Shown here: one piece after another, positions 1 to 64,000 of the stretch
How positions within the stretch are numbered: position 1 is the first letter of the stretch
How the letters are laid out: each line of letters begins with the position of its first letter
NCBI GenBank assembly: GCA_016124975.1
Contig: WGMP01000028.1
Span: 52,046-116,045, forward strand
Source: Phycisphaera sp.
GTDB lineage: Bacteria > Planctomycetota > Phycisphaerae > Phycisphaerales > SM1A02
DNA length: 64,000 nucleotides
Direction of reading: 5' to 3'
Position numbers and translations under genes: made by a program
Notes under the pieces: generated by a model
The model's input: only the letters and a program-made list of their open reading frames with translations
Databases searched by the model: none
What the model was told of the DNA's origin: nothing

Positions 1-383
1 CCGCGCGAGGGAGCGTTCGCCATGGCGTCCATCTTGGCGTCGCGCTCGCGGTTGTCGCGCACGGCGCGGCGGCCGTCGATCTCGGAGTTCCACTGGTCGC
101 CGTACTGGTTCTCGTAGCGGCGAAGGCGCTCGAACTCGGTCGCTCCCCCGCCCTGCGGCGCCTCCTCGCGATGCTCGTCGCGCGCGCGGCGGTCGGGGTC
201 GTCGGAGGAACCAGGGGCGATCAGCTCGAGCGCGACATTGCGTTCGACCTCCTGCTCGAGCCGCTCGGCGAGCTCCATCGAGTTGAGCTGGAGGATCTCC
301 GCGGACTGGATCAGCTTCGGAGACAGACCCATGGTCTGGCCGAGCTTCATGCCCTGCGAGGTTTCGAAACGCATCCCTGCCAT
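1..383 (-). CDS. rpoN: RNA polymerase sigma-54 factor, N-terminal part (cut by window edge)
   Basis: Only the first 127 codons are inside the window; the gene continues past base 1. The N-terminus matches sigma-54 region I, which contacts AAA+ activators: it has a glutamine- and leucine-rich helix (MKLGQTMGLSPKLIQSAEIL, then LQLNSMELAERLEQEVERN). An acidic, charged linker typical of region II follows. Start ATG at 383 is chosen because GGAGG lies 11 nt upstream; ATGs at 410 and 374 are in frame as alternatives. It directs core polymerase to -24/-12 promoters and would serve the NtrC-type activator and flagellar genes of this window. It lies downstream of recR on the same strand. Confidence 0.9.
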   Translation of the reverse strand, partial: MAGMRFETSQGMKLGQTMGLSPKLIQSAEILQLNSMELAERLEQEVERNVALELIAPGSSDDPDRRARDEHREEAPQGGGATEFERLRRYENQYGDQWNSEIDGRRAVRDNRERDAKMDAMANAPSR

Positions 384-637
384 CGTCTGCGGATCCTCCG
401 CGGCCGCCATCGGGCCGAACGGGCTTCCAGCCCGGTGCCGATCGTATCGGCGGGAACTCCACGAGAAGACGGAACACAGCGACCAATTTTCGTCTTTCCC
501 GCGGATTGGGCCGATCGACGCCGCAGCGCGCGCCCAGAGCCGCCCGGAAACGAACGCCCGCAGCGCAACGCACACGCGACCCAGCGCCAAGGGGAAGCGG
601 CCGCATGAGCGCCGAAGGTCGCCGCCTTAGCACAAGC

Positions 638-669
638 ACCAGAGGTCGCCGCCGCAGCGGCGACCGCTA
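638..669 (-). repeat. Palindromic repeat at the 3' end of recR
   Basis: A perfect 9-bp stem (644-652 with 657-665) encloses a CGCA loop. Read on the minus strand, the element begins with the recR stop codon TAG and folds at once into the hairpin, so it may act as a terminator, though no T-run follows. The same 22-bp sequence, including the stop codon, ends the decarboxylase gene at 37429. The rest of the gap between recR and rpoN (384-637) shows no gene; it must hold the rpoN leader. Confidence 0.6.
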
Positions 670-1293
670 CAACCTCGTCCTTCCCTTCAGCGCATCCCCG
701 ATCACCGCGGGATTCGCAAACTCAAGCTGCGACCCGCTCGGAAGCCCGCGCGCAAGGCGCGTCGAACGGACGCCGCGTTCGCCCGCCTCGCGTGCGATCC
801 AGAGCGCCGTCGTGTCGCCCTCGAGGTCTGGGTTGAGGCCGAGGATGATCTCCGACACGCGTTCGCCGCGGGCGTTGCGCGCTGGGTCGTCGAGGCGCGC
901 GAGCAGCGCATCGAGCGTGATCGCATCGGGGCCGACGCCGCCGAGCGGATCGAGCCGGCCGAGAAGCACGTGGTAGACCCCGCGATAGAGGCCCGTCTTC
1001 TCCATGACGAGGAGATCCTTCGGCTGCTCGACGACGAGGACGGTCGTCGCGTCGCGCCGCGCGTCGGCGCAAATCGGGCACGGATCGCTGTCAGCGAGGC
1101 TCCAGCAGACGGAGCAGTGCTTGACCTTCTTCTTGACATCCTCGACCGCGCGCGCGAGTTCCAACGCCTCGGCCGGCGACTGCCGAAGGACATGGAACGC
1201 GAGCCTCTCGGCGCTGCGGCGGCCGATCCCCGGCATCGCCGCGAATGCCTCGATCAGCCGGCGGACGGACTCTGGGTAGGCTGCGTTCGACAT
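667..1293 (-). CDS. recR: Recombination mediator protein RecR
   Basis: 208 residues, normal length for RecR. An N-terminal helix-hairpin-helix region (residues 8-35, PGIGRRSAERLAFH) is followed by a four-cysteine zinc site (C60, C63, C72, C75) and a TOPRIM domain (VLVVEQPKDLLVMEKTG, about residues 85-175). With RecO and RecF it loads RecA on SSB-coated gaps. It lies 6 bp downstream of ebfC in a dnaX-ebfC-recR operon, the usual bacterial order. Its stop codon is part of a palindromic repeat. Confidence 0.96.
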   Translation of the reverse strand: MSNAAYPESVRRLIEAFAAMPGIGRRSAERLAFHVLRQSPAEALELARAVEDVKKKVKHCSVCWSLADSDPCPICADARRDATTVLVVEQPKDLLVMEKTGLYRGVYHVLLGRLDPLGGVGPDAITLDALLARLDDPARNARGERVSEIILGLNPDLEGDTTALWIAREAGERGVRSTRLARGLPSGSQLEFANPAVIGDALKGRTRL

Positions 1294-1299
1294 CGTGCC

Positions 1300-1671
1300 T
1301 CAGGCGAGCCGCTCGAGGAGTTGCGGCGGGAGATCGAGACCGCTCTCGCGCGCGGCGCGGCCGATCTCCTCGGCCATGCGGGCGCGGGCGCGCGCAAGTG
1401 CATCGTTCACGGCTTCCGCGATGAGTCTGTTGGCATAGCTCTGGTCGGCCTGCGATCCCGCGGCGATTCCGCGGAAGACCGATGGATCGAGCGTGACCGA
1501 GGCGACGCGCAGGTCGCAGTGGACGACCGCGCGCACGGCACCTCCGCCCGCGGAACCCTCGACCGTGGTCTCCGCGAGGCGCGCGCGCACCTCCTCCATC
1601 GTCGCCTGCAGGCGCGGGAGGTCCTTGAGAAGCCCCGCCATCTGCGTCGCGGCCTTCAGTTTGTCAAACAC
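1300..1671 (-). CDS. ebfC: YbaB/EbfC family nucleoid-associated protein
   Basis: 123 residues. An N-terminal coiled coil (MFDKLKAATQMAGLLKDLPR to about residue 40) precedes the small beta domain with the family pattern of a glycine stretch, a basic strand and DPSVF. EbfC/YbaB dimers bind DNA like tweezers and are nearly always encoded between dnaX and recR, as here. The acidic strand reads VHCDLRVASVTLDPS. An 18-bp tandem repeat separates it from dnaX. Confidence 0.92.
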   Translation of the reverse strand: MFDKLKAATQMAGLLKDLPRLQATMEEVRARLAETTVEGSAGGGAVRAVVHCDLRVASVTLDPSVFRGIAAGSQADQSYANRLIAEAVNDALARARARMAEEIGRAARESGLDLPPQLLERLA

Positions 1672-1691
1672 TCGGGTTCTCCTGTTCGGGG

Positions 1692-1781
1692 GTGAAGCAC
1701 GATGCGGGCGTGAAGCACGATGCGGGCGTGAAGCACGATGCGGGCGTGAAGCACAACGCGGGCGTGAAGCACAGTTCGGGC
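1692..1781. repeat. 18-bp tandem repeat, five copies, between dnaX and ebfC
   Basis: Five head-to-tail copies of an 18-bp unit (gtgaagcacgatgcgggc) start at 1692, 1710, 1728, 1746 and 1764. The first three are identical; the last two differ by a few bases. The array fills most of the dnaX-ebfC spacer, so it would be transcribed in the operon message. No role can be read from the sequence. Confidence 0.85.
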
Positions 1782-1812
1782 GTCATCCACTGCGAAGCCG
1801 CCAAGCCCGATG

Positions 1813-3708
<1,896 letters not shown>

Positions 3709-3765
3709 CGACCTTTCTCGTCACCCGCCCGTCGGGCATCGGTGCAACATGCGTGTCGTCAGAGA

Positions 3766-3889
3766 GGAGCCATCGAGGACGGCCAGGCGACCGTCGGCTC
3801 GGACCGGGACGCTTATGGCTGCTGCGGTCAAGCCCTGACCAGGTTCGCGACCAGCCCGCCCGCCGGGCCCGGCCGTCCTCGATGGCTCC
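3766..3889 (-). ncRNA. ffs: Signal recognition particle RNA (4.5S type)
   Basis: A 19-bp perfect terminal stem (3766-3784 with 3871-3889) closes a molecule of about 124 nt. Near the apex the minus strand reads GGTCAGGGC then TGAC-type loop then GCAGCAGCC, matching the conserved domain IV of bacterial SRP RNA (GGUCAGG on one side, AGCAGCC on the other). The length between these marks equals that of E. coli 4.5S RNA. The tetraloop appears to be UGAC (URRC class) instead of GGAA. The RNA binds Ffh to target membrane proteins. It sits 57 bp upstream of dnaX, as in Bacillus. Confidence 0.88.
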
Positions 3890-3927
3890 AGAGGGGCGAT
3901 GGTAGCCGAGATCGGCGCGCGGTGGCG

Positions 3928-3958
3928 TTCGGTGATGGTTGGTTCAGCCCACTAGAAT
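3928..3958 (+). promoter_or_regulatory. Possible sigma-70-type promoter of the PIN/TRAM gene
   Basis: TAGAAT at 3953-3958 resembles a -10 box and TTCGGT at 3928-3933 a weak -35 box, with a 19-bp spacer. The ATG at 3989 follows 30 bp later. Similar TAGACT/TAGATT boxes precede other plus-strand genes in this window. Sequence similarity only. Confidence 0.3.
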
Positions 3959-3988
3959 CCAACCTTCGATTCCCCCACCGAGGTGCCC

Positions 3989-5227
3989 ATGGCCGAGCGA
4001 GAGACCACCCAGACCACCGACTCGGCCGAGACGGCTCCGCTGCCGCTCACCGCGCGGCAGCGGAGCACGCGGCTCATCCAGCTCTCGGCGCGCCTCATGT
4101 TCATGGCGCTCGTCCTCGCGACGCCCGCGCTCGTGGTCGGCAGCACCAAGGAGACCTTCCCGCCGAGCCTCATCATCGGGCTCACGCTCGCGTCGGGTTC
4201 GCTCGGCCTCATCGTCGTCGTGATCGACTCGATGACGCCGAACAAGCAGCTTGCCTCGATCTTCGGCATCTACCTCGGCATCTGCCTCGGCCTGATCGGC
4301 GCCTACGCGGTCGGCACGCTCCTCGACACCATCGTCGCGGCGTGGAGCCTGCAGGACACTCTCGGCGCGATCTACCTCAACCTCATCAAGGTCTCGATCG
4401 GCCTCATCCTCTGCTACATCGCCGTCTCGGTGGTGATGACGACGAAGGACGACTTCAGGCTCGTCATCCCCTATGTCGAGTTCTCGAAGCAGAATCGCGG
4501 CGTGCGGCCGATGCTCCTCGACACGAGCGCGATCATCGACGGCCGCATCCTCGAGCTCTCGCAGACGGGCGCGCTCGATGCCCCGTTCGTGGTCCTCCAG
4601 GCGGTGGTCGACGAGCTGCAGCGCCTCTCCGACAGCCCAGACAAGAGCAAGCGCGCGCGCGGCCGCCGCGGGCTTGACATGGTGGCGCGGCTCCAGGCGG
4701 CGCCGCGCATCGATCTCTCGATCGAGGACTCGTCGTTCGAAGGGACGAACGTCGACCGCGGCCTCGTCGAGGTGGCGAAGCGCAACGGCTACCGCGTGGT
4801 GACCACGGACGCAGCGCTCACCAAGGTGGCCGAGATCGCGGGCGTGCCGGCGGTCAACATCAACAGCCTCGCGGGGATCCTGCGCACGCAGTCGATTCCG
4901 GGCGATCGCCTTGAGATCGACCTCACGAAGGCGGGCGAGAGCCCCACGCAGGGCGTTGGATATCTCCCGGACGGCACGATGGTCGTCGTCGAGGGCGGCG
5001 CGGCGTGGATCGGCCGCAGCGTGCACGCGATCGTGACCAACACGCTCACCACGAACGCAGGGCGCCTCATCTTCGCGCGCTTCGAGCCAGGCGACCCGCC
5101 GCCGCCTGGGACGCCCGAGAGCATGGCCGCGCGCGCGACCTCGCAGCCGAAGCACCGTGGCGACGCGCCATTGCGCGACGACGACGGCGGCGACGCGCGC
5201 AGCCGCGGACGCAACCCGCGGCGCTGA
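3989..5227 (+). CDS. Membrane-anchored PIN/TRAM domain protein
   Basis: 412 residues. About four hydrophobic segments fill residues 30-150, followed by a PIN domain starting at LLDTSAIIDGR (about 176) with later conserved acidic residues (NVDRG, VTTDAAL), then a TRAM-like beta domain (VEGGAAWIGRSVHAIVTN, about 325-360) and a disordered basic tail. This is the YacL-like architecture: N-terminal membrane anchor, PilT N-terminus nuclease fold and RNA-binding TRAM. A cytoplasmic, membrane-tethered RNase is likely, but the substrate is unknown. A GTG at 3983 is an alternative start. Confidence 0.88.
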   Translation: MAERETTQTTDSAETAPLPLTARQRSTRLIQLSARLMFMALVLATPALVVGSTKETFPPSLIIGLTLASGSLGLIVVVIDSMTPNKQLASIFGIYLGICLGLIGAYAVGTLLDTIVAAWSLQDTLGAIYLNLIKVSIGLILCYIAVSVVMTTKDDFRLVIPYVEFSKQNRGVRPMLLDTSAIIDGRILELSQTGALDAPFVVLQAVVDELQRLSDSPDKSKRARGRRGLDMVARLQAAPRIDLSIEDSSFEGTNVDRGLVEVAKRNGYRVVTTDAALTKVAEIAGVPAVNINSLAGILRTQSIPGDRLEIDLTKAGESPTQGVGYLPDGTMVVVEGGAAWIGRSVHAIVTNTLTTNAGRLIFARFEPGDPPPPGTPESMAARATSQPKHRGDAPLRDDDGGDARSRGRNPRR

Positions 5228-5294
5228 TTGCGTGGGCTTTCCTCGAGTGGACTTGCCTCGGGGGGGCTTGCATCGCGCAGAGTCACCAAAGTGA

Positions 5295-5328
5295 AGCCCC
5301 GCGCACCGACTGACCGGCGCGCGGGGCT
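5295..5328. terminator. Bidirectional hairpin between converging genes
   Basis: A perfect 10-bp GC stem (5295-5304 with 5319-5328) with a 14-nt loop lies between the ends of the PIN/TRAM gene and flgE. Position and strength suggest a shared terminator; there is no T-run on either strand. Confidence 0.6.
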
Positions 5329-5364
5329 GAGGAAGTTGCTGAGGACGCTTGCGCGCGAAGCGGC

Positions 5365-7125
5365 TTACCGACCGAGCGCGAGGAGCTGGGTGATCAGCTC
5401 GTCGGTCGTCGTGATGACGCGGCTCGCGGCCGAGTAGCCCGTGCTCGCGAGGATCATGTTGATGAACTCCTGCGAGAGGTCGACGTTCGACTGCTCGAGC
5501 GCGCTGCCGACGAGTCGGCCCGTGCCGAACTCGCGCGGACGCGTGACGAACGCGGTGCCCGAGTTCGGGCCGCTGCCGAACAGGTTGTCGCCAAGGTCGA
5601 CGAGGCCTTCGGGGTTCGTGAACTTGGCGATCGCGATCTGGCCGATCGTGCGCGTGAGGCCGTTCGTGAACGAGCCAGAGATACGGCCGTCCTCGCCGAT
5701 CGAGAAGTTCGACAGCGTGCCGATCGGGGAGCCGTCCTGGAAGACCGCCGCGAGCGAGGAGCCCTGGTCGGCAAGGCTCGAGACGCCGTAGGTCTCCGAG
5801 TCGAGGTCAAGCGTGAGCTGCATCGGCGACACCGCGCCGTTGTCGCGGATCAGCGTGAGCGTCTGGTTGCTCGCAGACTCGAAGCGGCCGGCGTTGTCGA
5901 AGGTGACTTCCGCGAGGCCGACGATGCGGTTCATCGCCGCGGTGTCGTCGCTCTCGGCGACCAGCTGCCATGTGGTGCCGCCCGAGATCGTGGTCGCCTG
6001 GAGGACGAAGGTGAGGTCGATGGTGACCGCCGTGCCGAGCGAGTCATAGACGATGAAGCTCGTGCGCACGCTCTCGCCGTCGGCGCTCGCGGTGCGGTTC
6101 AGCTGCAGCGGCTGCGAGAGGCCCGAGCCTGCGCCCGACACCGTGATGCTGACGGAGTCCGGGCCGAGCGCCTGCGCGGTGCCCTCGTTACCCGTGATGA
6201 CGAGCTGTCCGCTCGCGTTGATGGTGACGGAGCCCCCGAGGTTCGAGCTCGCGCCGACATTGGTGTTGTCGAGGCCGAGCACATCCTCCATGAAGTCCGC
6301 GAGGTCGCCGAGCGTGTTTCCGAAGCCCTGCGCGCCCGCGACGGCCGTGCCGTTGAAGGCGAAGGTGGTGGCCTCGATCGACTTGCCGCCCTTCTCGAAG
6401 TTGTTGAAGGTGATCATCTTCGGGTTCGCGGTCGAGTCGAACGCGAGGAGCGAGCCGCCGAGGCCGTCGGACATGTAGATGTCGGTGGTGGTGATGTCGG
6501 TCGCCGCGGTCACGGGAATGGTGAGCGCTGCGTCGGTGAACCACGCGCGGCCCTCGAGGACGGTGCCGGTCGTGGCGATGGCGCCGCCCGCGTTCAGGTT
6601 GCCGTTGAAGTTGACCGACCGCGTCGCCTCGGCGACGGTCAGCGTGCCGATCGGAATCGAGATCGGCGCGAGGTTGCCGTCCTCGATGTTGAACTGCTCG
6701 TTCACGGCGTAGCCGAGGACGCGCGCGCCCGTCTGGGTCACGAGGTCGTTCTGCGGATTACGCAGGAAGTTGCCCGCGCGGGTGTAGTTCTGCGCGCCCG
6801 CCGAGTCGACGATGAAGAATCCGTCGCCTTCGATCGCCACGTCGGTGGCGACGCCTGTTCCGCCGATCGGGCCGTTGTTGAAGTTGCGCTGCGTGCTCGC
6901 GACCGTGACGCCGAGGCCGATCTGCGAGGGGTTCGAGCCGCCCGTGGTCGCGCCGGGCGACGAACCGAGCGAGAACGACCGGCTGAAGCTCGGGGAGAAG
7001 GCCATGCGCGTCGACTTGAACGCGGTGGTGTTCACGTTCGAGATGTTGTTACCGATCACATCGAGGCGACGCGAGTTCGCGACGAGTCCCGAAAGGCCGG
7101 TGAAGAGTGAGGTCGTTGATGCCAT
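5365..7125 (-). CDS. flgE: Flagellar hook protein FlgE
   Basis: 586 residues. The N-terminus carries the rod/hook motif (LFTGLSGLVANSRRLDVIGN, then NISNVNTTAFKS) and the C-terminus the matching helix (ALEQSNVDLSQEFINMILA, then TGYSAASRVI). The phrase GDGFFIVD near residue 103 is typical of hook and rod proteins. The long central part, rich in Thr, Gly and Asn, would form the exposed hook domains. Start ATG at 7125 has GGAGG close upstream. It is the last gene of the flagellar run, behind the hook-cap gene flgD. Confidence 0.96.
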   Translation of the reverse strand: MASTTSLFTGLSGLVANSRRLDVIGNNISNVNTTAFKSTRMAFSPSFSRSFSLGSSPGATTGGSNPSQIGLGVTVASTQRNFNNGPIGGTGVATDVAIEGDGFFIVDSAGAQNYTRAGNFLRNPQNDLVTQTGARVLGYAVNEQFNIEDGNLAPISIPIGTLTVAEATRSVNFNGNLNAGGAIATTGTVLEGRAWFTDAALTIPVTAATDITTTDIYMSDGLGGSLLAFDSTANPKMITFNNFEKGGKSIEATTFAFNGTAVAGAQGFGNTLGDLADFMEDVLGLDNTNVGASSNLGGSVTINASGQLVITGNEGTAQALGPDSVSITVSGAGSGLSQPLQLNRTASADGESVRTSFIVYDSLGTAVTIDLTFVLQATTISGGTTWQLVAESDDTAAMNRIVGLAEVTFDNAGRFESASNQTLTLIRDNGAVSPMQLTLDLDSETYGVSSLADQGSSLAAVFQDGSPIGTLSNFSIGEDGRISGSFTNGLTRTIGQIAIAKFTNPEGLVDLGDNLFGSGPNSGTAFVTRPREFGTGRLVGSALEQSNVDLSQEFINMILASTGYSAASRVITTTDELITQLLALGR

Positions 7126-7152
7126 GCTGGAATCCTCCGCGTGGGGTGGCCG

Positions 7153-7686
7153 TCATGCGCTCGCGCGCCGCGGCTCCTGGTGCACAAGTCCGTCGTTTCC
7201 GAATTCGTTTCCGATTTCCCGAGGGGCCGAGGCGAGGGCCTCGATCTGCTCCGCGACTCCGCGCGGAGGAAGCGAGCGCGGCCCGAGGGCGCGCGCCGCA
7301 TAGGCGGCCGTCTCGCCGCGAATCACGATCGCCGCGTCGACTTCCTCGAAGACGAAGTCGTCGCGCGTCTCAAGTCTTTCGAGGCGGCGCTCGGCCACCT
7401 CGGCGATGAAGGTGCGGCCTTCCGCGACGAGCACGGCGCGGCGTGCGCCGCGGCCCTGCGCGAGGTCGAGCGCGCGTCCGACCTGCGCGAGCGTCGCGGG
7501 CTCGAGCACGGCGCCGTCGGCGAGGACGGGTTCGCGCGCGCTGTCGACGCCGCCCGAACCCGCGAGCGAGAGAAGCTCGAGGAAGCCCGCGTCCGCCGTG
7601 CTCGGCCTCGGCGTGGCGGAGATTCCGCCCGTGGGCCGCACGGCGGGCTCGAGTCGTCGGAGAAGCTGTCTCGGGTCGATGGTCAT
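7153..7686 (-). CDS. Small flagellar operon protein (TIGR02530-like)
   Basis: 177 residues. The central segment (about 60-125) has the pattern of the short flagellar proteins found between flgD and flgE in Firmicutes and others: a helix with RALDLAQGRGARRAVLV, then a strand AEGRTFIAEVAE, and a later IVIRGETAAY-like end. No signal peptide or membrane segment. The position directly between flgD and flgE supports the assignment. Exact function is not known; a role in hook assembly is inferred from context. Confidence 0.6.
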   Translation of the reverse strand: MTIDPRQLLRRLEPAVRPTGGISATPRPSTADAGFLELLSLAGSGGVDSAREPVLADGAVLEPATLAQVGRALDLAQGRGARRAVLVAEGRTFIAEVAERRLERLETRDDFVFEEVDAAIVIRGETAAYAARALGPRSLPPRGVAEQIEALASAPREIGNEFGNDGLVHQEPRRASA

Positions 7687-7734
7687 CGCGTCCTAGGTGG
7701 TGTCGTCGTCTCTCGCGGAGCTCTCACGCGGCCG

Positions 7735-8157
7735 TCACGGCTGCAGCGGCTCCGCGTCGATGTACTCCACGCTCTCCATGGGCACGACCCAGTTGTTGTG
7801 GAGGAGGAGCGAGATCTCGTCGCCTGCGCGCGTCACGCTCTTCACCTGGCCGGCCACGCGCTCGTTGTCGGCGGTGAGGCCGCTGATGCGCTTGCCGATC
7901 AGGTTTCCCGCGCTCGCGAGCTGGTTCTGGAACACGATCGACTCGAGCTGCTTGCCCATCGAGATGTCGCTCTCGATCGAGCGGATCGAGTTCAGCTGCT
8001 CGAGGAGCGCGCTCGAGTCGTTCGGCTGGAAGGGATCCTGCTGCTGGAGCTCGGTGAAGATGATCTTCATGAACTCCTCGCTCGACATCTCGTTGAAGCG
8101 GTTCTTGATCGGCTGCGGCGCAAGCGGCGCGGCGGGTGTCGAGTTGAGTGCGCTCAT
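7735..8157 (-). CDS. flgD: Flagellar hook capping protein FlgD
   Basis: 140 residues, a short FlgD. The conserved N-terminal segment is clear: EFMKIIFTELQQQDPFQPND followed by SSALLEQLNSIRSIES and a VFQNQLASAGNLIGK stretch. It ends in a small beta domain (VAGQVKSVTRAGDEISLLL) and lacks the larger FlgD C-terminal domains. FlgD caps the growing hook and is lost when hook growth stops. It lies between fliK and the small flagellar operon gene. Confidence 0.93.
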   Translation of the reverse strand: MSALNSTPAAPLAPQPIKNRFNEMSSEEFMKIIFTELQQQDPFQPNDSSALLEQLNSIRSIESDISMGKQLESIVFQNQLASAGNLIGKRISGLTADNERVAGQVKSVTRAGDEISLLLHNNWVVPMESVEYIDAEPLQP

Positions 8158-8208
8158 GGGAGTCTCCGAGAAGTCACGCGTCGCGTGTGACCGCGTTCAT
8201 CAAGCCGT

Positions 8209-10383
8209 TCATGCCGATCGCCGCGCCGCGGGCGTCATCGACGCGGAGTCAAGGGCGGAGGCGAATCCACCCTGCCGCCTGTCCGCGCGGCCGGTGAGCT
8301 CGTGCTGGATGCTGGGCTCACGGTCGCGGCGGCCCCTGCTCTCGCCGCCCGCCGCATCCTGACGACGCTCACCGCCGCGGTCGCGCGCATCGGCGTTGCC
8401 GCCCTGGTCCTGGCGCTGGTCGCTCGGCGACTGCGTGGCCGCATCGGCGGCGCGGGCACCGTGGATCGTGATCCGCTCGACGGAGAGGCCTTGGGATTCG
8501 AGTCGTTCGCGAAGCATGCCAAGGTTCGCCTCAAGCAATGCCCGTGCCTCGGCCGTGGCGGCCGTGAAGTCGGCAACAACTGCGCCCTGCGAAACCTGAA
8601 GCTCGATGCGGAGCTGGCCGAGCGCGGGCGGCTCGAGCCGCATGGTGATCGCGCCGCCACGCTGGTTCGCGAGGATGCCGAGGCCCTTCGCGGCGAGCTG
8701 CGCCGCGGGAGTGGCGCCGTCGGCGGGCTGTCGCGCAAGATCCGCGGCGAGACCGCCTGCGCCGAGCGTTCCCGCAAGCGACGCGGCGCCCGAGGCGAGG
8801 GGCGATTGGGACGCGACGGGAGAAGCTCCGATCGACGCGGCTGTCGAAGCAAACGAGGCCGCGTTGCCGGCGGAAGCCGCGCGGTCGGTGGCCACGGCGT
8901 CCGCCATGGCGCGGGCATCGGCGGCAAGGGCCGAGGCACGCGGATCGGGCGAGGCGCGATCGACCGCCAGACGCGCACCCGCGTCGGCGCCGTCGATCTC
9001 GACAAGACCTTGTCCGAGCGCCTGCGCCACGCGCTCGGCCGCGAGGTCCGCCTCCATGGCGGCGACGCGCGCGAGCGCAGGATCTGCGGCGCGCGACGCG
9101 GCATCTGACTGCATGGACGCGCGATCGGCACGCGCGGCAAGAACGGCGTCCTCGAGCGCACGGATCGCCGCATCGGCGCCGTCGATTCGATCGGCAGACG
9201 CGGCCCCTGTCGACGCGGCGCGGGCCGGGTCCGCCGAGCCCGCTGGCTGCTGCGCGGATTCCCGCGACTTTGAGGACAGGGTCGACGCAGAATTCGCGGC
9301 GACCGAGGATGCGGCCAGTGAACCTGTCGTGGCGGCGGGCACGGGGCGCGCATCGGAAGGGCCCGCGGGCGTGGTCGGCTGCGAGGGCGCGGAACCAGCG
9401 TCTTGCGGCGCGGGGATGGCGGCGTCGGATCGCGCGCTGGCGGACTTGAGGTTGTCGGAGTTGAGGTTGTGGGACTGGGGGTTGTGGGACTGGGAGTTGG
9501 CGAGTTGTGGACTGACGGACTGGATGCCGTTGGCAGCTGCGTCGAGGGACCGCGTGTCTGCGGACTCGGACTGCCCAGCCCTCGCCGACGCGGCCTGGAC
9601 CTGCGTGGACTGAGCGCCTTCGGCGCCGCTGTTGGCAACCACGGCGCCCGAGGCTCCGGCGCCGTATTCGTTCGAGATGGCCGCGGTCGACGCATCGCGC
9701 GCCGCGGACTGCGGGCCCGAACCGAGGTCGCGTGCGTCGAATTGCGTCGGCGCGCCGTCGCGCGAGGCCGCCTGCAGAGCCGCATCCGCCGCGGCGTCGC
9801 GAAGTTCGGACAAACCAAGCCCCGCGGCGTCAGCTTCGATCGAAGCGGGTGCGCCAGAACCCTGCGCGAGGCCGTTCCATGCGCGAGGCACCGCGGCGAC
9901 GATCTGATCGCTCGCATCGGCCGAGTCGCCGCGCCCGTCGTCGCGCCCGTCGTCGTCTTTGCCATCGCCAGTGCCACGGTCTTCCGCATCGTCGCGGCCC
10001 GCGGCTGCGTCGAAGGAGTCGTCCGATGCGTCGCGCGTCTCAGCCGACGAGCGGTCCGCGGCTTCGGCGCGCGCTTCCTGCGAGGCACCCACGCCGACGG
10101 GGTCGGCGCTTGCCTCGTCCTCGGGGCGACGGCTCGCCGAGTTCTCCTCGGCTCGGCTCCGATCGACCGCCCCCTCGCCCCGCGCGCTTCGGGCGAGGCG
10201 ATCCTTGCCGCGCGCCGCAGAAAGGTCCTGTCGAAGGATCTCCTTGAAGCTCGGTTCCGCGCCGCGCGAGTCGCGCCGCGCCGAGAGATCCGCACCCGCC
10301 CGAGCGCGGACTGGCTCAGCGGGCGCCTGGAGCTGGCGCCTGGCGGGCAGGTTCGGCGGGAGACTCGGCAGATTCGGCAGCAT
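8209..10383 (-). CDS. fliK: Flagellar hook-length control protein FliK
   Basis: 724 residues. The C-terminal domain (about 560-650) has the FliK hook-control signature, MRLEPPALGQLRIELQVSQG with EANLGMLRERLESQGLSVE. The N-terminal 500 residues are low-complexity, rich in Ala, Ser, Asp and Arg, as expected of the molecular-ruler part. A short Asn/Ser/Gln/His repeat sits mid-protein (near 9430-9500). Start ATG at 10383 is set by AGGAG six bases upstream. This start lies inside the preceding MotE-like gene, an overlap of 68 bp. Confidence 0.9.
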   Translation of the reverse strand: MLPNLPSLPPNLPARRQLQAPAEPVRARAGADLSARRDSRGAEPSFKEILRQDLSAARGKDRLARSARGEGAVDRSRAEENSASRRPEDEASADPVGVGASQEARAEAADRSSAETRDASDDSFDAAAGRDDAEDRGTGDGKDDDGRDDGRGDSADASDQIVAAVPRAWNGLAQGSGAPASIEADAAGLGLSELRDAAADAALQAASRDGAPTQFDARDLGSGPQSAARDASTAAISNEYGAGASGAVVANSGAEGAQSTQVQAASARAGQSESADTRSLDAAANGIQSVSPQLANSQSHNPQSHNLNSDNLKSASARSDAAIPAPQDAGSAPSQPTTPAGPSDARPVPAATTGSLAASSVAANSASTLSSKSRESAQQPAGSADPARAASTGAASADRIDGADAAIRALEDAVLAARADRASMQSDAASRAADPALARVAAMEADLAAERVAQALGQGLVEIDGADAGARLAVDRASPDPRASALAADARAMADAVATDRAASAGNAASFASTAASIGASPVASQSPLASGAASLAGTLGAGGLAADLARQPADGATPAAQLAAKGLGILANQRGGAITMRLEPPALGQLRIELQVSQGAVVADFTAATAEARALLEANLGMLRERLESQGLSVERITIHGARAADAATQSPSDQRQDQGGNADARDRGGERRQDAAGGESRGRRDREPSIQHELTGRADRRQGGFASALDSASMTPAARRSA

Positions 10384-11077
10384 TCTTGGCTCCTGCGCTG
10401 ATCTCGCTCTCGAGACCGAGCTGGCGGAGCCGTTCAAGCAAATCCGTTGCCACCTTCGCCTCGCCCTCGCCCTTGAAGGCCTTGAGGAGCCCCGCGGACT
10501 TCGCCGGGTTCATGGCGTCGAGATACGCGACCGCCTGGTCCTCGCGGCCCGTCTGGACGAGCTCGAGGATCCAGTCCTTGCTCTGCTTCGCGGGCGCGGC
10601 CTCGAGAAGGCGCACGGCCTTGCGGAACTGGTCGTCGGTCTGGCGCTCCTTCTGCGTCGCGATCGACTGCTCCCAGTCGGCCTGCCGTTTCGCAAGCGCC
10701 TCCTCGCGCTGCGTGACCTCGCGCTCGCGGCCCGAGAGATCGGAGAGAAGCCTGCGGCGCTCGTCCTCGAGCCCGCGCAGCGCAAGTTCCGCGCGCTGCT
10801 CGAAGCGCTCGGCGGAGAGGATCTGCTCGGTGCGCGTCATCGGCACCTCGAGCAGGCGCCTGCGCTCCTCCGCCGCCGCCGTCGCGGCCGCGGCGTCGGA
10901 CTCGGCCTGCGCGAGGAGCGCCTTCTCCTCGGCGATCGTGGGCTGGAACATCTCGCGCATGCGCTTCAGGCGCTCCGCGTCGACGCGGCCGCTCGCGACG
11001 AGCCAGCCCGCGAACCCGATGAACGCGAGGAGATGCGCGATGGCGAGGACCCTGATGAGTTTCACGAGGCTTCCCAT
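10316..11077 (-). CDS. MotE-like flagellar protein (coiled coil plus MgtE-N-like domain)
   Basis: 253 residues: one N-terminal membrane segment (about 7-28), a long charged coiled coil (about 40-150), then a helical MgtE-N-like segment (EDQAVAYLDAMNPAKSAGLL and GEAKVATDLLERLRQLG). This is the architecture of MotE, a chaperone of the stator protein MotC, and of the FliG-coupled MgtE-N family. The start overlaps the end of fliJ by 16 bp and the end overlaps fliK by 68 bp. A role in motor or export assembly is inferred; motAB genes are not in the window. Confidence 0.7.
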   Translation of the reverse strand: MGSLVKLIRVLAIAHLLAFIGFAGWLVASGRVDAERLKRMREMFQPTIAEEKALLAQAESDAAAATAAAEERRRLLEVPMTRTEQILSAERFEQRAELALRGLEDERRRLLSDLSGREREVTQREEALAKRQADWEQSIATQKERQTDDQFRKAVRLLEAAPAKQSKDWILELVQTGREDQAVAYLDAMNPAKSAGLLKAFKGEGEAKVATDLLERLRQLGLESEISAGAKNAAESAESPAEPARQAPAPGAR

Positions 11078-11571
11078 GGATTCTCTCCGTTGTTCGATCC
11101 CCGGGAGCGGTCGACGGATCGCTCGTCGGCCGCTCGGCGCTGCGACGAAGCCTGCGCGAACTCGTCGATCTGCTCGCGCTCGCGGCGGGCGACCTCGTCG
11201 TCGAAGGCGGCGCGCCGTCGGTCGCGCAGAAGTTCAAGCGCCCTCCGCGCCCGCGCCGCCTCGGTGAGGTCCGCACGGGCGCGCTGCATGGCCTTCTCCG
11301 TGCTCGCAAGCTCGAGCACGGTGCGCTGCGCCTTGTGCATGAGCCCGATGGCCGCGCCCGCGTGGTGGCGGAGCGACGCTGGGTCGATCGTGCCCGTCAA
11401 CTGCGCACGCCACTCGTCGCGGCCGCCCGCGATCTCGCGCTGTCGCGTGCGAAGGGCGTCCTCGAGCTCGCGCCGATGCCGCTCCACGGTGGCGACGACG
11501 AGTTTCCTCGCCTCCTCCTCCTTGAGGCGACGGTCGAGGACACGCTGCAATGCGAAGCGGAACCTTGCCAT
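11062..11571 (-). CDS. fliJ: Flagellar export protein FliJ
   Basis: 169 residues, almost entirely charged helix predicted as a two-stranded coiled coil. The beginning MARFRFALQRVLDRRLKEEE is typical of FliJ, which sits in the centre of the FliI ATPase ring and helps deliver export substrates. It follows fliI directly, as in most flagellar operons, and overlaps the MotE-like gene. Confidence 0.85.
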   Translation of the reverse strand: MARFRFALQRVLDRRLKEEEARKLVVATVERHRRELEDALRTRQREIAGGRDEWRAQLTGTIDPASLRHHAGAAIGLMHKAQRTVLELASTEKAMQRARADLTEAARARRALELLRDRRRAAFDDEVARREREQIDEFAQASSQRRAADERSVDRSRGSNNGENPWEAS

Positions 11572-11624
11572 GGCTGTTCAATTCCCGCGGCGGGACACGA
11601 TCCCGCGCGCGACCGTGCGCCCGA

Positions 11625-13061
11625 TCATCGCCTGCCACCCTGTGCGGGCGCCGGGGGGCCGCCCGCAGCCTTCATCGGCGCGGCCTGCGCCTGGCGTGCA
11701 GGCGCCGCCGAAGCCTGGCCCTGCTGCGGGGCGCGGCGACCCGCAGATTCGGCAGAAAGCGAAAGTTCGACGAGGGCGCGCAGCGTCGCGGGAAACTCGG
11801 CGCGCTCGTCCTGCCCCTGGCGCAGGAACGCGTCGAGCTCGGACTTGAGCGCGATCGCAGCATCGACATCGGGGTTCGAGCCGCGCGCGTAGGCGCCGAT
11901 CTGGATCAGTTCCTCCGCCTCGCGATAGGCCGACAGGAGTCGTCCGACATGGCGCCGCGCGCGGATGTGGTTCGGGTCGGAGATCTGGTCGGCCACGCGC
12001 GAGATCGACGCGAGGACATCGATCGCGGGAAAGTGCGAGCGCTCGGCGAGACGCCGCGAGAGCACCACATGGCCGTCGAGGATGCCCTTCGTGGCGTCGG
12101 CGACGGGCTCCGTGAGATCATCGCCCTCGACGAGCACGGTGTAGAAGCCTGTGATCGAGCCGCCCGTGGCGAGGCAGCCCGCGCGCTCGAGGAGGCGCGG
12201 CAGCATGGAGAAGACGCTCGGCGTGTAGCCCTTCGTCGCGGGAACCTCGCCCGCGGAGAGGCCGATCTGCCGCTGCGCCTGCGCGAAGCGCGTGACCGAG
12301 TCGAGCATGAGCATGACATCGAGTCCCTGCTCGCGGAAGTACTCCGCCGCGCTGCAGGCGACGGTCGCCGCACGCACGCGCATGAGCGGGCTCTCGTCGC
12401 CCGTCGCCACCACGACCACCGATCGACGCAGGCCCTCCTCGCCGAGGACATGCTCGAGGAACTCGGGCACCTCGCGGCCACGCTCGCCGATCAGCCCGAT
12501 GACATTCACATGCGCCGCGGAACCGCGCGCGATCGAGCCAAGAAGCGTGCTCTTGCCGACGCCAGGGCCTGCGAAGATGCCCACGCGCTGACCTCTGCCG
12601 ACCGTGAGCATCGCGTCGAGCGCGCGCACGCCCGTCGGGAGCGGGTCGCGGATCACGCCGCGCGAGAGCGGGCTCGTGCGCCCGGGCCAGAGCGGCTGCG
12701 GCGTCCCGGGCGGAATGTCGCCCTTGCCGTCGATCGGACGGCCGAGCGCATCGACCACGCGTCCGAGCCACCACTCGTTGACGCCCACCGTCGACGCGGT
12801 CTGCTCGACGACGACGGAGGTTCCCGTCGAGACGCCGTCGACCTCGGAGAGGAGCATCACGAGCGCGCGCGTTCCCTCGAAGCCGACGACCTCGGCGCGC
12901 GGCGCCTCGGCGCGGTTCGGCACCTCGATCCGCACCAGCGATCCGACGGGCAGCGGCAGCTGCTCGACCGAAAGGACGAGCCCGCGCACCGCACGGACCG
13001 TGCCGCGGATGAGGCGCGGCTCGATGGCGCGCACGGCCTGTCGCATGGCGGCGAGCTTCAC
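11625..13061 (-). CDS. fliI: Flagellum-specific ATP synthase FliI
   Basis: 478 residues. Walker A GPGVGKST at 165-172, the GERGREVPEF catalytic segment at 192-201 and the MLMLDSVTRFAQAQRQIG Walker B region identify the type III export ATPase, homologous to F1-beta. The ring drives loading of flagellar export substrates. The last 25 residues are a Gln/Ala/Pro-rich tail. Its start overlaps the fliH stop by 4 bp, pointing to translational coupling. Confidence 0.96.
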   Translation of the reverse strand: MKLAAMRQAVRAIEPRLIRGTVRAVRGLVLSVEQLPLPVGSLVRIEVPNRAEAPRAEVVGFEGTRALVMLLSEVDGVSTGTSVVVEQTASTVGVNEWWLGRVVDALGRPIDGKGDIPPGTPQPLWPGRTSPLSRGVIRDPLPTGVRALDAMLTVGRGQRVGIFAGPGVGKSTLLGSIARGSAAHVNVIGLIGERGREVPEFLEHVLGEEGLRRSVVVVATGDESPLMRVRAATVACSAAEYFREQGLDVMLMLDSVTRFAQAQRQIGLSAGEVPATKGYTPSVFSMLPRLLERAGCLATGGSITGFYTVLVEGDDLTEPVADATKGILDGHVVLSRRLAERSHFPAIDVLASISRVADQISDPNHIRARRHVGRLLSAYREAEELIQIGAYARGSNPDVDAAIALKSELDAFLRQGQDERAEFPATLRALVELSLSAESAGRRAPQQGQASAAPARQAQAAPMKAAGGPPAPAQGGRR

Positions 13062-13996
13062 GGCTGTGCGCCTCCGCCCGATGGGTCGCCGCCTGAGCCT
13101 TCTGATGGGCCTTCTGATCGGCCTTCTGATGGGCCTTCTGACGAGCCTTCCACGGGTCCGTCGGCCGAGTCGCCGCGCGCGTCGCTTGAGAGAGCGCCCG
13201 ACGCGGGCGGCGATGGCGGAAGTTCAGATGCAGCGGCTTCGATGGCGGCGGGCGTCGCGGGCGTCTCCTCAACCTCGACTGCAGGCGCTGCGTCCTCGCC
13301 GATCACGCCGAACCGCATGCGGCGGAACTGTGTCTCGATGCGCGCGTCCACGGAGCCTTCCGCGGAGCGCACCACGCAGCCGCCGTGCGAGACGGCGGGA
13401 TTCGAGCGCACCGAGAGCTCCGCATCGGCGGGAAGCAGCGCGCAGAGATCGGGCATCGCCTCGCGCACGGCGCCCTCGTCCTCGGGCGCGACCTCGACGG
13501 ACAGCCGCGTTGCGCGCCCAAAGAGCGCGACCGCGGCCTCGACCTGCCTCGTCACGACCTTCGGGTCGACGCGGACCTGTCCGCGCACGATCGACTCTGC
13601 GATCGCGATCGCGATCGCGGCGAGCTCACGCTCCGCGGAGCGCATGACCTCGTCGCGATGGGCGCTCCAGCGCATGAGCTCCGCGGCGAACGACTCCTCC
13701 ACCGCGCGAAGCGTCTCCTCGTGCGACGCCTTCGCCTCCGCGCGCCCCGTGGCCTCGCCCTTGGCGCGCCCCTCCGCGAGGCCCGCCTCGTAGCCGTCGG
13801 CCTTGCCCTGCTCGAAGCCCGACTCGCGCGACTCGCTGTAGACGCGCTCGACCTCGGCGCGCGCGGCCGCAACGAGGCGCGTGGCCTCCTCCTGCGCCTC
13901 GGCGAGCGTCCGCTCCGCCGACTTGCGCAGGTCGGAGAGGTCGAACACGCCTTCCGCGTGCCTTGGCCTCGGTGCCGTCGCCTTGATGACCGCCAT
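13058..13996 (-). CDS. fliH: Flagellar assembly protein FliH
   Basis: About 312 residues. A coiled coil with a spaced-glycine stretch (ESGFEQGKADGYEAGLAEGR and on) precedes the FliH/V-ATPase-E-like C-terminal domain (ERELAAIAIAIAESIVRGQV, VDPKVVTRQVEAAV). It is the regulator and anchor of FliI. The tail after about residue 245 is disordered and ends with a Ser-Glu-Gly-Pro repeat encoded by 15-bp units near 13090-13150. ATG at 13996 is preferred because GGAGG lies 10 nt upstream; a TTG at 14044 is possible. Confidence 0.88.
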   Translation of the reverse strand: MAVIKATAPRPRHAEGVFDLSDLRKSAERTLAEAQEEATRLVAAARAEVERVYSESRESGFEQGKADGYEAGLAEGRAKGEATGRAEAKASHEETLRAVEESFAAELMRWSAHRDEVMRSAERELAAIAIAIAESIVRGQVRVDPKVVTRQVEAAVALFGRATRLSVEVAPEDEGAVREAMPDLCALLPADAELSVRSNPAVSHGGCVVRSAEGSVDARIETQFRRMRFGVIGEDAAPAVEVEETPATPAAIEAAASELPPSPPASGALSSDARGDSADGPVEGSSEGPSEGRSEGPSEGSGGDPSGGGAQP

Positions 13997-14036
13997 CGCT
14001 CGGGAACCTCCGTCGGGGCGGTGCGCCCCGTGAACC

Positions 14037-15077
14037 TCAGACAACTACGTCGTTGTCGCCGCCGCGGCCTGCGATGATGATCTCGCCCGCTTCCTCGAGC
14101 CTGCGCACGATGTCGACGATCTTCTGCTGCGCGGCCTCCACATCGCTGATGCGCACGGGACCCATGAACTCCATGTCCTCGCGGATCGTCTCGGCGGCGC
14201 GCGACGACATGTTGCCCAGGATCTTGTTCTTGAGCTGGTCGGACGCCGTCTTGAGCGCGAGCACCAGCTGGTCGTTCTCGACTTCCTTGAGCACCGCCTG
14301 GATGCCCTTGTCGTTGACCATGTTGATGTCCTCGAAGACGAACATGCGCCTGCGGATCTCCTCGACGAGCTGAGGATCCTCGCCCTCGACGCCCTGCATG
14401 ATGGTGCGCTCGGTCGAGCGGTCGACGAGGTTGAGGATCTCGGCCACGGTCTCGACGCCGCCGACCTTCTCCATCGAGCTCACGATCATGTTCGAGAGCC
14501 TGCTCTCGAGCGCGTGCTCCACCTCGCGGATGACCTCGGGGTTGGTCTGCTCCATGTGCGCGACGCGCCGCACGACCTCGATCTGCTTCGAGGGCGGAAG
14601 ACCGATGAGGATCTCGCTCGCCTTCTGGTGCGAGAGATGGCTCACGATCAGCGCGATCGTCTGCGGATGCTCGTCCTGGATGAATGTGAGGAGGTTCGCG
14701 CTTTCCGCCTTCTGCAGGAAGCTGAAGGGCGTCTTCTGGACCTGCGTCTGGATCTGCGCGATGACCTTCTCGGCGGTCTTCGGATCAAGCGAGTTCTTGA
14801 GCAGGTTGCGCGCGTAGCCGAAGCCGCCCTCGCGCACATATCCCTGCGCCATCGCCAGCGAGTAGAACTCGCGGATGACCTCCTCGCCGAGCTCCTTCGG
14901 CACGTCGCCGAGGGCCGCGAGCGCGCGCGTCACTTCCTCGACCGCCTCGGTGGGCAGCTCCTTCAGGAGCTTTCCCGCCGCCTCCGAGTTCAGGAGAAGC
15001 AGCAGGATCGCGCTCTTGATGGTGCCGTCGAGCTCGTCGGCGGACTTCGGCAGCTTCATTCCTGGTCGGTACACCAT
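14037..15077 (-). CDS. fliG: Flagellar motor switch protein FliG
   Basis: 346 residues. All three FliG domains are visible: an N-terminal domain that contacts FliF, the middle domain with QDEHPQTIALIVSHL near residue 130, and the C-terminal charged torque helix region (VFEDINMVNDKGIQAVLKEV). FliG couples the stator to the MS ring. Start ATG at 15077; ATG at 15059 (MKLPKSADELDG) is in frame. It lies between fliF and fliH as in most flagellar operons. Confidence 0.96.
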   Translation of the reverse strand: MVYRPGMKLPKSADELDGTIKSAILLLLLNSEAAGKLLKELPTEAVEEVTRALAALGDVPKELGEEVIREFYSLAMAQGYVREGGFGYARNLLKNSLDPKTAEKVIAQIQTQVQKTPFSFLQKAESANLLTFIQDEHPQTIALIVSHLSHQKASEILIGLPPSKQIEVVRRVAHMEQTNPEVIREVEHALESRLSNMIVSSMEKVGGVETVAEILNLVDRSTERTIMQGVEGEDPQLVEEIRRRMFVFEDINMVNDKGIQAVLKEVENDQLVLALKTASDQLKNKILGNMSSRAAETIREDMEFMGPVRISDVEAAQQKIVDIVRRLEEAGEIIIAGRGGDNDVVV

Positions 15078-15116
15078 GGCTCGCGTTCCTCGGTCGTTGT
15101 CGAAGTTCCGTTCGCG

Positions 15117-16856
15117 TCAGTCCTGGCTGCGCATCCAGCGTCGGAGAATGCCCGAGAGCTCCTCGGGATCGCGGTTCGCGAGGTCGTTCAGCTGGTCGAG
15201 CATCTGCTGCCGGCGCAGGCTGTCGTCGTCGAGCTCCACGCCCTCGAGCGCGGGAGTGGCCTCGTCGGCCTCGCCGATCAGCTCGCCGCCGTCGGAATCG
15301 AGCATGGGCGGAACGCCCGCGAGCTCTTCGGCGCTCGGAAGCTGCTCGGACACCGACGCCTTCTTCGCGATGTTGAACATGAAGAAGAGGCTGACGATGG
15401 CGAGGATCCCGAGGCCGATCGGCCGGAGGAGGCCGCCGCCGCTGATCGAGAACCCTTCGCCGCCGCCGCCGCCTCCGCCGCCCGATCCGAGCACGAGCTC
15501 GCCGAACCCCGCTGCGATCGATGGCGCGGGCGACTCCTCGGCGAAGTCGTAGAACCAGCTGACCTCGACCACGCCCTTCTTCGAGTCCGCGAAGCCGTCG
15601 GTCGCGACCAAGGGCTCGACGAGCTTCTTGATGCGCGCGATCTCCTCGTCGCGCACCGCGGCGACCGCAGCCTCGTCGGGCGCCTTCGCCGCTGCCTCGC
15701 CGCCCTCGCCGCCTTCCGACGGGTTGCGCAGCTTCCACACGCGCACGAAGTAGCTCCACGGGATCGCCACGCCCACGTCGATCTTCACCGCGTAGCCCGT
15801 GGGGTCGATCTCTGTCTCGCGCGTGCCGGGGATCTGCGAGAGATACTTGTTCTCCGCGCGCTCGGTCGAGGTCTGCGAACCGCTCGCGCCGCCGCCGAGC
15901 GCCATGCCCGCGTTCGGCACGGTTCCCGGCTCGCGCGAAGGCGAAGCGCCCCTCATCTCCGAGGTCTGCGTCGATTCGCTCACGGGCACCGAGATTCCGT
16001 CCTTGAAGTCCGTCGTGGTGCGCGTCCGCTCCGTGGTCACGACCTGCGGGTTTACGGCGATGCGCACGCCGTTGATCGACGCGAGGAGCGTGGCGATGCG
16101 CGCCTGCACGGCGTCGGCGATCTTCAGCGAGTGCTCGAGGTTCTCGCCCGCCGCGGCACCGCGGCCGAAGGTGGTGCGGTAGCTCTGCGCACCGTCCGTG
16201 ATCGAGACGCTCTCAGGCTTGAGGCCCGCCTGCGTGCCCGCGACCATCGACGCGATCGAGTCGACCTGGTCCTGCGTCAGGCCGCCCTGCCGCATCTGGA
16301 CATGGACGCTCGCGGTCTGCACATGGCGCGATGCCCCGAGCGGCGTGGCGGGCTTCGGTGAGATGAACACCGTGGCCGCCTTCACGTTGCGGAAGCCCGA
16401 GATCGTCCGTGCAAGCACGTTCTGCAACGCGATCAGCTTCTTGGTCTCGCTCTGCCGCGTCGTTTCGAACGGGCTGTCGAGCTCGACGAGCTTCGTGAAG
16501 TCGATCCCTGCCTCGCTGCCGCCGCCCTGCTCCGCAAATCCCGCGAGCAGCTCGCCATGGCGCTCGACGGGGACCATGAGCCTTCCGCCCTCCTCCTCGT
16601 ACTTCACGCCGCGCATGGCGAGGAAGGTCTTGGCCTGGTCGTAGGCTGCGGGCGTGACCGCGAAGGGCATGGTCGTGGTGGTCGAGGTCCACTGCGCCAC
16701 CAGGAAGAGCCCCAGCGCCACGATGACCATGAGGCTCCCGATGAGGAGCTTCGCCGTGGGCGTCAGGCCCGCGAGGCGGGACCGTACGAGTTCGAGCGTC
16801 CTTCGCAATGCCTGCACGCGTCGGCCTCCATGCCACTTGCGCCGCGACCACTTCAT
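15117..16856 (-). CDS. fliF: Flagellar M-ring protein FliF
   Basis: 579 residues. Membrane segments at about 36-55 and 478-496 flank the periplasmic ring-building motifs: MPFAVTPAAYDQAKTFLAMR, DSPFETTRQSETKKLIALQN, then LARTISGFRNVKAATVFISP. A glycine run (GGGGGG) precedes the second membrane segment. The cytoplasmic tail ends with the FliG-binding helix (DPEELSGILRRWMRSQD). FliF forms the MS ring that starts basal-body assembly. A non-coding stretch of 296 bp separates it from fliE. Confidence 0.95.
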   Translation of the reverse strand: MKWSRRKWHGGRRVQALRRTLELVRSRLAGLTPTAKLLIGSLMVIVALGLFLVAQWTSTTTTMPFAVTPAAYDQAKTFLAMRGVKYEEEGGRLMVPVERHGELLAGFAEQGGGSEAGIDFTKLVELDSPFETTRQSETKKLIALQNVLARTISGFRNVKAATVFISPKPATPLGASRHVQTASVHVQMRQGGLTQDQVDSIASMVAGTQAGLKPESVSITDGAQSYRTTFGRGAAAGENLEHSLKIADAVQARIATLLASINGVRIAVNPQVVTTERTRTTTDFKDGISVPVSESTQTSEMRGASPSREPGTVPNAGMALGGGASGSQTSTERAENKYLSQIPGTRETEIDPTGYAVKIDVGVAIPWSYFVRVWKLRNPSEGGEGGEAAAKAPDEAAVAAVRDEEIARIKKLVEPLVATDGFADSKKGVVEVSWFYDFAEESPAPSIAAGFGELVLGSGGGGGGGGEGFSISGGGLLRPIGLGILAIVSLFFMFNIAKKASVSEQLPSAEELAGVPPMLDSDGGELIGEADEATPALEGVELDDDSLRRQQMLDQLNDLANRDPEELSGILRRWMRSQD

Positions 16857-17152
16857 CCCCCACGGACCCCCGCGCGGCCATCCTGGCGCGCGGGGAGAGA
16901 AGGCTCATCGGCACAAGAGCGTTTCATTCCGCAAAGAGCGCGCGTCGAAAGGCCGTTCCTGCGCGGGCCGCGCAGGAACCGCGCGGCGACCTCCCGATGG
17001 TCCGTGCACGACAGAGGCGCGTCGCCACGCAGCCTGCCCGCGGCCAGCGCCGTTCCGCCGCGGCTCTGCCAGCGGTCCACGCCACAACCCGAGCTACAAC
17101 CCAAGCCACAACCCACGCCGAACCCGGCGCGCCAGCGGAATTCCACCTCGCG
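16857..17152. other. Non-coding spacer between fliE and fliF with a palindrome
   Basis: No convincing gene is seen. A perfect 11-bp stem with a 3-nt loop lies at 16955-16979 and short direct repeats of the form acaaccc(a/g) occur at about 17086-17120. The palindrome could be a terminator or attenuator that lowers fliF and downstream expression relative to fliE; there is no T-run. Confidence 0.4.
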
Positions 17153-17452
17153 TCAGACGCGGATGTTGCGCACTTCGTCGTAGGCGTCGACGGCCTTGTT
17201 GCGCAGCGCCAGCAGCATGCGGAAGGCGGAATCCGCCTTCTGCGCCGCGATCATGACGCCCTCGATGTCGTCGCGCTGGCCCGTGAGGAGGTCGTTCGTC
17301 GCCTGCGTGGCGTCGCGCTGCAGGTCGTTCACCTTCTTCATCTCGGCAAGCAGGTCCTGCTTGAAGTCCGAGCCCTCGCCGCCCGCCATGGGCCTCGAGA
17401 GCCCAGGCTGCTGGCTGTTGACGCGGGAGACGATGCCAAGCGGGTCGATCAT
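17153..17452 (-). CDS. fliE: Flagellar hook-basal body complex protein FliE
   Basis: 99 residues. The C-terminal half carries the FliE pattern (LTGQRDDIEGVMIAAQKADS then AFRMLLALRNKAVDAYDEV). FliE joins the MS ring to the proximal rod. It follows flgB and flgC, its usual neighbours, after a 71-bp gap that holds a sigma-54-type promoter. Confidence 0.94.
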   Translation of the reverse strand: MIDPLGIVSRVNSQQPGLSRPMAGGEGSDFKQDLLAEMKKVNDLQRDATQATNDLLTGQRDDIEGVMIAAQKADSAFRMLLALRNKAVDAYDEVRNIRV

Positions 17453-17481
17453 GCGGTCCTCAACGCTCCTCGGTCTCTCTC

Positions 17482-17497
17482 AGCATACGGCGTGCCA
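17482..17497 (-). promoter_or_regulatory. Candidate sigma-54 promoter upstream of fliE
   Basis: On the minus strand TGGCACGCCGTATGCT fits the sigma-54 consensus TGGCAC-N5-TTGCW with one mismatch in the -12 box; the invariant GG and GC are exactly 10 bases apart. Transcription would start about 20 bases before the fliE ATG. The sigma-54 activator gene lies just upstream in the same run and rpoN is in the window. Confidence 0.6.
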
Positions 17498-17523
17498 GAG
17501 GCGGCCTCGCCGGCCCTCTCGGG

Positions 17524-17925
17524 TCAGGCGATGATGCGCAGCGATGCGTCAAGCATCGACTTGGTGGCCTCGACGGCCGCAAGATTCGCGTCGTAGCTGC
17601 GCGTGGCCAGCATGGCGTTCGCCTGCTGGACCACCGGGTCGATGTTCGGGTAGCGCACATTGCCGTTCGCGTCCGCGAACGGGTGCTTCGGGTCGTACTG
17701 GAGCCTGAAGTCGTTGCGCGGCCTGATCTCCGAGATGTGGACCCCGAACGGATTGCCCGAGGCGGGGTCGCCGGGCGCGAAGAACACGACCTTCTCCGAG
17801 AACGGGATCTCGGTCGAGCGCGGGTCGACGGGAACCTCCGCGTTGGCGAGGTTCGCGCTGATCGCGTCGAGCCTGGTGCGGTTGGCGACGAGGGCCGAGG
17901 TCGAGATGTCGAGCGAGCCGAACAT
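17524..17925 (-). CDS. flgC: Flagellar proximal rod protein FlgC
   Basis: 133 residues. It begins MFGSLDISTSALVANRTRLD with AISANLANAEV, the rod-protein N-terminal motif, and ends with NAMLATRSYDANLAAVEATK and SMLDASLRIIA, the FlgC C-terminal signature. The NIDPVVQQ phrase is a small variation of the usual NVN motif. It is part of the proximal rod and lies between flgB and fliE. Confidence 0.95.
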   Translation of the reverse strand: MFGSLDISTSALVANRTRLDAISANLANAEVPVDPRSTEIPFSEKVVFFAPGDPASGNPFGVHISEIRPRNDFRLQYDPKHPFADANGNVRYPNIDPVVQQANAMLATRSYDANLAAVEATKSMLDASLRIIA

Positions 17926-17966
17926 GGGAAGTCCTCTCTGTCAGCCTGCGCGGGCGGTCATGCGGG

Positions 17967-18392
17967 TCAGAACCGTTCGCGGATCGCCATGCTGATCGAG
18001 TCGAAGCGGTTGCGCAGCATCTGCGACGCCAGGCGGTAGGTGTACACGTTCTCCGTGATCTTCTGCATAATCCGTTCCACGCTGCGGTCGTTTCCGTCGT
18101 GGAACATGATGTTCTCGGCGAGCACCTCGGGCTTGAGCACCATGCCCTCCTCGGTGACGGCCACGGGCGCGGAGCCGTCGAACGAGATCGAGCCGTCCTT
18201 CTCGGTCTGCCCTGCGTCGATCGCGTCGCGCAGCGCCGCGTGGAAGGCCTTCGGGCTCACATCCATCGGACGGAACCCTGGGGTCTCGATGTTGGCGAGG
18301 TTGTTCGTCAGGAGCCGGTGCCGCGCAGACATGTACTGCAGCGACCGCTCGAGGACGGGTAGCGTGGTTCCTGCGTGGAGTCCTTCGATCAT
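17967..18392 (-). CDS. flgB: Flagellar proximal rod protein FlgB
   Basis: 141 residues. N-terminal motif YMSARHRLLTNNLANIETPG and C-terminal segment MQKITENVYTYRLASQMLRN identify FlgB, a proximal rod subunit. The gene begins 7 bp after the end of the sigma-54 activator, so the regulators and rod genes are probably co-transcribed. Confidence 0.95.
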   Translation of the reverse strand: MIEGLHAGTTLPVLERSLQYMSARHRLLTNNLANIETPGFRPMDVSPKAFHAALRDAIDAGQTEKDGSISFDGSAPVAVTEEGMVLKPEVLAENIMFHDGNDRSVERIMQKITENVYTYRLASQMLRNRFDSISMAIRERF

Positions 18393-18399
18393 GGGAGCC

Positions 18400-19977
18400 T
18401 CACAGTTCGGCGGGGACGAGCGATTCTTCCTTCCACTTCTTGAGCTTGAGCCCGAGCGTGCGGACGCCGATCCCGAGCGCCTTCGCGCTCTTCTGGCGGT
18501 GTCCGCGGAAGCGCTCGAGCGTGGCGACGATCGAGCGGCGCTCGATCTCGTCGAGGGTCAGCCGCCCGTCGCACACGAGGGTCGGAAGCCCCGTGCCGTC
18601 GCCCGAGGGCTGCGGCGCAGGCGACGGGACGCCAATGAGCGCGTCCGCCGCGGACGAGAAGGTCTCGATGACGGGAGCCGCCCGCGACGCAGGCATCGCC
18701 GATGCGGGGCGCGACAGCGGAAGCCCCATGCCTCCCGATGCGGCGGTCGCGGTCTGCGCGGGCGCCGATGCAGGCGCGCGCTCGGGCGCAGGATGCACCG
18801 CGCCCGCGATCCACGGCGCCACGAGCGAGGCCTCGATCACATCGCCCGCGGTCAGCACGGCGGCGCGCTCGCAGAGGTTCTGCAGTTCGCGCACGTTGCC
18901 GGGCCAGCCGTAGCGCTCGAAGAGCGCGAGCGCGTCCTTGGCAAGGCGCTTGCGGCGCCCGCCCTCGCGGTCGGCGACGAGCCCGAGGAAGTGCTCCGCG
19001 AGCTCGGCCACGTCGCTCGCGCGCTCGCGCAGCGCGGGCATGCGGATCGGAAGGACATTGAGGCGGAAGAAGAGGTCGCCGCGGAAGCGACCCGCGTCGA
19101 CCTCGCGGGCGAGGTCGCGGTTCGTGGTCGCGAGGATGCGCACATCGACCTTCTGCGCGATGCTCGAGCCGACACGCTCGAAGCTCTTCTCCTGGAGGAC
19201 GCGCAGCAGCTTCGCCTGGAGGTCGGGCGGGATCTCGCTGATCTCGTCGAGGAGGAGCGTGCCGCCGTCGGCGAGCTCGAAGCGGCCCTTGCGCAGCCGG
19301 TCCGCGCCGGTGAACGCGCCCTTCTCATGGCCGAAGAGCTCGCTCTCGAGGAGCGCCGAGGAAAGCGCGGCGCAGTTGATCGCGAGGAACGGCCCCGACG
19401 CACGCGGGCTGTGCTCGTGGATGTGGCGCGCCGCCACTTCCTTGCCTGTGCCCGACTCGCCCGTGATGAGCACCGTGCCGTGGCTCGCGGCCATGGGCGC
19501 GAGCTTCGCGCGAAGTTCCTCCATGAGGGGCCCCGAGCCGATCATGCGGTGGCTCTGCGCGCGCCGCGTCTGCGGGGTCGCCACCGCGCGCAGCACCTGG
19601 TTCTCGCGGAGGAGCCGCGCGTGCTCGAGTGCGCGATCGACCGAGATCGACAGCTCGTCGCCCGAGAAGGGCTTCGTCACATAGTCGAACGCGCCCTTGC
19701 GCATCGCCTCGACCGCGGTCTCGATCGAGCCGAACGCCGTCATGAAGACGACAGGCAGCTCGGCGTCGATCTTGCGGATCTCGTCGAGGAGCTCGAGCCC
19801 GTTCATTCCGGGCATCTGCAGGTCGGTGACCACGCACTCGGGCCGCTTTTCGGCGAGGCGCGCCAGCGCCCCGCGCGCATCGGGCGCAGTGATCACGGTG
19901 TGACCCTTGCGTCCGAGGATCGCCGCCACGCTGTCGCGCATCAGCTCCTTGTCGTCGACAACCAAGACCTTGCCCAT
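18400..19977 (-). CDS. NtrC-family sigma-54 response regulator of flagellar genes
   Basis: 525 residues: receiver domain (1-120, phospho-acceptor D52, TKPF at 101-104), AAA+ domain with Walker A GESGTGKE at 173-180 and the sigma-54 contact loop GAFTGA at 220-225, then a Fis-type helix-turn-helix (about 485-520). It is the FlrC/FleR type, cotranscribed with its kinase. The start is ATG 19977, with AAGGAG 8 nt upstream and 13 bp after the kinase stop. It likely activates the sigma-54 promoter in front of fliE. Confidence 0.92.
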   Translation of the reverse strand: MGKVLVVDDKELMRDSVAAILGRKGHTVITAPDARGALARLAEKRPECVVTDLQMPGMNGLELLDEIRKIDAELPVVFMTAFGSIETAVEAMRKGAFDYVTKPFSGDELSISVDRALEHARLLRENQVLRAVATPQTRRAQSHRMIGSGPLMEELRAKLAPMAASHGTVLITGESGTGKEVAARHIHEHSPRASGPFLAINCAALSSALLESELFGHEKGAFTGADRLRKGRFELADGGTLLLDEISEIPPDLQAKLLRVLQEKSFERVGSSIAQKVDVRILATTNRDLAREVDAGRFRGDLFFRLNVLPIRMPALRERASDVAELAEHFLGLVADREGGRRKRLAKDALALFERYGWPGNVRELQNLCERAAVLTAGDVIEASLVAPWIAGAVHPAPERAPASAPAQTATAASGGMGLPLSRPASAMPASRAAPVIETFSSAADALIGVPSPAPQPSGDGTGLPTLVCDGRLTLDEIERRSIVATLERFRGHRQKSAKALGIGVRTLGLKLKKWKEESLVPAEL

Positions 19978-19990
19978 ACGGACGACTCCT

Positions 19991-20947
19991 TCATCCTGCG
20001 TGTGCGTGGACAGACTGACTTCCGCCGATCCTTCGGCGGACCGCTTCTCCGAGCGAGACGCCATCGGCGCCTCTGACCTCGGATGGTTCGAGTGGAAGCG
20101 CAAGCTCGAGCCGCGCGCCGGGGCCGTGCCCTGCGACGCGGCGCGTCGACTCCGCGCAAGCGGTCATTCCGCCGTGCGCGTCGACGATGCGGTGGACGAT
20201 CGCGAGGCCAAGCCCCGTGCCCTCCTCGCGCGTCGTGAAGAACGGGTTGAAAATGCGCTCGCGCGCCTCCGCGGGGATCCCCGGGCCCGTGTCCTCGACG
20301 GCGAGGACGACGAATCCGCGGCGCGAGCCGGCGGCGGTCCTGAGTCGCGCCTCGCGCGCGGACAGCGTGATCTCGCGGTGCGGGAGACCCTGCATGGCCT
20401 GCACGGCGTTTCGCACGAGGTTGGCGACGGCCTGCGCCACGAGCGGCGCATCGGCGCGCAGCGCGCAGGCGCCGTCGATGTCGATGCGAAGGTCGATCTC
20501 GTCGTCGGCGAGCAGCGCCTCGCAGTCGCTCGCGGCGAGCTCGAAGATCTCGCGCGCCGAGGTCTCGACCGCGTTGACGCGGGTGTCGCGTGCGAAGCTG
20601 AGCACATCACCCACGATCCTGTCGAGCCGCCGCGCGGCGCGCAGGATCTTCTCGACGCTGGTGGAGGCCGCGGCGTTGCCCGCGACATCTTCGCGGAGCA
20701 TCTCCGCGTTCAGCGCGATCGCGCCGAGCGGGTTGCGGATCTCGTGGGCGATGCCCGCGGCCATCTCGCCGAGCGCGGCGAGCGAGCGCGACCTCCGCAG
20801 CCGCTCGTTCGCCTCGGCGAGCTCGGCCTGAAGGCGCGACACCTGCGCCGTCAGCGCGGCATGCGTCTCCTCGAGCCGCGCGGCCGCGTCGTTGAACGCG
20901 CGCACGAACTCCTGGAAGTCGCCATCCTGGACCGTCGGTTGCGTCAT
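19991..20947 (-). CDS. Soluble sensor histidine kinase of the flagellar regulon
   Basis: 318 residues with no membrane segment. An N-terminal coiled coil (about 20-55) precedes the HisKA domain with H68 in AAGIAHEIRNPLG, followed by the HATPase domain: N box LVRNAVQAM, G1 DTGPGIP and G2 GTGLGLAIVHRIV. It matches FlrB/FleS kinases, which phosphorylate the NtrC-type partner encoded next. Its ATG shares a base with the stop of the FlgN-like gene (TGATG). Confidence 0.9.
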   Translation of the reverse strand: MTQPTVQDGDFQEFVRAFNDAAARLEETHAALTAQVSRLQAELAEANERLRRSRSLAALGEMAAGIAHEIRNPLGAIALNAEMLREDVAGNAAASTSVEKILRAARRLDRIVGDVLSFARDTRVNAVETSAREIFELAASDCEALLADDEIDLRIDIDGACALRADAPLVAQAVANLVRNAVQAMQGLPHREITLSAREARLRTAAGSRRGFVVLAVEDTGPGIPAEARERIFNPFFTTREEGTGLGLAIVHRIVDAHGGMTACAESTRRVAGHGPGARLELALPLEPSEVRGADGVSLGEAVRRRIGGSQSVHAHAG

Positions 20948-21420
20948 CAGCCCGTCCTGTCGGTGAAGCGTGGTTCGAGTTGGGCGCCCGGCGCCGCGTA
21001 GGCCCTGTTGGCGGCCGCGCCGCCCTCGGCGCGCGCCAGCGTCTCGGAAGACTCGCGGCGACGCGACTTCAATTCACGGACGAAGGCCTTGTCGCGCACG
21101 CCGACGGCGTCGAGCACCTGCCGCATCTCGGCGTTGATCTCGCGCAGCGGGCCCACGTCGTCGGTGGTGAGTTCGGCGGTCTTCGCAAGCGCGACCCACT
21201 CCTCGTCGAAGGCCCGCATCGAGCGGATGAGCGCGTCGCGCGCATCGAGATGGCCGTTCAGCGCGATCTCGGCGTCCGCGGGCGTGCAGTCGCCGCGCGT
21301 GGCGCCGTCGACGATCGCCAGCACCTTCGATTCCGAATCCGCCAGTTCCAGCAACGCCTTCGCGGACTTCAGCCGCGCCTTCGCGATCTCGAGCAGTCGA
21401 AGCGAACTCTGTGAACTCAT
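20947..21420 (-). CDS. FlgN-like flagellar chaperone (tentative)
   Basis: 157 residues, nearly all helical: a Leu/Ala-rich first helix (LLEIAKARLKSAKALLELAD), spaced acid-rich heptads, then REINAEMRQVLDAVGVRDKA. This resembles FlgN/FliT chaperones in length and helix pattern but no diagnostic motif is certain. The ATG at 21420 overlaps the stop of the TPR gene by 4 bp and its stop overlaps the kinase start, so all are translationally coupled. It could also be another flagellar accessory protein. Confidence 0.5.
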   Translation of the reverse strand: MSSQSSLRLLEIAKARLKSAKALLELADSESKVLAIVDGATRGDCTPADAEIALNGHLDARDALIRSMRAFDEEWVALAKTAELTTDDVGPLREINAEMRQVLDAVGVRDKAFVRELKSRRRESSETLARAEGGAAANRAYAAPGAQLEPRFTDRTG

Positions 21421-24047
21421 GGCAGGCCCCCTGGTTGATTGCCTTGCGTTTCCGTTCTGGCGCCCGAGACCACCCGCGCCGCGGGCGGGCGATTGCGAAG
21501 CCATGTCTCCCAGCTTTCGCGTGCGAGGATTCCGCCTCCGACGAGGAACGCCTCGTCGGGAAGCTGCGCGAGCCTCAGCTGCGCACGGCGATGCGCGATC
21601 TCGGCGCGGGTGGTGTCGCCGAGCCGATCGCAGGCGTTGACGATCTGGATGAGCGCGACCATCGAGATCGCGTGCTCGGAGTACTTGCGGTCGACGATCT
21701 CGTAGAGCTGGATGGCGTCCTCGAACTGCTCGAGGTCGAAGGCCGTGTTCGCGCGCGCAAGGTAGGCGCGGCGGAGCATGTCCTGCGAGAGGCCGTCGAT
21801 CGCCTCGCCCTTCGCCTCGAACGACGAGATGGCCTGCTCGAAGGCTCGGCGCGCCTCGCCGAGACGGTCGTTTGCATCGCGCGTCAACTGCAGGCGCCGC
21901 GCCACGGACACATCGCCCGTGTCGGCCTGACGACGCGCCGCGCGCGCCACGTCGACGAGGCTCTCGCCGAGGCGGAACTGAAGCTCTCCCGAGCGCGGAT
22001 CGTCGGGGCGCCGCAGGATCGCCTCCCGCAGCAGCTCGGTCGCGCGCACGAAGTCGCCGCGGTCGTAGGCGAGGCCGGCCATCACCTCGAGCGCCTCGAA
22101 ATACTCGTTCGCGGACGGCTCGAGCCCGAACTCGCCCGAGGTGATGCGCTGCAGCACATTGAGCGCATCCGCGGGGCGCCCGCCCGAGGCGAGCGCGCGC
22201 GCGAGCGGCACGACGGAACGGACGGCGAACGGACCCGTCGGAGAGACCGCGATCGCCTTCTGGTATCCCTTCACCGCCTCGTCGAACGCACCTTCCGCAT
22301 GGTTTAGCCCCGCGATGCGCCAGTGCGCTTCCGCGCGCTGCGGGTCGTCGGGCGGCGAGAGATCGATGAACGCCGAGAAGTTCGCCATCGCCGCCTCGCG
22401 CCAGCCCGCGAGGTCGTAGCTGTCGGCGGCCGCCCACAGGCTCGCCTGCGCGGAGCCGTCCTGCATGCCGCGCACCTCGGGCGAGGCGGCGTGTGCTGCG
22501 AAGGAGTCGCCCGCGCGACGAAGCAGACGGTTCACGCGCGCGCGGTCCTCGGGGTCGATCGACTTTCCGTCGGGAACCTCGGCGATCATCCGCATCGCCT
22601 CGCCGCGCGCAGCGAGCGCCACGCGCGAGAGCGCGTCGGCCGAGGATCCGCCGTTCGGGCGGATCGTGGTCGCGAGATCGGCGAAGAGCAGCGCGTCGCC
22701 TGGCCGCTTCTCCGCAAGCAGCGCGTCGGCGCGGGCGATCAGCTCCATCTCCGCCTCGCGCACGGTGTCTGGGTGGCTGCCCTTGAGGAAGAGGTCGCGC
22801 AGCTGCTGGAAGTCGCGGAGCGAGTCGACGAGCTCACCGCGCAGCGCGTAGGTGGCCGCACGGCCGAGGACCGCCTCCTGACGCAATCTGCCCGGATGCT
22901 CTCCCTTCACGGCGCGCTCGAAGACCTCGTGCGCGGCCTCGATCTCGCCGAGCGCGACGAGCGTGCGCCCGAGGCCGATGTCGATCGCACCCGCGGTCGC
23001 GGTTCCGCCCGTCGCAAGCGACGCCGCGTGCTCGAACTCGCGGCGCGCCTCTGCGAAGCGCCCCTGGCGCCGCAGCGCCTCCGCGAGCAGGCCAGACAGC
23101 TCCGCGAAGGCATCGCGCGAGACTTCGTCGCCGCCCTCCGACGCGCCCTCGAGCCGACGGAGATCGAGGAGCAACCGGCTCGATGCGTCCTGCACGCGGC
23201 CCACCGAGAGGCGGATCTCCGCGGCGCGCGCCACGGCCCATGCCTCCTCGCCTGCGGGCAGCGACGGATCGGAACGGAACTCGTCGATCGCGGCGAGAAG
23301 CGCCTCAGGCGCGCGCGGGATGCCGCCATCGTCGCCGCGCAGCACGGCCAGCAGCGCGTCGCGCCGGACGCGCCGACGCAGCCCTTCGGCATCACGGGTG
23401 TTTCCCGCCGACATCACAACGCTGATCGCGTCCTGCACGCGGCCCACGCGCACGAGGCTTTCCGCATAGCGCTTGACCTGCTCCTCGTTGAGCGGCCAGC
23501 CCGCGTCGCGCGCCTTCTCGTAGGCGTCAATGATGCGGTCGTCGTTCTCCTTGGCGGGGAACTCGACACCGCGCAGCTGCACGGCGATGTAGTCGGCGGT
23601 CGCGGCGTGGAAACGCGGCACGAGCTCGGGCGGCGCCTTCTCGAGGTTCGGCGCGATCACTCCGTAGAGCACGATTCGCGCGGCCTTGAACTCACCGTCC
23701 TCGATGAGCTCCTCGACCTGCTCGAGCGCGCCAGCGAAGTCGTCGGTGGGCGGATTGGCGCGGCCGTACCAGATCGCGGCGGCGATGCCGAGGGTCCCGA
23801 GCACGAGAAGCGGCGCCTGCCAGGTGTCGCCCGCGTCTGCGAGCAACCGCGCGAACTTTCCAGCAGGCTTCGGCTCGGCCGCCGCGGGCGATGCGGCATC
23901 CTCGGGCTTGGCAGCGCCCTTCGCCTTCGCATCGGCCTTCGCATCGGCCTTGCCGTCGGCCTTCGCCTCGGATGCTGGTTGCTTGCTCGACACGCTCGCC
24001 TCAGAGTCCTTCCGAGTCAGGGCGCCGCGCGGTCTACGCCCGCACAT
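21417..24047 (-). CDS. Membrane-anchored tetratricopeptide repeat protein
   Basis: 876 residues. A charged Lys/Ala-rich N-terminus ([16 protein letters not shown]) is followed by a single membrane segment at about 78-94, then about 780 residues of TPR-like helix pairs (for example LLAEALRRQGRFAEARREFE and YQKAIAVSP). It heads the flagellar run and is coupled to the FlgN-like gene by a 4-bp overlap. A scaffolding role outside the membrane is inferred. GTG at 23993 (VSSKQP) with GAGG 5 nt upstream is an alternative start. Confidence 0.75.
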   Translation of the reverse strand: MCGRRPRGALTRKDSEASVSSKQPASEAKADGKADAKADAKAKGAAKPEDAASPAAAEPKPAGKFARLLADAGDTWQAPLLVLGTLGIAAAIWYGRANPPTDDFAGALEQVEELIEDGEFKAARIVLYGVIAPNLEKAPPELVPRFHAATADYIAVQLRGVEFPAKENDDRIIDAYEKARDAGWPLNEEQVKRYAESLVRVGRVQDAISVVMSAGNTRDAEGLRRRVRRDALLAVLRGDDGGIPRAPEALLAAIDEFRSDPSLPAGEEAWAVARAAEIRLSVGRVQDASSRLLLDLRRLEGASEGGDEVSRDAFAELSGLLAEALRRQGRFAEARREFEHAASLATGGTATAGAIDIGLGRTLVALGEIEAAHEVFERAVKGEHPGRLRQEAVLGRAATYALRGELVDSLRDFQQLRDLFLKGSHPDTVREAEMELIARADALLAEKRPGDALLFADLATTIRPNGGSSADALSRVALAARGEAMRMIAEVPDGKSIDPEDRARVNRLLRRAGDSFAAHAASPEVRGMQDGSAQASLWAAADSYDLAGWREAAMANFSAFIDLSPPDDPQRAEAHWRIAGLNHAEGAFDEAVKGYQKAIAVSPTGPFAVRSVVPLARALASGGRPADALNVLQRITSGEFGLEPSANEYFEALEVMAGLAYDRGDFVRATELLREAILRRPDDPRSGELQFRLGESLVDVARAARRQADTGDVSVARRLQLTRDANDRLGEARRAFEQAISSFEAKGEAIDGLSQDMLRRAYLARANTAFDLEQFEDAIQLYEIVDRKYSEHAISMVALIQIVNACDRLGDTTRAEIAHRRAQLRLAQLPDEAFLVGGGILARESWETWLRNRPPAARVVSGARTETQGNQPGGLP

Positions 24048-24339
24048 CGCACCCTGCGAAGAGGCCGATCCTCGGCCTCACGATTCCCAAACTGCGCGCC
24101 TTGCCCGCATCGAGGGCAAAGTCGTCCTCGGCACTATCGGCACGCGGAGGGAGAATCCTCCAAAGGCAGAAATTGCTCGACCCCCGGGCGCCAAGTCTCC
24201 AATCGGCAGATCCCGCGCGATCGGCACAGGTCGATCTGCAGCCGCTTCAGCCCGCCGACGCGCTGGGGCCACGCGGACAGAGCCTTCCGGCGACGCCGCT
24301 CCACCAGCTTCGCTCCGCCGCCAGCAGCCCCCCGCTTCC

Positions 24340-24440
24340 CCTTGCCCCTCTCACCCTTGCCCCTCTTTCCCTCGCCCCTCTTTCCCTCGCCCTCTTTCCC
24401 TCGCCCTCTTTCCCTTGCCCTCTTTCCCTTGCCCTCTTCC
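24340..24440. repeat. 14-15-bp polypyrimidine tandem array
   Basis: Seven consecutive units of the form cct(t/c)gcccctctttc: three of 15 bp, then four of 14 bp, the last ending one base before the RDD gene. The plus strand is almost pure pyrimidine. The whole gap 24048-24441 carries no credible gene; the rest shows nothing recognisable. Confidence 0.8.
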
Positions 24441-24441
24441 G

Positions 24442-26133
24442 TCAATCGCCCGACGAGCGGTCGGTCTCTTCTTGCGTCGCGGCCTCGCGGCCTTCCTCGG
24501 CCACGACGGTTCCGCTGAGCATCTCGGCTGGCCCGTCGCGCCAAGGGTTGACAAGCGCAAGGAGCATGACGAGGGGCGACAGCACGGGAACGAGGGACAG
24601 CGCCGCCCGCAGCGCAAGGCGGCCACGCGTCGGCCTGGTGCCGTCGCGCGCAACGATCACAAGCCCCATGATGCGCTTGCCGAACGAGCGGCCCACGGCA
24701 ATGTCGCCCACCGCGGCGGCGAGCCAACCCGCGAGCGCCACGACCGCGCTTGGCCACGCCGCGTCGAAGTTCGGTGTCAGGATCGGGATGTCGAGGAACC
24801 GCAGCGGGTTGCCGCCGAGGAGGAGGACCGCAAGGAAGAACGCAGGCAGTGCGTCGATCGCGAAGGCGAGGAACCGCCGCGAAAGCGGAGCGCCGACGAG
24901 CCGCAGCGGGCGCCCGGACCGCTTGCCACCCCCATCGCGCGACTGGAGATAGGCGTCGCTTCCGAACATGAGGGCCGCGAGCGCGAATGCGACCGAAAGC
25001 GCCCCGAGGATCGGGAGGTGCACCCATCGGCCCGAACTGAACCCAGGCGGCTCGAGCGCGACGCCATCCTCGGGCGCCGCGGCGCGGGTCGGAAGTCGCC
25101 GCGTCGATCCACGGCCTCGGTCGTCGAGCGCCAGAAGCACGGCGTCCGCTCCGAACGGAGCCAGCGACCAGAGCCCCGCGGGCTCAGGGAACTCCGCCCA
25201 CGGCTCGATGCGCCCGGCGCGCAGGAACCCGACGCGGATCCCCGTGGGCGCGGCCCCGTCAGCGCGGGCGCGCTCGACGGCGGCGCGTCGACCTTCGATG
25301 GTGAAGGCGCCGAGGAGCTCGGACTCCCCGCTTCCCGGGAAAGACTCTGTCGACCAAGGTTCCGACGCCGTGCCGAGCGACGCAGGGCGCCGCGCGAGGA
25401 CGAGCCGATCTGCCTCGCGCCAGACCGCGCCGAGGGCGCCGTCGTCGTCGAAGAGGTGTACGCGCGCGTCGACGGGCGCCGGCGGCGGCTTGACGGCGCG
25501 CCACGCGGCGGCCTCTGGCCCGCTGAGGCCGACCGCAAGCAGCGTCCTCGGGGTCTCCGCATCGCTTGGCGCGTCGAGCGCTTCGCGCACGGAGCCAAGG
25601 ACGAAGAGGGACTCCCCCACGAGCGCCGTTGCCTCGATCGCGCCACCCTCGGCGAGCGGCGCGAGCACCCGCGGCGCCCCGCGCTGCGCCGTGAACCAGT
25701 GGCCCGAGGCCTCGTTGCGTCGCGTGGCGAGAAGGAGTACCCCGCGCCGACGCCCGCCTTCTGCGCGCGTGATCAGCGCGACGCGCGCGCCGTCCGCCGC
25801 CATCGCCTCTGGCGCGGCCGCGAGGCGCATGACGAAGCGCTCCGTCGGCGCTGGCTCCACGCTCGCGTGGTGCATGAGGAGATGCTCGGGAGCCTGCCCC
25901 TCCGCGGAGACCCCCGGCACCGCAGGTGCGATCCGCTCGACCGACCACCAGAGGTGCCCGTCGCCCGCAGCTCCTGGTGAGATGGTCCCGACGAGATCCC
26001 CCCGCGCAGGCGCTGCGGCGACGAGCGGCGCGAGCGCGGCGAGCACCACCCGCGCGGCGAGCACGCACGCCGTGCGCCCCCCGACATCAGTCGCCCGCCG
26101 GGCAAGCGATCCTCCCGCATGCGCACCGCTCAT
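24442..26133 (-). CDS. RDD-family membrane protein with large extracytoplasmic region
   Basis: 563 residues. A signal-like hydrophobic N-terminus (about 22-45) precedes about 320 residues of beta-rich, possibly propeller-like sequence. A membrane segment at about 375-392 then leads to a C-terminal RDD domain with PLSRRFLAFAIDALP, the GRSFGKRIMGLVIV motif and further membrane segments. RDD proteins are often ion transporters or accessory membrane proteins. The start overlaps the lipoprotein stop by 4 bp (ATGA). Function cannot be stated. Confidence 0.75.
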   Translation of the reverse strand: MSGAHAGGSLARRATDVGGRTACVLAARVVLAALAPLVAAAPARGDLVGTISPGAAGDGHLWWSVERIAPAVPGVSAEGQAPEHLLMHHASVEPAPTERFVMRLAAAPEAMAADGARVALITRAEGGRRRGVLLLATRRNEASGHWFTAQRGAPRVLAPLAEGGAIEATALVGESLFVLGSVREALDAPSDAETPRTLLAVGLSGPEAAAWRAVKPPPAPVDARVHLFDDDGALGAVWREADRLVLARRPASLGTASEPWSTESFPGSGESELLGAFTIEGRRAAVERARADGAAPTGIRVGFLRAGRIEPWAEFPEPAGLWSLAPFGADAVLLALDDRGRGSTRRLPTRAAAPEDGVALEPPGFSSGRWVHLPILGALSVAFALAALMFGSDAYLQSRDGGGKRSGRPLRLVGAPLSRRFLAFAIDALPAFFLAVLLLGGNPLRFLDIPILTPNFDAAWPSAVVALAGWLAAAVGDIAVGRSFGKRIMGLVIVARDGTRPTRGRLALRAALSLVPVLSPLVMLLALVNPWRDGPAEMLSGTVVAEEGREAATQEETDRSSGD

Positions 26134-27125
26134 GGCGCCTTCGCTCCCTCCGCCTCGGCGGCGTGCAGCACCACTTCGGACGGCATGAGATAGGCCTGAA
26201 GCTCGCCGAGATCGAAGAACTGCGGGCGCGCGCGGCGCGCAACGCCCTGAAGCCTGTCCTTGTCGATCAGGATGGTGGCGCCCGCCTTCGAACGCGCAGC
26301 CACCATCGTGATGCTCGTGGGAACGGCGGGCCAGCCACCGAGCGCGACATCGGGAAGCCGCACGCGCTCGAAGTTCGCCAGGTCCGCGCGCACGATCTCC
26401 GTGCCGTCGACGGACTGGACCACGACGCGCCGCGGAAGACCCTCGGCCGTGAACAGGATCTCCGCGCGCGTCGTCGCGCTCGGGCTGAACCGCGCCGCGC
26501 AGCGCTCGTGGATCGGCGCAGGCGCCGCGCCGACGAGGACGGTCTCGGCATCGCGCCCGATCGGAGCGATCCCAAGGAGAAGCCGCAGCGACGCGGGCGT
26601 GAGCAGGGTGAGCTCAGCGGAGCCGACGGCATCCGCCGCATCCGTCGCGGCGCCGTCGACGAGCCGCTCGTAGACATGGAGCACCGAGGGCCGACGCGGA
26701 GGCGCGAGAAACACCCAACTCGATGTGCCGTCTCCGCCGAGCCACGCCCAGCGCTCGCCGAGGAGCTTCAGGTCGAAGGCCCCTTTGTTCCCAGGTGCAA
26801 GAAAGATCGCGCCGTCGAGCTGGTCCTCCTGCGGGCCGTTCTCGTCGGTGTAGCGGAGCCTGACCGCGGCGAAGGCCTCGAACGACGGCAGTTTCGCGGC
26901 GCGTTCGTCCTGCGCGGCCACGCACGCGGCGATGAAGCGCTCCGCCTCCGCGCGCTCGGCCGCCAGGAGCTCGACCGACTGCTCTGCGGAAGCTTCGGCG
27001 GGAGCGACCTTGGGCGGGCAGCCCGTCATGAAGGCGATCGCGGCTGTGGCCGCAAGAAACCGCGCGACACGCCCGCCGCCCGCAGCGCCGAGCGCGGCCA
27101 GACCTCGGCCGCTACCACGCGCCAT
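26130..27125 (-). CDS. Predicted lipoprotein of unknown function
   Basis: 331 residues. The N-terminus has a hydrophobic stretch ending in a lipobox-like AFMTGC (lipidated C36). The mature part is beta-rich with a pattern reminiscent of LolA/LolB-type folds (LDGAIFLAPGNKGAFDLKLL, then VVVQSVDGTEIVRADLANFE) and is otherwise unassigned. It overlaps the next gene by 4 bp and the previous one by 14 bp, forming a tight operon with the RDD protein, so the products may work together at the envelope. Confidence 0.65.
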   Translation of the reverse strand: MARGSGRGLAALGAAGGGRVARFLAATAAIAFMTGCPPKVAPAEASAEQSVELLAAERAEAERFIAACVAAQDERAAKLPSFEAFAAVRLRYTDENGPQEDQLDGAIFLAPGNKGAFDLKLLGERWAWLGGDGTSSWVFLAPPRRPSVLHVYERLVDGAATDAADAVGSAELTLLTPASLRLLLGIAPIGRDAETVLVGAAPAPIHERCAARFSPSATTRAEILFTAEGLPRRVVVQSVDGTEIVRADLANFERVRLPDVALGGWPAVPTSITMVAARSKAGATILIDKDRLQGVARRARPQFFDLGELQAYLMPSEVVLHAAEAEGAKAP

Positions 27126-27639
27126 CGAGCACCTCGCCGAGCTGCTCCGTGATCTCCTTCATGGCGGCCTCGTCGAGCTTCGGGTTGACGACCGCGACGG
27201 GCGGCTCGCCCTCGGCCGCTCCCCTCGGGAGCACCTGCCAGGTCTCCACGCCGCCATCGCTCGCGGTGCCCGCCACACGAAGAAGCTTCTTGCGCACGAG
27301 GAGAAGCATCAGGACGAATCGGAAGCGCACGCGGTGCGCGCGGTCGTCTCCACCGAGGCGCTCGAAGAGGTCGAGAAGCGTCTGGTCGTCGACGAAGCCG
27401 CGCCGCTTCTGGTCGGGTGCGGCGACGACCGATCGCCAGAAGGCGATCACGCCAGAGGGGCGCTCCGCGGAACGCCAGCCTTCCTCGCTGAAGTCGAGCC
27501 GAGCAAGCGGCGCAGCGGGGTCGTCCGCGCGCTCGACGAGTGCGGCGATGCACGGCGTGCCTGGCTCGAGCGCGGCGCCCGTCGCGGCGCAGCGTCCCGT
27601 GAAGCGTCCGATGTCCCAAGTGGTCGAGATCCTGCTCAT
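27112..27639 (-). CDS. Hypothetical protein with a CxxTG...C motif
   Basis: 175 residues, no signal or membrane segment. The N-terminus has a paired-cysteine motif (GRCAATGAALEPGTPC, C17 and C30) that could be half of a metal site. Helical, charged sequence follows (QTLLDLFERLGGDDRAHRVR). ATG at 27639 is preferred; an ATG at 27672 is possible but would overlap the divergent promoter zone. First gene of the lipoprotein-RDD operon, transcribed away from cdaA. Confidence 0.6.
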   Translation of the reverse strand: MSRISTTWDIGRFTGRCAATGAALEPGTPCIAALVERADDPAAPLARLDFSEEGWRSAERPSGVIAFWRSVVAAPDQKRRGFVDDQTLLDLFERLGGDDRAHRVRFRFVLMLLLVRKKLLRVAGTASDGGVETWQVLPRGAAEGEPPVAVVNPKLDEAAMKEITEQLGEVLDGAW

Positions 27640-27680
27640 GAGCCCGCGATGATACGCCCTCCTCCCTATCATCGCGGCCC

Positions 27681-28547
27681 GTGCCTGCGGCCTTTGACAG
27701 CATCCGATTCCGCGACGCGCTCGAGATCGTCATCGAGTTCGCCGTCATCTGGGCGTTCGTCTTCGTCATCTTCCGCTTCCTCCGCGGCACCCGCGGCGCG
27801 GGGGTGATCAAGGGATTCTTCCTGCTCACGATCGGCCTCGCCCTTCTTGTGCGCGTGCTCGGCGACGCGACCGATGGGTTCGAGCGACTGCGGTTCCTCT
27901 TCGACCGTGTCTTCAACCTGCTGGCCATCCTGCTGATCGTGGTGTTCCAGCCCGAGATCCGCGCCGCGTTCGGCAGGATCGGACGGGCGAAGCTGTTCCG
28001 CCGCCCGACGCCCGCCGTCGACGGCCTCGCTGCGGAGATCGCGGAGGCCGCGGCGTTCCTCTCGAAGAACCGCTTCGGCGCACTCATCGTGATCGAGCGT
28101 CGCATCGGGATCGGAGACCTCCTCACGGGCGGCGTCGAGCTCGATGCAAAGGCGAGCGCATCGCTCATCCAGAGCATCTTCTGGCCGAACAGCCCGCTGC
28201 ATGACCTTGCGCTGGTCGTGCGGGGCGGCAGACTTGCCGCGGCGGGCGTGCAGCTTCCCCTTGCAGACGGCGGGGAACTGCCCTCCGCGTTCGGCGCGCG
28301 CCACCGCGCCGCGCTGGGGATCAGCGAGGAGTCCGATGCGCTCGTCGTCGTGGTCAGCGAGGAGACAGGCCAGGTTCGACTTGCGGAGGGCGGCGCGCTC
28401 AGCGCCTCGGTGCCGCTCGACGCGCTGGAGGCGGCGCTCGAGTCGCGGCTCAGCAGGACGGTGCCCTCGGCGACCGTCGCTGCTCCATCCGCGACGACCG
28501 ATGGCGCCGAGGACGCTGCGCAGCGCAGCGAGCGAGGTGAACCGTGA
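27681..28547 (+). CDS. cdaA: Diadenylate cyclase CdaA
   Basis: 288 residues. Three N-terminal membrane helices (about 15-35, 42-60, 76-92) and a DAC domain (about 115-235). It makes cyclic di-AMP from two ATP. The RHR motif is intact at 207-209 (GARHRAALGIS) and SEETGQ is present. The DGA motif reads DLA (175-177, SPLHDLALVV), a change at a nucleotide-binding residue. GTG start at 27681. The stop overlaps the cdaR start by 4 bp, the common cdaA-cdaR pairing. Confidence 0.9.
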   Translation: MPAAFDSIRFRDALEIVIEFAVIWAFVFVIFRFLRGTRGAGVIKGFFLLTIGLALLVRVLGDATDGFERLRFLFDRVFNLLAILLIVVFQPEIRAAFGRIGRAKLFRRPTPAVDGLAAEIAEAAAFLSKNRFGALIVIERRIGIGDLLTGGVELDAKASASLIQSIFWPNSPLHDLALVVRGGRLAAAGVQLPLADGGELPSAFGARHRAALGISEESDALVVVVSEETGQVRLAEGGALSASVPLDALEAALESRLSRTVPSATVAAPSATTDGAEDAAQRSERGEP

Positions 28548-28954
28548 CGCAGGAACTCCGCGGAAAGCTCGTCGACCTTGCGGGGGTGACCGCCATCTCG
28601 ATCGTGGTCTGGCTTTGGGCGGCAGGACAGACGCTGCAGTCGAGGACCGTGTCGTTCGAGGTGCTGATCGAGAGCGGCGAGCCAGAGCGGCGCCGCGTCT
28701 CGCCCGTTGAGCCGCTTGCTGTCTCGGTCGAGATCAGAGGATCGCGCCAGGCCGTCATCTCCGCGTCGGAGTCGCTGGCGGGACGAAAGCTCATCCTCCT
28801 CACGGGGACGGACAGGATCCCCGCGCAGGTCGGCACGCACGATGTCGTGCTCATGGACACGCTCAGCGTCTCTCCAGCCGTCGCGCCGCTCGGAGTCGAC
28901 ATCGTCTCCGTCACGCCCTCGATCGCGCGCGTGGTGGTCGAACCAGTCCGCTGA
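28544..28954 (+). CDS. cdaR: CdaR-like protein with one YbbR domain
   Basis: 136 residues. One N-terminal membrane helix (about 10-28) and a single beta-rich YbbR domain (VSPVEPLAVSVEIRGSRQAV, then PLGVDIVSVTPSIARVVVEP). CdaR binds and modulates CdaA. Firmicute CdaR usually has several YbbR repeats; here only one, as in other short homologues. GTG start overlapping the cdaA stop. Confidence 0.8.
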   Translation: MTQELRGKLVDLAGVTAISIVVWLWAAGQTLQSRTVSFEVLIESGEPERRRVSPVEPLAVSVEIRGSRQAVISASESLAGRKLILLTGTDRIPAQVGTHDVVLMDTLSVSPAVAPLGVDIVSVTPSIARVVVEPVR

Positions 28955-29029
28955 GAGGCGGGCGATTGGACGGTCCCTGATCCGAAGATCTCCGATTCAG
29001 AGGCCGTCGATTCTCCATCCGTCGATGCG

Positions 29030-30304
29030 TCAACGCTCGACACGCACCGCGTGGTAAGCCTTCTTGCCGCGGCGAACGATGATCACGCCGCCCGGCAGGA
29101 CATGCTCGCTCTTCACGACGAAGTCGGGGCCGACCTTCTCGCCGTTCACGCTGACCGCGCCGTTCTGGACAAACTCGCGCGCCTCGCGCTTGCTGGCGGC
29201 GCAGGTCGTGCCGGTGATGAAGTCGACGATGCCGACGCCCGCCGACAGCGCGCCCGCGGAAACGCCGCTCGAAGGAAGGTCCGCCGCGATCTCGGCGATC
29301 TGTGCCGCGTCAAGCGACTTCACATCGCCCGAGAAGATCGCCTCGCTCGTCGCGATCGCGCGCGCAAGCTCGGTGTCGCCGTGCGTCATGCGCGTCATCT
29401 CGGCGGCGAGGGTCCTCTGCGCCTCGCGCTTCGCGGGGTCGTGCGCGAGTGACTGAGCGAGCGACTGGATGGTGTCCGAGTCGAGGAAGGTGAACCACTT
29501 CAGGAACTTCACCGCGTCGGCGTCGGTCGTGTTCAGCCAGTACTGGTAGAAGCGGTACGGGCTCGTCCTGTCGGCGGTGAGCCAGATCGCGCCCTTCTCG
29601 GTCTTTCCGATCTTCTGGCCGTCGCTCGTGGTGACGAGATGGCAGGTCGCGCCGAAGCTCTCGCCCTGCTCGAGGCGGCGGATAAGGTCGATCCCCGAGA
29701 CGATGTTCCCGAACTGGTCGCTGCCGCCGAGCTGCACGGTGCAGCCTTCCTTGCGGTAGAGATGCAGGAAGTCGTACGCCTGCAGGATCATGTAGCTGAA
29801 CTCGGTGTAGCTGATCCCCTGCTCGCGGCCCTCGAGGCGCGAGGCGACCGAGTCGCGCGCGATCATCTGGTTCACGCTGAAGTGCTTGCCGATGTCGCGC
29901 AGCATGTCGAGGTAGGAGACGCCGCTGAGCCAGTCGACGTTGTTCACGATCTTGGCCGCGCGCGGCCCCGAGAAGTCGAGGAAGCGCGAGAAGATCCGCT
30001 GCTGGCTGCGCGCGTTGTGCTCGACCATCTCGCGCGTCTGGAGCTGGCGCTCGGCGCTCTTGCCGCTCGGGTCGCCGATCAGGCCCGTGCCGCCGCCCGA
30101 GACGACGATCGGGCGATGGCCCGCGCGCTGGAGGTGCGCGAGCATCTTGATGCCCATGAAGTTGCCGATCGTGAGGCTGTCGGAGGTCGGGTCGAAGCCG
30201 CAGTAGGCGGCGCGCACGCCCGACGCGAGGTGCGCCGCGAGTTCGGGCGAGGTCGTCTGGTGCAGGAGTCCGCGCCAGGAGAGTTCGTCGAGAAAGTTCG
30301 TCAC
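29030..30304 (-). CDS. tyrS: Tyrosine--tRNA ligase
   Basis: 424 residues. Class I synthetase with the HIGH-type site (CGFDPTSDSLTIGNFMGIK), the tyrosine/ATP pocket (GGSDQFGNIVSGIDLI), a KMSKS-type loop GQKIGKTEKGAIW and a C-terminal S4 RNA-binding domain (SKREAREFVQNGAVSVNGEK). It charges tRNA-Tyr. The GTG at 30304 (VTNFLDELSWRGL) is chosen because homology begins there; upstream reading frame is a shadow of the transaldolase gene. Confidence 0.95.
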   Translation of the reverse strand: MTNFLDELSWRGLLHQTTSPELAAHLASGVRAAYCGFDPTSDSLTIGNFMGIKMLAHLQRAGHRPIVVSGGGTGLIGDPSGKSAERQLQTREMVEHNARSQQRIFSRFLDFSGPRAAKIVNNVDWLSGVSYLDMLRDIGKHFSVNQMIARDSVASRLEGREQGISYTEFSYMILQAYDFLHLYRKEGCTVQLGGSDQFGNIVSGIDLIRRLEQGESFGATCHLVTTSDGQKIGKTEKGAIWLTADRTSPYRFYQYWLNTTDADAVKFLKWFTFLDSDTIQSLAQSLAHDPAKREAQRTLAAEMTRMTHGDTELARAIATSEAIFSGDVKSLDAAQIAEIAADLPSSGVSAGALSAGVGIVDFITGTTCAASKREAREFVQNGAVSVNGEKVGPDFVVKSEHVLPGGVIIVRRGKKAYHAVRVER

Positions 30305-30368
30305 GGAGTCGCTCGTCGCTCGGTCGTTCGCTGCTCGATCACCGGAGGGCTGGATGCAGTCGCGCCGT

Positions 30369-31463
30369 TCAGCGCGCGGCGGCCAGCGCCTCGCGCTTCG
30401 CGCCGATCTTCGCAAGGAGGTCGGCCCAGCTCTTGTTGAATGCGTCGCGGCCCTCGACCTGGAGCGTCGTCGCGAGCGCGGCGAGGTCGACGCCTGCGGC
30501 CGTGGCGGCCGCGAGCGTCTTCTCGGCGGCGACGCCGTCCGAGGGCATCGCGCCCTGCGGGTTCCCCTTCTCGGCAAGCGCGAGCAGCGTCTCCTCGGGA
30601 ATCGTGTTCACGGTGTTCGGGGCGCCGAGCGCGTCGCAGTAGAGGCTCGGCGAGAGCGCGGGGTCCTTGGTGCCGGTCGAGGCCCAGAGGACGCGCTGCT
30701 CGGTCGCGCCCGTCGCGGCGAGCGCCTTCCAGCGCGGCGAAGCATGGAGGTCGAGCGCGGCCTTGAGGACGCGCCCCGCCATCGCGATGCCGACCGTGTT
30801 CTGCAGGTTCGCAGGCAGCGACTTCGTGGTGGCGCGGTCCCAACGCGAGATGAAGACGCTCGCGACCGAGCAGACGAACGGGTCGAGCCCCGCCGCCACG
30901 CGGCGCTCGATGCCGCGGATGTACGCCTCGGCCGCCGCGAGGTACTGCTCGCGCGCGAAGAGGAGCGTGACATTGATCGGGACACCGCGGAAGATGAGTT
31001 CTTCGATCGCGGGGCAACCCTCGGGCGTGCCCGGGACCTTGATGTAGAGGTTCGCCTTGCCCGCGCGCTTGTGGAGCTCGACCGCCTGCGCCACGGTGCC
31101 CGCGGTGTCGTTCGCAAGGAGAGGCGACACCTCGAGCGACACCCAGCCGTCGACGCGGTTCGTCCGACGGTGGACATCCGCGAAGAGGTCGGCCGCGCGC
31201 GAGAGGTCGGTGATCGCACAGGCGAAGAAGATCTCCTCGACCGAGTGTCCCTTGGCGGCGAGTTCGGCGACCTGGGCGTCGTAGGCGGTGCCCGACCCGA
31301 TCGCCTTCTCGAAGATCGTGGGGTTCGATGTGAGGCCCGTCACGGAGAGATCGCGGATGTAGCGCGCGAGCGTCCCCGAGTCGAGGAGCGTGCGGGTGAT
31401 GTTGTCGAGCCAGAGCGACTGGCCGAGGGCTGCGAGGCGGGCGGTGGGAAGGGATGCGGTCAT
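30369..31463 (-). CDS. tal: Transaldolase (actinobacterial/cyanobacterial type)
   Basis: 364 residues. TIM-barrel with Schiff-base lysine K142 in NLYIKVPGTPEG, substrate region LTSNPTIFEKAI and the INVTLLFARE strand. It moves a dihydroxyacetone unit between sugar phosphates in the pentose phosphate pathway. It is transcribed divergently from glucose-6-phosphate isomerase, a neighbour in the same sugar-phosphate pool. Confidence 0.94.
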   Translation of the reverse strand: MTASLPTARLAALGQSLWLDNITRTLLDSGTLARYIRDLSVTGLTSNPTIFEKAIGSGTAYDAQVAELAAKGHSVEEIFFACAITDLSRAADLFADVHRRTNRVDGWVSLEVSPLLANDTAGTVAQAVELHKRAGKANLYIKVPGTPEGCPAIEELIFRGVPINVTLLFAREQYLAAAEAYIRGIERRVAAGLDPFVCSVASVFISRWDRATTKSLPANLQNTVGIAMAGRVLKAALDLHASPRWKALAATGATEQRVLWASTGTKDPALSPSLYCDALGAPNTVNTIPEETLLALAEKGNPQGAMPSDGVAAEKTLAAATAAGVDLAALATTLQVEGRDAFNKSWADLLAKIGAKREALAAAR

Positions 31464-31591
31464 CGGGGCCTCCGTGCGGATGCGGAAGAGCGGGTGCGGA
31501 AGACTAGCAGACGCGATTCGGGGCGGGCCGCGTGGAATCGCCGCGCTTCCCCGTTCACATGCGGGCGGGATTGTGCCGATGATGGCGACCC

Positions 31592-33334
31592 ATGCCAGCC
31601 GCCACCCGTTCGAAGAAGTCCGCCCGCAAGCCTGCCGCCAAGGCGGCCTCGGGCGTCGCCCGCAAGGACACCGCTCCGAAGGTCCCCGCGTGGCATGTCG
31701 CGCCCGACAAGACGCGCGCGTGGAAGCGGCTCACGGCCCTCGCGAAGCGCGGCCGCGCGCTCGACCTGCGCGCCGCGTTCAAGAAGGACCGCACGCGCGG
31801 CACGCGCTTCTCCGCCGAGGCGCTGGGCATCCACCTCGACTACTCGAAGAACCTGGTCGACGGCGACATCGTCGACGCGCTCGTCGCGCTCGCGAAGGAG
31901 TGCGGCGTCGCGAAGCACGCGAAGGCGATGTTCGCGGGCGAGGCGATCAACATCACCGAGAACCGCGCCGTGCTGCATGCGGCGCTGCGCGCGCCGAAGG
32001 GCAGCGTGATGAAGGTCGACGGCGAGAATGTGGTGCCGCATGTGCACGCGGTGCTCGACCGCATGGCCGCGTTCGCAGACGCCGTGCGCAACGGCGCGTG
32101 GCGCGGGCACACGGGCAAGAAGATCGCGGCGGTCGTCAACATCGGGATCGGCGGCAGCGACCTCGGACCCGTGATGGCCTACGAGGCGCTCAAGGACTTC
32201 ACCCGTCGCGACATCGACTGCCGCTATGTCTCGAACATCGACGGCGAGGACTTCTACGAGAAGACGCGCGACCTCGACCCCGAGACCACGCTCTTCGTCG
32301 TGAGCTCGAAGACCTTCACCACGATCGAGACGATGACGAACGCGCAGACGGCGCGCGCGTGGGCGCTTGCGAAGCTGAAGGACCGCGCCGCGGTCGCGCG
32401 GCACTTCGTCGCCGTGTCAACGAACGCGGAGGAGGTCGCGAAGTTCGGCATCGACACCGCCAACATGTTCGGCTTCTGGGACTGGGTCGGCGGCCGCTAC
32501 TCGATGGACTCCGCGATCGGCCTGTCGACGATGATCGCGATCGGCCCCGCCGCGTTCCACGAGCTCCTCGCGGGCTTCCGCGACATGGACGAGCACTTCC
32601 GCACGGCGCCCGCGAAGAAGAACCTGCCGTATCTCCTTGCGCTCCTCGGCCTCTGGAACCGCGACTTCCTCGGGTTCGAGACGGTCGCGGTGCTCCCCTA
32701 CTGCCAATACCTGCATCGCTTCAGCGCGTACCTGCAGCAGCTCGAGATGGAGTCGAACGGGAAGCGCGTGCAGCTCGACGGTTCGCCCTGCCGCTGGCAG
32801 ACGAGCCCGGTGATCTGGGGCGAGCCCGGCACGAACGGCCAGCATGCGTTCTATCAGATGATCCATCAGGGCACCTCGCCCGTGCCGTGCGACTTCCTCG
32901 CCTTCGCGAAGCCGCTCCACGATGTCGGCTCCACAGAGACGGGCATGCACCACGACATCCTGCTCGCGAACCTGTTCGCGCAGGGCGAGGCGCTCGCCTT
33001 CGGCAAGACCGCGGCGGAAGTGCGTGCGGAAGGCACCCCCGAGTGGCTCGTGCCGCACCGCACCTTCCCGGGGAACCGCCCGTCGAACACGCTCCTCTGC
33101 GAGCAGCTGTCGCCGCGCATGCTCGGGCGCCTGGTCGCGCTCTACGAGCACAAGACCTTCGTGCAGGGCTCGATCTGGCGGGTCAACAGCTTCGACCAGT
33201 GGGGCGTCGAGCTCGGCAAGGTGCTCGCGAAGCGGATCATCCCCGAGCTTTCGGGCGCACGCCCTGCCAAGGCCGCGCATGACAGCTCGACGAGCGCGCT
33301 CATCGCGCGTTACCGCGCGTGGCGCGGCCGCTAG
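31592..33334 (+). CDS. pgi: Glucose-6-phosphate isomerase
   Basis: 580 residues. PGI signatures are present: [34 protein letters not shown] (phosphate binding), the [12 protein letters not shown] segment, and the C-terminal [18 protein letters not shown] with the catalytic lysine. The first 35 residues are a Lys/Ala-rich extension. It interconverts glucose-6-phosphate and fructose-6-phosphate. It ends 9 bp before the cysteine desulfurase. Confidence 0.96.
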
Positions 33335-33343
33335 ACTTTCGCC

Positions 33344-34534
33344 GTGGAACGCCTGTACCTCGACTCGAACGCAACGACGCGCCCCGCCGAAGAGGTCGTC
33401 GAGGCGGTCGCGCGCGCCATGCGCGAGTGCTGGGCGAATCCTTCGAGCGTGCACAGGGCGGGCGGCGAGGCCAAGCGCGTGATGGAGCTTGCGCGCGAGA
33501 GCGTGGCCAAACTCGTCGGCTGCCAGGAGCGCGAACTGGTGTTCACCTCTGGCGGAACCGAGGGCGCGAACCTCGCGATCCGAGGCTCGCTCGAGCACTT
33601 CGCGACGGCCGATCCAAGGCGGCGCGTGCTCGTGACGACGCGGTTCGAGCACAGCGCCGTGCGGGAACTGGCGCAGCGGTGCGAGACGCGCGGCACCGAG
33701 GTGGCGTGGCTTCCGGGCGGGCGCGACGCCGCGGGAACGCCGGATCTCGATGCGCTCGAAGCGCTGCTCGCCGAGCGCGCCGACCAAGTCGCGCTGGTCA
33801 GCCTGATCTGGGCCAACAACGAGACGGGCGCCATCACCGACATCGCCCGTGCGGGCGCCCTCTGCCGCGAGCATGGCGTGCGGTTCCACACCGACGCGAC
33901 GCAGTGGGTGGGCAAGATGCCGACCGACCTCGCGGCGCTTCAGGTCGACCTCGCCAGCTTCGCCGCGCACAAGTTCCACGGCCCGAAGGGCGTTGGCGCG
34001 CTCTATGTGCGCAGGAACGTGCGCCTGACGCCGCAGACCTACGGCGGCCCGCAAGAGCGCGAACGGCGCGGGGGCACTGAAAATGTCGCGGCGATCGGCG
34101 GCTTCGGGGTCGCATCCGACCTCGCCCGCGCGTGGCTTGCGGACGGCGGGCCTTCTCGCGGCGCGACGCTTCGCGATGGGTTCGAGCGGACGGTCGCCGC
34201 GGCGACGGGCGGTGTGATTCACGCCCAGCGCGCGCCACGACTCTGGAACACCACGAACATCGGCTTCGCACGGCTCGAGGCCGAGGCGATCCTTCTCCTC
34301 CTCTCCGAGCGCGGCGTCTTCGCCTCGGCGGGCGCTGCGTGCAGCTCAGGATCGCTCGATCCGTCTCCTGTGCTTCTGGCCATGGGCATCCCGCCCGAGA
34401 TCGCGCATGGCTCGATCCGCTTCAGCCTGTCGCGCGAGACCACCTCGGTCGATTGCGACGAGGCTGCGAGGCGCGTGATCGCCGCGATCGAGCGTCTGCG
34501 GACATCGACGAGCGCCGCCGTCGGAGAGCGCTGA
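33344..34534 (+). CDS. Cysteine desulfurase (NifS/IscS class)
   Basis: 396 residues. PLP enzyme of aminotransferase class V: PLP lysine K210 in SFAAHKFHGPKG, catalytic cysteine C333 in ASAGAACSSGSLDPS, and substrate motif LDSNATTRPAEEV at the N-terminus. It removes sulfur from cysteine for Fe-S clusters or tRNA thiolation. No iscU/sufU or thiolase partner is nearby, so the exact pathway is open. GTG start; a TAGACT box lies 12 bp upstream. Confidence 0.9.
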   Translation: MERLYLDSNATTRPAEEVVEAVARAMRECWANPSSVHRAGGEAKRVMELARESVAKLVGCQERELVFTSGGTEGANLAIRGSLEHFATADPRRRVLVTTRFEHSAVRELAQRCETRGTEVAWLPGGRDAAGTPDLDALEALLAERADQVALVSLIWANNETGAITDIARAGALCREHGVRFHTDATQWVGKMPTDLAALQVDLASFAAHKFHGPKGVGALYVRRNVRLTPQTYGGPQERERRGGTENVAAIGGFGVASDLARAWLADGGPSRGATLRDGFERTVAAATGGVIHAQRAPRLWNTTNIGFARLEAEAILLLLSERGVFASAGAACSSGSLDPSPVLLAMGIPPEIAHGSIRFSLSRETTSVDCDEAARRVIAAIERLRTSTSAAVGER

Positions 34535-34592
34535 AGGCGTCGCAGTACAAACGCCGGCATCTTCCGAGCCTTGAAGCCACTACCTTCAACCC

Positions 34593-34690
34593 AAGGCCTT
34601 TGATCCATGGCCTTTGATCCATGGCCTTTGATCCAAGGCCTTCAACCCAAGGCCTTCAACCCAAGCCCCCCAACCCAAGGCCTTCAGGTC
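34593..34690. repeat. 14-bp tandem array, seven copies
   Basis: Seven consecutive 14-bp units (34593, 34607, 34621 and so on) of the form aaggcc(t/c)t(t/c)(g/a)a(t/c)cc, with two variants in blocks: the first three end in tttgatcc, the next in ttcaaccc. It occupies the gap between the cysteine desulfurase and the PQQ protein. Unit length is not a multiple of three. The rest of 34535-34738 shows nothing else. Confidence 0.82.
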
Positions 34691-34738
34691 TCGGCAGCCG
34701 CGAACTCCAGCGCCTCCAACTCCCATTGGTCGCGCCCT

Positions 34739-35092
34739 TCAGTCGCCGCCATCGCCTCCACCGTCGCCCGACGACGAGGTCGCCACAGCCGCGCCGACCG
34801 CCTGCGCGTCTGCAGCACCGTCGCGCATGGTGGCGAGCATGGCGGTTCCGATGCCCTCGCCTTTGAAAGGCTGAAACCAAAGTTCCTGCCCATTCGTGGG
34901 ATCGAGCGCCCATGTGTAGCCGTTGATGCTGACGAACAGCCGGTCAACGCTTGGAAGCATCGTCACGAACCCCGTCGACTTCGGCGCTGTCCACTTCCAG
35001 ACGATGCTCCCGTCGAGGCGGTCGATGGCAAACACCTTGTCGACGAAGCTCACGAAAAGAAGCTCGTCTGTCGTGAGCGATTGACGCGTCAT
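34739..35092 (-). CDS. Small PQQ-like beta-propeller repeat protein
   Basis: 117 residues. About two blades of the PQQ/BamB type: AIDRLDGSIVWKWTAP and ALDPTNGQELWFQPFKGEG, each with the DxxxGxxxW pattern, then an Ala/Gly/Asp-rich tail. Too short for a full propeller, so it may oligomerise. No signal peptide. The ATG follows directly after the T-run of the tRNA-Leu terminator with no ribosome-binding site, which suggests a leaderless message, a later start or a remnant. Confidence 0.65.
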   Translation of the reverse strand: MTRQSLTTDELLFVSFVDKVFAIDRLDGSIVWKWTAPKSTGFVTMLPSVDRLFVSINGYTWALDPTNGQELWFQPFKGEGIGTAMLATMRDGAADAQAVGAAVATSSSGDGGGDGGD

Positions 35093-35095
35093 AAA

Positions 35096-35122
35096 GAAAC
35101 GAGCCCGGCTTTCACCGGGCTC
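35096..35122 (-). terminator. Rho-independent terminator of tRNA-Leu
   Basis: An 8-bp perfect stem (35101-35108 with 35115-35122) and 6-nt loop is followed on the minus strand by GTTTCTTT. It begins 7 bp after the tRNA 3' end. Confidence 0.8.
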
Positions 35123-35129
35123 GCTCGAA

Positions 35130-35210
35130 TGCGGTCGAGAGGACTTGAACCTCCACGGGTTGCCCCACTAGTACCTGAAACTAGCGCGTCTGCCATTTCG
35201 CCACGACCGC
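35130..35210 (-). tRNA. tRNA-Leu (anticodon CAG)
   Basis: 81 nt. The acceptor stem GCGGTCG pairs with CGACCGC, discriminator A, no encoded CCA. The anticodon stem CTAGT/ACTAG encloses TTCAGGT, giving anticodon CAG. A short variable arm and a T-arm with GGTTCAAGTCC are visible. Reads the common CUG codon of this GC-rich genome. A Rho-independent terminator follows at once. Confidence 0.93.
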
Positions 35211-35303
35211 AGCAGAGCGGAGAGTGTACGGAGTGCGCCCCGCGCGATCAACCAGCGTCCCGCCCGATCTCCGGAGCCGCAGCAAGGGTGCTCTACATCC
35301 AAA

Positions 35304-35342
35304 CGCAGGCAGGGCGTGAGGAGCCTCGACGCCCTGCCTGCG
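35304..35342. terminator. Long hairpin downstream of recA
   Basis: A perfect 14-bp stem (35304-35317 with 35329-35342) whose loop itself pairs (GAGG with CCTC). It lies about 170 bp past the recA stop, before tRNA-Leu. It is probably the recA terminator or a dispersed palindromic repeat; a short GTTTGG follows on the minus strand. The remainder of 35211-35510 holds no gene. Confidence 0.5.
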
Positions 35343-35510
35343 CTACGCGAATGGATCATGAAATGGCCGTGAGAACCAGATGCCCGGGCGGTCGTTGCCC
35401 GCCACGCGGATCGCGCACCCCGAGGGGCCACGACGATCATTCGCACGGTACGCAACGGCGGCCGTGCGCCGACTCCCTCGCAGCGGGACACCTGAACTCA
35501 GGCGACGCAA

Positions 35511-36821
35511 TTACTCGTCGTCGTCTTCGTCGGCCTCGGGCTTGCCCGCAGGCGCCGCGCGGCCACGGCCCGTGGCCTCTGCAGCCGCCATGCGCTTCTC
35601 GAGGACGCGCTGACGCACCTCCGCGAACATGGTGGGGTTCTCCTTGAGGAACGCCTTCGCATTCTCGCGGCCCTGACCGATGCGGGTTCCCTTGTAGCTG
35701 AACCACGCGCCGGACTTCTCGATGACGCCGTCCTCGGAAGCGAGGTCGACCAGGTCGCCCGCGGCGGAGATGCCCTCCGTGAACATGATGTCGAACTCCG
35801 CCTCGCGGAATGGCGGCGCGATCTTGTTCTTGACGACCTTGGCGCGCACGCGGTTGCCGACATTCCTGTCGCCGTCCTTGATCGCGCCGATGCGGCGGAT
35901 GTCGATGCGGACCGATGCGTAGAACTTCAGCGCCTTGCCGCCGGTGGTCGTCTCGGGCGAGCCGAACATGACGCCGATCTTCTCGCGCAGCTGGTTGATG
36001 AAGATGACGATGCACTCGCTCTTGGCGATGGCGCCCGTCAGCTTGCGCATGGCCTGCGACATGAGGCGCGCCTGGAGACCGACGACGGAATCGCCCATTT
36101 CACCCTCGATTTCCGCCTTCGGAATGAGGGCGGCCACCGAGTCGACGACGATGATGTCGACGGCGTTCGAGCGGACGAGCATCTCGCAGATCTCAAGCGC
36201 CTGCTCGCCCGTGTCGGGTTGCGACACCAGCATTTCGTCGAGGTTGACGCCGATGCGCTTCGCCCACGACGGATCGAGCGCGTGCTCTGCGTCGATGAAA
36301 GCCGCGACGCCTCCCGTCTTCTGCGCGTTGGCAACGACCGTGAGCGCGAGCGTGGTCTTACCCGACGACTCGGGGCCGAAGATCTCGATGATGCGTCCGC
36401 GCGGCAGGCCGCGGCCACCGAGCGCAAGGTCGAGGCTGAGCGCGCCCGTCGCGATCGATGGGATCGGCGCGAGCGAGTCGCCGTCGAGCTTCATGATCGA
36501 GCCCTTGCCGTAGGCCTTCTCAATCGCCTCCATCGCGCGGCCGATCGCGGCCTGCTTGCCCTTCTGCTGCTCGGCCTTCGCCGCCTCCGCCTTCGCATCC
36601 GCCTTCGCATCCGACTTGACGGGTGCCACGGCCGCGCGCGGCTTCTCTTCGATCGCCGAGGCTGCGTTGCGTGCGGGAGCGGTGCCAGGGCGAATGGCTG
36701 GGCTGTTCGTCGGAGTGGGCATCGTGGAAGTTCCCGTCGTTGAAGGCGTCGTCGTCAATGAAGTCTTGGAGGGCGCTGCGCTACTCGCGCTGTTGTTGCT
36801 GTTGCCGGTGTTGGCGACCAT
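35511..36821 (-). CDS. recA: Recombinase RecA with long N-terminal extension
   Basis: 436 residues against about 350 in most bacteria. The core begins near residue 90 ([20 protein letters not shown]); Walker A is GPESSGKT at 149-156, Walker [13 protein letters not shown], and loop L2 is [20 protein letters not shown]. The C-terminus is acidic (EADEDDDE). About 83 residues rich in Ser, Thr, Ala and Lys precede the core; the ATG at 36821 has an AAGGGG site 6 nt upstream, so the extension is probably real. It drives homologous recombination and SOS induction. Confidence 0.95.
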
Positions 36822-36837
36822 CTGTATCCCCTTTTCT

Positions 36838-36905
36838 GCGCTCTTGCTGTTCTGCGCTTCTGCTGCTCTGCTGTTCTGCTGTTCTGCTGTTCTGCTGCTC
36901 TGCTG
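36838..36905. repeat. 8-bp tandem repeat in the recA leader
   Basis: Repeats of tgctgttc / tgctgctc run across this stretch. On the minus strand they read CAGCAGAACAG-like units just upstream of the recA ribosome-binding site, so they would be in the 5' untranslated RNA. About four perfect copies at 36868-36898, degenerate at both ends. Confidence 0.6.
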
Positions 36906-37035
36906 GGAGCCTGCTCGGAAGTCTTCTGTGTGACGCGGCGCACTTGCCTTCGCGGTGCGGGACGCGACCTGAGAGACCCCGACTGTTTGGTGCGGATCGT
37001 TCGTACTCGAGAACCCGAACAGAATCCGCGCGTCT

Positions 37036-37050
37036 GTTCGGTGTATGTTC
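37036..37050 (-). promoter_or_regulatory. Possible LexA-type operator upstream of recA
   Basis: GTTC-N7-GTTC lies about 215 bp upstream of the recA start, the direct-repeat form bound by alphaproteobacterial LexA; two more GTTC/GAAC words lie within 45 bp. The surrounding 37080-37165 is unusually AT-rich with several T-runs. No lexA gene is in the window, so this is a pattern match only. The rest of 36906-37185 has no gene. Confidence 0.3.
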
Positions 37051-37185
37051 GTGTTCTACCACATCGGCACAGCCGTGGGCGCAAACCCGACTTTTTTCCG
37101 AACAGATTTTTGGGCTTTTTGCGCCAAGCGCGTAAGTCGCTTTTTCAAAGATACTTAAGCAAATGCGCGGCTCGCCGCCAGTTCC

Positions 37186-37419
37186 GCGCATCGATCACAC
37201 CGCGCATCCCAGGCGGGACTCGGATTCACTCCGAGGCCCGACCGCCAGAGGGAGCCGCCGCACGCGCATCGATCACGCAGCGCACCCCAGGCGGGACTCG
37301 GATTCACTCCGAGGCCCGACCGCCAGAGGGAGCCGCCGCACGCGCATCGATCACGCAGCGCACCCCAGGCGGGACTCGGATTCACTCCGAGGCCCGACCG
37401 CCAGAGGGAGCCGCCGCAG
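37186..37419. repeat. 78-bp tandem repeat, three copies
   Basis: Three copies start at 37186, 37264 and 37342. Copies two and three are essentially identical and copy one differs at a few bases. Each copy holds a hairpin (CTCGGA / TCCGAG, loop TTCAC) inside a weaker GGCGG / CCGCC stem. The last copy runs into the palindromic repeat that provides the stop codon of the decarboxylase gene. It is outside any credible gene. Confidence 0.9.
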
Positions 37420-37428
37420 CGGCGACCG

Positions 37429-38400
37429 CTAAAAATTCGGCGTCGGAGCCCTGAACTGCCGCATGTCGATCGACTTGAAGTATGCGATCGTGCGCGCGAG
37501 GCCCTCGCGCAGCGGGATCTTCGGCTCCCATCCGAGCGTGGCGCGCGCAAGCGTGATGTCGGGCTTGCGCTGCAGCGGGTCGTCGGCGGGAAGCGGGCGC
37601 GACTTCACGATCTGCGACGCGCTGCCCGAGAGCTCGACCGTCATCTCCGCCAGCTCGCGGATCGTGAACTCGCCGGGATTTCCGAGGTTCACGGGCCCGG
37701 TCACCGCATCGGGCGCGTCCATCAGCGCCAGGAACCCGTCGAGCAGGTCGTCGACGAAGCAGAACGAGCGCGTCTGCGTGCCTTCGCCGTAGATCGTGAT
37801 CGGCTCGCCGGCGAGCGCCTGGCGGATGAAGTTCGACACCACGCGCCCGTCGTAGGGATGCATGCGTGGGCCGTAGGTGTTGAAGATGCGCACGACGCGG
37901 ATCCTCACGCCGTTCTGGCGGTGGTAGTCGAAGCACAGCGTTTCCGCGGCGCGCTTTCCCTCGTCGTAGCAGGCGCGCGGGCCGATCGGGTTCACGTTGC
38001 CGCGATAGCTCTCGGGCTGCGGATGCACCTCGGGGTCGCCGTAGACCTCGCTCGTCGAGGCATGGAAGATCTTCGCGCCGACGCGCTTGGCGAGCCCGAG
38101 CATGTTCATCGCGCCGAGCACGCTCGTCTTCATCGTCTTGATCGGGTTGTACTGGTAGTGCCCCGGCGCCGCGGGGCACGCGAGGTTGTAGATCTCGTCG
38201 ACCTCGAGCATGATCGGCTCGGTCACATCGTGGCGGATGAACTCGAAGTTCTTCCGTCCGAGGAGGTGCTCGATGTTCGACTTCTGGCTCGTGAAGAGGT
38301 TGTCGAGGCAAATGACATCGTGCCCCATCGCCACGAGGCGGTCGCAGAGGTGTGATCCGAGGAAGCCGGCGCCGCCGGTGACGAGGATGCGCTTCACCAT
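37429..38400 (-). CDS. UDP-glucuronate decarboxylase (UDP-xylose synthase type)
   Basis: 323 residues. Extended SDR enzyme: NAD site GGAGFLGSH at 9-17, catalytic STSEVYG with Tyr145 and Lys149 (CYDEGK), and the [20 protein letters not shown] and [20 protein letters not shown] segments characteristic of UXS. It converts UDP-glucuronate to UDP-xylose for cell-surface polysaccharides. Its TAG stop belongs to the palindromic repeat shared with recR. Confidence 0.9.
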
Positions 38401-38490
38401 CGGCGGAATCGTACAGGAGAAGCGCGGCGCCCTCGGGAGGACGACCGAGACCGCCTTGCGCAGCGCGCGTCGGATGGCGACGATGCCCCC

Positions 38491-39732
38491 ATGACGCCGC
38501 GCGAATCAACCGACCGAGACGGAGCGGCGTCGCTGCGCGGCGATCCGGGAAGCGCTCCCCCGCGGCTGGTCGCGGGCACGATGACGGGCACGAGCATCGA
38601 CGGCGACATCGATGTGGCGCTTGTCGCCGTCCATGGCCACGGGCTCGACATGCGAGCGCCGCTTGTCCACTGGCGCAGCCTCGACCTCGGCCCCGTCGCC
38701 GAGTCGCTCCGCCTCCTCGCCCGAGAGGAGCGCATGACCGCGCGCGAGATCGCGGAGACCGCCCGGCGCTTTGGCGAGCGGCATGCCGACGCCCTCGAGC
38801 TCCTTCTCGGCGAGGCGAACGCGCGCGCGGATCTTGCCGTCCTCCACGGCCAGACCGTCTACCACGCCCCCCCGTCGACCTGGCAGCTCATCGACCCGTG
38901 GCCCGTCGCGGTACGCCTCGGGTGCGCGGTGCGCTACGACCTGCGCGGCGCGAGCGTCGCATCGGGCGGCGAGGGCGCGCCGATCACGCCGCTCGCCGAC
39001 TTCATCCTGTTCGCGGACGACGCGGGCCGGAAGACCGTCCTCAACCTCGGCGGCTTCGCGAACGCGACGCTGCTCCCGCGGCGCTCGGACGGTCCAGGCA
39101 CCATCGAGGGCCTCGACCTCTGCGCGTGCAACCACCTGCTCGACCGCGTGGCGCGCACGCGCCTCGGGCGCGGCTTCGACGAGGATGGCCGCGCGGCCGC
39201 GCGCGGCACGACCGACCACGCGCGGGCGGACGAGATCCTGCGTGCGCTCGACGCCATCGCGGAGCGCGCATCCGCCGCTGCGTCCACCAATCCCCCGTCG
39301 AGCGGAGCGACGCGCGCGCGGCACCGCTCACTCGGCACGGGCGACGAAGCCGCGGCCGCAGTCGCGGTGACCGAGGATCTCTCTGCGGAGGACGCCTGCG
39401 CCACGGTCACCGATGCGCTCGCACGCGCGATCGCGCAGCGCCTCGAGGCCGCGGGGCATCGCGAAGGGCAGACCGTCGTGCTTGCGGGCGGCGGCGCGCG
39501 ACACCGCGTCCTCCGCGAGTCGATCGCGCGCCACGCGCGCTCGCCCGTCGAGACTTCGCTCGAACACGCGGGCATTCCCGTCTCCATGCGCGAGGCGACC
39601 GCAATGGCCGTTCTCGGCGCGCTCGCAGACGACGGCGTGCGTTTTTCGCTCCCCGCCGTGGTCGGCGCAGCCTCGCGCGTGCCCGAGTCGGCCCTCATAG
39701 GCCGCGCCACGCGCGCCGCGGCCACTCTCTGA
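38491..39732 (+). CDS. anmK: Anhydro-N-acetylmuramic acid kinase
   Basis: 413 residues. Family motifs: [17 protein letters not shown] at the ATP site, [42 protein letters not shown] and the C-terminal [11 protein letters not shown]. It phosphorylates and hydrolyses anhydro-MurNAc, recycling peptidoglycan. A low-complexity insertion (about 265-285, rich in Ala/Ser/Pro) is unusual. It ends 57 bp before phoB. Confidence 0.93.
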
Positions 39733-39739
39733 ATCGACT

Positions 39740-39757
39740 CTTCATCAATCCTTGACA
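39740..39757 (+). promoter_or_regulatory. Candidate Pho box upstream of phoB
   Basis: Two 7-bp direct repeats four bases apart (CTTCATC-AATC-CTTGACA) match the 7-N4-7 geometry of PhoB sites. It lies 33 bp before the phoB ATG. The second half-site equals that in front of pstS, suggesting autoregulation. Confidence 0.45.
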
Positions 39758-39789
39758 GTGCCGCGGCCTCGCCCCGTACCCTACGGAGC

Positions 39790-40515
39790 ATGACCACCGC
39801 CAAGGCGCAGCTGTTGATCGTCGAGGACGAGCCTGAGATCGCGGAACTCATCGAGTTCCACGCCGAGCGCGCGGGAATGCGGGCGCGGACCATCCACAGC
39901 GGCCGCCTCGCCCTCGAGGTGCTGCGCCGCGAGAAGCCCGACCTCGTCGTCCTCGACCTCATGCTTCCCGACCTCGACGGCCTCGAGGTCTGCAGGCGGA
40001 TGAAGCAGAACGAAGACACCCGCTCGATCCCGATCGTCATGGTGACCGCGAAGGGCGAGGAGGCGGATGTCGTCGCAGGCATCGAGCTCGGCGCAGAGGA
40101 CTATGTGACGAAGCCCTTCAGCCCGCGCGTGCTGATGGCGCGGCTCCGCAATGTGCTCAGGCGGCACGGCCCCATCGAGGAGACGCCGACCCGCGCGGAG
40201 CGCCTCGTCCTCCTCGGCGGACGCCTCGTCATCGACATCGACCGCCACGAGGTGACCGTCGAGTCGAAGAAGACCGACCTCACCCTGACCGAGTTCGGAA
40301 TCCTCCACTACCTCGCAAGCAGGCCTGGCTTCGTCCGCACGCGCGACCAGATCATCGCCGCCGTCCACGGAAAGAGCACCGTGCTCTCGAGCCGCACCGT
40401 CGACGTGCATGTGACGGCGCTGCGCCGCAAGCTCGACACGCTCTCGGAGTGCGTCGAGACCGTGCGCGGCGTCGGCTACCGCTTCTCGGAAGGGACCGAC
40501 GAGTCGCAGAACTGA
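39790..40515 (+). CDS. phoB: Phosphate regulon response regulator PhoB
   Basis: 241 residues. Receiver domain with phospho-acceptor D56 (VVLDLMLPDLDG) and the TKPFSPRVL segment, then an OmpR/PhoB winged helix (LTLTEFGILHYLASRPGFVR, TVDVHVTALRRKLD, RGVGYRF). It is followed by its kinase phoR and the pst genes. It activates phosphate-starvation genes through Pho boxes. Confidence 0.95.
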   Translation: MTTAKAQLLIVEDEPEIAELIEFHAERAGMRARTIHSGRLALEVLRREKPDLVVLDLMLPDLDGLEVCRRMKQNEDTRSIPIVMVTAKGEEADVVAGIELGAEDYVTKPFSPRVLMARLRNVLRRHGPIEETPTRAERLVLLGGRLVIDIDRHEVTVESKKTDLTLTEFGILHYLASRPGFVRTRDQIIAAVHGKSTVLSSRTVDVHVTALRRKLDTLSECVETVRGVGYRFSEGTDESQN

Positions 40516-40565
40516 GCGGCGGGCGCATCGCGGCCCGCGTGCGGCGGCCCTACGATCCAGCCTTC

Positions 40566-42083
40566 ATGGACACGATGGCTCCGACCGCGCCCGCATCCAT
40601 CGCTCGAAGGCCCGAGCAGACCGCCGCGTGGTCCGCCGCGCGGACTGGCGCGTGCGCGTGGGTTGGCGGATGGGCTGGCGGATGGATCGCCGCATCGATC
40701 GCCGCGCTCTCCCTCGCTCCGCTCGCGCTCGCGGCGGCACCGCAGGATGCTCCCGCCACGGCCGATGCGACTGGCGATGTCACAAGCAATGCACTCGGCT
40801 GGGTTGTCGCGGGTCTCGTGGCCGCGTTCTGGGCGGGCACCGCGCTCCTCCGCGGACGCAGCGAGGCCAGTCTGGCGCGGACACTGACGGAGGGCGACGG
40901 CTGGCCGCGCGACGGCCGCGGATTTCCGCTGCTCGACGCGCTTGCCAGCACCGTCCTCCGACGCATCCGCGCGGAGCACGAGCGACAGGCGCGCACGGAG
41001 GACCGGCTCCGTGAGACGGAACGCGTCCTCCGCGCGACCCCGATCGCGGTGCTCGCGCTCGACCACCTCCAGCGCATCGTGGGCACCAATCCCGCGGCGG
41101 AGCGGCTGCTCGGCTTCGAGGAGCGCCTCGCCCGCGGACGGCTCCTGCAGGAAGTCGTGCGACAGCCCGCGCTCCATCGCCTCGTCTCGCGCGCACTCTT
41201 AGGCGGCGAACCAGTCCAGTCGGAAGTCCAGCTCGACGGCGAGGAGTCGCTCGAGCTGCAGGTCTCCTGCGAGCCGCTCCATGTCGATGCGCAGCCGCCG
41301 GGACTCGTCGTCAGCCTCGTCGATGTGACGCGCATGCGACGCCTCGAGTCGATGCGCAGCGAGTTCGCGGCGAATGTCTCGCACGAGCTGCGCACGCCCA
41401 TCACGAACATCAAGGGCTACATCGAGACGCTGCTCCAGGTCGAGATGGACGACGCGAACCAGCGGCGCAAGTTCCTCGAGATCGTCCATCGCAACACGGT
41501 GCGCCTCTCAGGCATCGTCGAGGACATCCTCACGCTCGCCTTCCTCGAGGAGCCTGAGGCGCGCCACACGATCGAGCGGCGTGCCCTCCCCGCATCGGAG
41601 GTCGTGCGCGAGGTCGTCGAGGCGCTCGAAAGCGCAGCGCTCGCGCGCCGGATCGAGATCTCATGGCGCTGCGACGACGAGCTCCTCGTCGAGGCGAACA
41701 AGTCGCTCGCCGAGCAGGCGCTCGCGAACCTCGTGTCGAACGCGATCCGCTATTCGGGCGAGGGATCGAAGGTCTCGATCGAGGTCGCGGCGGAGGCGGA
41801 GATGATCCGGTTCGATGTCCGCGACCAAGGCCCGGGCATTGCCTCGAAGCACCTCCCGCGGCTCTTCGAGCGCTTCTACAGGGTCGACAAGGCCCGTGCG
41901 CGCACGCAGGGCGGAACGGGGCTCGGCCTCTCGATCGTGAAGCACATCGCCACGATCCACGGCGGGTCGATCGAAGTCGCAAGTCAAGTCGGAAGCGGGA
42001 GTTGCTTCAGCCTTCGCCTCCCCCGCGCAGCGGCAGCCGCGGCCGACACCACGACGAAAGCGTCAAGCGCTCCTTCAGTTTGA
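40566..42083 (+). CDS. phoR: Phosphate regulon sensor kinase PhoR
   Basis: 505 residues. Two membrane segments (about 35-58 and 76-95), a PAS-like domain (about 150-255), HisKA with H273 (NVSHELRTPITNIKGYI), and a HATPase domain (NLVSNAIRYS, DQGPGIA, GTGLGLSIV). ATG at 40566 follows phoB by 50 bp. Its activity is probably held down by the Pst transporter through PhoU at high phosphate. Confidence 0.93.
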   Translation: MDTMAPTAPASIARRPEQTAAWSAARTGACAWVGGWAGGWIAASIAALSLAPLALAAAPQDAPATADATGDVTSNALGWVVAGLVAAFWAGTALLRGRSEASLARTLTEGDGWPRDGRGFPLLDALASTVLRRIRAEHERQARTEDRLRETERVLRATPIAVLALDHLQRIVGTNPAAERLLGFEERLARGRLLQEVVRQPALHRLVSRALLGGEPVQSEVQLDGEESLELQVSCEPLHVDAQPPGLVVSLVDVTRMRRLESMRSEFAANVSHELRTPITNIKGYIETLLQVEMDDANQRRKFLEIVHRNTVRLSGIVEDILTLAFLEEPEARHTIERRALPASEVVREVVEALESAALARRIEISWRCDDELLVEANKSLAEQALANLVSNAIRYSGEGSKVSIEVAAEAEMIRFDVRDQGPGIASKHLPRLFERFYRVDKARARTQGGTGLGLSIVKHIATIHGGSIEVASQVGSGSCFSLRLPRAAAAAADTTTKASSAPSV

Positions 42084-42090
42084 ACCTTTC

Positions 42091-42108
42091 CTTGACCAAA
42101 TCTTGACA
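42091..42108 (+). promoter_or_regulatory. Candidate Pho box upstream of pstS
   Basis: CTTGACC-AAAT-CTTGACA: two 7-bp direct repeats spaced by four bases, the PhoB-site layout. A weaker half-site (TTTGAAC) precedes it, giving three repeats in phase (11 bp). It overlaps nothing; pstS starts 105 bp downstream. Confidence 0.6.
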
Positions 42109-42212
42109 CGGGTTCAGGAGGCTTCCCCGACTCCGAACCTCGGACGGATTGCGTCAGATTCCCCGCGGCTCCGACGACCGCACCAACGACCTCCCCCGAA
42201 AGGACCTCACCC

Positions 42213-43208
42213 ATGAAGACAGCCCGCATCGCAGCCTGCGCCGCCCTGTTCGGCGCCTCGACCCTCATGCTCGCCGCCGGCCAGGAGGCGAACCTCGCCG
42301 ACCTGCGCGGCGCCGTCAAGATCGACGGCTCCTCCACCGTCTACCCGATCACCGAGGCGGTGGCCGAGGAGTTCGGAAACGCGGCCGAGCGCGTTCGCGT
42401 GACCGTCGGCGTCAGCGGAACGGGCGGCGGCTTCAAGCGCTTCTCGGCGGGCGAGATCGACATCGCCGACGCGTCGCGCCCGATCAAGAAGTCCGAGGTC
42501 GAGCTCGCCGAGAAGTCGAAGATCGAGTTCATCGAGGTTCCCGTCGCCTACGACGGCCTCACCATCGTCGTCAACCCGAAGAACGACTGGTGCACCTCGC
42601 TCACGGTCGAGCAGGTCAAGAAGATCTACGGCGCGGAGGCGAGCGCGAAGACCTGGAAGGATGTGAACCCCGCGTGGCCAGCGAACCCGATCAAGATCTA
42701 TTCGCCCGGCACCGACTCGGGCACCTTCGACTACTTCAAGGAGGTCGTGATCGGCAAGGACGGCGCCATCCGCAGCGACATCAGCGTCTCGGAGGACGAC
42801 AATGTCCTCGTCCGCGGCGTCGCGGGCGACCAGAACGCGATCGGCTTCTTCGGCTGCGCCTACTACTTCGAGAACAAGTCGCGCGTCCGCTCGGTCGCGA
42901 TCGACGGCGGCAAGGGCCCCGTCGTCCCGACCGTCGAGTCGATCGAGGACGGCTCGTACGCGCCGTTCAGCCGTCCGCTCTTCATCTACGTGAACAAGGC
43001 GAGCGCGGCGCGCCCCGAGGTCGCGGCCTTCGTCGACTTCTACCTGAAGAACGTGTCGAAGCTCGCGGGCGAGGTCGGCTATGTCCGCATCCCCGAGTCG
43101 ATCCTGTCGCGCGTCCGCGCCAATTGGGAGGCGCGCCGCACGGGCACGCAGTTCATCGACGCGAAGGGCGAGGCCGTCCACGGCGCCCTGGCGGACGTCT
43201 ACAAGTAA
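42213..43208 (+). CDS. pstS: Phosphate ABC transporter substrate-binding protein PstS
   Basis: 331 residues. Signal peptide (MKTARIAACAALFGASTLML, cleavage near residue 22), then the phosphate-binding motifs: IDGSSTVYPITEAVAEEF, VSGTGGGFKRFSAGEIDIAD and SPGTDSGTFDYF. Periplasmic phosphate receptor for PstCAB. A Pho-box-like site precedes the gene and a long hairpin separates it from pstC. Confidence 0.95.
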   Translation: MKTARIAACAALFGASTLMLAAGQEANLADLRGAVKIDGSSTVYPITEAVAEEFGNAAERVRVTVGVSGTGGGFKRFSAGEIDIADASRPIKKSEVELAEKSKIEFIEVPVAYDGLTIVVNPKNDWCTSLTVEQVKKIYGAEASAKTWKDVNPAWPANPIKIYSPGTDSGTFDYFKEVVIGKDGAIRSDISVSEDDNVLVRGVAGDQNAIGFFGCAYYFENKSRVRSVAIDGGKGPVVPTVESIEDGSYAPFSRPLFIYVNKASAARPEVAAFVDFYLKNVSKLAGEVGYVRIPESILSRVRANWEARRTGTQFIDAKGEAVHGALADVYK

Positions 43209-43233
43209 GCCCGCGCCCCCCTGCCCGAAGTCG

Positions 43234-43280
43234 CTCGGCCGCGCGGAGACACCCCTGAGTGCCCTCCGCGCGGCCGAGCC
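43234..43280. terminator. 15-bp hairpin between pstS and pstC
   Basis: A perfect 15-bp stem (43234-43248 with 43266-43280) and 17-nt loop begins 25 bp after the pstS stop. Such structures in binding-protein operons act as attenuators or 3' stabilisers, giving more pstS than transporter mRNA. No T-run follows. Confidence 0.6.
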
Positions 43281-43323
43281 TGCATTCGCGCCCGAATGAA
43301 CGCAGTCCTTACGCGGACTTCGT

Positions 43324-43351
43324 TCGCCAAGTCGGCCGATGGGCTAGATTG
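43324..43351 (+). promoter_or_regulatory. Possible secondary promoter for pstCAB-phoU
   Basis: TTCGCC at 43324-43329 and TAGATT at 43346-43351 are spaced by 16 bp. The -10-like box matches those proposed at other plus-strand genes in the window. If used, the pstC start must be the ATG at 43422 and not an upstream one. Confidence 0.3.
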
Positions 43352-43421
43352 CCCCGCCTGTCCTCCCCCCCGCGAGGGCACGCGAGGCGACGGGAGACGA
43401 CCGCGGATTCGAACGCACGAC

Positions 43422-44444
43422 ATGAACGGCCCTCTCCAACCAGCCTCTGACCTCCCGAGCGGACCCGCGCGCGGTGCTTCGGCTGCGTTCGACCTCCGCT
43501 CGCTTGGGCGCCCGCGGTCGGTGCGCGGCCGCGACCTCCGCGAGCGGCTGATCGTCGGCTCCCTCGCCGTCGCGGCGACCTTCTCGATTGCCGTCACCTT
43601 CGGCATCGTCATCGTCCTCGCCAACGAGACGCTCGGCTTCTTCCGCTTCGACGAGGTCTCCGTCACCGAGTTCTTCACGGGCACCGAGTGGAACCCGCTC
43701 CTCGGCGCCGAGAAGCACTTCGGCATCTGGCCGCTGGTCGCGGGCACGCTGCTCGTAACCGTGATCGCCGCGTCGTTCGCGCTGCCGCTCGGGCTCGTCT
43801 CGGCGATCTACCTGAGCGAGTACGCGAGCCCGCGCGTGCGCTCGACGCTCAAGCCCGCGCTCGAGATCCTCGCGGGCATCCCCACGGTGGTCTACGGCTT
43901 CTTCGCGCTGATGGTGATCACGCCCGCACTGCAGAAGCTCAATCCCGCGCTTGCGGATGTCGCGGGCGGCGCGTTCGTCTTCGGCAACTACAACGCGCTC
44001 TCGGCGGGCCTCGCGATGGGGATCATGATCCTGCCGATCGTGTGCTCGCTGTCGGAGGACGCCCTGCGCGCGGTGCCGCGCGGGCTCCGCGACGGGGCGT
44101 TCGCCCTCGGCGGCACGCGCTTCGATGTCTCCGTCAAGGTCGTCGTCCCCGCCGCGCTCTCGGGGATCGTGGCTGCGTTTCTCCTCGCGATCTCGCGCGC
44201 GATCGGCGAGACGATGATCGTCGCGCTCGCCGCGGGCGGCGTGGCGCAGATCACGGCGAACCCCGCCGCCGAGGTGCAGACGATGACCGCCTACATGGTG
44301 CAGATCTTCCTCGGCGACGCCCCCGCGGGCGGCGTCGAGTACAAGTCGAGCTATGCGGTCGCGGCGACGCTCTTCGTCATCACGCTCCTCCTCACCATGC
44401 TCGGCCAGTACATCCTGCGCCGCTTCCGCGAGGAGTACGACTGA
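43422..44444 (+). CDS. pstC: Phosphate ABC transporter permease PstC
   Basis: 340 residues from ATG 43422 (an in-frame ATG at 43296 would add 42 poorly conserved residues). Six membrane helices, with the PstC EAA-type loop [20 protein letters not shown] and the segment [16 protein letters not shown]. Forms the phosphate channel with PstA. Its stop and the pstA start share a base (TGATG). Confidence 0.94.
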
Positions 44445-45379
44445 TGGCGACCCCGCGCCCCGCCGCCACGCGCGTCTTCCAGAACCGCGCGTTCCTCTGG
44501 CTCTGCCTCGTGGCGACGAATGTCGCCGTGGTGGTGCTGGCCGTGCTCCTTCTCTCGATCTTCTGGCAGGGGTTCGGCGAGCTCGACTGGGACTTCGTCA
44601 CCAAGTCCGCCTCGCGCAAGGCCGAAGACGCTGGCATCAAGGCGCCGCTGTGGGGATCGATCTGGGTGTGCGCGATCTGCGCGCTCACCGCGCTCCCCCT
44701 CGGCGTCGGCACCGCGATCTACCTCGAGGAGTTCGCCAGGCGCACGCGCTTCACCCGCATCGTCCAGACGAACATCCTGAACCTCGCGGGCGTGCCCTCG
44801 ATCGTCTACGGAATCCTCGGGCTGACCGCGTTCGTGCGCATGTTCGGCGCGTTCGGATCGAACCTCGAGAATGCGGTCGAGTTCGGCAGCCCCGAGAGTC
44901 TCTTCTACCTGCGACTCCCTTTCGGCTCGAGCGTGCTCGCGGCGGGCCTCACGCTGATGCTCGTGATCCTGCCGATCGTGATCATCTCGACGCAGGAGGC
45001 GCTGCGCGCGATCCCGTCGTCGCTGCGCTCGGGCGCCATGGCGCTCGGGGCGACCCCGTGGCAGACGGTGTGGGGCATCACGCTGCCCGCCGCGGTGCCC
45101 GGGATCATGACGGGCGCGATCCTCGCGATGAGCCGCGCGATCGGCGAGAGCGCCCCGCTCCTCGTCGTCGGAAGCGCGCTCTTCCTCCGCTTCACCCCCG
45201 AGAACCTGATGAGCGAGTACTCGGTGCTGCCCCTGCAGATCTTCAACTGGGCGCAGCGTCCGCAGGCCGAGTTCCACGCGCTCGCAGCGGGTGGAATCAT
45301 CATCCAGCTCGCGGTGCTCCTCACCTTCAACGGGGTCGCCGTCCTGATTCGCCAGAAGCTGCAGAAGCCCCTCCTCTGA
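44444..45379 (+). CDS. pstA: Phosphate ABC transporter permease PstA
   Basis: 311 residues, about six membrane helices. Signature loop [20 protein letters not shown] followed by [20 protein letters not shown]; conserved [15 protein letters not shown]. Partner of PstC. ATG is translationally coupled to pstC by a 1-base overlap. It ends 7 bp before pstB. Confidence 0.94.
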
Positions 45380-45386
45380 GGCCCTT

Positions 45387-46289
45387 ATGATGACCCGCGA
45401 CCCGATGCAGCCAGACGCGACCGCCACCACCTCCGCGAGTGCGACTCCGTCCGCGAAGGCGCCGGCGCTGCGCGTCGACGCGTCGCACTCGGGTGCTCAC
45501 TCGGGTTCTCACTCGGGTTCTCACTCCGCCGCGACCACCACGGCCATCAAGGTCCGCGCCTTCTCAAGCTGGTACGGCTCGTTCCAGGCCCTGAAGAGCC
45601 TCGACCTCGACATTCCCGCGCAGCAGGTGACGGCCTTCATCGGGCCCTCGGGCTGCGGCAAGAGCACCTTCCTGCGGTGGATCAACCGCATGAACGACAC
45701 GATTCCCTCCGCGCGCGCCGAAGGCACGCTCGAGCTGCACGGGATGAACCTCCTCGGCAAGGGCGTCGATGTCGTCGAGCTCCGCCGCAACGTGGGCATG
45801 GTGTTCCAGAAGCCGAACCCCTTCCCCAAGTCGATCTACGACAATGTGGCCTTCGGCCCGCGGCTCCACAAGAACTACTCGCGCGCCGAGCTCGACCAGC
45901 TGGTCGAGCAGAGCCTGCGCCAGGCGTCGATCTGGAACGAGGTCAAGGACCGCCTCCACGCCTCGGCGCTCGGGCTCTCGGGCGGGCAGCAGCAGCGCCT
46001 CTGCATCGCGCGCGCGATCGCCGTCGGCCCCGAGGTGCTCCTGATGGACGAGCCCTGCTCGGCGCTCGACCCGAAGTCGACCCTGGCCATCGAGGAGCTG
46101 ATCGAGACGCTGGCGGATCGCTACACGATCGTGATCGTGACCCACAACATGCAGCAGGCTGCGCGCGTGAGCGACCTGACGGCCTTCTTCTACGAAGGCG
46201 CCCTCATCGAGACGGGCGCTACAGAGAAGATGTTCACCACGCCGAAGAACAAGCAGACCGAGGACTACGTGACGGGCCGCTTCGGCTGA
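45387..46289 (+). CDS. pstB: Phosphate ABC transporter ATP-binding protein PstB
   Basis: 300 residues. Walker [10 protein letters not shown] at 86-94, Q-loop FQKPNPFP, signature LSGGQQQR, Walker B LLMDEP and the H-loop [12 protein letters not shown]. The first 50 residues are an Ala/Ser/Thr-rich extension with a His-Ser-Gly repeat ([14 protein letters not shown]) not found in ordinary PstB. Powers phosphate import by PstCA. Confidence 0.95.
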
Positions 46290-46348
46290 GAAGACCCGTC
46301 ACACGGGCTGTCCGCGAGGCGGGGCCCGCCTGCAAGCGAGGGAATGCC

Positions 46349-47005
46349 ATGGCCGTCAACCTCCAGTCGCGCGTCATCGACCTGCGCCGCAATCTTCTTT
46401 CCCTCGGCGCGCTCGTCGAGCAGCGGGTGGCGTCGATGGTCGAGGTCGTGCGCGATGGCGATGTGGACCTTGCGCGCAAGATCCGCGCGGGCGATATCGA
46501 GGTCGACGAGATGCAGCTCGCCCTTGAGGCCGAGTGCATGCGCCTGCTCGCCCTCGGGAGCCCCGTTGCGAGCGACCTGCGCCTGATCCTCACCACGATG
46601 CGCGTCTCGAACGAGCTCGAGCGGATCGCCGACATGTGCAAGGGGATCTCGAAGCGCGTCATCCGGCTCGTCGAGGCGGGGAACTACCGCTATCCCGACG
46701 CGCTCGTGCGCATGGCCGAGGGGGCGCTCGCGATGCTGCGCGATGTGCTCGTGGCCTTCTCGAACGGCGACATCAAGCTCTGCCTCGAGATCCGCCGCGC
46801 CGACAACTACATCGACCGCCTGAACCGCGAGGTCGTGCTCTGGGCGCGCGAGTGGATCAAGAGCGAGGTCGACAAGTCGGAGGCCGCGATCGAGCTCCTC
46901 TCGATCGGACAGCGCGTCGAGCGCCTCGCCGACATCGTCACCGCGATCGCGGAAGACACCGTCTTCCTCGTCGAGGGGCGTCTCGTCCGACACGGCGCCG
47001 AATGA
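46349..47005 (+). CDS. phoU: Phosphate signalling regulator PhoU
   Basis: 218 residues, two three-helix bundles with the metal-binding motifs (about residues 90-105, SNELERIADMCKGISKRV, and 185-200, GQRVERLADIVTAIAEDT). It conveys the state of PstSCAB to PhoR. ATG at 46349 has AGGGA upstream. It ends the pst-phoU operon. Confidence 0.93.
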   Translation: MAVNLQSRVIDLRRNLLSLGALVEQRVASMVEVVRDGDVDLARKIRAGDIEVDEMQLALEAECMRLLALGSPVASDLRLILTTMRVSNELERIADMCKGISKRVIRLVEAGNYRYPDALVRMAEGALAMLRDVLVAFSNGDIKLCLEIRRADNYIDRLNREVVLWAREWIKSEVDKSEAAIELLSIGQRVERLADIVTAIAEDTVFLVEGRLVRHGAE

Positions 47006-47090
47006 TCGGACGCTCCGCGCCCGCGCGCGACGGCCTGTGCGGCCTCGACGCGCATCTTTCGCGCGCAACTTGCTGAAAAAGTTCAAGTCC

Positions 47091-47120
47091 TTGGGCACTT
47101 CCTGCGGTGCGGAGTAGACT
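47091..47120 (+). promoter_or_regulatory. Candidate sigma-70-type promoter
   Basis: TTGGGC at 47091-47096 and TAGACT at 47115-47120 with an 18-bp spacer. It lies about 100 bp before the hypothetical gene starting at 47222. Confidence 0.4.
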
Positions 47121-47221
47121 CTTCGCGTGCCGCGTGGCGGAGCCGCGCGCCAGCCTGACACTCACGGAAGACGCGAAGAGAGACTCCGTTGCGCCATCGC
47201 GAGGACCATCATCCGCTGCGC

Positions 47222-47800
47222 ATGCAGGGCCACGGGCTGATTGAGCCCGTGCGTTCGGGGGAGCGGCGTCTCCGCATCGCGACGGACACCCGTCCACGCC
47301 CCGACCCACGCGCGGAGAGGGTCTACCGCCAGGCGGTCGCGCTCGAGATCCTGAGCGCCCGAGAGGCCGTCCGCCAGCGCGCGCTCGACCCGACCGATCC
47401 CCGCTGGGTGCTCGCGGCAGAGACCCAGAAGGCGCTCCAGGGCGCCGTGCTTGCCTTCGAGGATCGCCGCAGGCTCCTGGCGCTCGCGCAGCGCGTGGGA
47501 ATCCGCCCCTTCGACGCGAACCTCATCGTGGCGCTCGTCCAAGACCGCGCCCGCCGCGGCGAGCCGCTCGAGGCCGCCGCCGCGACGATCGCCATGCTTC
47601 CCGCTGGCAGCGGTCCCGTGTCCGCGGAGGCCGTCTCCCCGCAGGCCGTGCCCGCACAGTCTTCGAAGGCCCGGCGCGCCGAGCGCCCTACCGGCCCCGC
47701 TCCCGAGCACCCGAAGGCCGTCGCATGGACCTGGGCCGCCGCGATCGTGGTCGCCTGCCTCGTCGATGCGGCCCTGATCATCTGGATCCTCTTCACCTGA
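47222..47800 (+). CDS. Hypothetical protein with C-terminal membrane anchor
   Basis: 192 residues (a TTG at 47189 would add 11). The middle third is helical (RVYRQAVALEILSAREAVRQ). A Pro/Ala/Ser linker then leads to one C-terminal membrane helix (WAAAIVVACLVDAALIIWIL). No family was recognised. Tail-anchored topology suggests a cytoplasmic domain held at the membrane. It converges on rnc. Confidence 0.6.
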   Translation: MQGHGLIEPVRSGERRLRIATDTRPRPDPRAERVYRQAVALEILSAREAVRQRALDPTDPRWVLAAETQKALQGAVLAFEDRRRLLALAQRVGIRPFDANLIVALVQDRARRGEPLEAAAATIAMLPAGSGPVSAEAVSPQAVPAQSSKARRAERPTGPAPEHPKAVAWTWAAAIVVACLVDAALIIWILFT

Positions 47801-47830
47801 ACAAGCTGGCCCGCCGCGCAGGAGCGCGCG

Positions 47831-48574
47831 TCAGCCGTCGACGACGACGCGGATCTCTCCCGCGTCCGAACGCGCCACGAACCCGAGCTCGACCAGCGCC
47901 TCCAGGGCAGCGAGCTGCTCTGCGGCCTTCTTGCTCGTCGCCTTCGAAGAGGCGAAGCGGCGACCTCCGACCTCGACGCAGACCTCGAAGCACTTCGCGT
48001 GGTCGGGGCCCGCCTCGTCGAGCACCACATAGACGGGAGTGCCGAGCTCGCGCTGCTGCAGCGACTGCTGCAGCACGCTCTTGAAGTTCTGCTGGTGCCC
48101 GAGACGCGCGGACTCGTCGACACGCGCCGCGAGAAGCCGAAGGATGAGCTCGCGCGCTGGATCGAGGCCGCCGTCGAGGTAGACGGCGCCGACGATCGAC
48201 TCGAAAAGCGCGGCGAGGAGCGACTGGGGCAGCACCGCCCGCGAACCCATCCCCTTCCCGAGTTGGACGGCGTCTGCGAGCCCGAGCTCGATCGCGACCT
48301 CTGCGCACACGCGCCTGCTCACCACGTTCGACTTGATCTTGGTCAGCGCGCCCTCGAGGTCGTCGGGGTATCGACGATAGAGGTGCTCGCACACGACGGC
48401 CCCGAGCACGGCGTCGCCGAGGAACTCGAGGCGCTCGTTGCTCTCCTGCCGCGACGACGCCACCGATGCGTGGACGAGGGCGCGCGCGAGGAGCGTGGAG
48501 TCCTGAAACCGATAACCGATGCGCTGCTCGACGACATCGAGCCCGACCGCTTCATCCATGGGTGTTCGGACCAA
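47831..48574 (-). CDS. rnc: Ribonuclease III
   Basis: 247 residues. Catalytic signature NERLEFLGDAVL at 46-57, the second acidic site ALFESIVGAVYLDGG, and a C-terminal double-stranded RNA-binding domain (VVLDEAGPDHAKCFEVCVEV, KKAAEQLAALEAL). Cuts double-stranded RNA in rRNA and mRNA processing. Transcribed divergently from rpmH. Confidence 0.96.
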   Translation of the reverse strand: MVRTPMDEAVGLDVVEQRIGYRFQDSTLLARALVHASVASSRQESNERLEFLGDAVLGAVVCEHLYRRYPDDLEGALTKIKSNVVSRRVCAEVAIELGLADAVQLGKGMGSRAVLPQSLLAALFESIVGAVYLDGGLDPARELILRLLAARVDESARLGHQQNFKSVLQQSLQQRELGTPVYVVLDEAGPDHAKCFEVCVEVGGRRFASSKATSKKAAEQLAALEALVELGFVARSDAGEIRVVVDG

Positions 48575-48790
48575 AGTCCGTCCTTCTGGCGCGAAGCTGG
48601 CGCTCCAGCCGTCGCGTCCGACGCGGCGGCTGGAGGACTGGCATCGCGCAGCGGAACCCTACCCGCGGCGGAGCGGGCGTGCGAGGCAGAGAGACGCGGA
48701 TTCCCGAAGCCGTCCGCCTCGCGGCCTCGCAACCCGCAAACTCGTGCGAGACCGTTCCGAGGACCTCCCCCTCCCGATCGCGCCGTCTGC

Positions 48791-48819
48791 TTGCGCGGAA
48801 CGGCAGGCCTTGCTAGACT
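48791..48819 (+). promoter_or_regulatory. Promoter of rpmH
   Basis: TTGCGC at 48791-48796 and TAGACT at 48814-48819 with an ideal 17-bp spacer. It lies 24 bp before the rpmH start codon, the best sigma-70-like promoter in the window. The rest of 48575-48790 shows nothing recognisable. Confidence 0.6.
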
Positions 48820-48843
48820 CGCCGATCCCCCGAAGAGGACGCC

Positions 48844-48978
48844 ATGCATTACCCGCACAAGATCAGCCGCATCAAGAAGGTCCGAGCCACTGGCTTCCGC
48901 AAGCGCATGTCGACGCGCAAGGGCCGCAAGATCATCAACTCGAAGCGCCGTCTCGGCCGCGCGATTCGCGTGCGCTGA
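48844..48978 (+). CDS. rpmH: Large ribosomal subunit protein bL34
   Basis: 44 residues, strongly basic, with the L34 core (ATGFRKRMSTRKGRKIINSK then RRLGRAIRVR). The start MHYPHKISRIKK differs from the proteobacterial MKRT form and resembles planctomycetal L34. A promoter lies just upstream and a terminator follows, so it is a single-gene transcript. rnpA, its usual neighbour, is not next to it. Confidence 0.92.
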   Translation: MHYPHKISRIKKVRATGFRKRMSTRKGRKIINSKRRLGRAIRVR

Positions 48979-49061
48979 CGCCCGCTTCGTCGTGAGGCCG
49001 CGCTCTGCAGATCGATTCGGTCTGCGCGCGGGTTCCGTCGCACGCTTCTTCGAGCGTCCCC

Positions 49062-49091
49062 CACGCCGCCTTTCGGGCGGCGTGTTTCTTT
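49062..49091 (+). terminator. Rho-independent terminator of rpmH
   Basis: A 9-bp stem (49062-49070 with 49076-49084), loop TTTCG, then TTTCTTTG. About 85 bp beyond the rpmH stop. Confidence 0.8.
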
Positions 49092-49191
49092 GACACGGCC
49101 GTGCCACGGACAAGCGGGAACGCCGGCCGAGAGAATTGCCGCACGGGGGGCGACTGGCCGCCGAGGTTCAGACTCCAGTACCCTCGCCCGC

Positions 49192-49728
49192 ATGGCGGAC
49201 CCGATCGCGCGTCACCTTGTACTGATCGGTCTCCGCGCCTCGGGGAAGTCGACCGTGGGGAGGCGCCTCGCCGCCGAGTTCGGCGTGCCGTTCGCAGACC
49301 TCGACGACCGCACCGCCGCCCTGCTCGGCGCCGCCTCCGTGGGCGACGCATTCCGATCGGTCGGTGAGCGGCGTTTCCGTGACGCGGAGTCCGAGGCGCT
49401 GCGCACGGCCCTTGCCGAGGCGCCGCAGATCATCGCGCTTGGTGGCGGCACGCCGACGGCCCCTGGCGCCGCAGCCGCGCTCGCCGCCGCGCGCGACGCC
49501 GGGCGCGCCGTGATTGTGTTTCTCGACCCGGCGACAGACACGCTCGCTGCGCGGCTCGCGCACGACGCGGGCGACCGACCGAGCCTCACGGGGCGCGGCG
49601 TTGTCGAGGAGATCGAGGAGATCGCGAGGATGCGGCGCCCGCTCTACGCGGCGCTCGCGGACTTCGTCTTCACGGGCGAGGTCGACTCGGTCATGATCAG
49701 GGGCGCCGTCTTCGGCTCAGGCCGCTGA
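49192..49728 (+). CDS. aroK: Shikimate kinase
   Basis: 178 residues. Walker A GLRASGKST at 13-21, the DLDD motif and the shikimate-binding GGGTP motif (IIALGGGTPTAP). The lid RPSLTGRG and the ARMRRPLYAALADFVF tail are present. It phosphorylates shikimate in aromatic amino acid synthesis. Its last 85 bp overlap the end of the convergent PilZ gene. Confidence 0.92.
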   Translation: MADPIARHLVLIGLRASGKSTVGRRLAAEFGVPFADLDDRTAALLGAASVGDAFRSVGERRFRDAESEALRTALAEAPQIIALGGGTPTAPGAAAALAAARDAGRAVIVFLDPATDTLAARLAHDAGDRPSLTGRGVVEEIEEIARMRRPLYAALADFVFTGEVDSVMIRGAVFGSGR

Positions 49729-50180
49729 TCGGGCGCGCGGCGCAGCCACTTCTGCGCGAGGTAGCGCTCGAGGGTCGCCTTCGCGCCCTCGCCGAAACTC
49801 TCGAACTCGACCGCCATGCGGCGCGGGCCCGGGTCGTCGAGCTCGTCGAACACGCGCACGATGCGGCCGTTGGCGCGGATCTCCTCCTCGCAGCCGGGCA
49901 GCGTGAGCTCGATCTCGACCGCCGCGTTGCGGCGCAGCGGCCTGTCGAGCTCGAAGCGAAGCCCGCCCATGCTGACTTCGTAGACATGCCCATCGAGCGG
50001 GCGGCGCGCGAAGCCCTTGCGGCCATGACCCGCCGCGGGGCGCACGGTCACGCTCGAGTACATCGGGTCGACCGTGAAGCGCGGCGTCTCGCGCCGCTCC
50101 TCGGCGTCCGAGCGTGCGAGCCCCGGCAGCGCGTGCGCCGGGAGGTCGTCTGCGGGGGGATTGATGCTGTCGCGTGCCAT
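49644..50180 (-). CDS. PilZ domain protein
   Basis: 178 residues. PilZ signatures: RRETPRF (arginine motif) near residue 30 and the later VYEVSMGGLRFELDRPL with the S-x-x-G motif, then the VRVFDELDDPGPRRMAVEFE strand. PilZ domains bind cyclic di-GMP. No attached domain; the C-terminal 30 residues are unstructured and lie in the overlap with aroK. ATG at 50180 is chosen over one at 50237. Confidence 0.8.
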   Translation of the reverse strand: MARDSINPPADDLPAHALPGLARSDAEERRETPRFTVDPMYSSVTVRPAAGHGRKGFARRPLDGHVYEVSMGGLRFELDRPLRRNAAVEIELTLPGCEEEIRANGRIVRVFDELDDPGPRRMAVEFESFGEGAKATLERYLAQKWLRRAPDQRPEPKTAPLIMTESTSPVKTKSASAA

Positions 50181-50279
50181 GCGGATGGGCTCTGGGCGGT
50201 GCGTTCCTCCATGGAGCGCCGCGCCACTCCCACCCATCGGTGATCGGTTCGCGGAACTGCAGGAAAAACCGCCTCAACC

Positions 50280-50335
50280 CGCAGACCCCGACCCGCAGAC
50301 CTCGACCCCCAGACCCCGACCCGCAGACCTCGACC
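50280..50335. repeat. 14-bp tandem repeat, four copies, upstream of ilvC
   Basis: Four consecutive 14-bp units (50280, 50294, 50308, 50322) of the form cgcagacc(c/t)cgacc, alternating two variants, with a degenerate fifth. It lies in the gap between the divergent PilZ and ilvC genes. Confidence 0.8.
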
Positions 50336-50383
50336 CGCCAACCCCCTGCGGGGCTGCAGGAACGGGCTGCTATCCTCGCCGCC

Positions 50384-51433
50384 ATGCCCGAAGGCGAAGC
50401 TCCGAGCGGCCGCACGGCGGCCCACCACGCCCCCGCCGCACCGATCCTGACCGCGGCGGACGCCCCGCTCGGTCCGCTCGTCGGGAAGACGATCGCCGTC
50501 CTCGGCTACGGCAACCAGGGCCGCGCCCACGCGCTCAACCTGCGGGACTCGGGGCTCTCCGTCGTCGTCGGAGGCCGCCCTGGGTCCGCAAGGGTCGAAC
50601 TCGCGCGGAGCGAAGGCTTCGAGGCGGGCACGCTCGCGGAGGCCGCGGCGCGCGCAGACCTCGCGATCCTCGCGCTCCCCGACCAGGCGCAGCCCGCAGC
50701 GTGGGCGAAGTGGATCGAGGACGCGCTCCCGAAGGGCGCCGTCGTCGGCTTCGTGCACGGGTTCGCGATCCGCTTTGGGTTCATCGCGCCGCGCGAGGAT
50801 CTCGGCGTGGTGCTCGTCGCGCCGAAGGGCCCTGGTGCCACGGTGCGCGCACGGTTCGAGGAAGGCCTCGGCATTCCAGCGCTTGTCGCGGTCGAGCGTG
50901 AGAACGCGGCACGCACGGCGCGCGCGTTCGCCCTCGCGTGGGGCGCGGGCATCGGCTGCGCGCGCAGCGGGCTCATCGAGGCGACATTCGCAGCGGAGGC
51001 CGAGAGCGACCTCTTCGGCGAGCAGGCCGTCCTCTGCGGCGGGCTTCTCGCGCTCGTCCACGAGTCCTACGCGCTGCTCGTCGAGGCGGGCTACTCCCCC
51101 GAGGTCGCCTACATCGAGTGCTGCCACGAGGTGAAGCAGGTCGCGGACCTCCTCTACGCGCGAGGCCCCGACGGCATGCGGCGCGCGATTTCGGACACTG
51201 CGGAGTTCGGCGCGTTCGTCGCCGAGGAGGCGCTCGTCGACGGGCACCTGCGCGCGAAGCTGCGCGCGCTCCTTGCCGATGTGCGGAGCGGCGCGTTCGC
51301 GAGGCGGTTCATGGACGACTACGGGCGCGGGCACCCGGCGTTCACTGCGTGGCGCACGGCCGCGAGCGCGCACCCGATCGAAGCGGCGAGCGCGCGCGTG
51401 CGGGCGCTCATGCCGTGGCTGCGCGATGCCTGA
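50384..51433 (+). CDS. ilvC: Ketol-acid reductoisomerase (class I)
   Basis: 349 residues. Rossmann motif VLGYGNQGRAHALNLRDSG; catalytic lysine in VLVAPKGPGATVR; magnesium ligands in SDLFGEQAVLCGG and YIECCHEVK; serine in AISDTAEFG. It makes dihydroxy acids in valine/isoleucine synthesis using NAD(P)H. No other ilv genes are nearby. ATG at 50384; a 14-bp tandem array precedes the gene. Confidence 0.93.
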   Translation: MPEGEAPSGRTAAHHAPAAPILTAADAPLGPLVGKTIAVLGYGNQGRAHALNLRDSGLSVVVGGRPGSARVELARSEGFEAGTLAEAAARADLAILALPDQAQPAAWAKWIEDALPKGAVVGFVHGFAIRFGFIAPREDLGVVLVAPKGPGATVRARFEEGLGIPALVAVERENAARTARAFALAWGAGIGCARSGLIEATFAAEAESDLFGEQAVLCGGLLALVHESYALLVEAGYSPEVAYIECCHEVKQVADLLYARGPDGMRRAISDTAEFGAFVAEEALVDGHLRAKLRALLADVRSGAFARRFMDDYGRGHPAFTAWRTAASAHPIEAASARVRALMPWLRDA

Positions 51434-51488
51434 TGCCGCGGGGCGCGATGCGTGATGGCGCGGGCGATGCCCCGCCGATAGACCACCC

Positions 51489-52349
51489 GTGACGATTCTC
51501 GACGCGATCATCCTCGGCCTCGTGGAAGGCATCACCGAGTACCTCCCCGTCAGCTCGACGGGGCATCTCATCATCGCAAGCTGGCTGCTCGGCCTCCTCG
51601 ACGACCCCGCGCGGAAGCCCGCGATCGACAGCTTCAATGTGATCATCCAGGGCGGCGCGATCCTCGCGGTGCTCGGGCTCTACTGGCCACGCGTGCAATT
51701 GATGCTGAAGGGCCTTGTGGGACGCGACGCGAACGGGCTCGCACTCTTCGCGAAGCTCGTCGTCGCGTTCCTGCCCGCGGCGGTTCTTGGCGTCCTCATC
51801 GACGACTGGATCGAGGAGCGCCTCTTCCGCCCCGTGCCCGTGCTGATGGCCCTCGGCGGCGGCGGGCTTCTCCTCCTGATCCTCGCGCCATGGATCAAGA
51901 CCCTCGTGAAGCGCGAGGCGGGCGAGCGCGACGACTTCGCGCAGCTCACGATGCTGCACGCCTTCGCGATCGGCTGCATGCAGTGCATCGCGATGTGGCC
52001 CGGGACCTCGCGCTCGATGATGACGATCCTTGGCGGGATCCTCTTCGGGCTCTCGCCCCGTCGCGCGGCGGAGTTCAGCTTCCTGCTCGGCCTTCCGACC
52101 CTCGGGGGCGCGTGCGTCTACAAGCTGGCCAAGGCGGGGCGCGACGACCCTGCAGCGTTCATCGCGTCGCTCGGCGGGCCCGTGCCGCCCGCGGTCGGCA
52201 TCGTGGTGGCCGCGTTCTCCGCGGCGCTCGCCATCAAGTGGCTCGTCGGCTACCTCTCGAAGGGCGGCATGGCCGTCTTCGGCTGGTGGCGCGTGGCCGT
52301 GGCGATCGCGCTCGGGGCCGCGATCTTCGGCGGCCATGTGACGCTCTGA
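51489..52349 (+). CDS. uppP: Undecaprenyl-diphosphatase UppP
   Basis: 286 residues, about eight membrane helices. Family motifs: LGLVEGITEYLPVSSTGHLI near the N-terminus and CIAMWPGTSRSMMTILGGIL in the middle. It dephosphorylates undecaprenyl diphosphate, recycling the carrier for cell-wall and polysaccharide synthesis. GTG start. A terminator hairpin follows. Confidence 0.95.
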   Translation: MTILDAIILGLVEGITEYLPVSSTGHLIIASWLLGLLDDPARKPAIDSFNVIIQGGAILAVLGLYWPRVQLMLKGLVGRDANGLALFAKLVVAFLPAAVLGVLIDDWIEERLFRPVPVLMALGGGGLLLLILAPWIKTLVKREAGERDDFAQLTMLHAFAIGCMQCIAMWPGTSRSMMTILGGILFGLSPRRAAEFSFLLGLPTLGGACVYKLAKAGRDDPAAFIASLGGPVPPAVGIVVAAFSAALAIKWLVGYLSKGGMAVFGWWRVAVAIALGAAIFGGHVTL

Positions 52350-52384
52350 CGGCGCGGCGCGCGGAAGACCAACGGTAAAACCGA

Positions 52385-52418
52385 CACGGCTCCGCCGGGC
52401 GAACCCGACGGAGCCGTG
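52385..52418. terminator. Hairpin downstream of uppP
   Basis: A 10-bp stem (52385-52394 with 52409-52418), 14-nt loop, followed by CTTTCC. The rest of the 325-bp gap (52419-52653) shows no gene; an 8-bp inverted pair GGAAACCG/CGGTTTCC lies at 52493-52500 and 52557-52564. Confidence 0.6.
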
Positions 52419-52653
52419 CTTTCCGATTGTCTGCCGCGAGGGAACGGCAGGAAGTCAAACGCGCTGGGCCGGCTTGAGGGCGCCGAACCTTGGAAACCGC
52501 GACTCACCCGAACCGATGGGAAGGGAGTGAGGGAAGGGAGGTCGATCCGAGGATCACGGTTTCCGCAGCGCGAAAAGGGCTGCTGACACGAGCCGAAGCG
52601 CAAACGGCGGTGCGAACCTGTCACGCTTTCTCGGAAAATCGCGAAATCCGCGG

Positions 52654-52673
52654 GGCGCCCTCCGCACGGCGCC
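52654..52673 (-). terminator. Hairpin just after the PEP-CTERM gene
   Basis: 6-bp stem (GGCGCC twice, 52654-52659 with 52668-52673) directly after the stop codon at 52675 on the minus strand. A weak terminator at best. Confidence 0.4.
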
Positions 52674-52674
52674 A

Positions 52675-53391
52675 TTATCGGCGACGCGAGCGACGCACCA
52701 TGCCGAAGGCCCCGAGGAGCGCGGCCGCCGCGGGCGCGGGCACGAACGACACCTGGAAGTTGTCGACGGCGACATTCATGCCTGCGTCGTTCACGATGCC
52801 GATGTCGTATACCGACCAGCCCGCGAGCGCGGTCTGGATCTCGCCCCAGGTCTTGTAGCCCGTGTACGCCTGCGCGCCGAAGTCGGCCGAGTAGAAGGCC
52901 GAACCCGTCGGAGCCGCAAGGTAGTTGCCCGTCGAGTTCCACTCGCCCGCCGTCTGGTCGGCGAGCAAGTACGAGAGGTCGAAGAGGAGCGAGCCGCTGA
53001 TGTCGCCCTGCGCGGTCGGGGCGTAGACATACATGTTCACGCGGAAGCCGCCGCCGAGGCCGCCGTCCGCGCGGTACCAGTCGAAGCTGACGCCCGTGAT
53101 GTCGGAGAGGAGCGCGCCCTCCTGCCCCGCCCAGCCGCCGACGCCTGCGTTGCCAGACCAGTTCATGCCGAGTTCCCCTGCGGCGGTGCCAAAGAAGTAC
53201 GAGAAGCTGTTGGGCGCCGTCGCGTCGAGGATGGCGACATTCGAGCGGCCCCCGACGGAGCCGAAGGTGACGCCATCCGTCCGCGACGATGCGATGTCGA
53301 GGGTTGTCGTCTGCTGTGCCGCCGCGGGGAGAGCGCAGAGAGCGAGTGCGGAAAGGGCGAGCGACGCAACGATCGGGTTCTGACGCGACAT
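52675..53391 (-). CDS. PEP-CTERM-type secreted protein
   Basis: 238 residues. Signal peptide (MSRQNPIVASLALSALALCA, cleavage near residue 25), a beta-rich body with aromatic and Gly-rich strands, and a C-terminal sorting tail: VPAPAAAALLGAFGMVRR then basic residues. This fits the exosortase-processed PEP-CTERM class with P-A-P in place of P-E-P. It would be anchored or released at the surface; role unknown. ATG at 53391 has GGAGG 4 nt upstream. No exosortase gene is in the window. Confidence 0.75.
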   Translation of the reverse strand: MSRQNPIVASLALSALALCALPAAAQQTTTLDIASSRTDGVTFGSVGGRSNVAILDATAPNSFSYFFGTAAGELGMNWSGNAGVGGWAGQEGALLSDITGVSFDWYRADGGLGGGFRVNMYVYAPTAQGDISGSLLFDLSYLLADQTAGEWNSTGNYLAAPTGSAFYSADFGAQAYTGYKTWGEIQTALAGWSVYDIGIVNDAGMNVAVDNFQVSFVPAPAAAALLGAFGMVRRSRRR

Positions 53392-53584
53392 AGGGCCTCC
53401 GGGAAGTGGGTTGTCTCGAGCGTGCACCACGCGTGCGACAGCCGCCGACGGTTCGGACGACGCCACCGCACGAGCGGTAGAAAGACGCGGCGGGCGCAGG
53501 AATGCCCAACCATCAGCGGAGACGAAAAAGCGAAGGCTCGTCTGTCACCCGAACGAGGGATTCGCCGCAAGTCGACGGGTAGGG

Positions 53585-54094
53585 CTACGCCATCTCGGCG
53601 TAGGAAGTGCCGATCGGCTCGCCGAGCGCGCTTCGGAAGTGGGCGACCAGCGCCTCCACTTCGTGGCGGAGGCGCGTGGGCTCGTCGCCGGGGCCGCAGA
53701 CACCCTCGAGTTCGAAGAAGTCGCCGAGCCCCGAGACCGAATCGAAGTGGATGCGCACGGAACCGAGCGTCCAGAGCTCGCGCGTCTTCACGATGACGCC
53801 GCGCACGGTGCGGTCAAGGTCGGGCCAGCGCACGGCGACCTGGGCGTCGTCGAGCCGCGTCCAGAGCGAGGTGCGCGAGAGCACGCTGTCGGCGCGGAGG
53901 TACCAGATCCACTCGGTGCGAGGTTCGCCGCCCGCCAGGTCGCGCTCGGTGCGACGCTTGAGGCGCCCCTCGGGAACCGCGACATACTCGTCGCGCTGCT
54001 CGAGCACGCGCTCGAGGCGCGCACCGACGACAAGCGCAATGGCGCGCGCGGCGCGGAGATCGCGGAGCTCGGACTTGAACTCGATGTTGCGCAT
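53585..54094 (-). CDS. CYTH domain protein
   Basis: 169 residues. Starts MRNIEFKSELRDLRAARAIA, matching CYTH domains in which alternating acidic and basic residues line a tunnel. Later basic strands (VPEGRLKRRTERD, VRGVIVKTRELW) and acidic strands (RIHFDSVSGLGDFFELEG) fit. The family includes inorganic triphosphatases and class IV adenylate cyclases. ATG at 54094 has GGAG upstream. The gap to the PEP-CTERM gene is empty. Confidence 0.75.
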   Translation of the reverse strand: MRNIEFKSELRDLRAARAIALVVGARLERVLEQRDEYVAVPEGRLKRRTERDLAGGEPRTEWIWYLRADSVLSRTSLWTRLDDAQVAVRWPDLDRTVRGVIVKTRELWTLGSVRIHFDSVSGLGDFFELEGVCGPGDEPTRLRHEVEALVAHFRSALGEPIGTSYAEMA

Positions 54095-54110
54095 GCGGTT
54101 CTCCGAAGGA

Positions 54111-54662
54111 CTACGGGGCGTCTCCCGCACGGAGCACGGCGTCGCGCGCGGCGCGGGCGGCATCCCCCGTCTGGAGCGGGAGCCCCGCCTTCACCCGCGC
54201 GAGCTGGCGCTCGGCCTCAAGGCGATCGGCCACCTCGAGCATCAGTTCGGGCCTCGTTGCGTACGGCGTCAGGCGATAGACGCACCACACGCCAGCGGTA
54301 CCCCCGCCCGGCTTGAACTGCTCGGCCGCGAACCAGACGGCGCGGTTGAGGCCACCAGGGTCGATCTCGACGAGGTCCGAGACCGAAGCAAACGCCATGG
54401 GCGGCTCCGCCGCATCGGCGCCGTCGAACAGCACCCTGAAGAAGATCCGATCGCTTGGCAGGCCCTTGACGGGAAGGATGACCTGCTCGAGCCGCACATC
54501 CAAGCGGCCGTCACCCGCGCCGGTCGTGGCCACCGCGAGCGGGAACACCTGGCTTCGTGCGAACATGTTGCCGCCGAGGAACCACACGAGGAGCGCCGCA
54601 AGCGCGACGAACACCGCCAGGCGGAGCGCGAGATTTCGGAAGCCGAGAAGGACCTGCGACAC
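54111..54662 (-). CDS. Hypothetical protein with N-terminal membrane helix
   Basis: 183 residues. One membrane segment at about 9-30 (LALRLAVFVALAALLVWFLG), then an extracytoplasmic beta-rich part (RLDVRLEQVILPVKGLPSDR) and a C-terminal charged helix. No family recognised. GTG start 12 bp after ligA, and 16 bp before the CYTH gene, so it is probably part of a ligA operon. Confidence 0.6.
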   Translation of the reverse strand: MSQVLLGFRNLALRLAVFVALAALLVWFLGGNMFARSQVFPLAVATTGAGDGRLDVRLEQVILPVKGLPSDRIFFRVLFDGADAAEPPMAFASVSDLVEIDPGGLNRAVWFAAEQFKPGGGTAGVWCVYRLTPYATRPELMLEVADRLEAERQLARVKAGLPLQTGDAARAARDAVLRAGDAP

Positions 54663-54674
54663 GGGATGAACAGT

Positions 54675-57175
<2,501 letters not shown>

Positions 57176-57264
57176 GCCGACCGGGGCCGACCGTACTCGG
57201 ACGGGGCTCGCCCCGCGCCACCTTGGTGCGCTTCACGCTCGCCGGCGCCGCGCGCCCACGACGA

Positions 57265-57488
57265 CGGAGCGCAGCGAAGTCGGAGCGCTTGGCGATGGAG
57301 TCGCGTCATGTTTCGTGTGGCACTATCCCCTGCGAAGCAGGGGTAGTGGCGGCCACGCACGCAGGCTGGGCGCAAAGCCTGCAGTCCGAACGCCCAGTTT
57401 GCGTTCGATGCCGCCATCACCAGAGGTGATGCCACACGACACAGGTCGCGACGCCGCACGCAAACTGCTCGCGCTTCGCTGCGCTCCG
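57265..57488. repeat. Nested inverted-repeat element, 224 bp
   Basis: Perfect 15-bp outer arms (57265-57279 with 57474-57488) enclose 22-bp inner arms with 3 mismatches (57300-57321 with 57431-57452). Inside are four hairpins: 57321-57348 (CACTA/TAGTG with a CCCCTGC/GCAGGGG stem), about 57361-57382 (GCAGGC/GCCTGC), 57388-57406 (GAACGC/GCGTTC) and 57417-57430 (ATCACC/GGTGAT). Two loops are complementary (TGGGCG with CGCCCA). It fills the gap between the FmdB-like gene and the isomerase; it could be a structured RNA, a MITE or a dispersed palindrome. The rest of 57176-57528 has no gene. Confidence 0.7.
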
Positions 57489-57528
57489 CGCTCGGAACCG
57501 CTTCTGGACGCGCGTCCGGCGCACCCGC

Positions 57529-58359
57529 TCACGCCACGCCGTGGCGCGCGAGCATTTCGATCGCCGCTCGGATGTCGCCGATGCGGTCGTCGCCCGCCTC
57601 GCGCTCGACGGCGAGGCGCACGGTGGCTGGAACACGCGCGATCTCCGCGAGGAACGCGGGCCAGTCGACCGCACCCGTGCCCACGCGCACCTCGCTGCCC
57701 CACGTGCCCGCGGTCGCGGTCGGAAGCGCGTCCTTGACATGGACCTGCGCGATCCGCGGCGCAAGGCGCGCGACCGCGGCCACGGGGTCGCCCATCCCGT
57801 AGAGGATCATGTTCGCGGGGTCGAAGTTCACGCCGATCGTGTCGTCGCCGAGGAGGTCGAGCGCATGCGCGAGCGTCTCGGCCGACTCCTGGCCCGTCTC
57901 GAAGGCGATGCGCGCGCCGTTGTCCCTGAAGATCCGCGCGACCTCGCGGAGCCGCGCGAAGAGTTCGTCGCGCTGCGCGCCTTCCTCGTGCGGAATGAAC
58001 CCCGCGTGGAAGGTGACGAGCTTCACGCCATGCGCGCCCGCGAGGCGCGCGACCTCGGCCGCGCGCGCGCGCGTCGCCGGCCAGGTCGCGTCGGGCACGA
58101 CGCCGCCCGTCGCGCGAATCGTGTCGAGCGTCGAGTAATCCTCCCCGACCGTCTCGAGCATGCCGCTCGCGACCTCGATGCCGGCGTCGGCAAGCCGCGC
58201 GAAGGTCTCGGACCACGCGGCGGGCTGCTCTGCGATCGGCGTGAGCGCCAGTTGCACCGCGCACGCCCCCGTCGCCCGCACGCGATCGACGAGTTCCGCG
58301 GGATTTCCCGCGCGCAGGCTCCACGAACAGACGGCAACGGGCGATCGCGCAATCGGCAT
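57529..58359 (-). CDS. Sugar phosphate isomerase/epimerase (TIM barrel)
   Basis: 276 residues. AP-endonuclease-2-type TIM barrel with metal-site motifs: RIAFETGQESAETL, VNFDPANMILYG, AQVHVKD and the C-terminal AVEREAG segment. The family includes xylose-isomerase-like, hydroxypyruvate isomerase and inosose enzymes. The substrate cannot be named. Common and multi-copy in Planctomycetota. Divergent from the DUF4442 gene. Confidence 0.85.
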   Translation of the reverse strand: MPIARSPVAVCSWSLRAGNPAELVDRVRATGACAVQLALTPIAEQPAAWSETFARLADAGIEVASGMLETVGEDYSTLDTIRATGGVVPDATWPATRARAAEVARLAGAHGVKLVTFHAGFIPHEEGAQRDELFARLREVARIFRDNGARIAFETGQESAETLAHALDLLGDDTIGVNFDPANMILYGMGDPVAAVARLAPRIAQVHVKDALPTATAGTWGSEVRVGTGAVDWPAFLAEIARVPATVRLAVEREAGDDRIGDIRAAIEMLARHGVA

Positions 58360-58429
58360 CGCCGCACTCTACACCGTTCCAAGCGATGCGCCGCTTGACT
58401 ACCATGTGCCCTCCCCTTTCCCGAACGCC

Positions 58430-59158
58430 GTGGACACCGTGCCGCTCAACACCGACCAGCCCGAACCGCCGATCCAGACGGCGCCCACGGTCCGTCGGCC
58501 GACGCGCCCTCCCACGCGGCTCGAGCGCCTCGAGGCGTGGCTCTCGCGGCTCTCGATCAAGAACAACTTCTTCCACACGGTCTTCTCGGCGGTGTGGCTC
58601 CCGTTCGCGGCGCGGTCGGGCATCAAGATGTACGGGAAGAAGGCGCTCAGCGCCGAACGCTTCGCCGCGATCCTGCCCTTCCGCCGCTTCAACCGCAACT
58701 TCTACGACGCGATGGCGGGCGCCGCGCTCCTCGGCAACTCCGAGGTCGCCGCGGGCATGTACCTCTTCTCCGTCTGCGGCGGCGACTACACGGTCGTCTG
58801 CAAGGAGATGAAGTACCGCTTCCTGCGGCCGTGCCTCGGCCCCGCGGTCTATCGCGTCGTCAAGAGCCAGGATGTCGAGGCGAAGGTCGCGGCTGGCGGC
58901 GAATTCAATGTCGCGCTCGAGCTCGAGGTCTACCAGCAGCAGATCGTGAAGAAAGCCCTCGGCAAGCAGGGCGAGATCCTCGTCGGACGCTGCGACATCA
59001 CCTTCCACTGCACGCCGAAGTCGATGGTGCGTGAGCGCGAGGAGCGCCGCAAGCTGCGCCGCGAGCGCAAGTCGGCGCAGAAGGCCGACGAGGCGGGCGA
59101 CACGAAGGCCGCGGGAGACGCGAAGGCCACGAACGACGCGGGCGCGGGCGAAGGCTGA
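58430..59158 (+). CDS. DUF4442 (hotdog-fold) protein
   Basis: 242 residues from GTG 58430 (exact start uncertain; GTG 58439 is possible). The middle segment FRRFNRNFYDAMAGAALLGN and KEMKYRFLRPCLGPAVYRVV fits DUF4442, a hotdog-fold thioesterase-like family. A Lys/Arg/Ala-rich tail follows. The stop overlaps the next start by one base (TGATG). Thioesterase activity is inferred from fold only. Confidence 0.65.
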   Translation: MDTVPLNTDQPEPPIQTAPTVRRPTRPPTRLERLEAWLSRLSIKNNFFHTVFSAVWLPFAARSGIKMYGKKALSAERFAAILPFRRFNRNFYDAMAGAALLGNSEVAAGMYLFSVCGGDYTVVCKEMKYRFLRPCLGPAVYRVVKSQDVEAKVAAGGEFNVALELEVYQQQIVKKALGKQGEILVGRCDITFHCTPKSMVREREERRKLRRERKSAQKADEAGDTKAAGDAKATNDAGAGEG

Positions 59159-60255
59159 TGGACCGCGCCCTCCGCACCATCCTCGGCGGTTTCGCGCTCG
59201 CGACGAGCTGGACCTGGTGCATCGGCATGTTCGCGCCCGTCCTGATCGGGTCGCTCTTCGGCTGGCCCGGCGTCCTCGCCTTCGCGATTCCGAATGTGCT
59301 CGGCTGCGCGCTCTTCGGCTATCTCCGCAGCAAGGAGCGCTCGCGCGCCGAGACGCGCGACCACGCGCTCGCCATGGCGCTCTTCTCGGGGGCGACGGTC
59401 GCCTACCAGGTCTTCTTCGCGGGATTTCTTTGGGGTCGCCCCGTCGCCGACGCCATGCAGGTGGCCGAGGGCGAGGCGCGCCTGCTCGGCTCTGGCGCGG
59501 TGCTCGTCGCAGCGCTCGGGCTCGCGACGCTGCCGCGGCATCTCCTCTGGATCCTCGCGGCGATCGCCTATCCCGCGAGCCTCCTCACCTTCGCCTTCCT
59601 GCCGTGGGAGTCCTTCCACGGCATGCAGACGCACGGCGAGTGGACGCTCGGGCAGCTCGCGCTCGTCCTTCCCACGATCGTCTTCGGCTTCATGCTCTCG
59701 CCGAACCTCGACCTCACCTTCCACCGCGCCCGCCAGGAGGTGACGGAGGGCGAGCGCCCCCACCGCTTCGCCGTGTTCGGGGTCGCCTTCGCCTCGATGC
59801 TGGTGCTGACCTTCGCCTACGCGTCGATCACGGGCGGGCTCAACAGCCCCGCCGTCCGCGCGCACATGGCGGTGCAGCTCGTGCTGACCTCGGCGCTCCA
59901 CCTCTCCGAACTGCGCTCCGCGCAGGTCGGTCGCACGCCGCGCGTCGCGATCGCGGCGGGCGCCGCGCTCCTCGGGGTCTGCGCCGCGCTCATCGCGCCC
60001 GACCGCGACACCTACTTCCGCTTCCTCGGCCTCTACGGCCTCGCGTTCCCCGCCTACGCGGCGCTTGCGCTGAGGGCGGGCGGCCGGCCGACCCTCCTCG
60101 GCCTCGTCGCGCTCGCGGTCGCCGTGCTCGTCGCGGCTCCGATCGTCGAGCACGCGTTCCTCGAGGGCCCGAACCTGCTCGCCCCGCTCGGCGTGGCGCT
60201 GCCGATCGCGGCGGTTCTTCTCTTCGGCGGGCGAAAAACGCCGAAAACCGCCTGA
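59158..60255 (+). CDS. Multi-pass membrane protein of unknown function
   Basis: 365 residues with about ten hydrophobic segments, beginning with TWCIGMFAPVLIGSLFGWPG and a GVLAFAIPNVLGCALFGYLR hairpin that recalls sodium-symporter-like folds. No binding motif is certain. Translationally coupled to the DUF4442 gene. A transporter-like role is possible but not shown. Confidence 0.65.
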   Translation: MDRALRTILGGFALATSWTWCIGMFAPVLIGSLFGWPGVLAFAIPNVLGCALFGYLRSKERSRAETRDHALAMALFSGATVAYQVFFAGFLWGRPVADAMQVAEGEARLLGSGAVLVAALGLATLPRHLLWILAAIAYPASLLTFAFLPWESFHGMQTHGEWTLGQLALVLPTIVFGFMLSPNLDLTFHRARQEVTEGERPHRFAVFGVAFASMLVLTFAYASITGGLNSPAVRAHMAVQLVLTSALHLSELRSAQVGRTPRVAIAAGAALLGVCAALIAPDRDTYFRFLGLYGLAFPAYAALALRAGGRPTLLGLVALAVAVLVAAPIVEHAFLEGPNLLAPLGVALPIAAVLLFGGRKTPKTA

Positions 60256-60361
60256 CGGGCCGTTCCTTCTCGGAAGACGGGCGCGTAGCGTGCCGACAGA
60301 CGACGAGCGAACCCTCGTTGCGCTCCGTTTCGCTCCGATCGTTCCGACGGGCCCCCACGCG

Positions 60362-61852
60362 ATGTCGAACCCCCTGCAACCGCTCGCGAAGAAGGACTTC
60401 GACTACGGCGCCGCGCAGCACCTCCTGAACCGCGCTGGGTTCGGCGGCACGCCCGCGCAGGTGCAGGCGCTCGTCGAGATGGGACTCGACGACGCGGTCG
60501 ACTACCTCGTCGACTTCGAGGGCGCGAAGGCCGATGCAGGCGACGCGGCCGAGTTCCGCTCCGACATCGTGCGCAGCGAGACGCCCGCCGAACGCGAGAC
60601 GCTGCGCCGCGCGCGCGCAGCGGGCGACGAGGAGACGATCCTCCGCCTCCAGCGCGAGCGCCAGGCGCGCGAGCGCTCCGACCGCGAGCAGCTCGGCCTC
60701 ATGCAGCGCTGGTGGCTCGCACGCATGATCTCGACGGGCCGCCCGCTCGAGGAGAAGCTCACGCTCTTCTGGCACGGCCACTTCGCCACGGGCTACCGCA
60801 CCATCGAGAACAGCTGGCACATGCTGCGGCAGAACGCGTTCCTGCGCGCGAACGCCGCGGGCAACTTCGCGGATCTCGTGCGCGGCATCATCCGCGACCC
60901 CGCGATGCTGAAGTACCTCGACAACGACGAGAACCGCCGCCGCAGCCCGAACGAGAACCTCGCGCGCGAGCTGATGGAGCTCTTCACGCTCGGCGAGGGC
61001 AACGGCTACGGCGAGCGCGACATCAAGGAAGGCGCGCGCGCCCTCACGGGCTTCACCTTCCGCGACAACGACTTCGTCTTCAACCGCGACGAGCACGACC
61101 CGACGCCGAAGACGATCCTCGGACGGACGGGCGCGTTCGGCGGCGACGAGTTCGTCTCGATCCTGCTCGAGCAGCCCGTCGCCTCGCGCTTCATCGCGTC
61201 GAAGCTCTACAGGCACTTCGTGAACGACGCGCCCACGCCGCCGAAGGACGCAGGCGACGCGGTCGACCGCCTCGCGCGCGAGTTCCGCTCGAAGCGCTAC
61301 GAGATCCGCCCCGTCCTGCGCATGCTCTTCCGCTCGCGGCACTTCTACGCCGCGGAAAATCGCCTCTCCGTCGTGAAGAGCCCCGTGCAGCTCATGGTGC
61401 AGGCGATCCGCAGCCTCGGCACGCCCGTCCGCGAGATGGGCGCGCTCGTCCAGGCGGGCGACCTGATGGGCCAGCAGCTCTTCCAGCCGCCGAGCGTCAA
61501 GGGCTGGGACGGCGGCCGCTCGTGGATCAACACGGCCACGATGTTCGTCCGCCAGAACATCGTCGTCTATCTCGTGACGGGCCGCCGCCCCGCCGCGTTC
61601 GACTGGAGCCCGTCGGAACTGAGCTACGACACGAGCCCGCTCCTTGCGCACATCAGGAGCGGCGCAGGATCGGTCGACCCGCACGAGGCCGTGCGCGCGC
61701 TCGCCACCTTCGCGCTCGGCGGGCCGCCCGCGCCCGAGCGCCTCGCCGAACTCGACGACTTCCTCGGGGGTCTCGGCGGAACCGTGACCGAAGACCGCGT
61801 CAAGGCCATGCTCTGCCTGATCGGCGCGATGCCCGAGTACCAGCTGTGCTGA
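60362..61852 (+). CDS. DUF1800 family protein
   Basis: 496 residues. Family motifs: FDYGAAQHLLNRAGFGGTP at the N-terminus, WHGHFATG, DNDENRRRSPNENLARELME, and VKSPVQLMVQAIRSLG. DUF1800 proteins are typically paired with DUF1501, as here 33 bp downstream; both are abundant in Planctomycetota and thought to act outside the cytoplasm, function unknown. ATG at 60362; homology begins close to it. Confidence 0.9.
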   Translation: MSNPLQPLAKKDFDYGAAQHLLNRAGFGGTPAQVQALVEMGLDDAVDYLVDFEGAKADAGDAAEFRSDIVRSETPAERETLRRARAAGDEETILRLQRERQARERSDREQLGLMQRWWLARMISTGRPLEEKLTLFWHGHFATGYRTIENSWHMLRQNAFLRANAAGNFADLVRGIIRDPAMLKYLDNDENRRRSPNENLARELMELFTLGEGNGYGERDIKEGARALTGFTFRDNDFVFNRDEHDPTPKTILGRTGAFGGDEFVSILLEQPVASRFIASKLYRHFVNDAPTPPKDAGDAVDRLAREFRSKRYEIRPVLRMLFRSRHFYAAENRLSVVKSPVQLMVQAIRSLGTPVREMGALVQAGDLMGQQLFQPPSVKGWDGGRSWINTATMFVRQNIVVYLVTGRRPAAFDWSPSELSYDTSPLLAHIRSGAGSVDPHEAVRALATFALGGPPAPERLAELDDFLGGLGGTVTEDRVKAMLCLIGAMPEYQLC

Positions 61853-61885
61853 AGATCGACGAAGCCCTCCCCACCTGAGGACACC

Positions 61886-63196
61886 ATGACGCACGAACCC
61901 TTCACGCGCCGCCTCTTCCTTGAGCGAAGCCTCGCGCTCGCCTCGCTCGCGGCCACCGTGCCCTGCTTCATCGAGCGGAGCGCGATGGGCATGCTCGGAA
62001 ACCCGCTGCTTTCGTCAAACCCGGGTGTTCCCGACGAACGCATCCTCGTCGTCATCCAGCTCGGCGGCGGGAACGACGGCCTCAACACGGTCATCCCCTA
62101 CGGCGCCGACGAGTACTACCGCGCGCGGCCGCAGCTCGGCGTCCGCGGCCCGGGCGCCGCGCCGCAGAACGGCCAGCAGGCCGCGCTCGAGCTCGCGAAC
62201 GCGCAGGGAATCGGCCTCCATCCGAACCTCACGGGCCTGCGCGAGCTCTACGACCGCGGCGCGCTCTCGGTCGTCCAGGGCGTCGGATATCCAAACCCGA
62301 ACCGCTCGCACTTCACCTCGATGGACATCTGGCAGACGGGCCGCCTCGACGCGAAGGGCTCGGGCTGGATCGGCCGCTACTTCGACAACACCTGCAACGG
62401 GACGCCGATCCCCGAGGGCGCCGTCGCCATCGGCCGCGCTGCGCCGCTTGCGATGCAGGGCGACATCCAGAAGCCGATCGCCTTCGAGAACCCGTCGCTC
62501 TTCCGCTGGATGGGCGAGGACCTCCACGGCGCGATGAAGGATCCCTACGACGCCATCAACCGCGCGGGCGCGGTGGGCGGCGCGGCGCCGGGCTCGCAGC
62601 GCGAGTTCCTGATGCGCACGGCGCTCGACGCGCAGATCGCAAGCGAGAGGATCCGCGCGGCCGTCGCGCGCGATCCGCTCGTCCAGTATCCGCAGTCCGG
62701 TCTCGCGCGGCAGCTCCAGACGATCGGCGCCATGATCCGCGCCGAGATGCCCACGCGCGTCTACTACGCCTCGATGGGCGGGTTCGACACGCACGCAGGG
62801 CAGGCGGGGCCGCACGCGAACCTCATGCGCCAGCTCGGCGACGCCGTCCTCGCCTTCCAGCGCGACCTCGAGGCGCAGCGCAACGACGCGCGCGTGGCCA
62901 CGATGGTCTTCAGCGAGTTCGGCCGCCGCGTTCGCCAGAACGCCTCGGGCGGAACAGACCACGGCACGGCGGCGCCCGTCTTCCTCGTCGGCCCGGCGCT
63001 GCGCGGCGGCGTCGTGGGCAACCACCCATCGCTCACGGACCTCGACCAAGGCGACCTCAAGTACGGAATCGACTTCCGCTCGGTCTACGCCGCGCTCCTC
63101 GAGGACTGGATGAAGGCGCCATCCGAGAAGATCCTCCGCGGGAAGTTCGCGAAGCCGGTCCTCTTCGAGGGATCGGCCGCGAAGACAGGCGCGTGA
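61886..63196 (+). CDS. DUF1501 family protein with Tat signal
   Basis: 436 residues. A twin-arginine signal (TRRLFLERSLALASLAATV) precedes the DUF1501 sulfatase-like fold: VVIQLGGGNDGLNTVIP, NPNRSHFTSMDIWQTG, SMGGFDTHAGQ, VFSEFGRRVRQNASGGTDHG. Likely folded in the cytoplasm and exported by Tat. It forms a pair with the DUF1800 gene; substrate unknown. Confidence 0.92.
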   Translation: MTHEPFTRRLFLERSLALASLAATVPCFIERSAMGMLGNPLLSSNPGVPDERILVVIQLGGGNDGLNTVIPYGADEYYRARPQLGVRGPGAAPQNGQQAALELANAQGIGLHPNLTGLRELYDRGALSVVQGVGYPNPNRSHFTSMDIWQTGRLDAKGSGWIGRYFDNTCNGTPIPEGAVAIGRAAPLAMQGDIQKPIAFENPSLFRWMGEDLHGAMKDPYDAINRAGAVGGAAPGSQREFLMRTALDAQIASERIRAAVARDPLVQYPQSGLARQLQTIGAMIRAEMPTRVYYASMGGFDTHAGQAGPHANLMRQLGDAVLAFQRDLEAQRNDARVATMVFSEFGRRVRQNASGGTDHGTAAPVFLVGPALRGGVVGNHPSLTDLDQGDLKYGIDFRSVYAALLEDWMKAPSEKILRGKFAKPVLFEGSAAKTGA

Positions 63197-63250
63197 CGCG
63201 ATCTTGCGGAAGCCGCTGCGTCGCACCTACGCTCTCATCAGGATCCCTTC

Positions 63251-63310
63251 CACCAGCACTGCTCCCACCAGCACCGCCCCCACCAGCACCGCCCCCACCA
63301 GCACCTCTCC
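63251..63310. repeat. 15-bp tandem repeat ahead of the HMA lipoprotein gene
   Basis: Four 15-bp units (63251, 63266, 63281, 63296) based on caccagcaccgcccc; a fifth, broken copy provides the sequence caccATGacc in which the ATG of the next gene lies. Just before the start codon, so it forms the whole ribosome-binding region, with no purine-rich site. Confidence 0.8.
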
Positions 63311-63314
63311 CACC

Positions 63315-63632
63315 ATGACCCGATTCGCCACCATCGCCATCGTCGCGCTCGCCGCTCTTCCGCTTGGTTGCGAGCGTGGCGCCGCAACGCCCGCTCCCGC
63401 CCCCGCGGCGGAAACCGTCTCGCTCAGCGCGCCCGTCGAGTTCAGCATTCCCGTGAAGGGCATGCACTGCGAAGGCTGCGAAGGTGCGATCTGCGGCAAG
63501 GTCGAGAAGATCGAGGGAGTGACCGCCGTGAAGGCGAGCCACACCGACGAGACCGTGGTGGTGACGGCCCCGCCCGAACAGCGCGCCGCGATCGAGGAGA
63601 CGATCAAGAAGCTCGGCTACAAGCTCGAGTGA
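63315..63632 (+). CDS. Heavy-metal-associated domain lipoprotein
   Basis: 105 residues. Signal with lipobox LPLGC (lipidated C19), a Pro/Ala linker, then an HMA ferredoxin-like domain with GMHCEGC (C52, C55) and a third cysteine at 60. HMA domains bind copper or mercury and pass it to partner ATPases. A membrane-anchored periplasmic metal chaperone is inferred; no partner is adjacent. Start ATG 63315 is supported by the lipobox. Confidence 0.85.
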   Translation: MTRFATIAIVALAALPLGCERGAATPAPAPAAETVSLSAPVEFSIPVKGMHCEGCEGAICGKVEKIEGVTAVKASHTDETVVVTAPPEQRAAIEETIKKLGYKLE

Positions 63633-63647
63633 GCGGCAATCGCCGAT

Positions 63648-64000
63648 GGTTTGAATCGTCCGACACGACGCGCACGGGTGCCCTTGGACGAAGTCCAAGG
63701 AACGGTTGATGTCAGCCGTCGACTCCGACGCGCGTCGTTCCGTGGACTTCGTCCACGGGCACCCGTGGTTGGCGACTCCGACGGTCTGAACCGTCCGACA
63801 CGACCCGCACGGGTGCCCTTGGACAAAGTCCAAGGAACGGAGAGGTGCCAGCCGTCGACTCCGACGCGTGTCGTTCCGGGGACTTCGTCCCCGGGCACCC
63901 GTGGTCATCGACCCCAACGGTTTGAATCGCGCGACACGACCCGCACGGGTGCCCTTGGACAAAGTCCAAGGAACGGATGACGCCAGCCGTCGACTCCGAC
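63648..64000. repeat. About 136-bp tandem repeat with 32-bp inverted arms (continues past the window)
   Basis: Copies start at 63648, 63783 and 63919 (periods 135 and 136); the third is cut by the window end. In copy one a 32-bp arm (63673-63704) is repeated inverted at 63736-63767 with 2 mismatches; each arm is itself a hairpin (CCTTGGAC/GTCCAAGG and CGTGGAC/GTCCACG). Copies differ by few bases. No gene is seen in 63633-64000. Confidence 0.85.

Follow-up and report, generated by a model that had tools for sequence, protein, structure and literature searches.

A palindrome of a Phycisphaera genome as a likely mobile REPIN set in 27-nt terminal inverted repeats

The window, i.e. the whole stretch of 64,000 nucleotides analysed here, carries a long nested palindrome between two convergent genes (Table 1). 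The locus raises the question of what kind of element this is and how it came to be there, for which a first-pass annotation had offered three answers: a structured non-coding RNA, a non-autonomous mobile element, or the palindromic class behind other repeats of the same stretch. On the evidence given below we consider it highly probable that the palindrome is a REPIN enclosed in 27-nt terminal inverted repeats, and likely a mobile, non-autonomous element that owes its spread to a RAYT (REP-associated tyrosine transposase). No published description of this element family was found in the titles and abstract openings of papers listed on REPs, RAYTs, MITEs or cruciforms in Planctomycetes, or on REPINs, BIMEs, REPtrons, TIRYTs and foldback elements.

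Folding and extent of the window palindrome

The outer arms (57265-57279 and 57474-57488) are complementary at 15/15 positions and the inner arms (57300-57321 and 57431-57452) at 19/22, in agreement with the outer 15-bp and inner 22-bp arms described by the first-pass annotation. The minimum free energy (MFE) of folding was -145.9 kcal/mol for one strand and -145.0 for the other, compared to shuffled means of about -95.5 (z of -9.72 and -9.74 for the two strands, with 0/200 shuffles as stable on each strand), and with z around -9.7 on both strands the highly ordered fold claimed for this sequence was confirmed. As regards the four internal hairpins previously proposed, the side hairpins at 57321-57348 and 57415-57431 were recovered, and the supposed complementary loops (GGGCG and CGCCC) were found paired in the MFE structure as the two strands of a single central arm. 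A conserved kissing interaction between these loops finds no support, as they pair as one arm in the MFE structure and no other part of the family is less conserved than this arm. Compared to the limits first given (57265-57488), the conserved element proved to be slightly longer, spanning 57259-57494.

Rfam returned no family at the gathering score for the window palindrome, only three sub-threshold microRNA matches, and searches of phage and plasmid sequences gave only short matches, with E of 0.7 or worse. Three sites of the 64-kb window have perfect inverted 15-mers not more than 300 bp apart, one of them being the palindrome at 57265-57488. At 3766-3889 such 15-mers enclose a small SRP RNA (Rfam match at 3778-3874), whose ends they overlap, and the other pair, with a short spacing, is located at 43233-43279.

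Table 1. Parts of the 236-nt element and neighbouring genes in the window
Feature	Position	Strand	Remarks
Whole element, 236 nt	57259..57494	+	Conservation drops outside these limits (41 copies, G002/G011); aligned copies
Left terminal inverted repeat CGACGACGGAGCGCAGCGAAGTCGGAG, 27 nt	57259..57285	+	Pairs with the right arm
Left variable linker	57286..57313	+	Copies little alike here save the last few bases
Inner stem, left strand CGTGTGG	57314..57320	+	Ends in GTGG (57317-57320); invariant in 39 copies
Left REP hairpin CACTATCCCCTGCGAAGCAGGGGTAGTG	57321..57348	+	Single hairpin straight after GTGG in 39/39; 3-nt loop in all 39; compensatory changes
Variable central arm (REPIN spacer)	57349..57414	+	Place of the transposase gene in the long G002 version
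Right REP hairpin CATCACCAGAGGTGATG, inverted relative to the left	57415..57431	-	Straight after minus-strand GTGG in 39/39
Inner stem, right strand CCACACG	57432..57438	-	Minus-strand GTGG at 57432-57435; invariant in 39 copies
Right variable linker	57439..57467	+	Alignment of copies
Right terminal inverted repeat CTCGCGCTTCGCTGCGCTCCGCGCTCG, 27 nt	57468..57494	+	Alignment and pairing over copies
Upstream neighbour, small zinc-ribbon-like protein	56882..57175	+	3′ end toward the element; Pfam Zn_ribbon_8 28.3 bits, below the cut-off of 34.4
Downstream neighbour, xylose isomerase-like TIM barrel protein	57529..58359	-	3′ end toward the element; Pfam AP_endonuc_2 91.9 bits

The idea that the palindrome is the class behind other repeats of the window was based on the word ACCAGAGG, reported at 57419, 639 and 37400. 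Its exact occurrences are at 638, 25947 and 57419, all on the plus strand with none on the other strand, so that the first two reported positions stand, the second with a shift of one base, and the third does not; at 37400 the letters read GCCAGAGG and belong to another small repeat (37401-37429). This repeat, here R2, is a third small palindrome, CCAGAGG..GCCGCCGCAGCGGCGACCGC, with window copies at 637-667 (by eye) and 37401-37429, and its copies explain most of the recurrence of ACCAGAGG. R2 shares only mosaics with the 236-nt element, and the proposed common class is not supported, since the occurrence at 638 and the near-match at 37400 belong to this smaller repeat. A second palindromic repeat, R1 (GAGCGCTCGC-hairpin-GCTCGCTYTGG), was observed in the window's genome (G000) and in the genus genomes G002, G003, G005, G010 and G011 (e.g., L138-L155); it gave 28 matches in G000, 61 in G002, 40 in G011, 36 in G005 and 20 in G003, with 0 for the reversed pattern, and forms tandem and mosaic arrays in which compensatory hairpin variants can be seen by eye. 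The BIMEs of enterobacteria are composites, found between gene ends, of palindromic units and other kinds of repeat. The palindromic units described here are likewise joined with other repeat types between gene ends and, unlike in BIMEs, the neighbouring small repeats R1 and R2 come without an identified transposase.

Copies, compensatory changes and REP anatomy

In G000, 20 matches to the palindrome were obtained at E of 0.001 or better with both strands counted, and five of these, besides the window copy, cover the query in full or nearly so, with 78-86% identity. A covariance model of the core, built on 24 copies from a set of 34 that comprised neither four long-spacer copies nor the copy L029, and in which the odd left hairpin of copy L043 is poorly aligned, matched 5/16 genus genomes and gave no match in the 11 others. 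Counted by hand among the 100 matches listed, with partial copies included and bearing in mind that palindromes match the other strand too, the distinct places are 13 in G000, 31 in G002, 21 in G011, 3 in G006 and 2 in G004. Candidate copies in G009 and G012 were rejected, the matches being pieces of 26-35 nt that the covariance model did not recover.

More widely, a 23-base right-hairpin pattern with three free positions was run on 84,980 species genomes, a set that may leave out the window's own genome or close records, and the 49 stretches that matched all come from three MAGs of the window's genus named 'Planctomycetaceae bacterium': D1_MAG_00057 (G002) and E1_MAG_00063 (G011), both obtained from pond communities, and 49613_E25 (G004). 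Among 121 sampled genomes of the family, searched with stricter filters, only G000 matched, G002, G004, G006 and G011 evidently not having been drawn, and the viral contigs had no exact match to the right-hairpin pattern. The relatives are MAGs, all the genus genomes used are in many contigs and many copies lie near contig ends; L084 and L098, which have a common left half, may be chimeric.

For the comparison of copies we picked units by the inner stem CGTGTGGCA with one mismatch allowed, which gave 40 copies by regular expression and, after removal of L043 read on the other strand as a duplicate, an aligned set of 39. The unit is 235-301 nt long and begins and ends with CGAAGGCGGAGCGCAGCGAAGCCTGAG ... 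CTCGCGCTTCGCTTCGCTCCGCGCTCG, imperfect 27-nt terminal inverted repeats outside which conservation drops, except for a weak TTG-like preference at the left. From each end inward the order is terminal repeat, a variable linker of about 28 nt and the strand of the inner stem (CGTGTGG / CCACACG); the left hairpin, the variable centre and the right hairpin follow. Inner stem and hairpins are better conserved than the termini and the central arm is conserved least, strong sequence conservation being limited to the REP hairpins, the inner stem and the arms.

Changes on both sides of a pair were found at 14/59 pairs, in 32 cells of the alignment, a level reached by 0/500 shuffles, and slid controls had at most 6 pairs and 13 cells with two-sided changes. 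The 14 compensated pairs fall in the inner stem (5), the left hairpin (6), the outer arms (2) and the right hairpin (1), in which 5/7 pairs never vary. The fraction of paired cells was 87.1% versus 86.7% in the shuffles (8/500 reaching it), the 27-pair outer helix has standard pairs in 81.3% of cells, and the number of further pair types was not above the shuffles (360/500 reaching it). The first-pass annotation had named a single copy with no covariation and no expression as the outcome that would refute its reading, and what we found instead is a multicopy family with compensatory changes.

Some copies depart from this scheme. In L043 (G006) both hairpins have the same sequence, and the core is therefore a 28-nt perfect inverted repeat. 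The MFE structure of L049 (G002) as RNA, with z of -5.0, keeps the inner stem and the left hairpin and has the right hairpin broken. In L029 (1495-1795, contig G004:C87) the left stem and hairpin are tandemly duplicated, which looks, from the sequence, as if REP units could be copied within a REPIN.

These features were set beside the published definitions. The REP search rule, as excerpted from PMC6006769, asks for a hairpin preceded on its 5′ side, at a distance of 0-2 nt, by GTAG or GTGG; its basal stem is to be fully paired over 7-20 nt and to lead either into a loop of 2-5 nt or, past a bulge of 1-3 nt, into a further stem. A REPIN, in the excerpted part of PMC3116915, consists of two inverted REPs with a folding spacer. 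In 39/39 stem-picked copies a script found a single hairpin beginning 0 nt after GTGG on both sides, where GTGG is partly, and the hairpin less so, a product of selection, because the copies were picked by the stem that holds GTGG. The loop has 3 nt in 77/78 hairpins and 4 nt in 1/78; the basal stem has at least 7 pairs in 37/39 right and 31/39 left hairpins, and 8/39 left hairpins, with that of the window copy among them, have a bulge after 4-5 pairs, the window copy showing a basal stem of 5 pairs, the bulge and then 7 pairs. Two inverted REPs are thereby present with a spacer, all folding together as in a REPIN. The units are also dispersed, multicopy and extragenic, with the 13 and 31 places of G000 and G002, and none of the 39 copies is spanned by a gene called with our home-made caller. 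A cognate RAYT was found in G002, G004 and G006 and was not found in G000 and G011. The unit length and the 27-nt outer repeats differ from published REPINs, which are shorter and have no further terminal repeats; neither property is defining for REPINs, and they are the reason to treat this element as a variant.

The closest parallel is provided by the REPINs of Pseudomonas fluorescens SBW25, which, as far as the excerpted account goes (PMC3116915), have in common with the present element the inverted REPs, conserved outer ends, a less conserved folding spacer, compensatory changes, an extragenic location and the tie to a specific RAYT. In the SBW25 GI doublet of the same account 71 bp lie between the first residues of the two 16-mers, compared to the unit of 235-301 nt described here. 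Unlike the SBW25 REPINs of that source, which occur in hundreds of copies, the present element is found in tens, has an additional 27-nt inverted repeat and linker outside each REP and, in one genome, holds a RAYT gene between its two REPs.

Insertion sites and gene context

Sites with and without the element were found in close relatives. At the sites of L049, L086 and L063 it is present in G002 and absent at the matching G011 sites, at that of L046 it is present in G011 and missing in G002, and neither G005 nor G003 has the element at the place that matches L085, a filled site of G011. The empty sites are embedded in mosaics made of other repeats, and the joints are therefore not clean. We infer from this presence and absence at matching sites, as read from the assemblies, that the element is likely mobile.

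Target duplications, which the first-pass annotation had suggested looking for at the copies, gave no signal in the 36/39 copies that had enough flank: the mean longest flank match was 3.5 versus 3.61 after shuffling, and 155/200 shuffles were at least as high. A lack of target duplication is expected for Y1 enzymes. It bears also on the reading of the family as MITEs belonging to a classical insertion sequence of the DDE type, whose transposase would bind the 27-nt repeats and for which the hairpins would be incidental. The terminal inverted repeats with their fairly sharp ends and the presence/absence at matching sites agree with such a MITE, which we nevertheless hold to be very improbable, given that the 36 copies show no signal of target-site duplication, that the best conserved parts are the inner stem and the hairpins and not the termini, that the genes beside the arms are Y1 (see below), and that among the matches listed no exact inverted arm pair 0.5-3 kb apart was present, variants of the arm lying beyond the reach of the pattern used.

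The gene context was derived from a home-made codon model that missed the window gene at 57529-58359, with the window copy miscalled as tandem, and that, for 25/39 copies, called no gene within 700 bp on one side or on both. By these calls the 3′ end of a gene points toward the element on 41/52 neighbour sides, and the copies with both neighbours called (n = 14) are divided into 11 convergent, 3 tandem and 0 divergent arrangements. In copies common to G002 and G011, 23/1,400 element sites differ versus 124/1,691 flank sites, as measured on six of seven pairs (one gave no copy) with best-matching copies chosen and gaps left out, and this lower divergence of the element could reflect constraint, recent exchange or the bias of that choice.

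Both the 3′-end bias and the low divergence would suit a functional RNA element, namely a transcribed multi-branch structure that ends or protects mRNAs from both sides and for which mobility is only history. We think this unlikely, however, as the central arm and the linkers vary widely among copies, no Rfam family was matched at the gathering score, insertions sparing gene 5′ ends would yield an equal bias, and copies are absent at matching sites of a close relative and from 11/16 genus genomes.

A RAYT transposase in the spacer position

The remark of the first-pass annotation that no transposase is present is correct for the window copy, and in a relative the spacer position was found to be occupied by a transposase gene. 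In G002 (contig C144), searching for the outer arm by pattern revealed two arms in the same orientation 766 bp apart, and between the two halves there is an intact open frame, read on the other strand and 196 codons long from stop to stop. The order at this locus is left half, frame and right hairpin with stem, after which come a right arm in degraded form and a further, partial element. This gene-inside arrangement was seen once, in G002, with the right terminal repeat degraded and the right half about 250 bp from the contig end of a short-read MAG.

The G002 protein, of 167 aa, scored 83.0 bits with the NCBIfam model REP_Tyr_transpos (NF047646), above the cut-off of 80, and its homologues in G004 and G006 scored 80.4 (above) and 75.4 (below), respectively; with Pfam Y1_Tnp the G002 protein reached 19.8 bits, below the cut-off of 23. 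Its best match by sequence among solved structures is 4er8, TnpAREP with a REP hairpin (E 0.0025), which is also the best PDB match found by Foldseek for the AlphaFold model (pLDDT 86.6; E 2.2e-9, TM 0.69). In the alignment with 4er8 the protein keeps the HUH motif (NHVH) and a tyrosine, Y125; the catalytic residue of TnpAREP is Tyr115.

The nearest relative of this protein in the genus (G004:C87, 63% identity) is encoded 86 bp from an element, and the next one (G006:C455, 58%) lies between element arms, at a distance of 20 nt from one and 91 nt from the other. Further genus homologues have 45-46% identity (two in G000 and one in G004) and the rest 37% or less, so that homologues of at least 45% occur in 4/5 element-bearing genomes and in 0/11 others. 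The exception is G011 (84% complete), with many copies and no RAYT match at all; in G000 (97.6% complete) no close RAYT was found, only the homologues at 45-46% and more distant ones. G002, G004 and G006 have one RAYT copy each at close identity.

Among 5.8 billion proteins, 365 RAYT homologues were found, 14 of the 120 listed having at least 56% identity. Residues encoded by the element were recognised in three of these 14 (P0003, P0009 and P0013) and in 0/106 of the other listed proteins: in P0003 they derive from a half-element upstream of the gene, and in P0009 and P0013, the latter close by eye to the G006 protein, the translated element arm, PKAERS(E/G)A, stands at the C-terminus or close to it.

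A first search with Pfam Y1 gave 28 matches in 13/16 genus genomes, the G002:C144 RAYT not among them, and scanning of these 28 loci for the element and for R1 and R2 found only stray short words. Five Y1 loci were also searched for repeats, with GTGCC..GGCAC-type copies found at L103, L104 and L105, another repeat at L120 and none at L102. The RAYT genes of L103 (copies at 1333-1386 and 2086-2139), L104 (1192-1253 and 2027-2088) and L105 (1192-1247 and 2016-2071) lie between copies of this different repeat, and one genus therefore holds several RAYT-repeat pairs. At L187 (G000:C14:13604-14095) a RAYT homologue of 46% identity has a CCACCAC..GTGGTGGCACCCATTTTGGCTGTCGACGGCGG repeat on either flank, which makes one more such pair.

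The transposase-bearing version also bears on the proposal of a structured non-coding RNA. An independent gene for such an RNA would agree with the strong and partly covarying structure, and is hardly credible to us beside the equal stability of both strands, the variable centre, the many dispersed copies, the version with a transposase and the lack of an Rfam family at the gathering score; with no such Rfam match and no conservation of the centre, the proposal is not needed. The alternative of a non-autonomous mobile element is supported by the dispersed copies, the presence/absence at matching sites, the terminal inverted repeats and the transposase-bearing version in a relative.

For a REPIN spread by a RAYT, the following course is likely, by analogy with TnpAREP and IS608. 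One strand, exposed in replication or transcription, would fold into both REP hairpins; the RAYT would bind GTGG and the hairpin at each end in single-stranded DNA and, by Y1 chemistry, would nick and rejoin this DNA and insert a copy, gene-less copies presumably being moved in trans. The insertions that survive would be those downstream of genes, and the spacer would be free to vary so long as folding is kept, which fits the poor conservation of the central arm. Read-through transcripts from either side would fold and, by analogy with other REPs, probably act as bidirectional 3′-end structures of mRNAs. As no close RAYT was found in the 97.6% complete G000, the window copy is probably now immobile or dependent on a diverged RAYT.

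Two known systems have a tyrosine transposase gene within comparable ends. In TIRtrons, or TIRYT genes, as described in the excerpted part of PMC3733652, a tyrosine transposase gene has a long inverted repeat at either end and, as here, these terminal repeats also make up families of repeats; the same excerpt mentions composite repeats of P. putida 607 and P. fluorescens 4255, some of which combine degenerate REP units with unrelated stem-loops. Unlike in that account, the TIRtron motif GGGGWSAS occurs in the terminal 60 nt of 0/39 copies, and the abundant form is here the whole gene-less unit with both halves. Like the IS200/IS605 elements (IS608 and ISDra2, as excerpted from PMC6006769), the G002 locus has a subterminal hairpin at each end and, between them, a Y1 transposase of the same fold class, although the enzyme is nearer to TnpAREP (4er8) than to the TnpA of IS608 or ISDra2. 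Also unlike IS200/IS605, there is a single RAYT copy at close identity per genome in G002, G004 and G006.

What is new here compared to known REPINs is that the REP ends are nested in outer repeats and that a transposase gene occupies the spacer position. To our knowledge, it is open whether RAYTs ever carry themselves. A tentative and rather doubtful extension of our reading is that the family bridges IS200-type transposons and domesticated RAYT/REPIN systems, the gene-bearing and gene-less forms being interchangeable states of one self-mobile single-strand transposon, whose same two ends (outer repeat and GTGG hairpin) would carry the transposase gene in one form and, in the other, a folded spacer that evolves freely. 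The abstract of PMC8266576 calls the spread of REP sequences poorly understood. For this question the family described here makes a clean system: its copies number a few dozen, sites with and without the element can be compared between two close relatives, and the small transposase gene lies within the element in one species and next to the same arms in others. With the REP tetranucleotide recognised, an odd foldback element of an uncultured planctomycete can be accounted for by a known class of enzyme.
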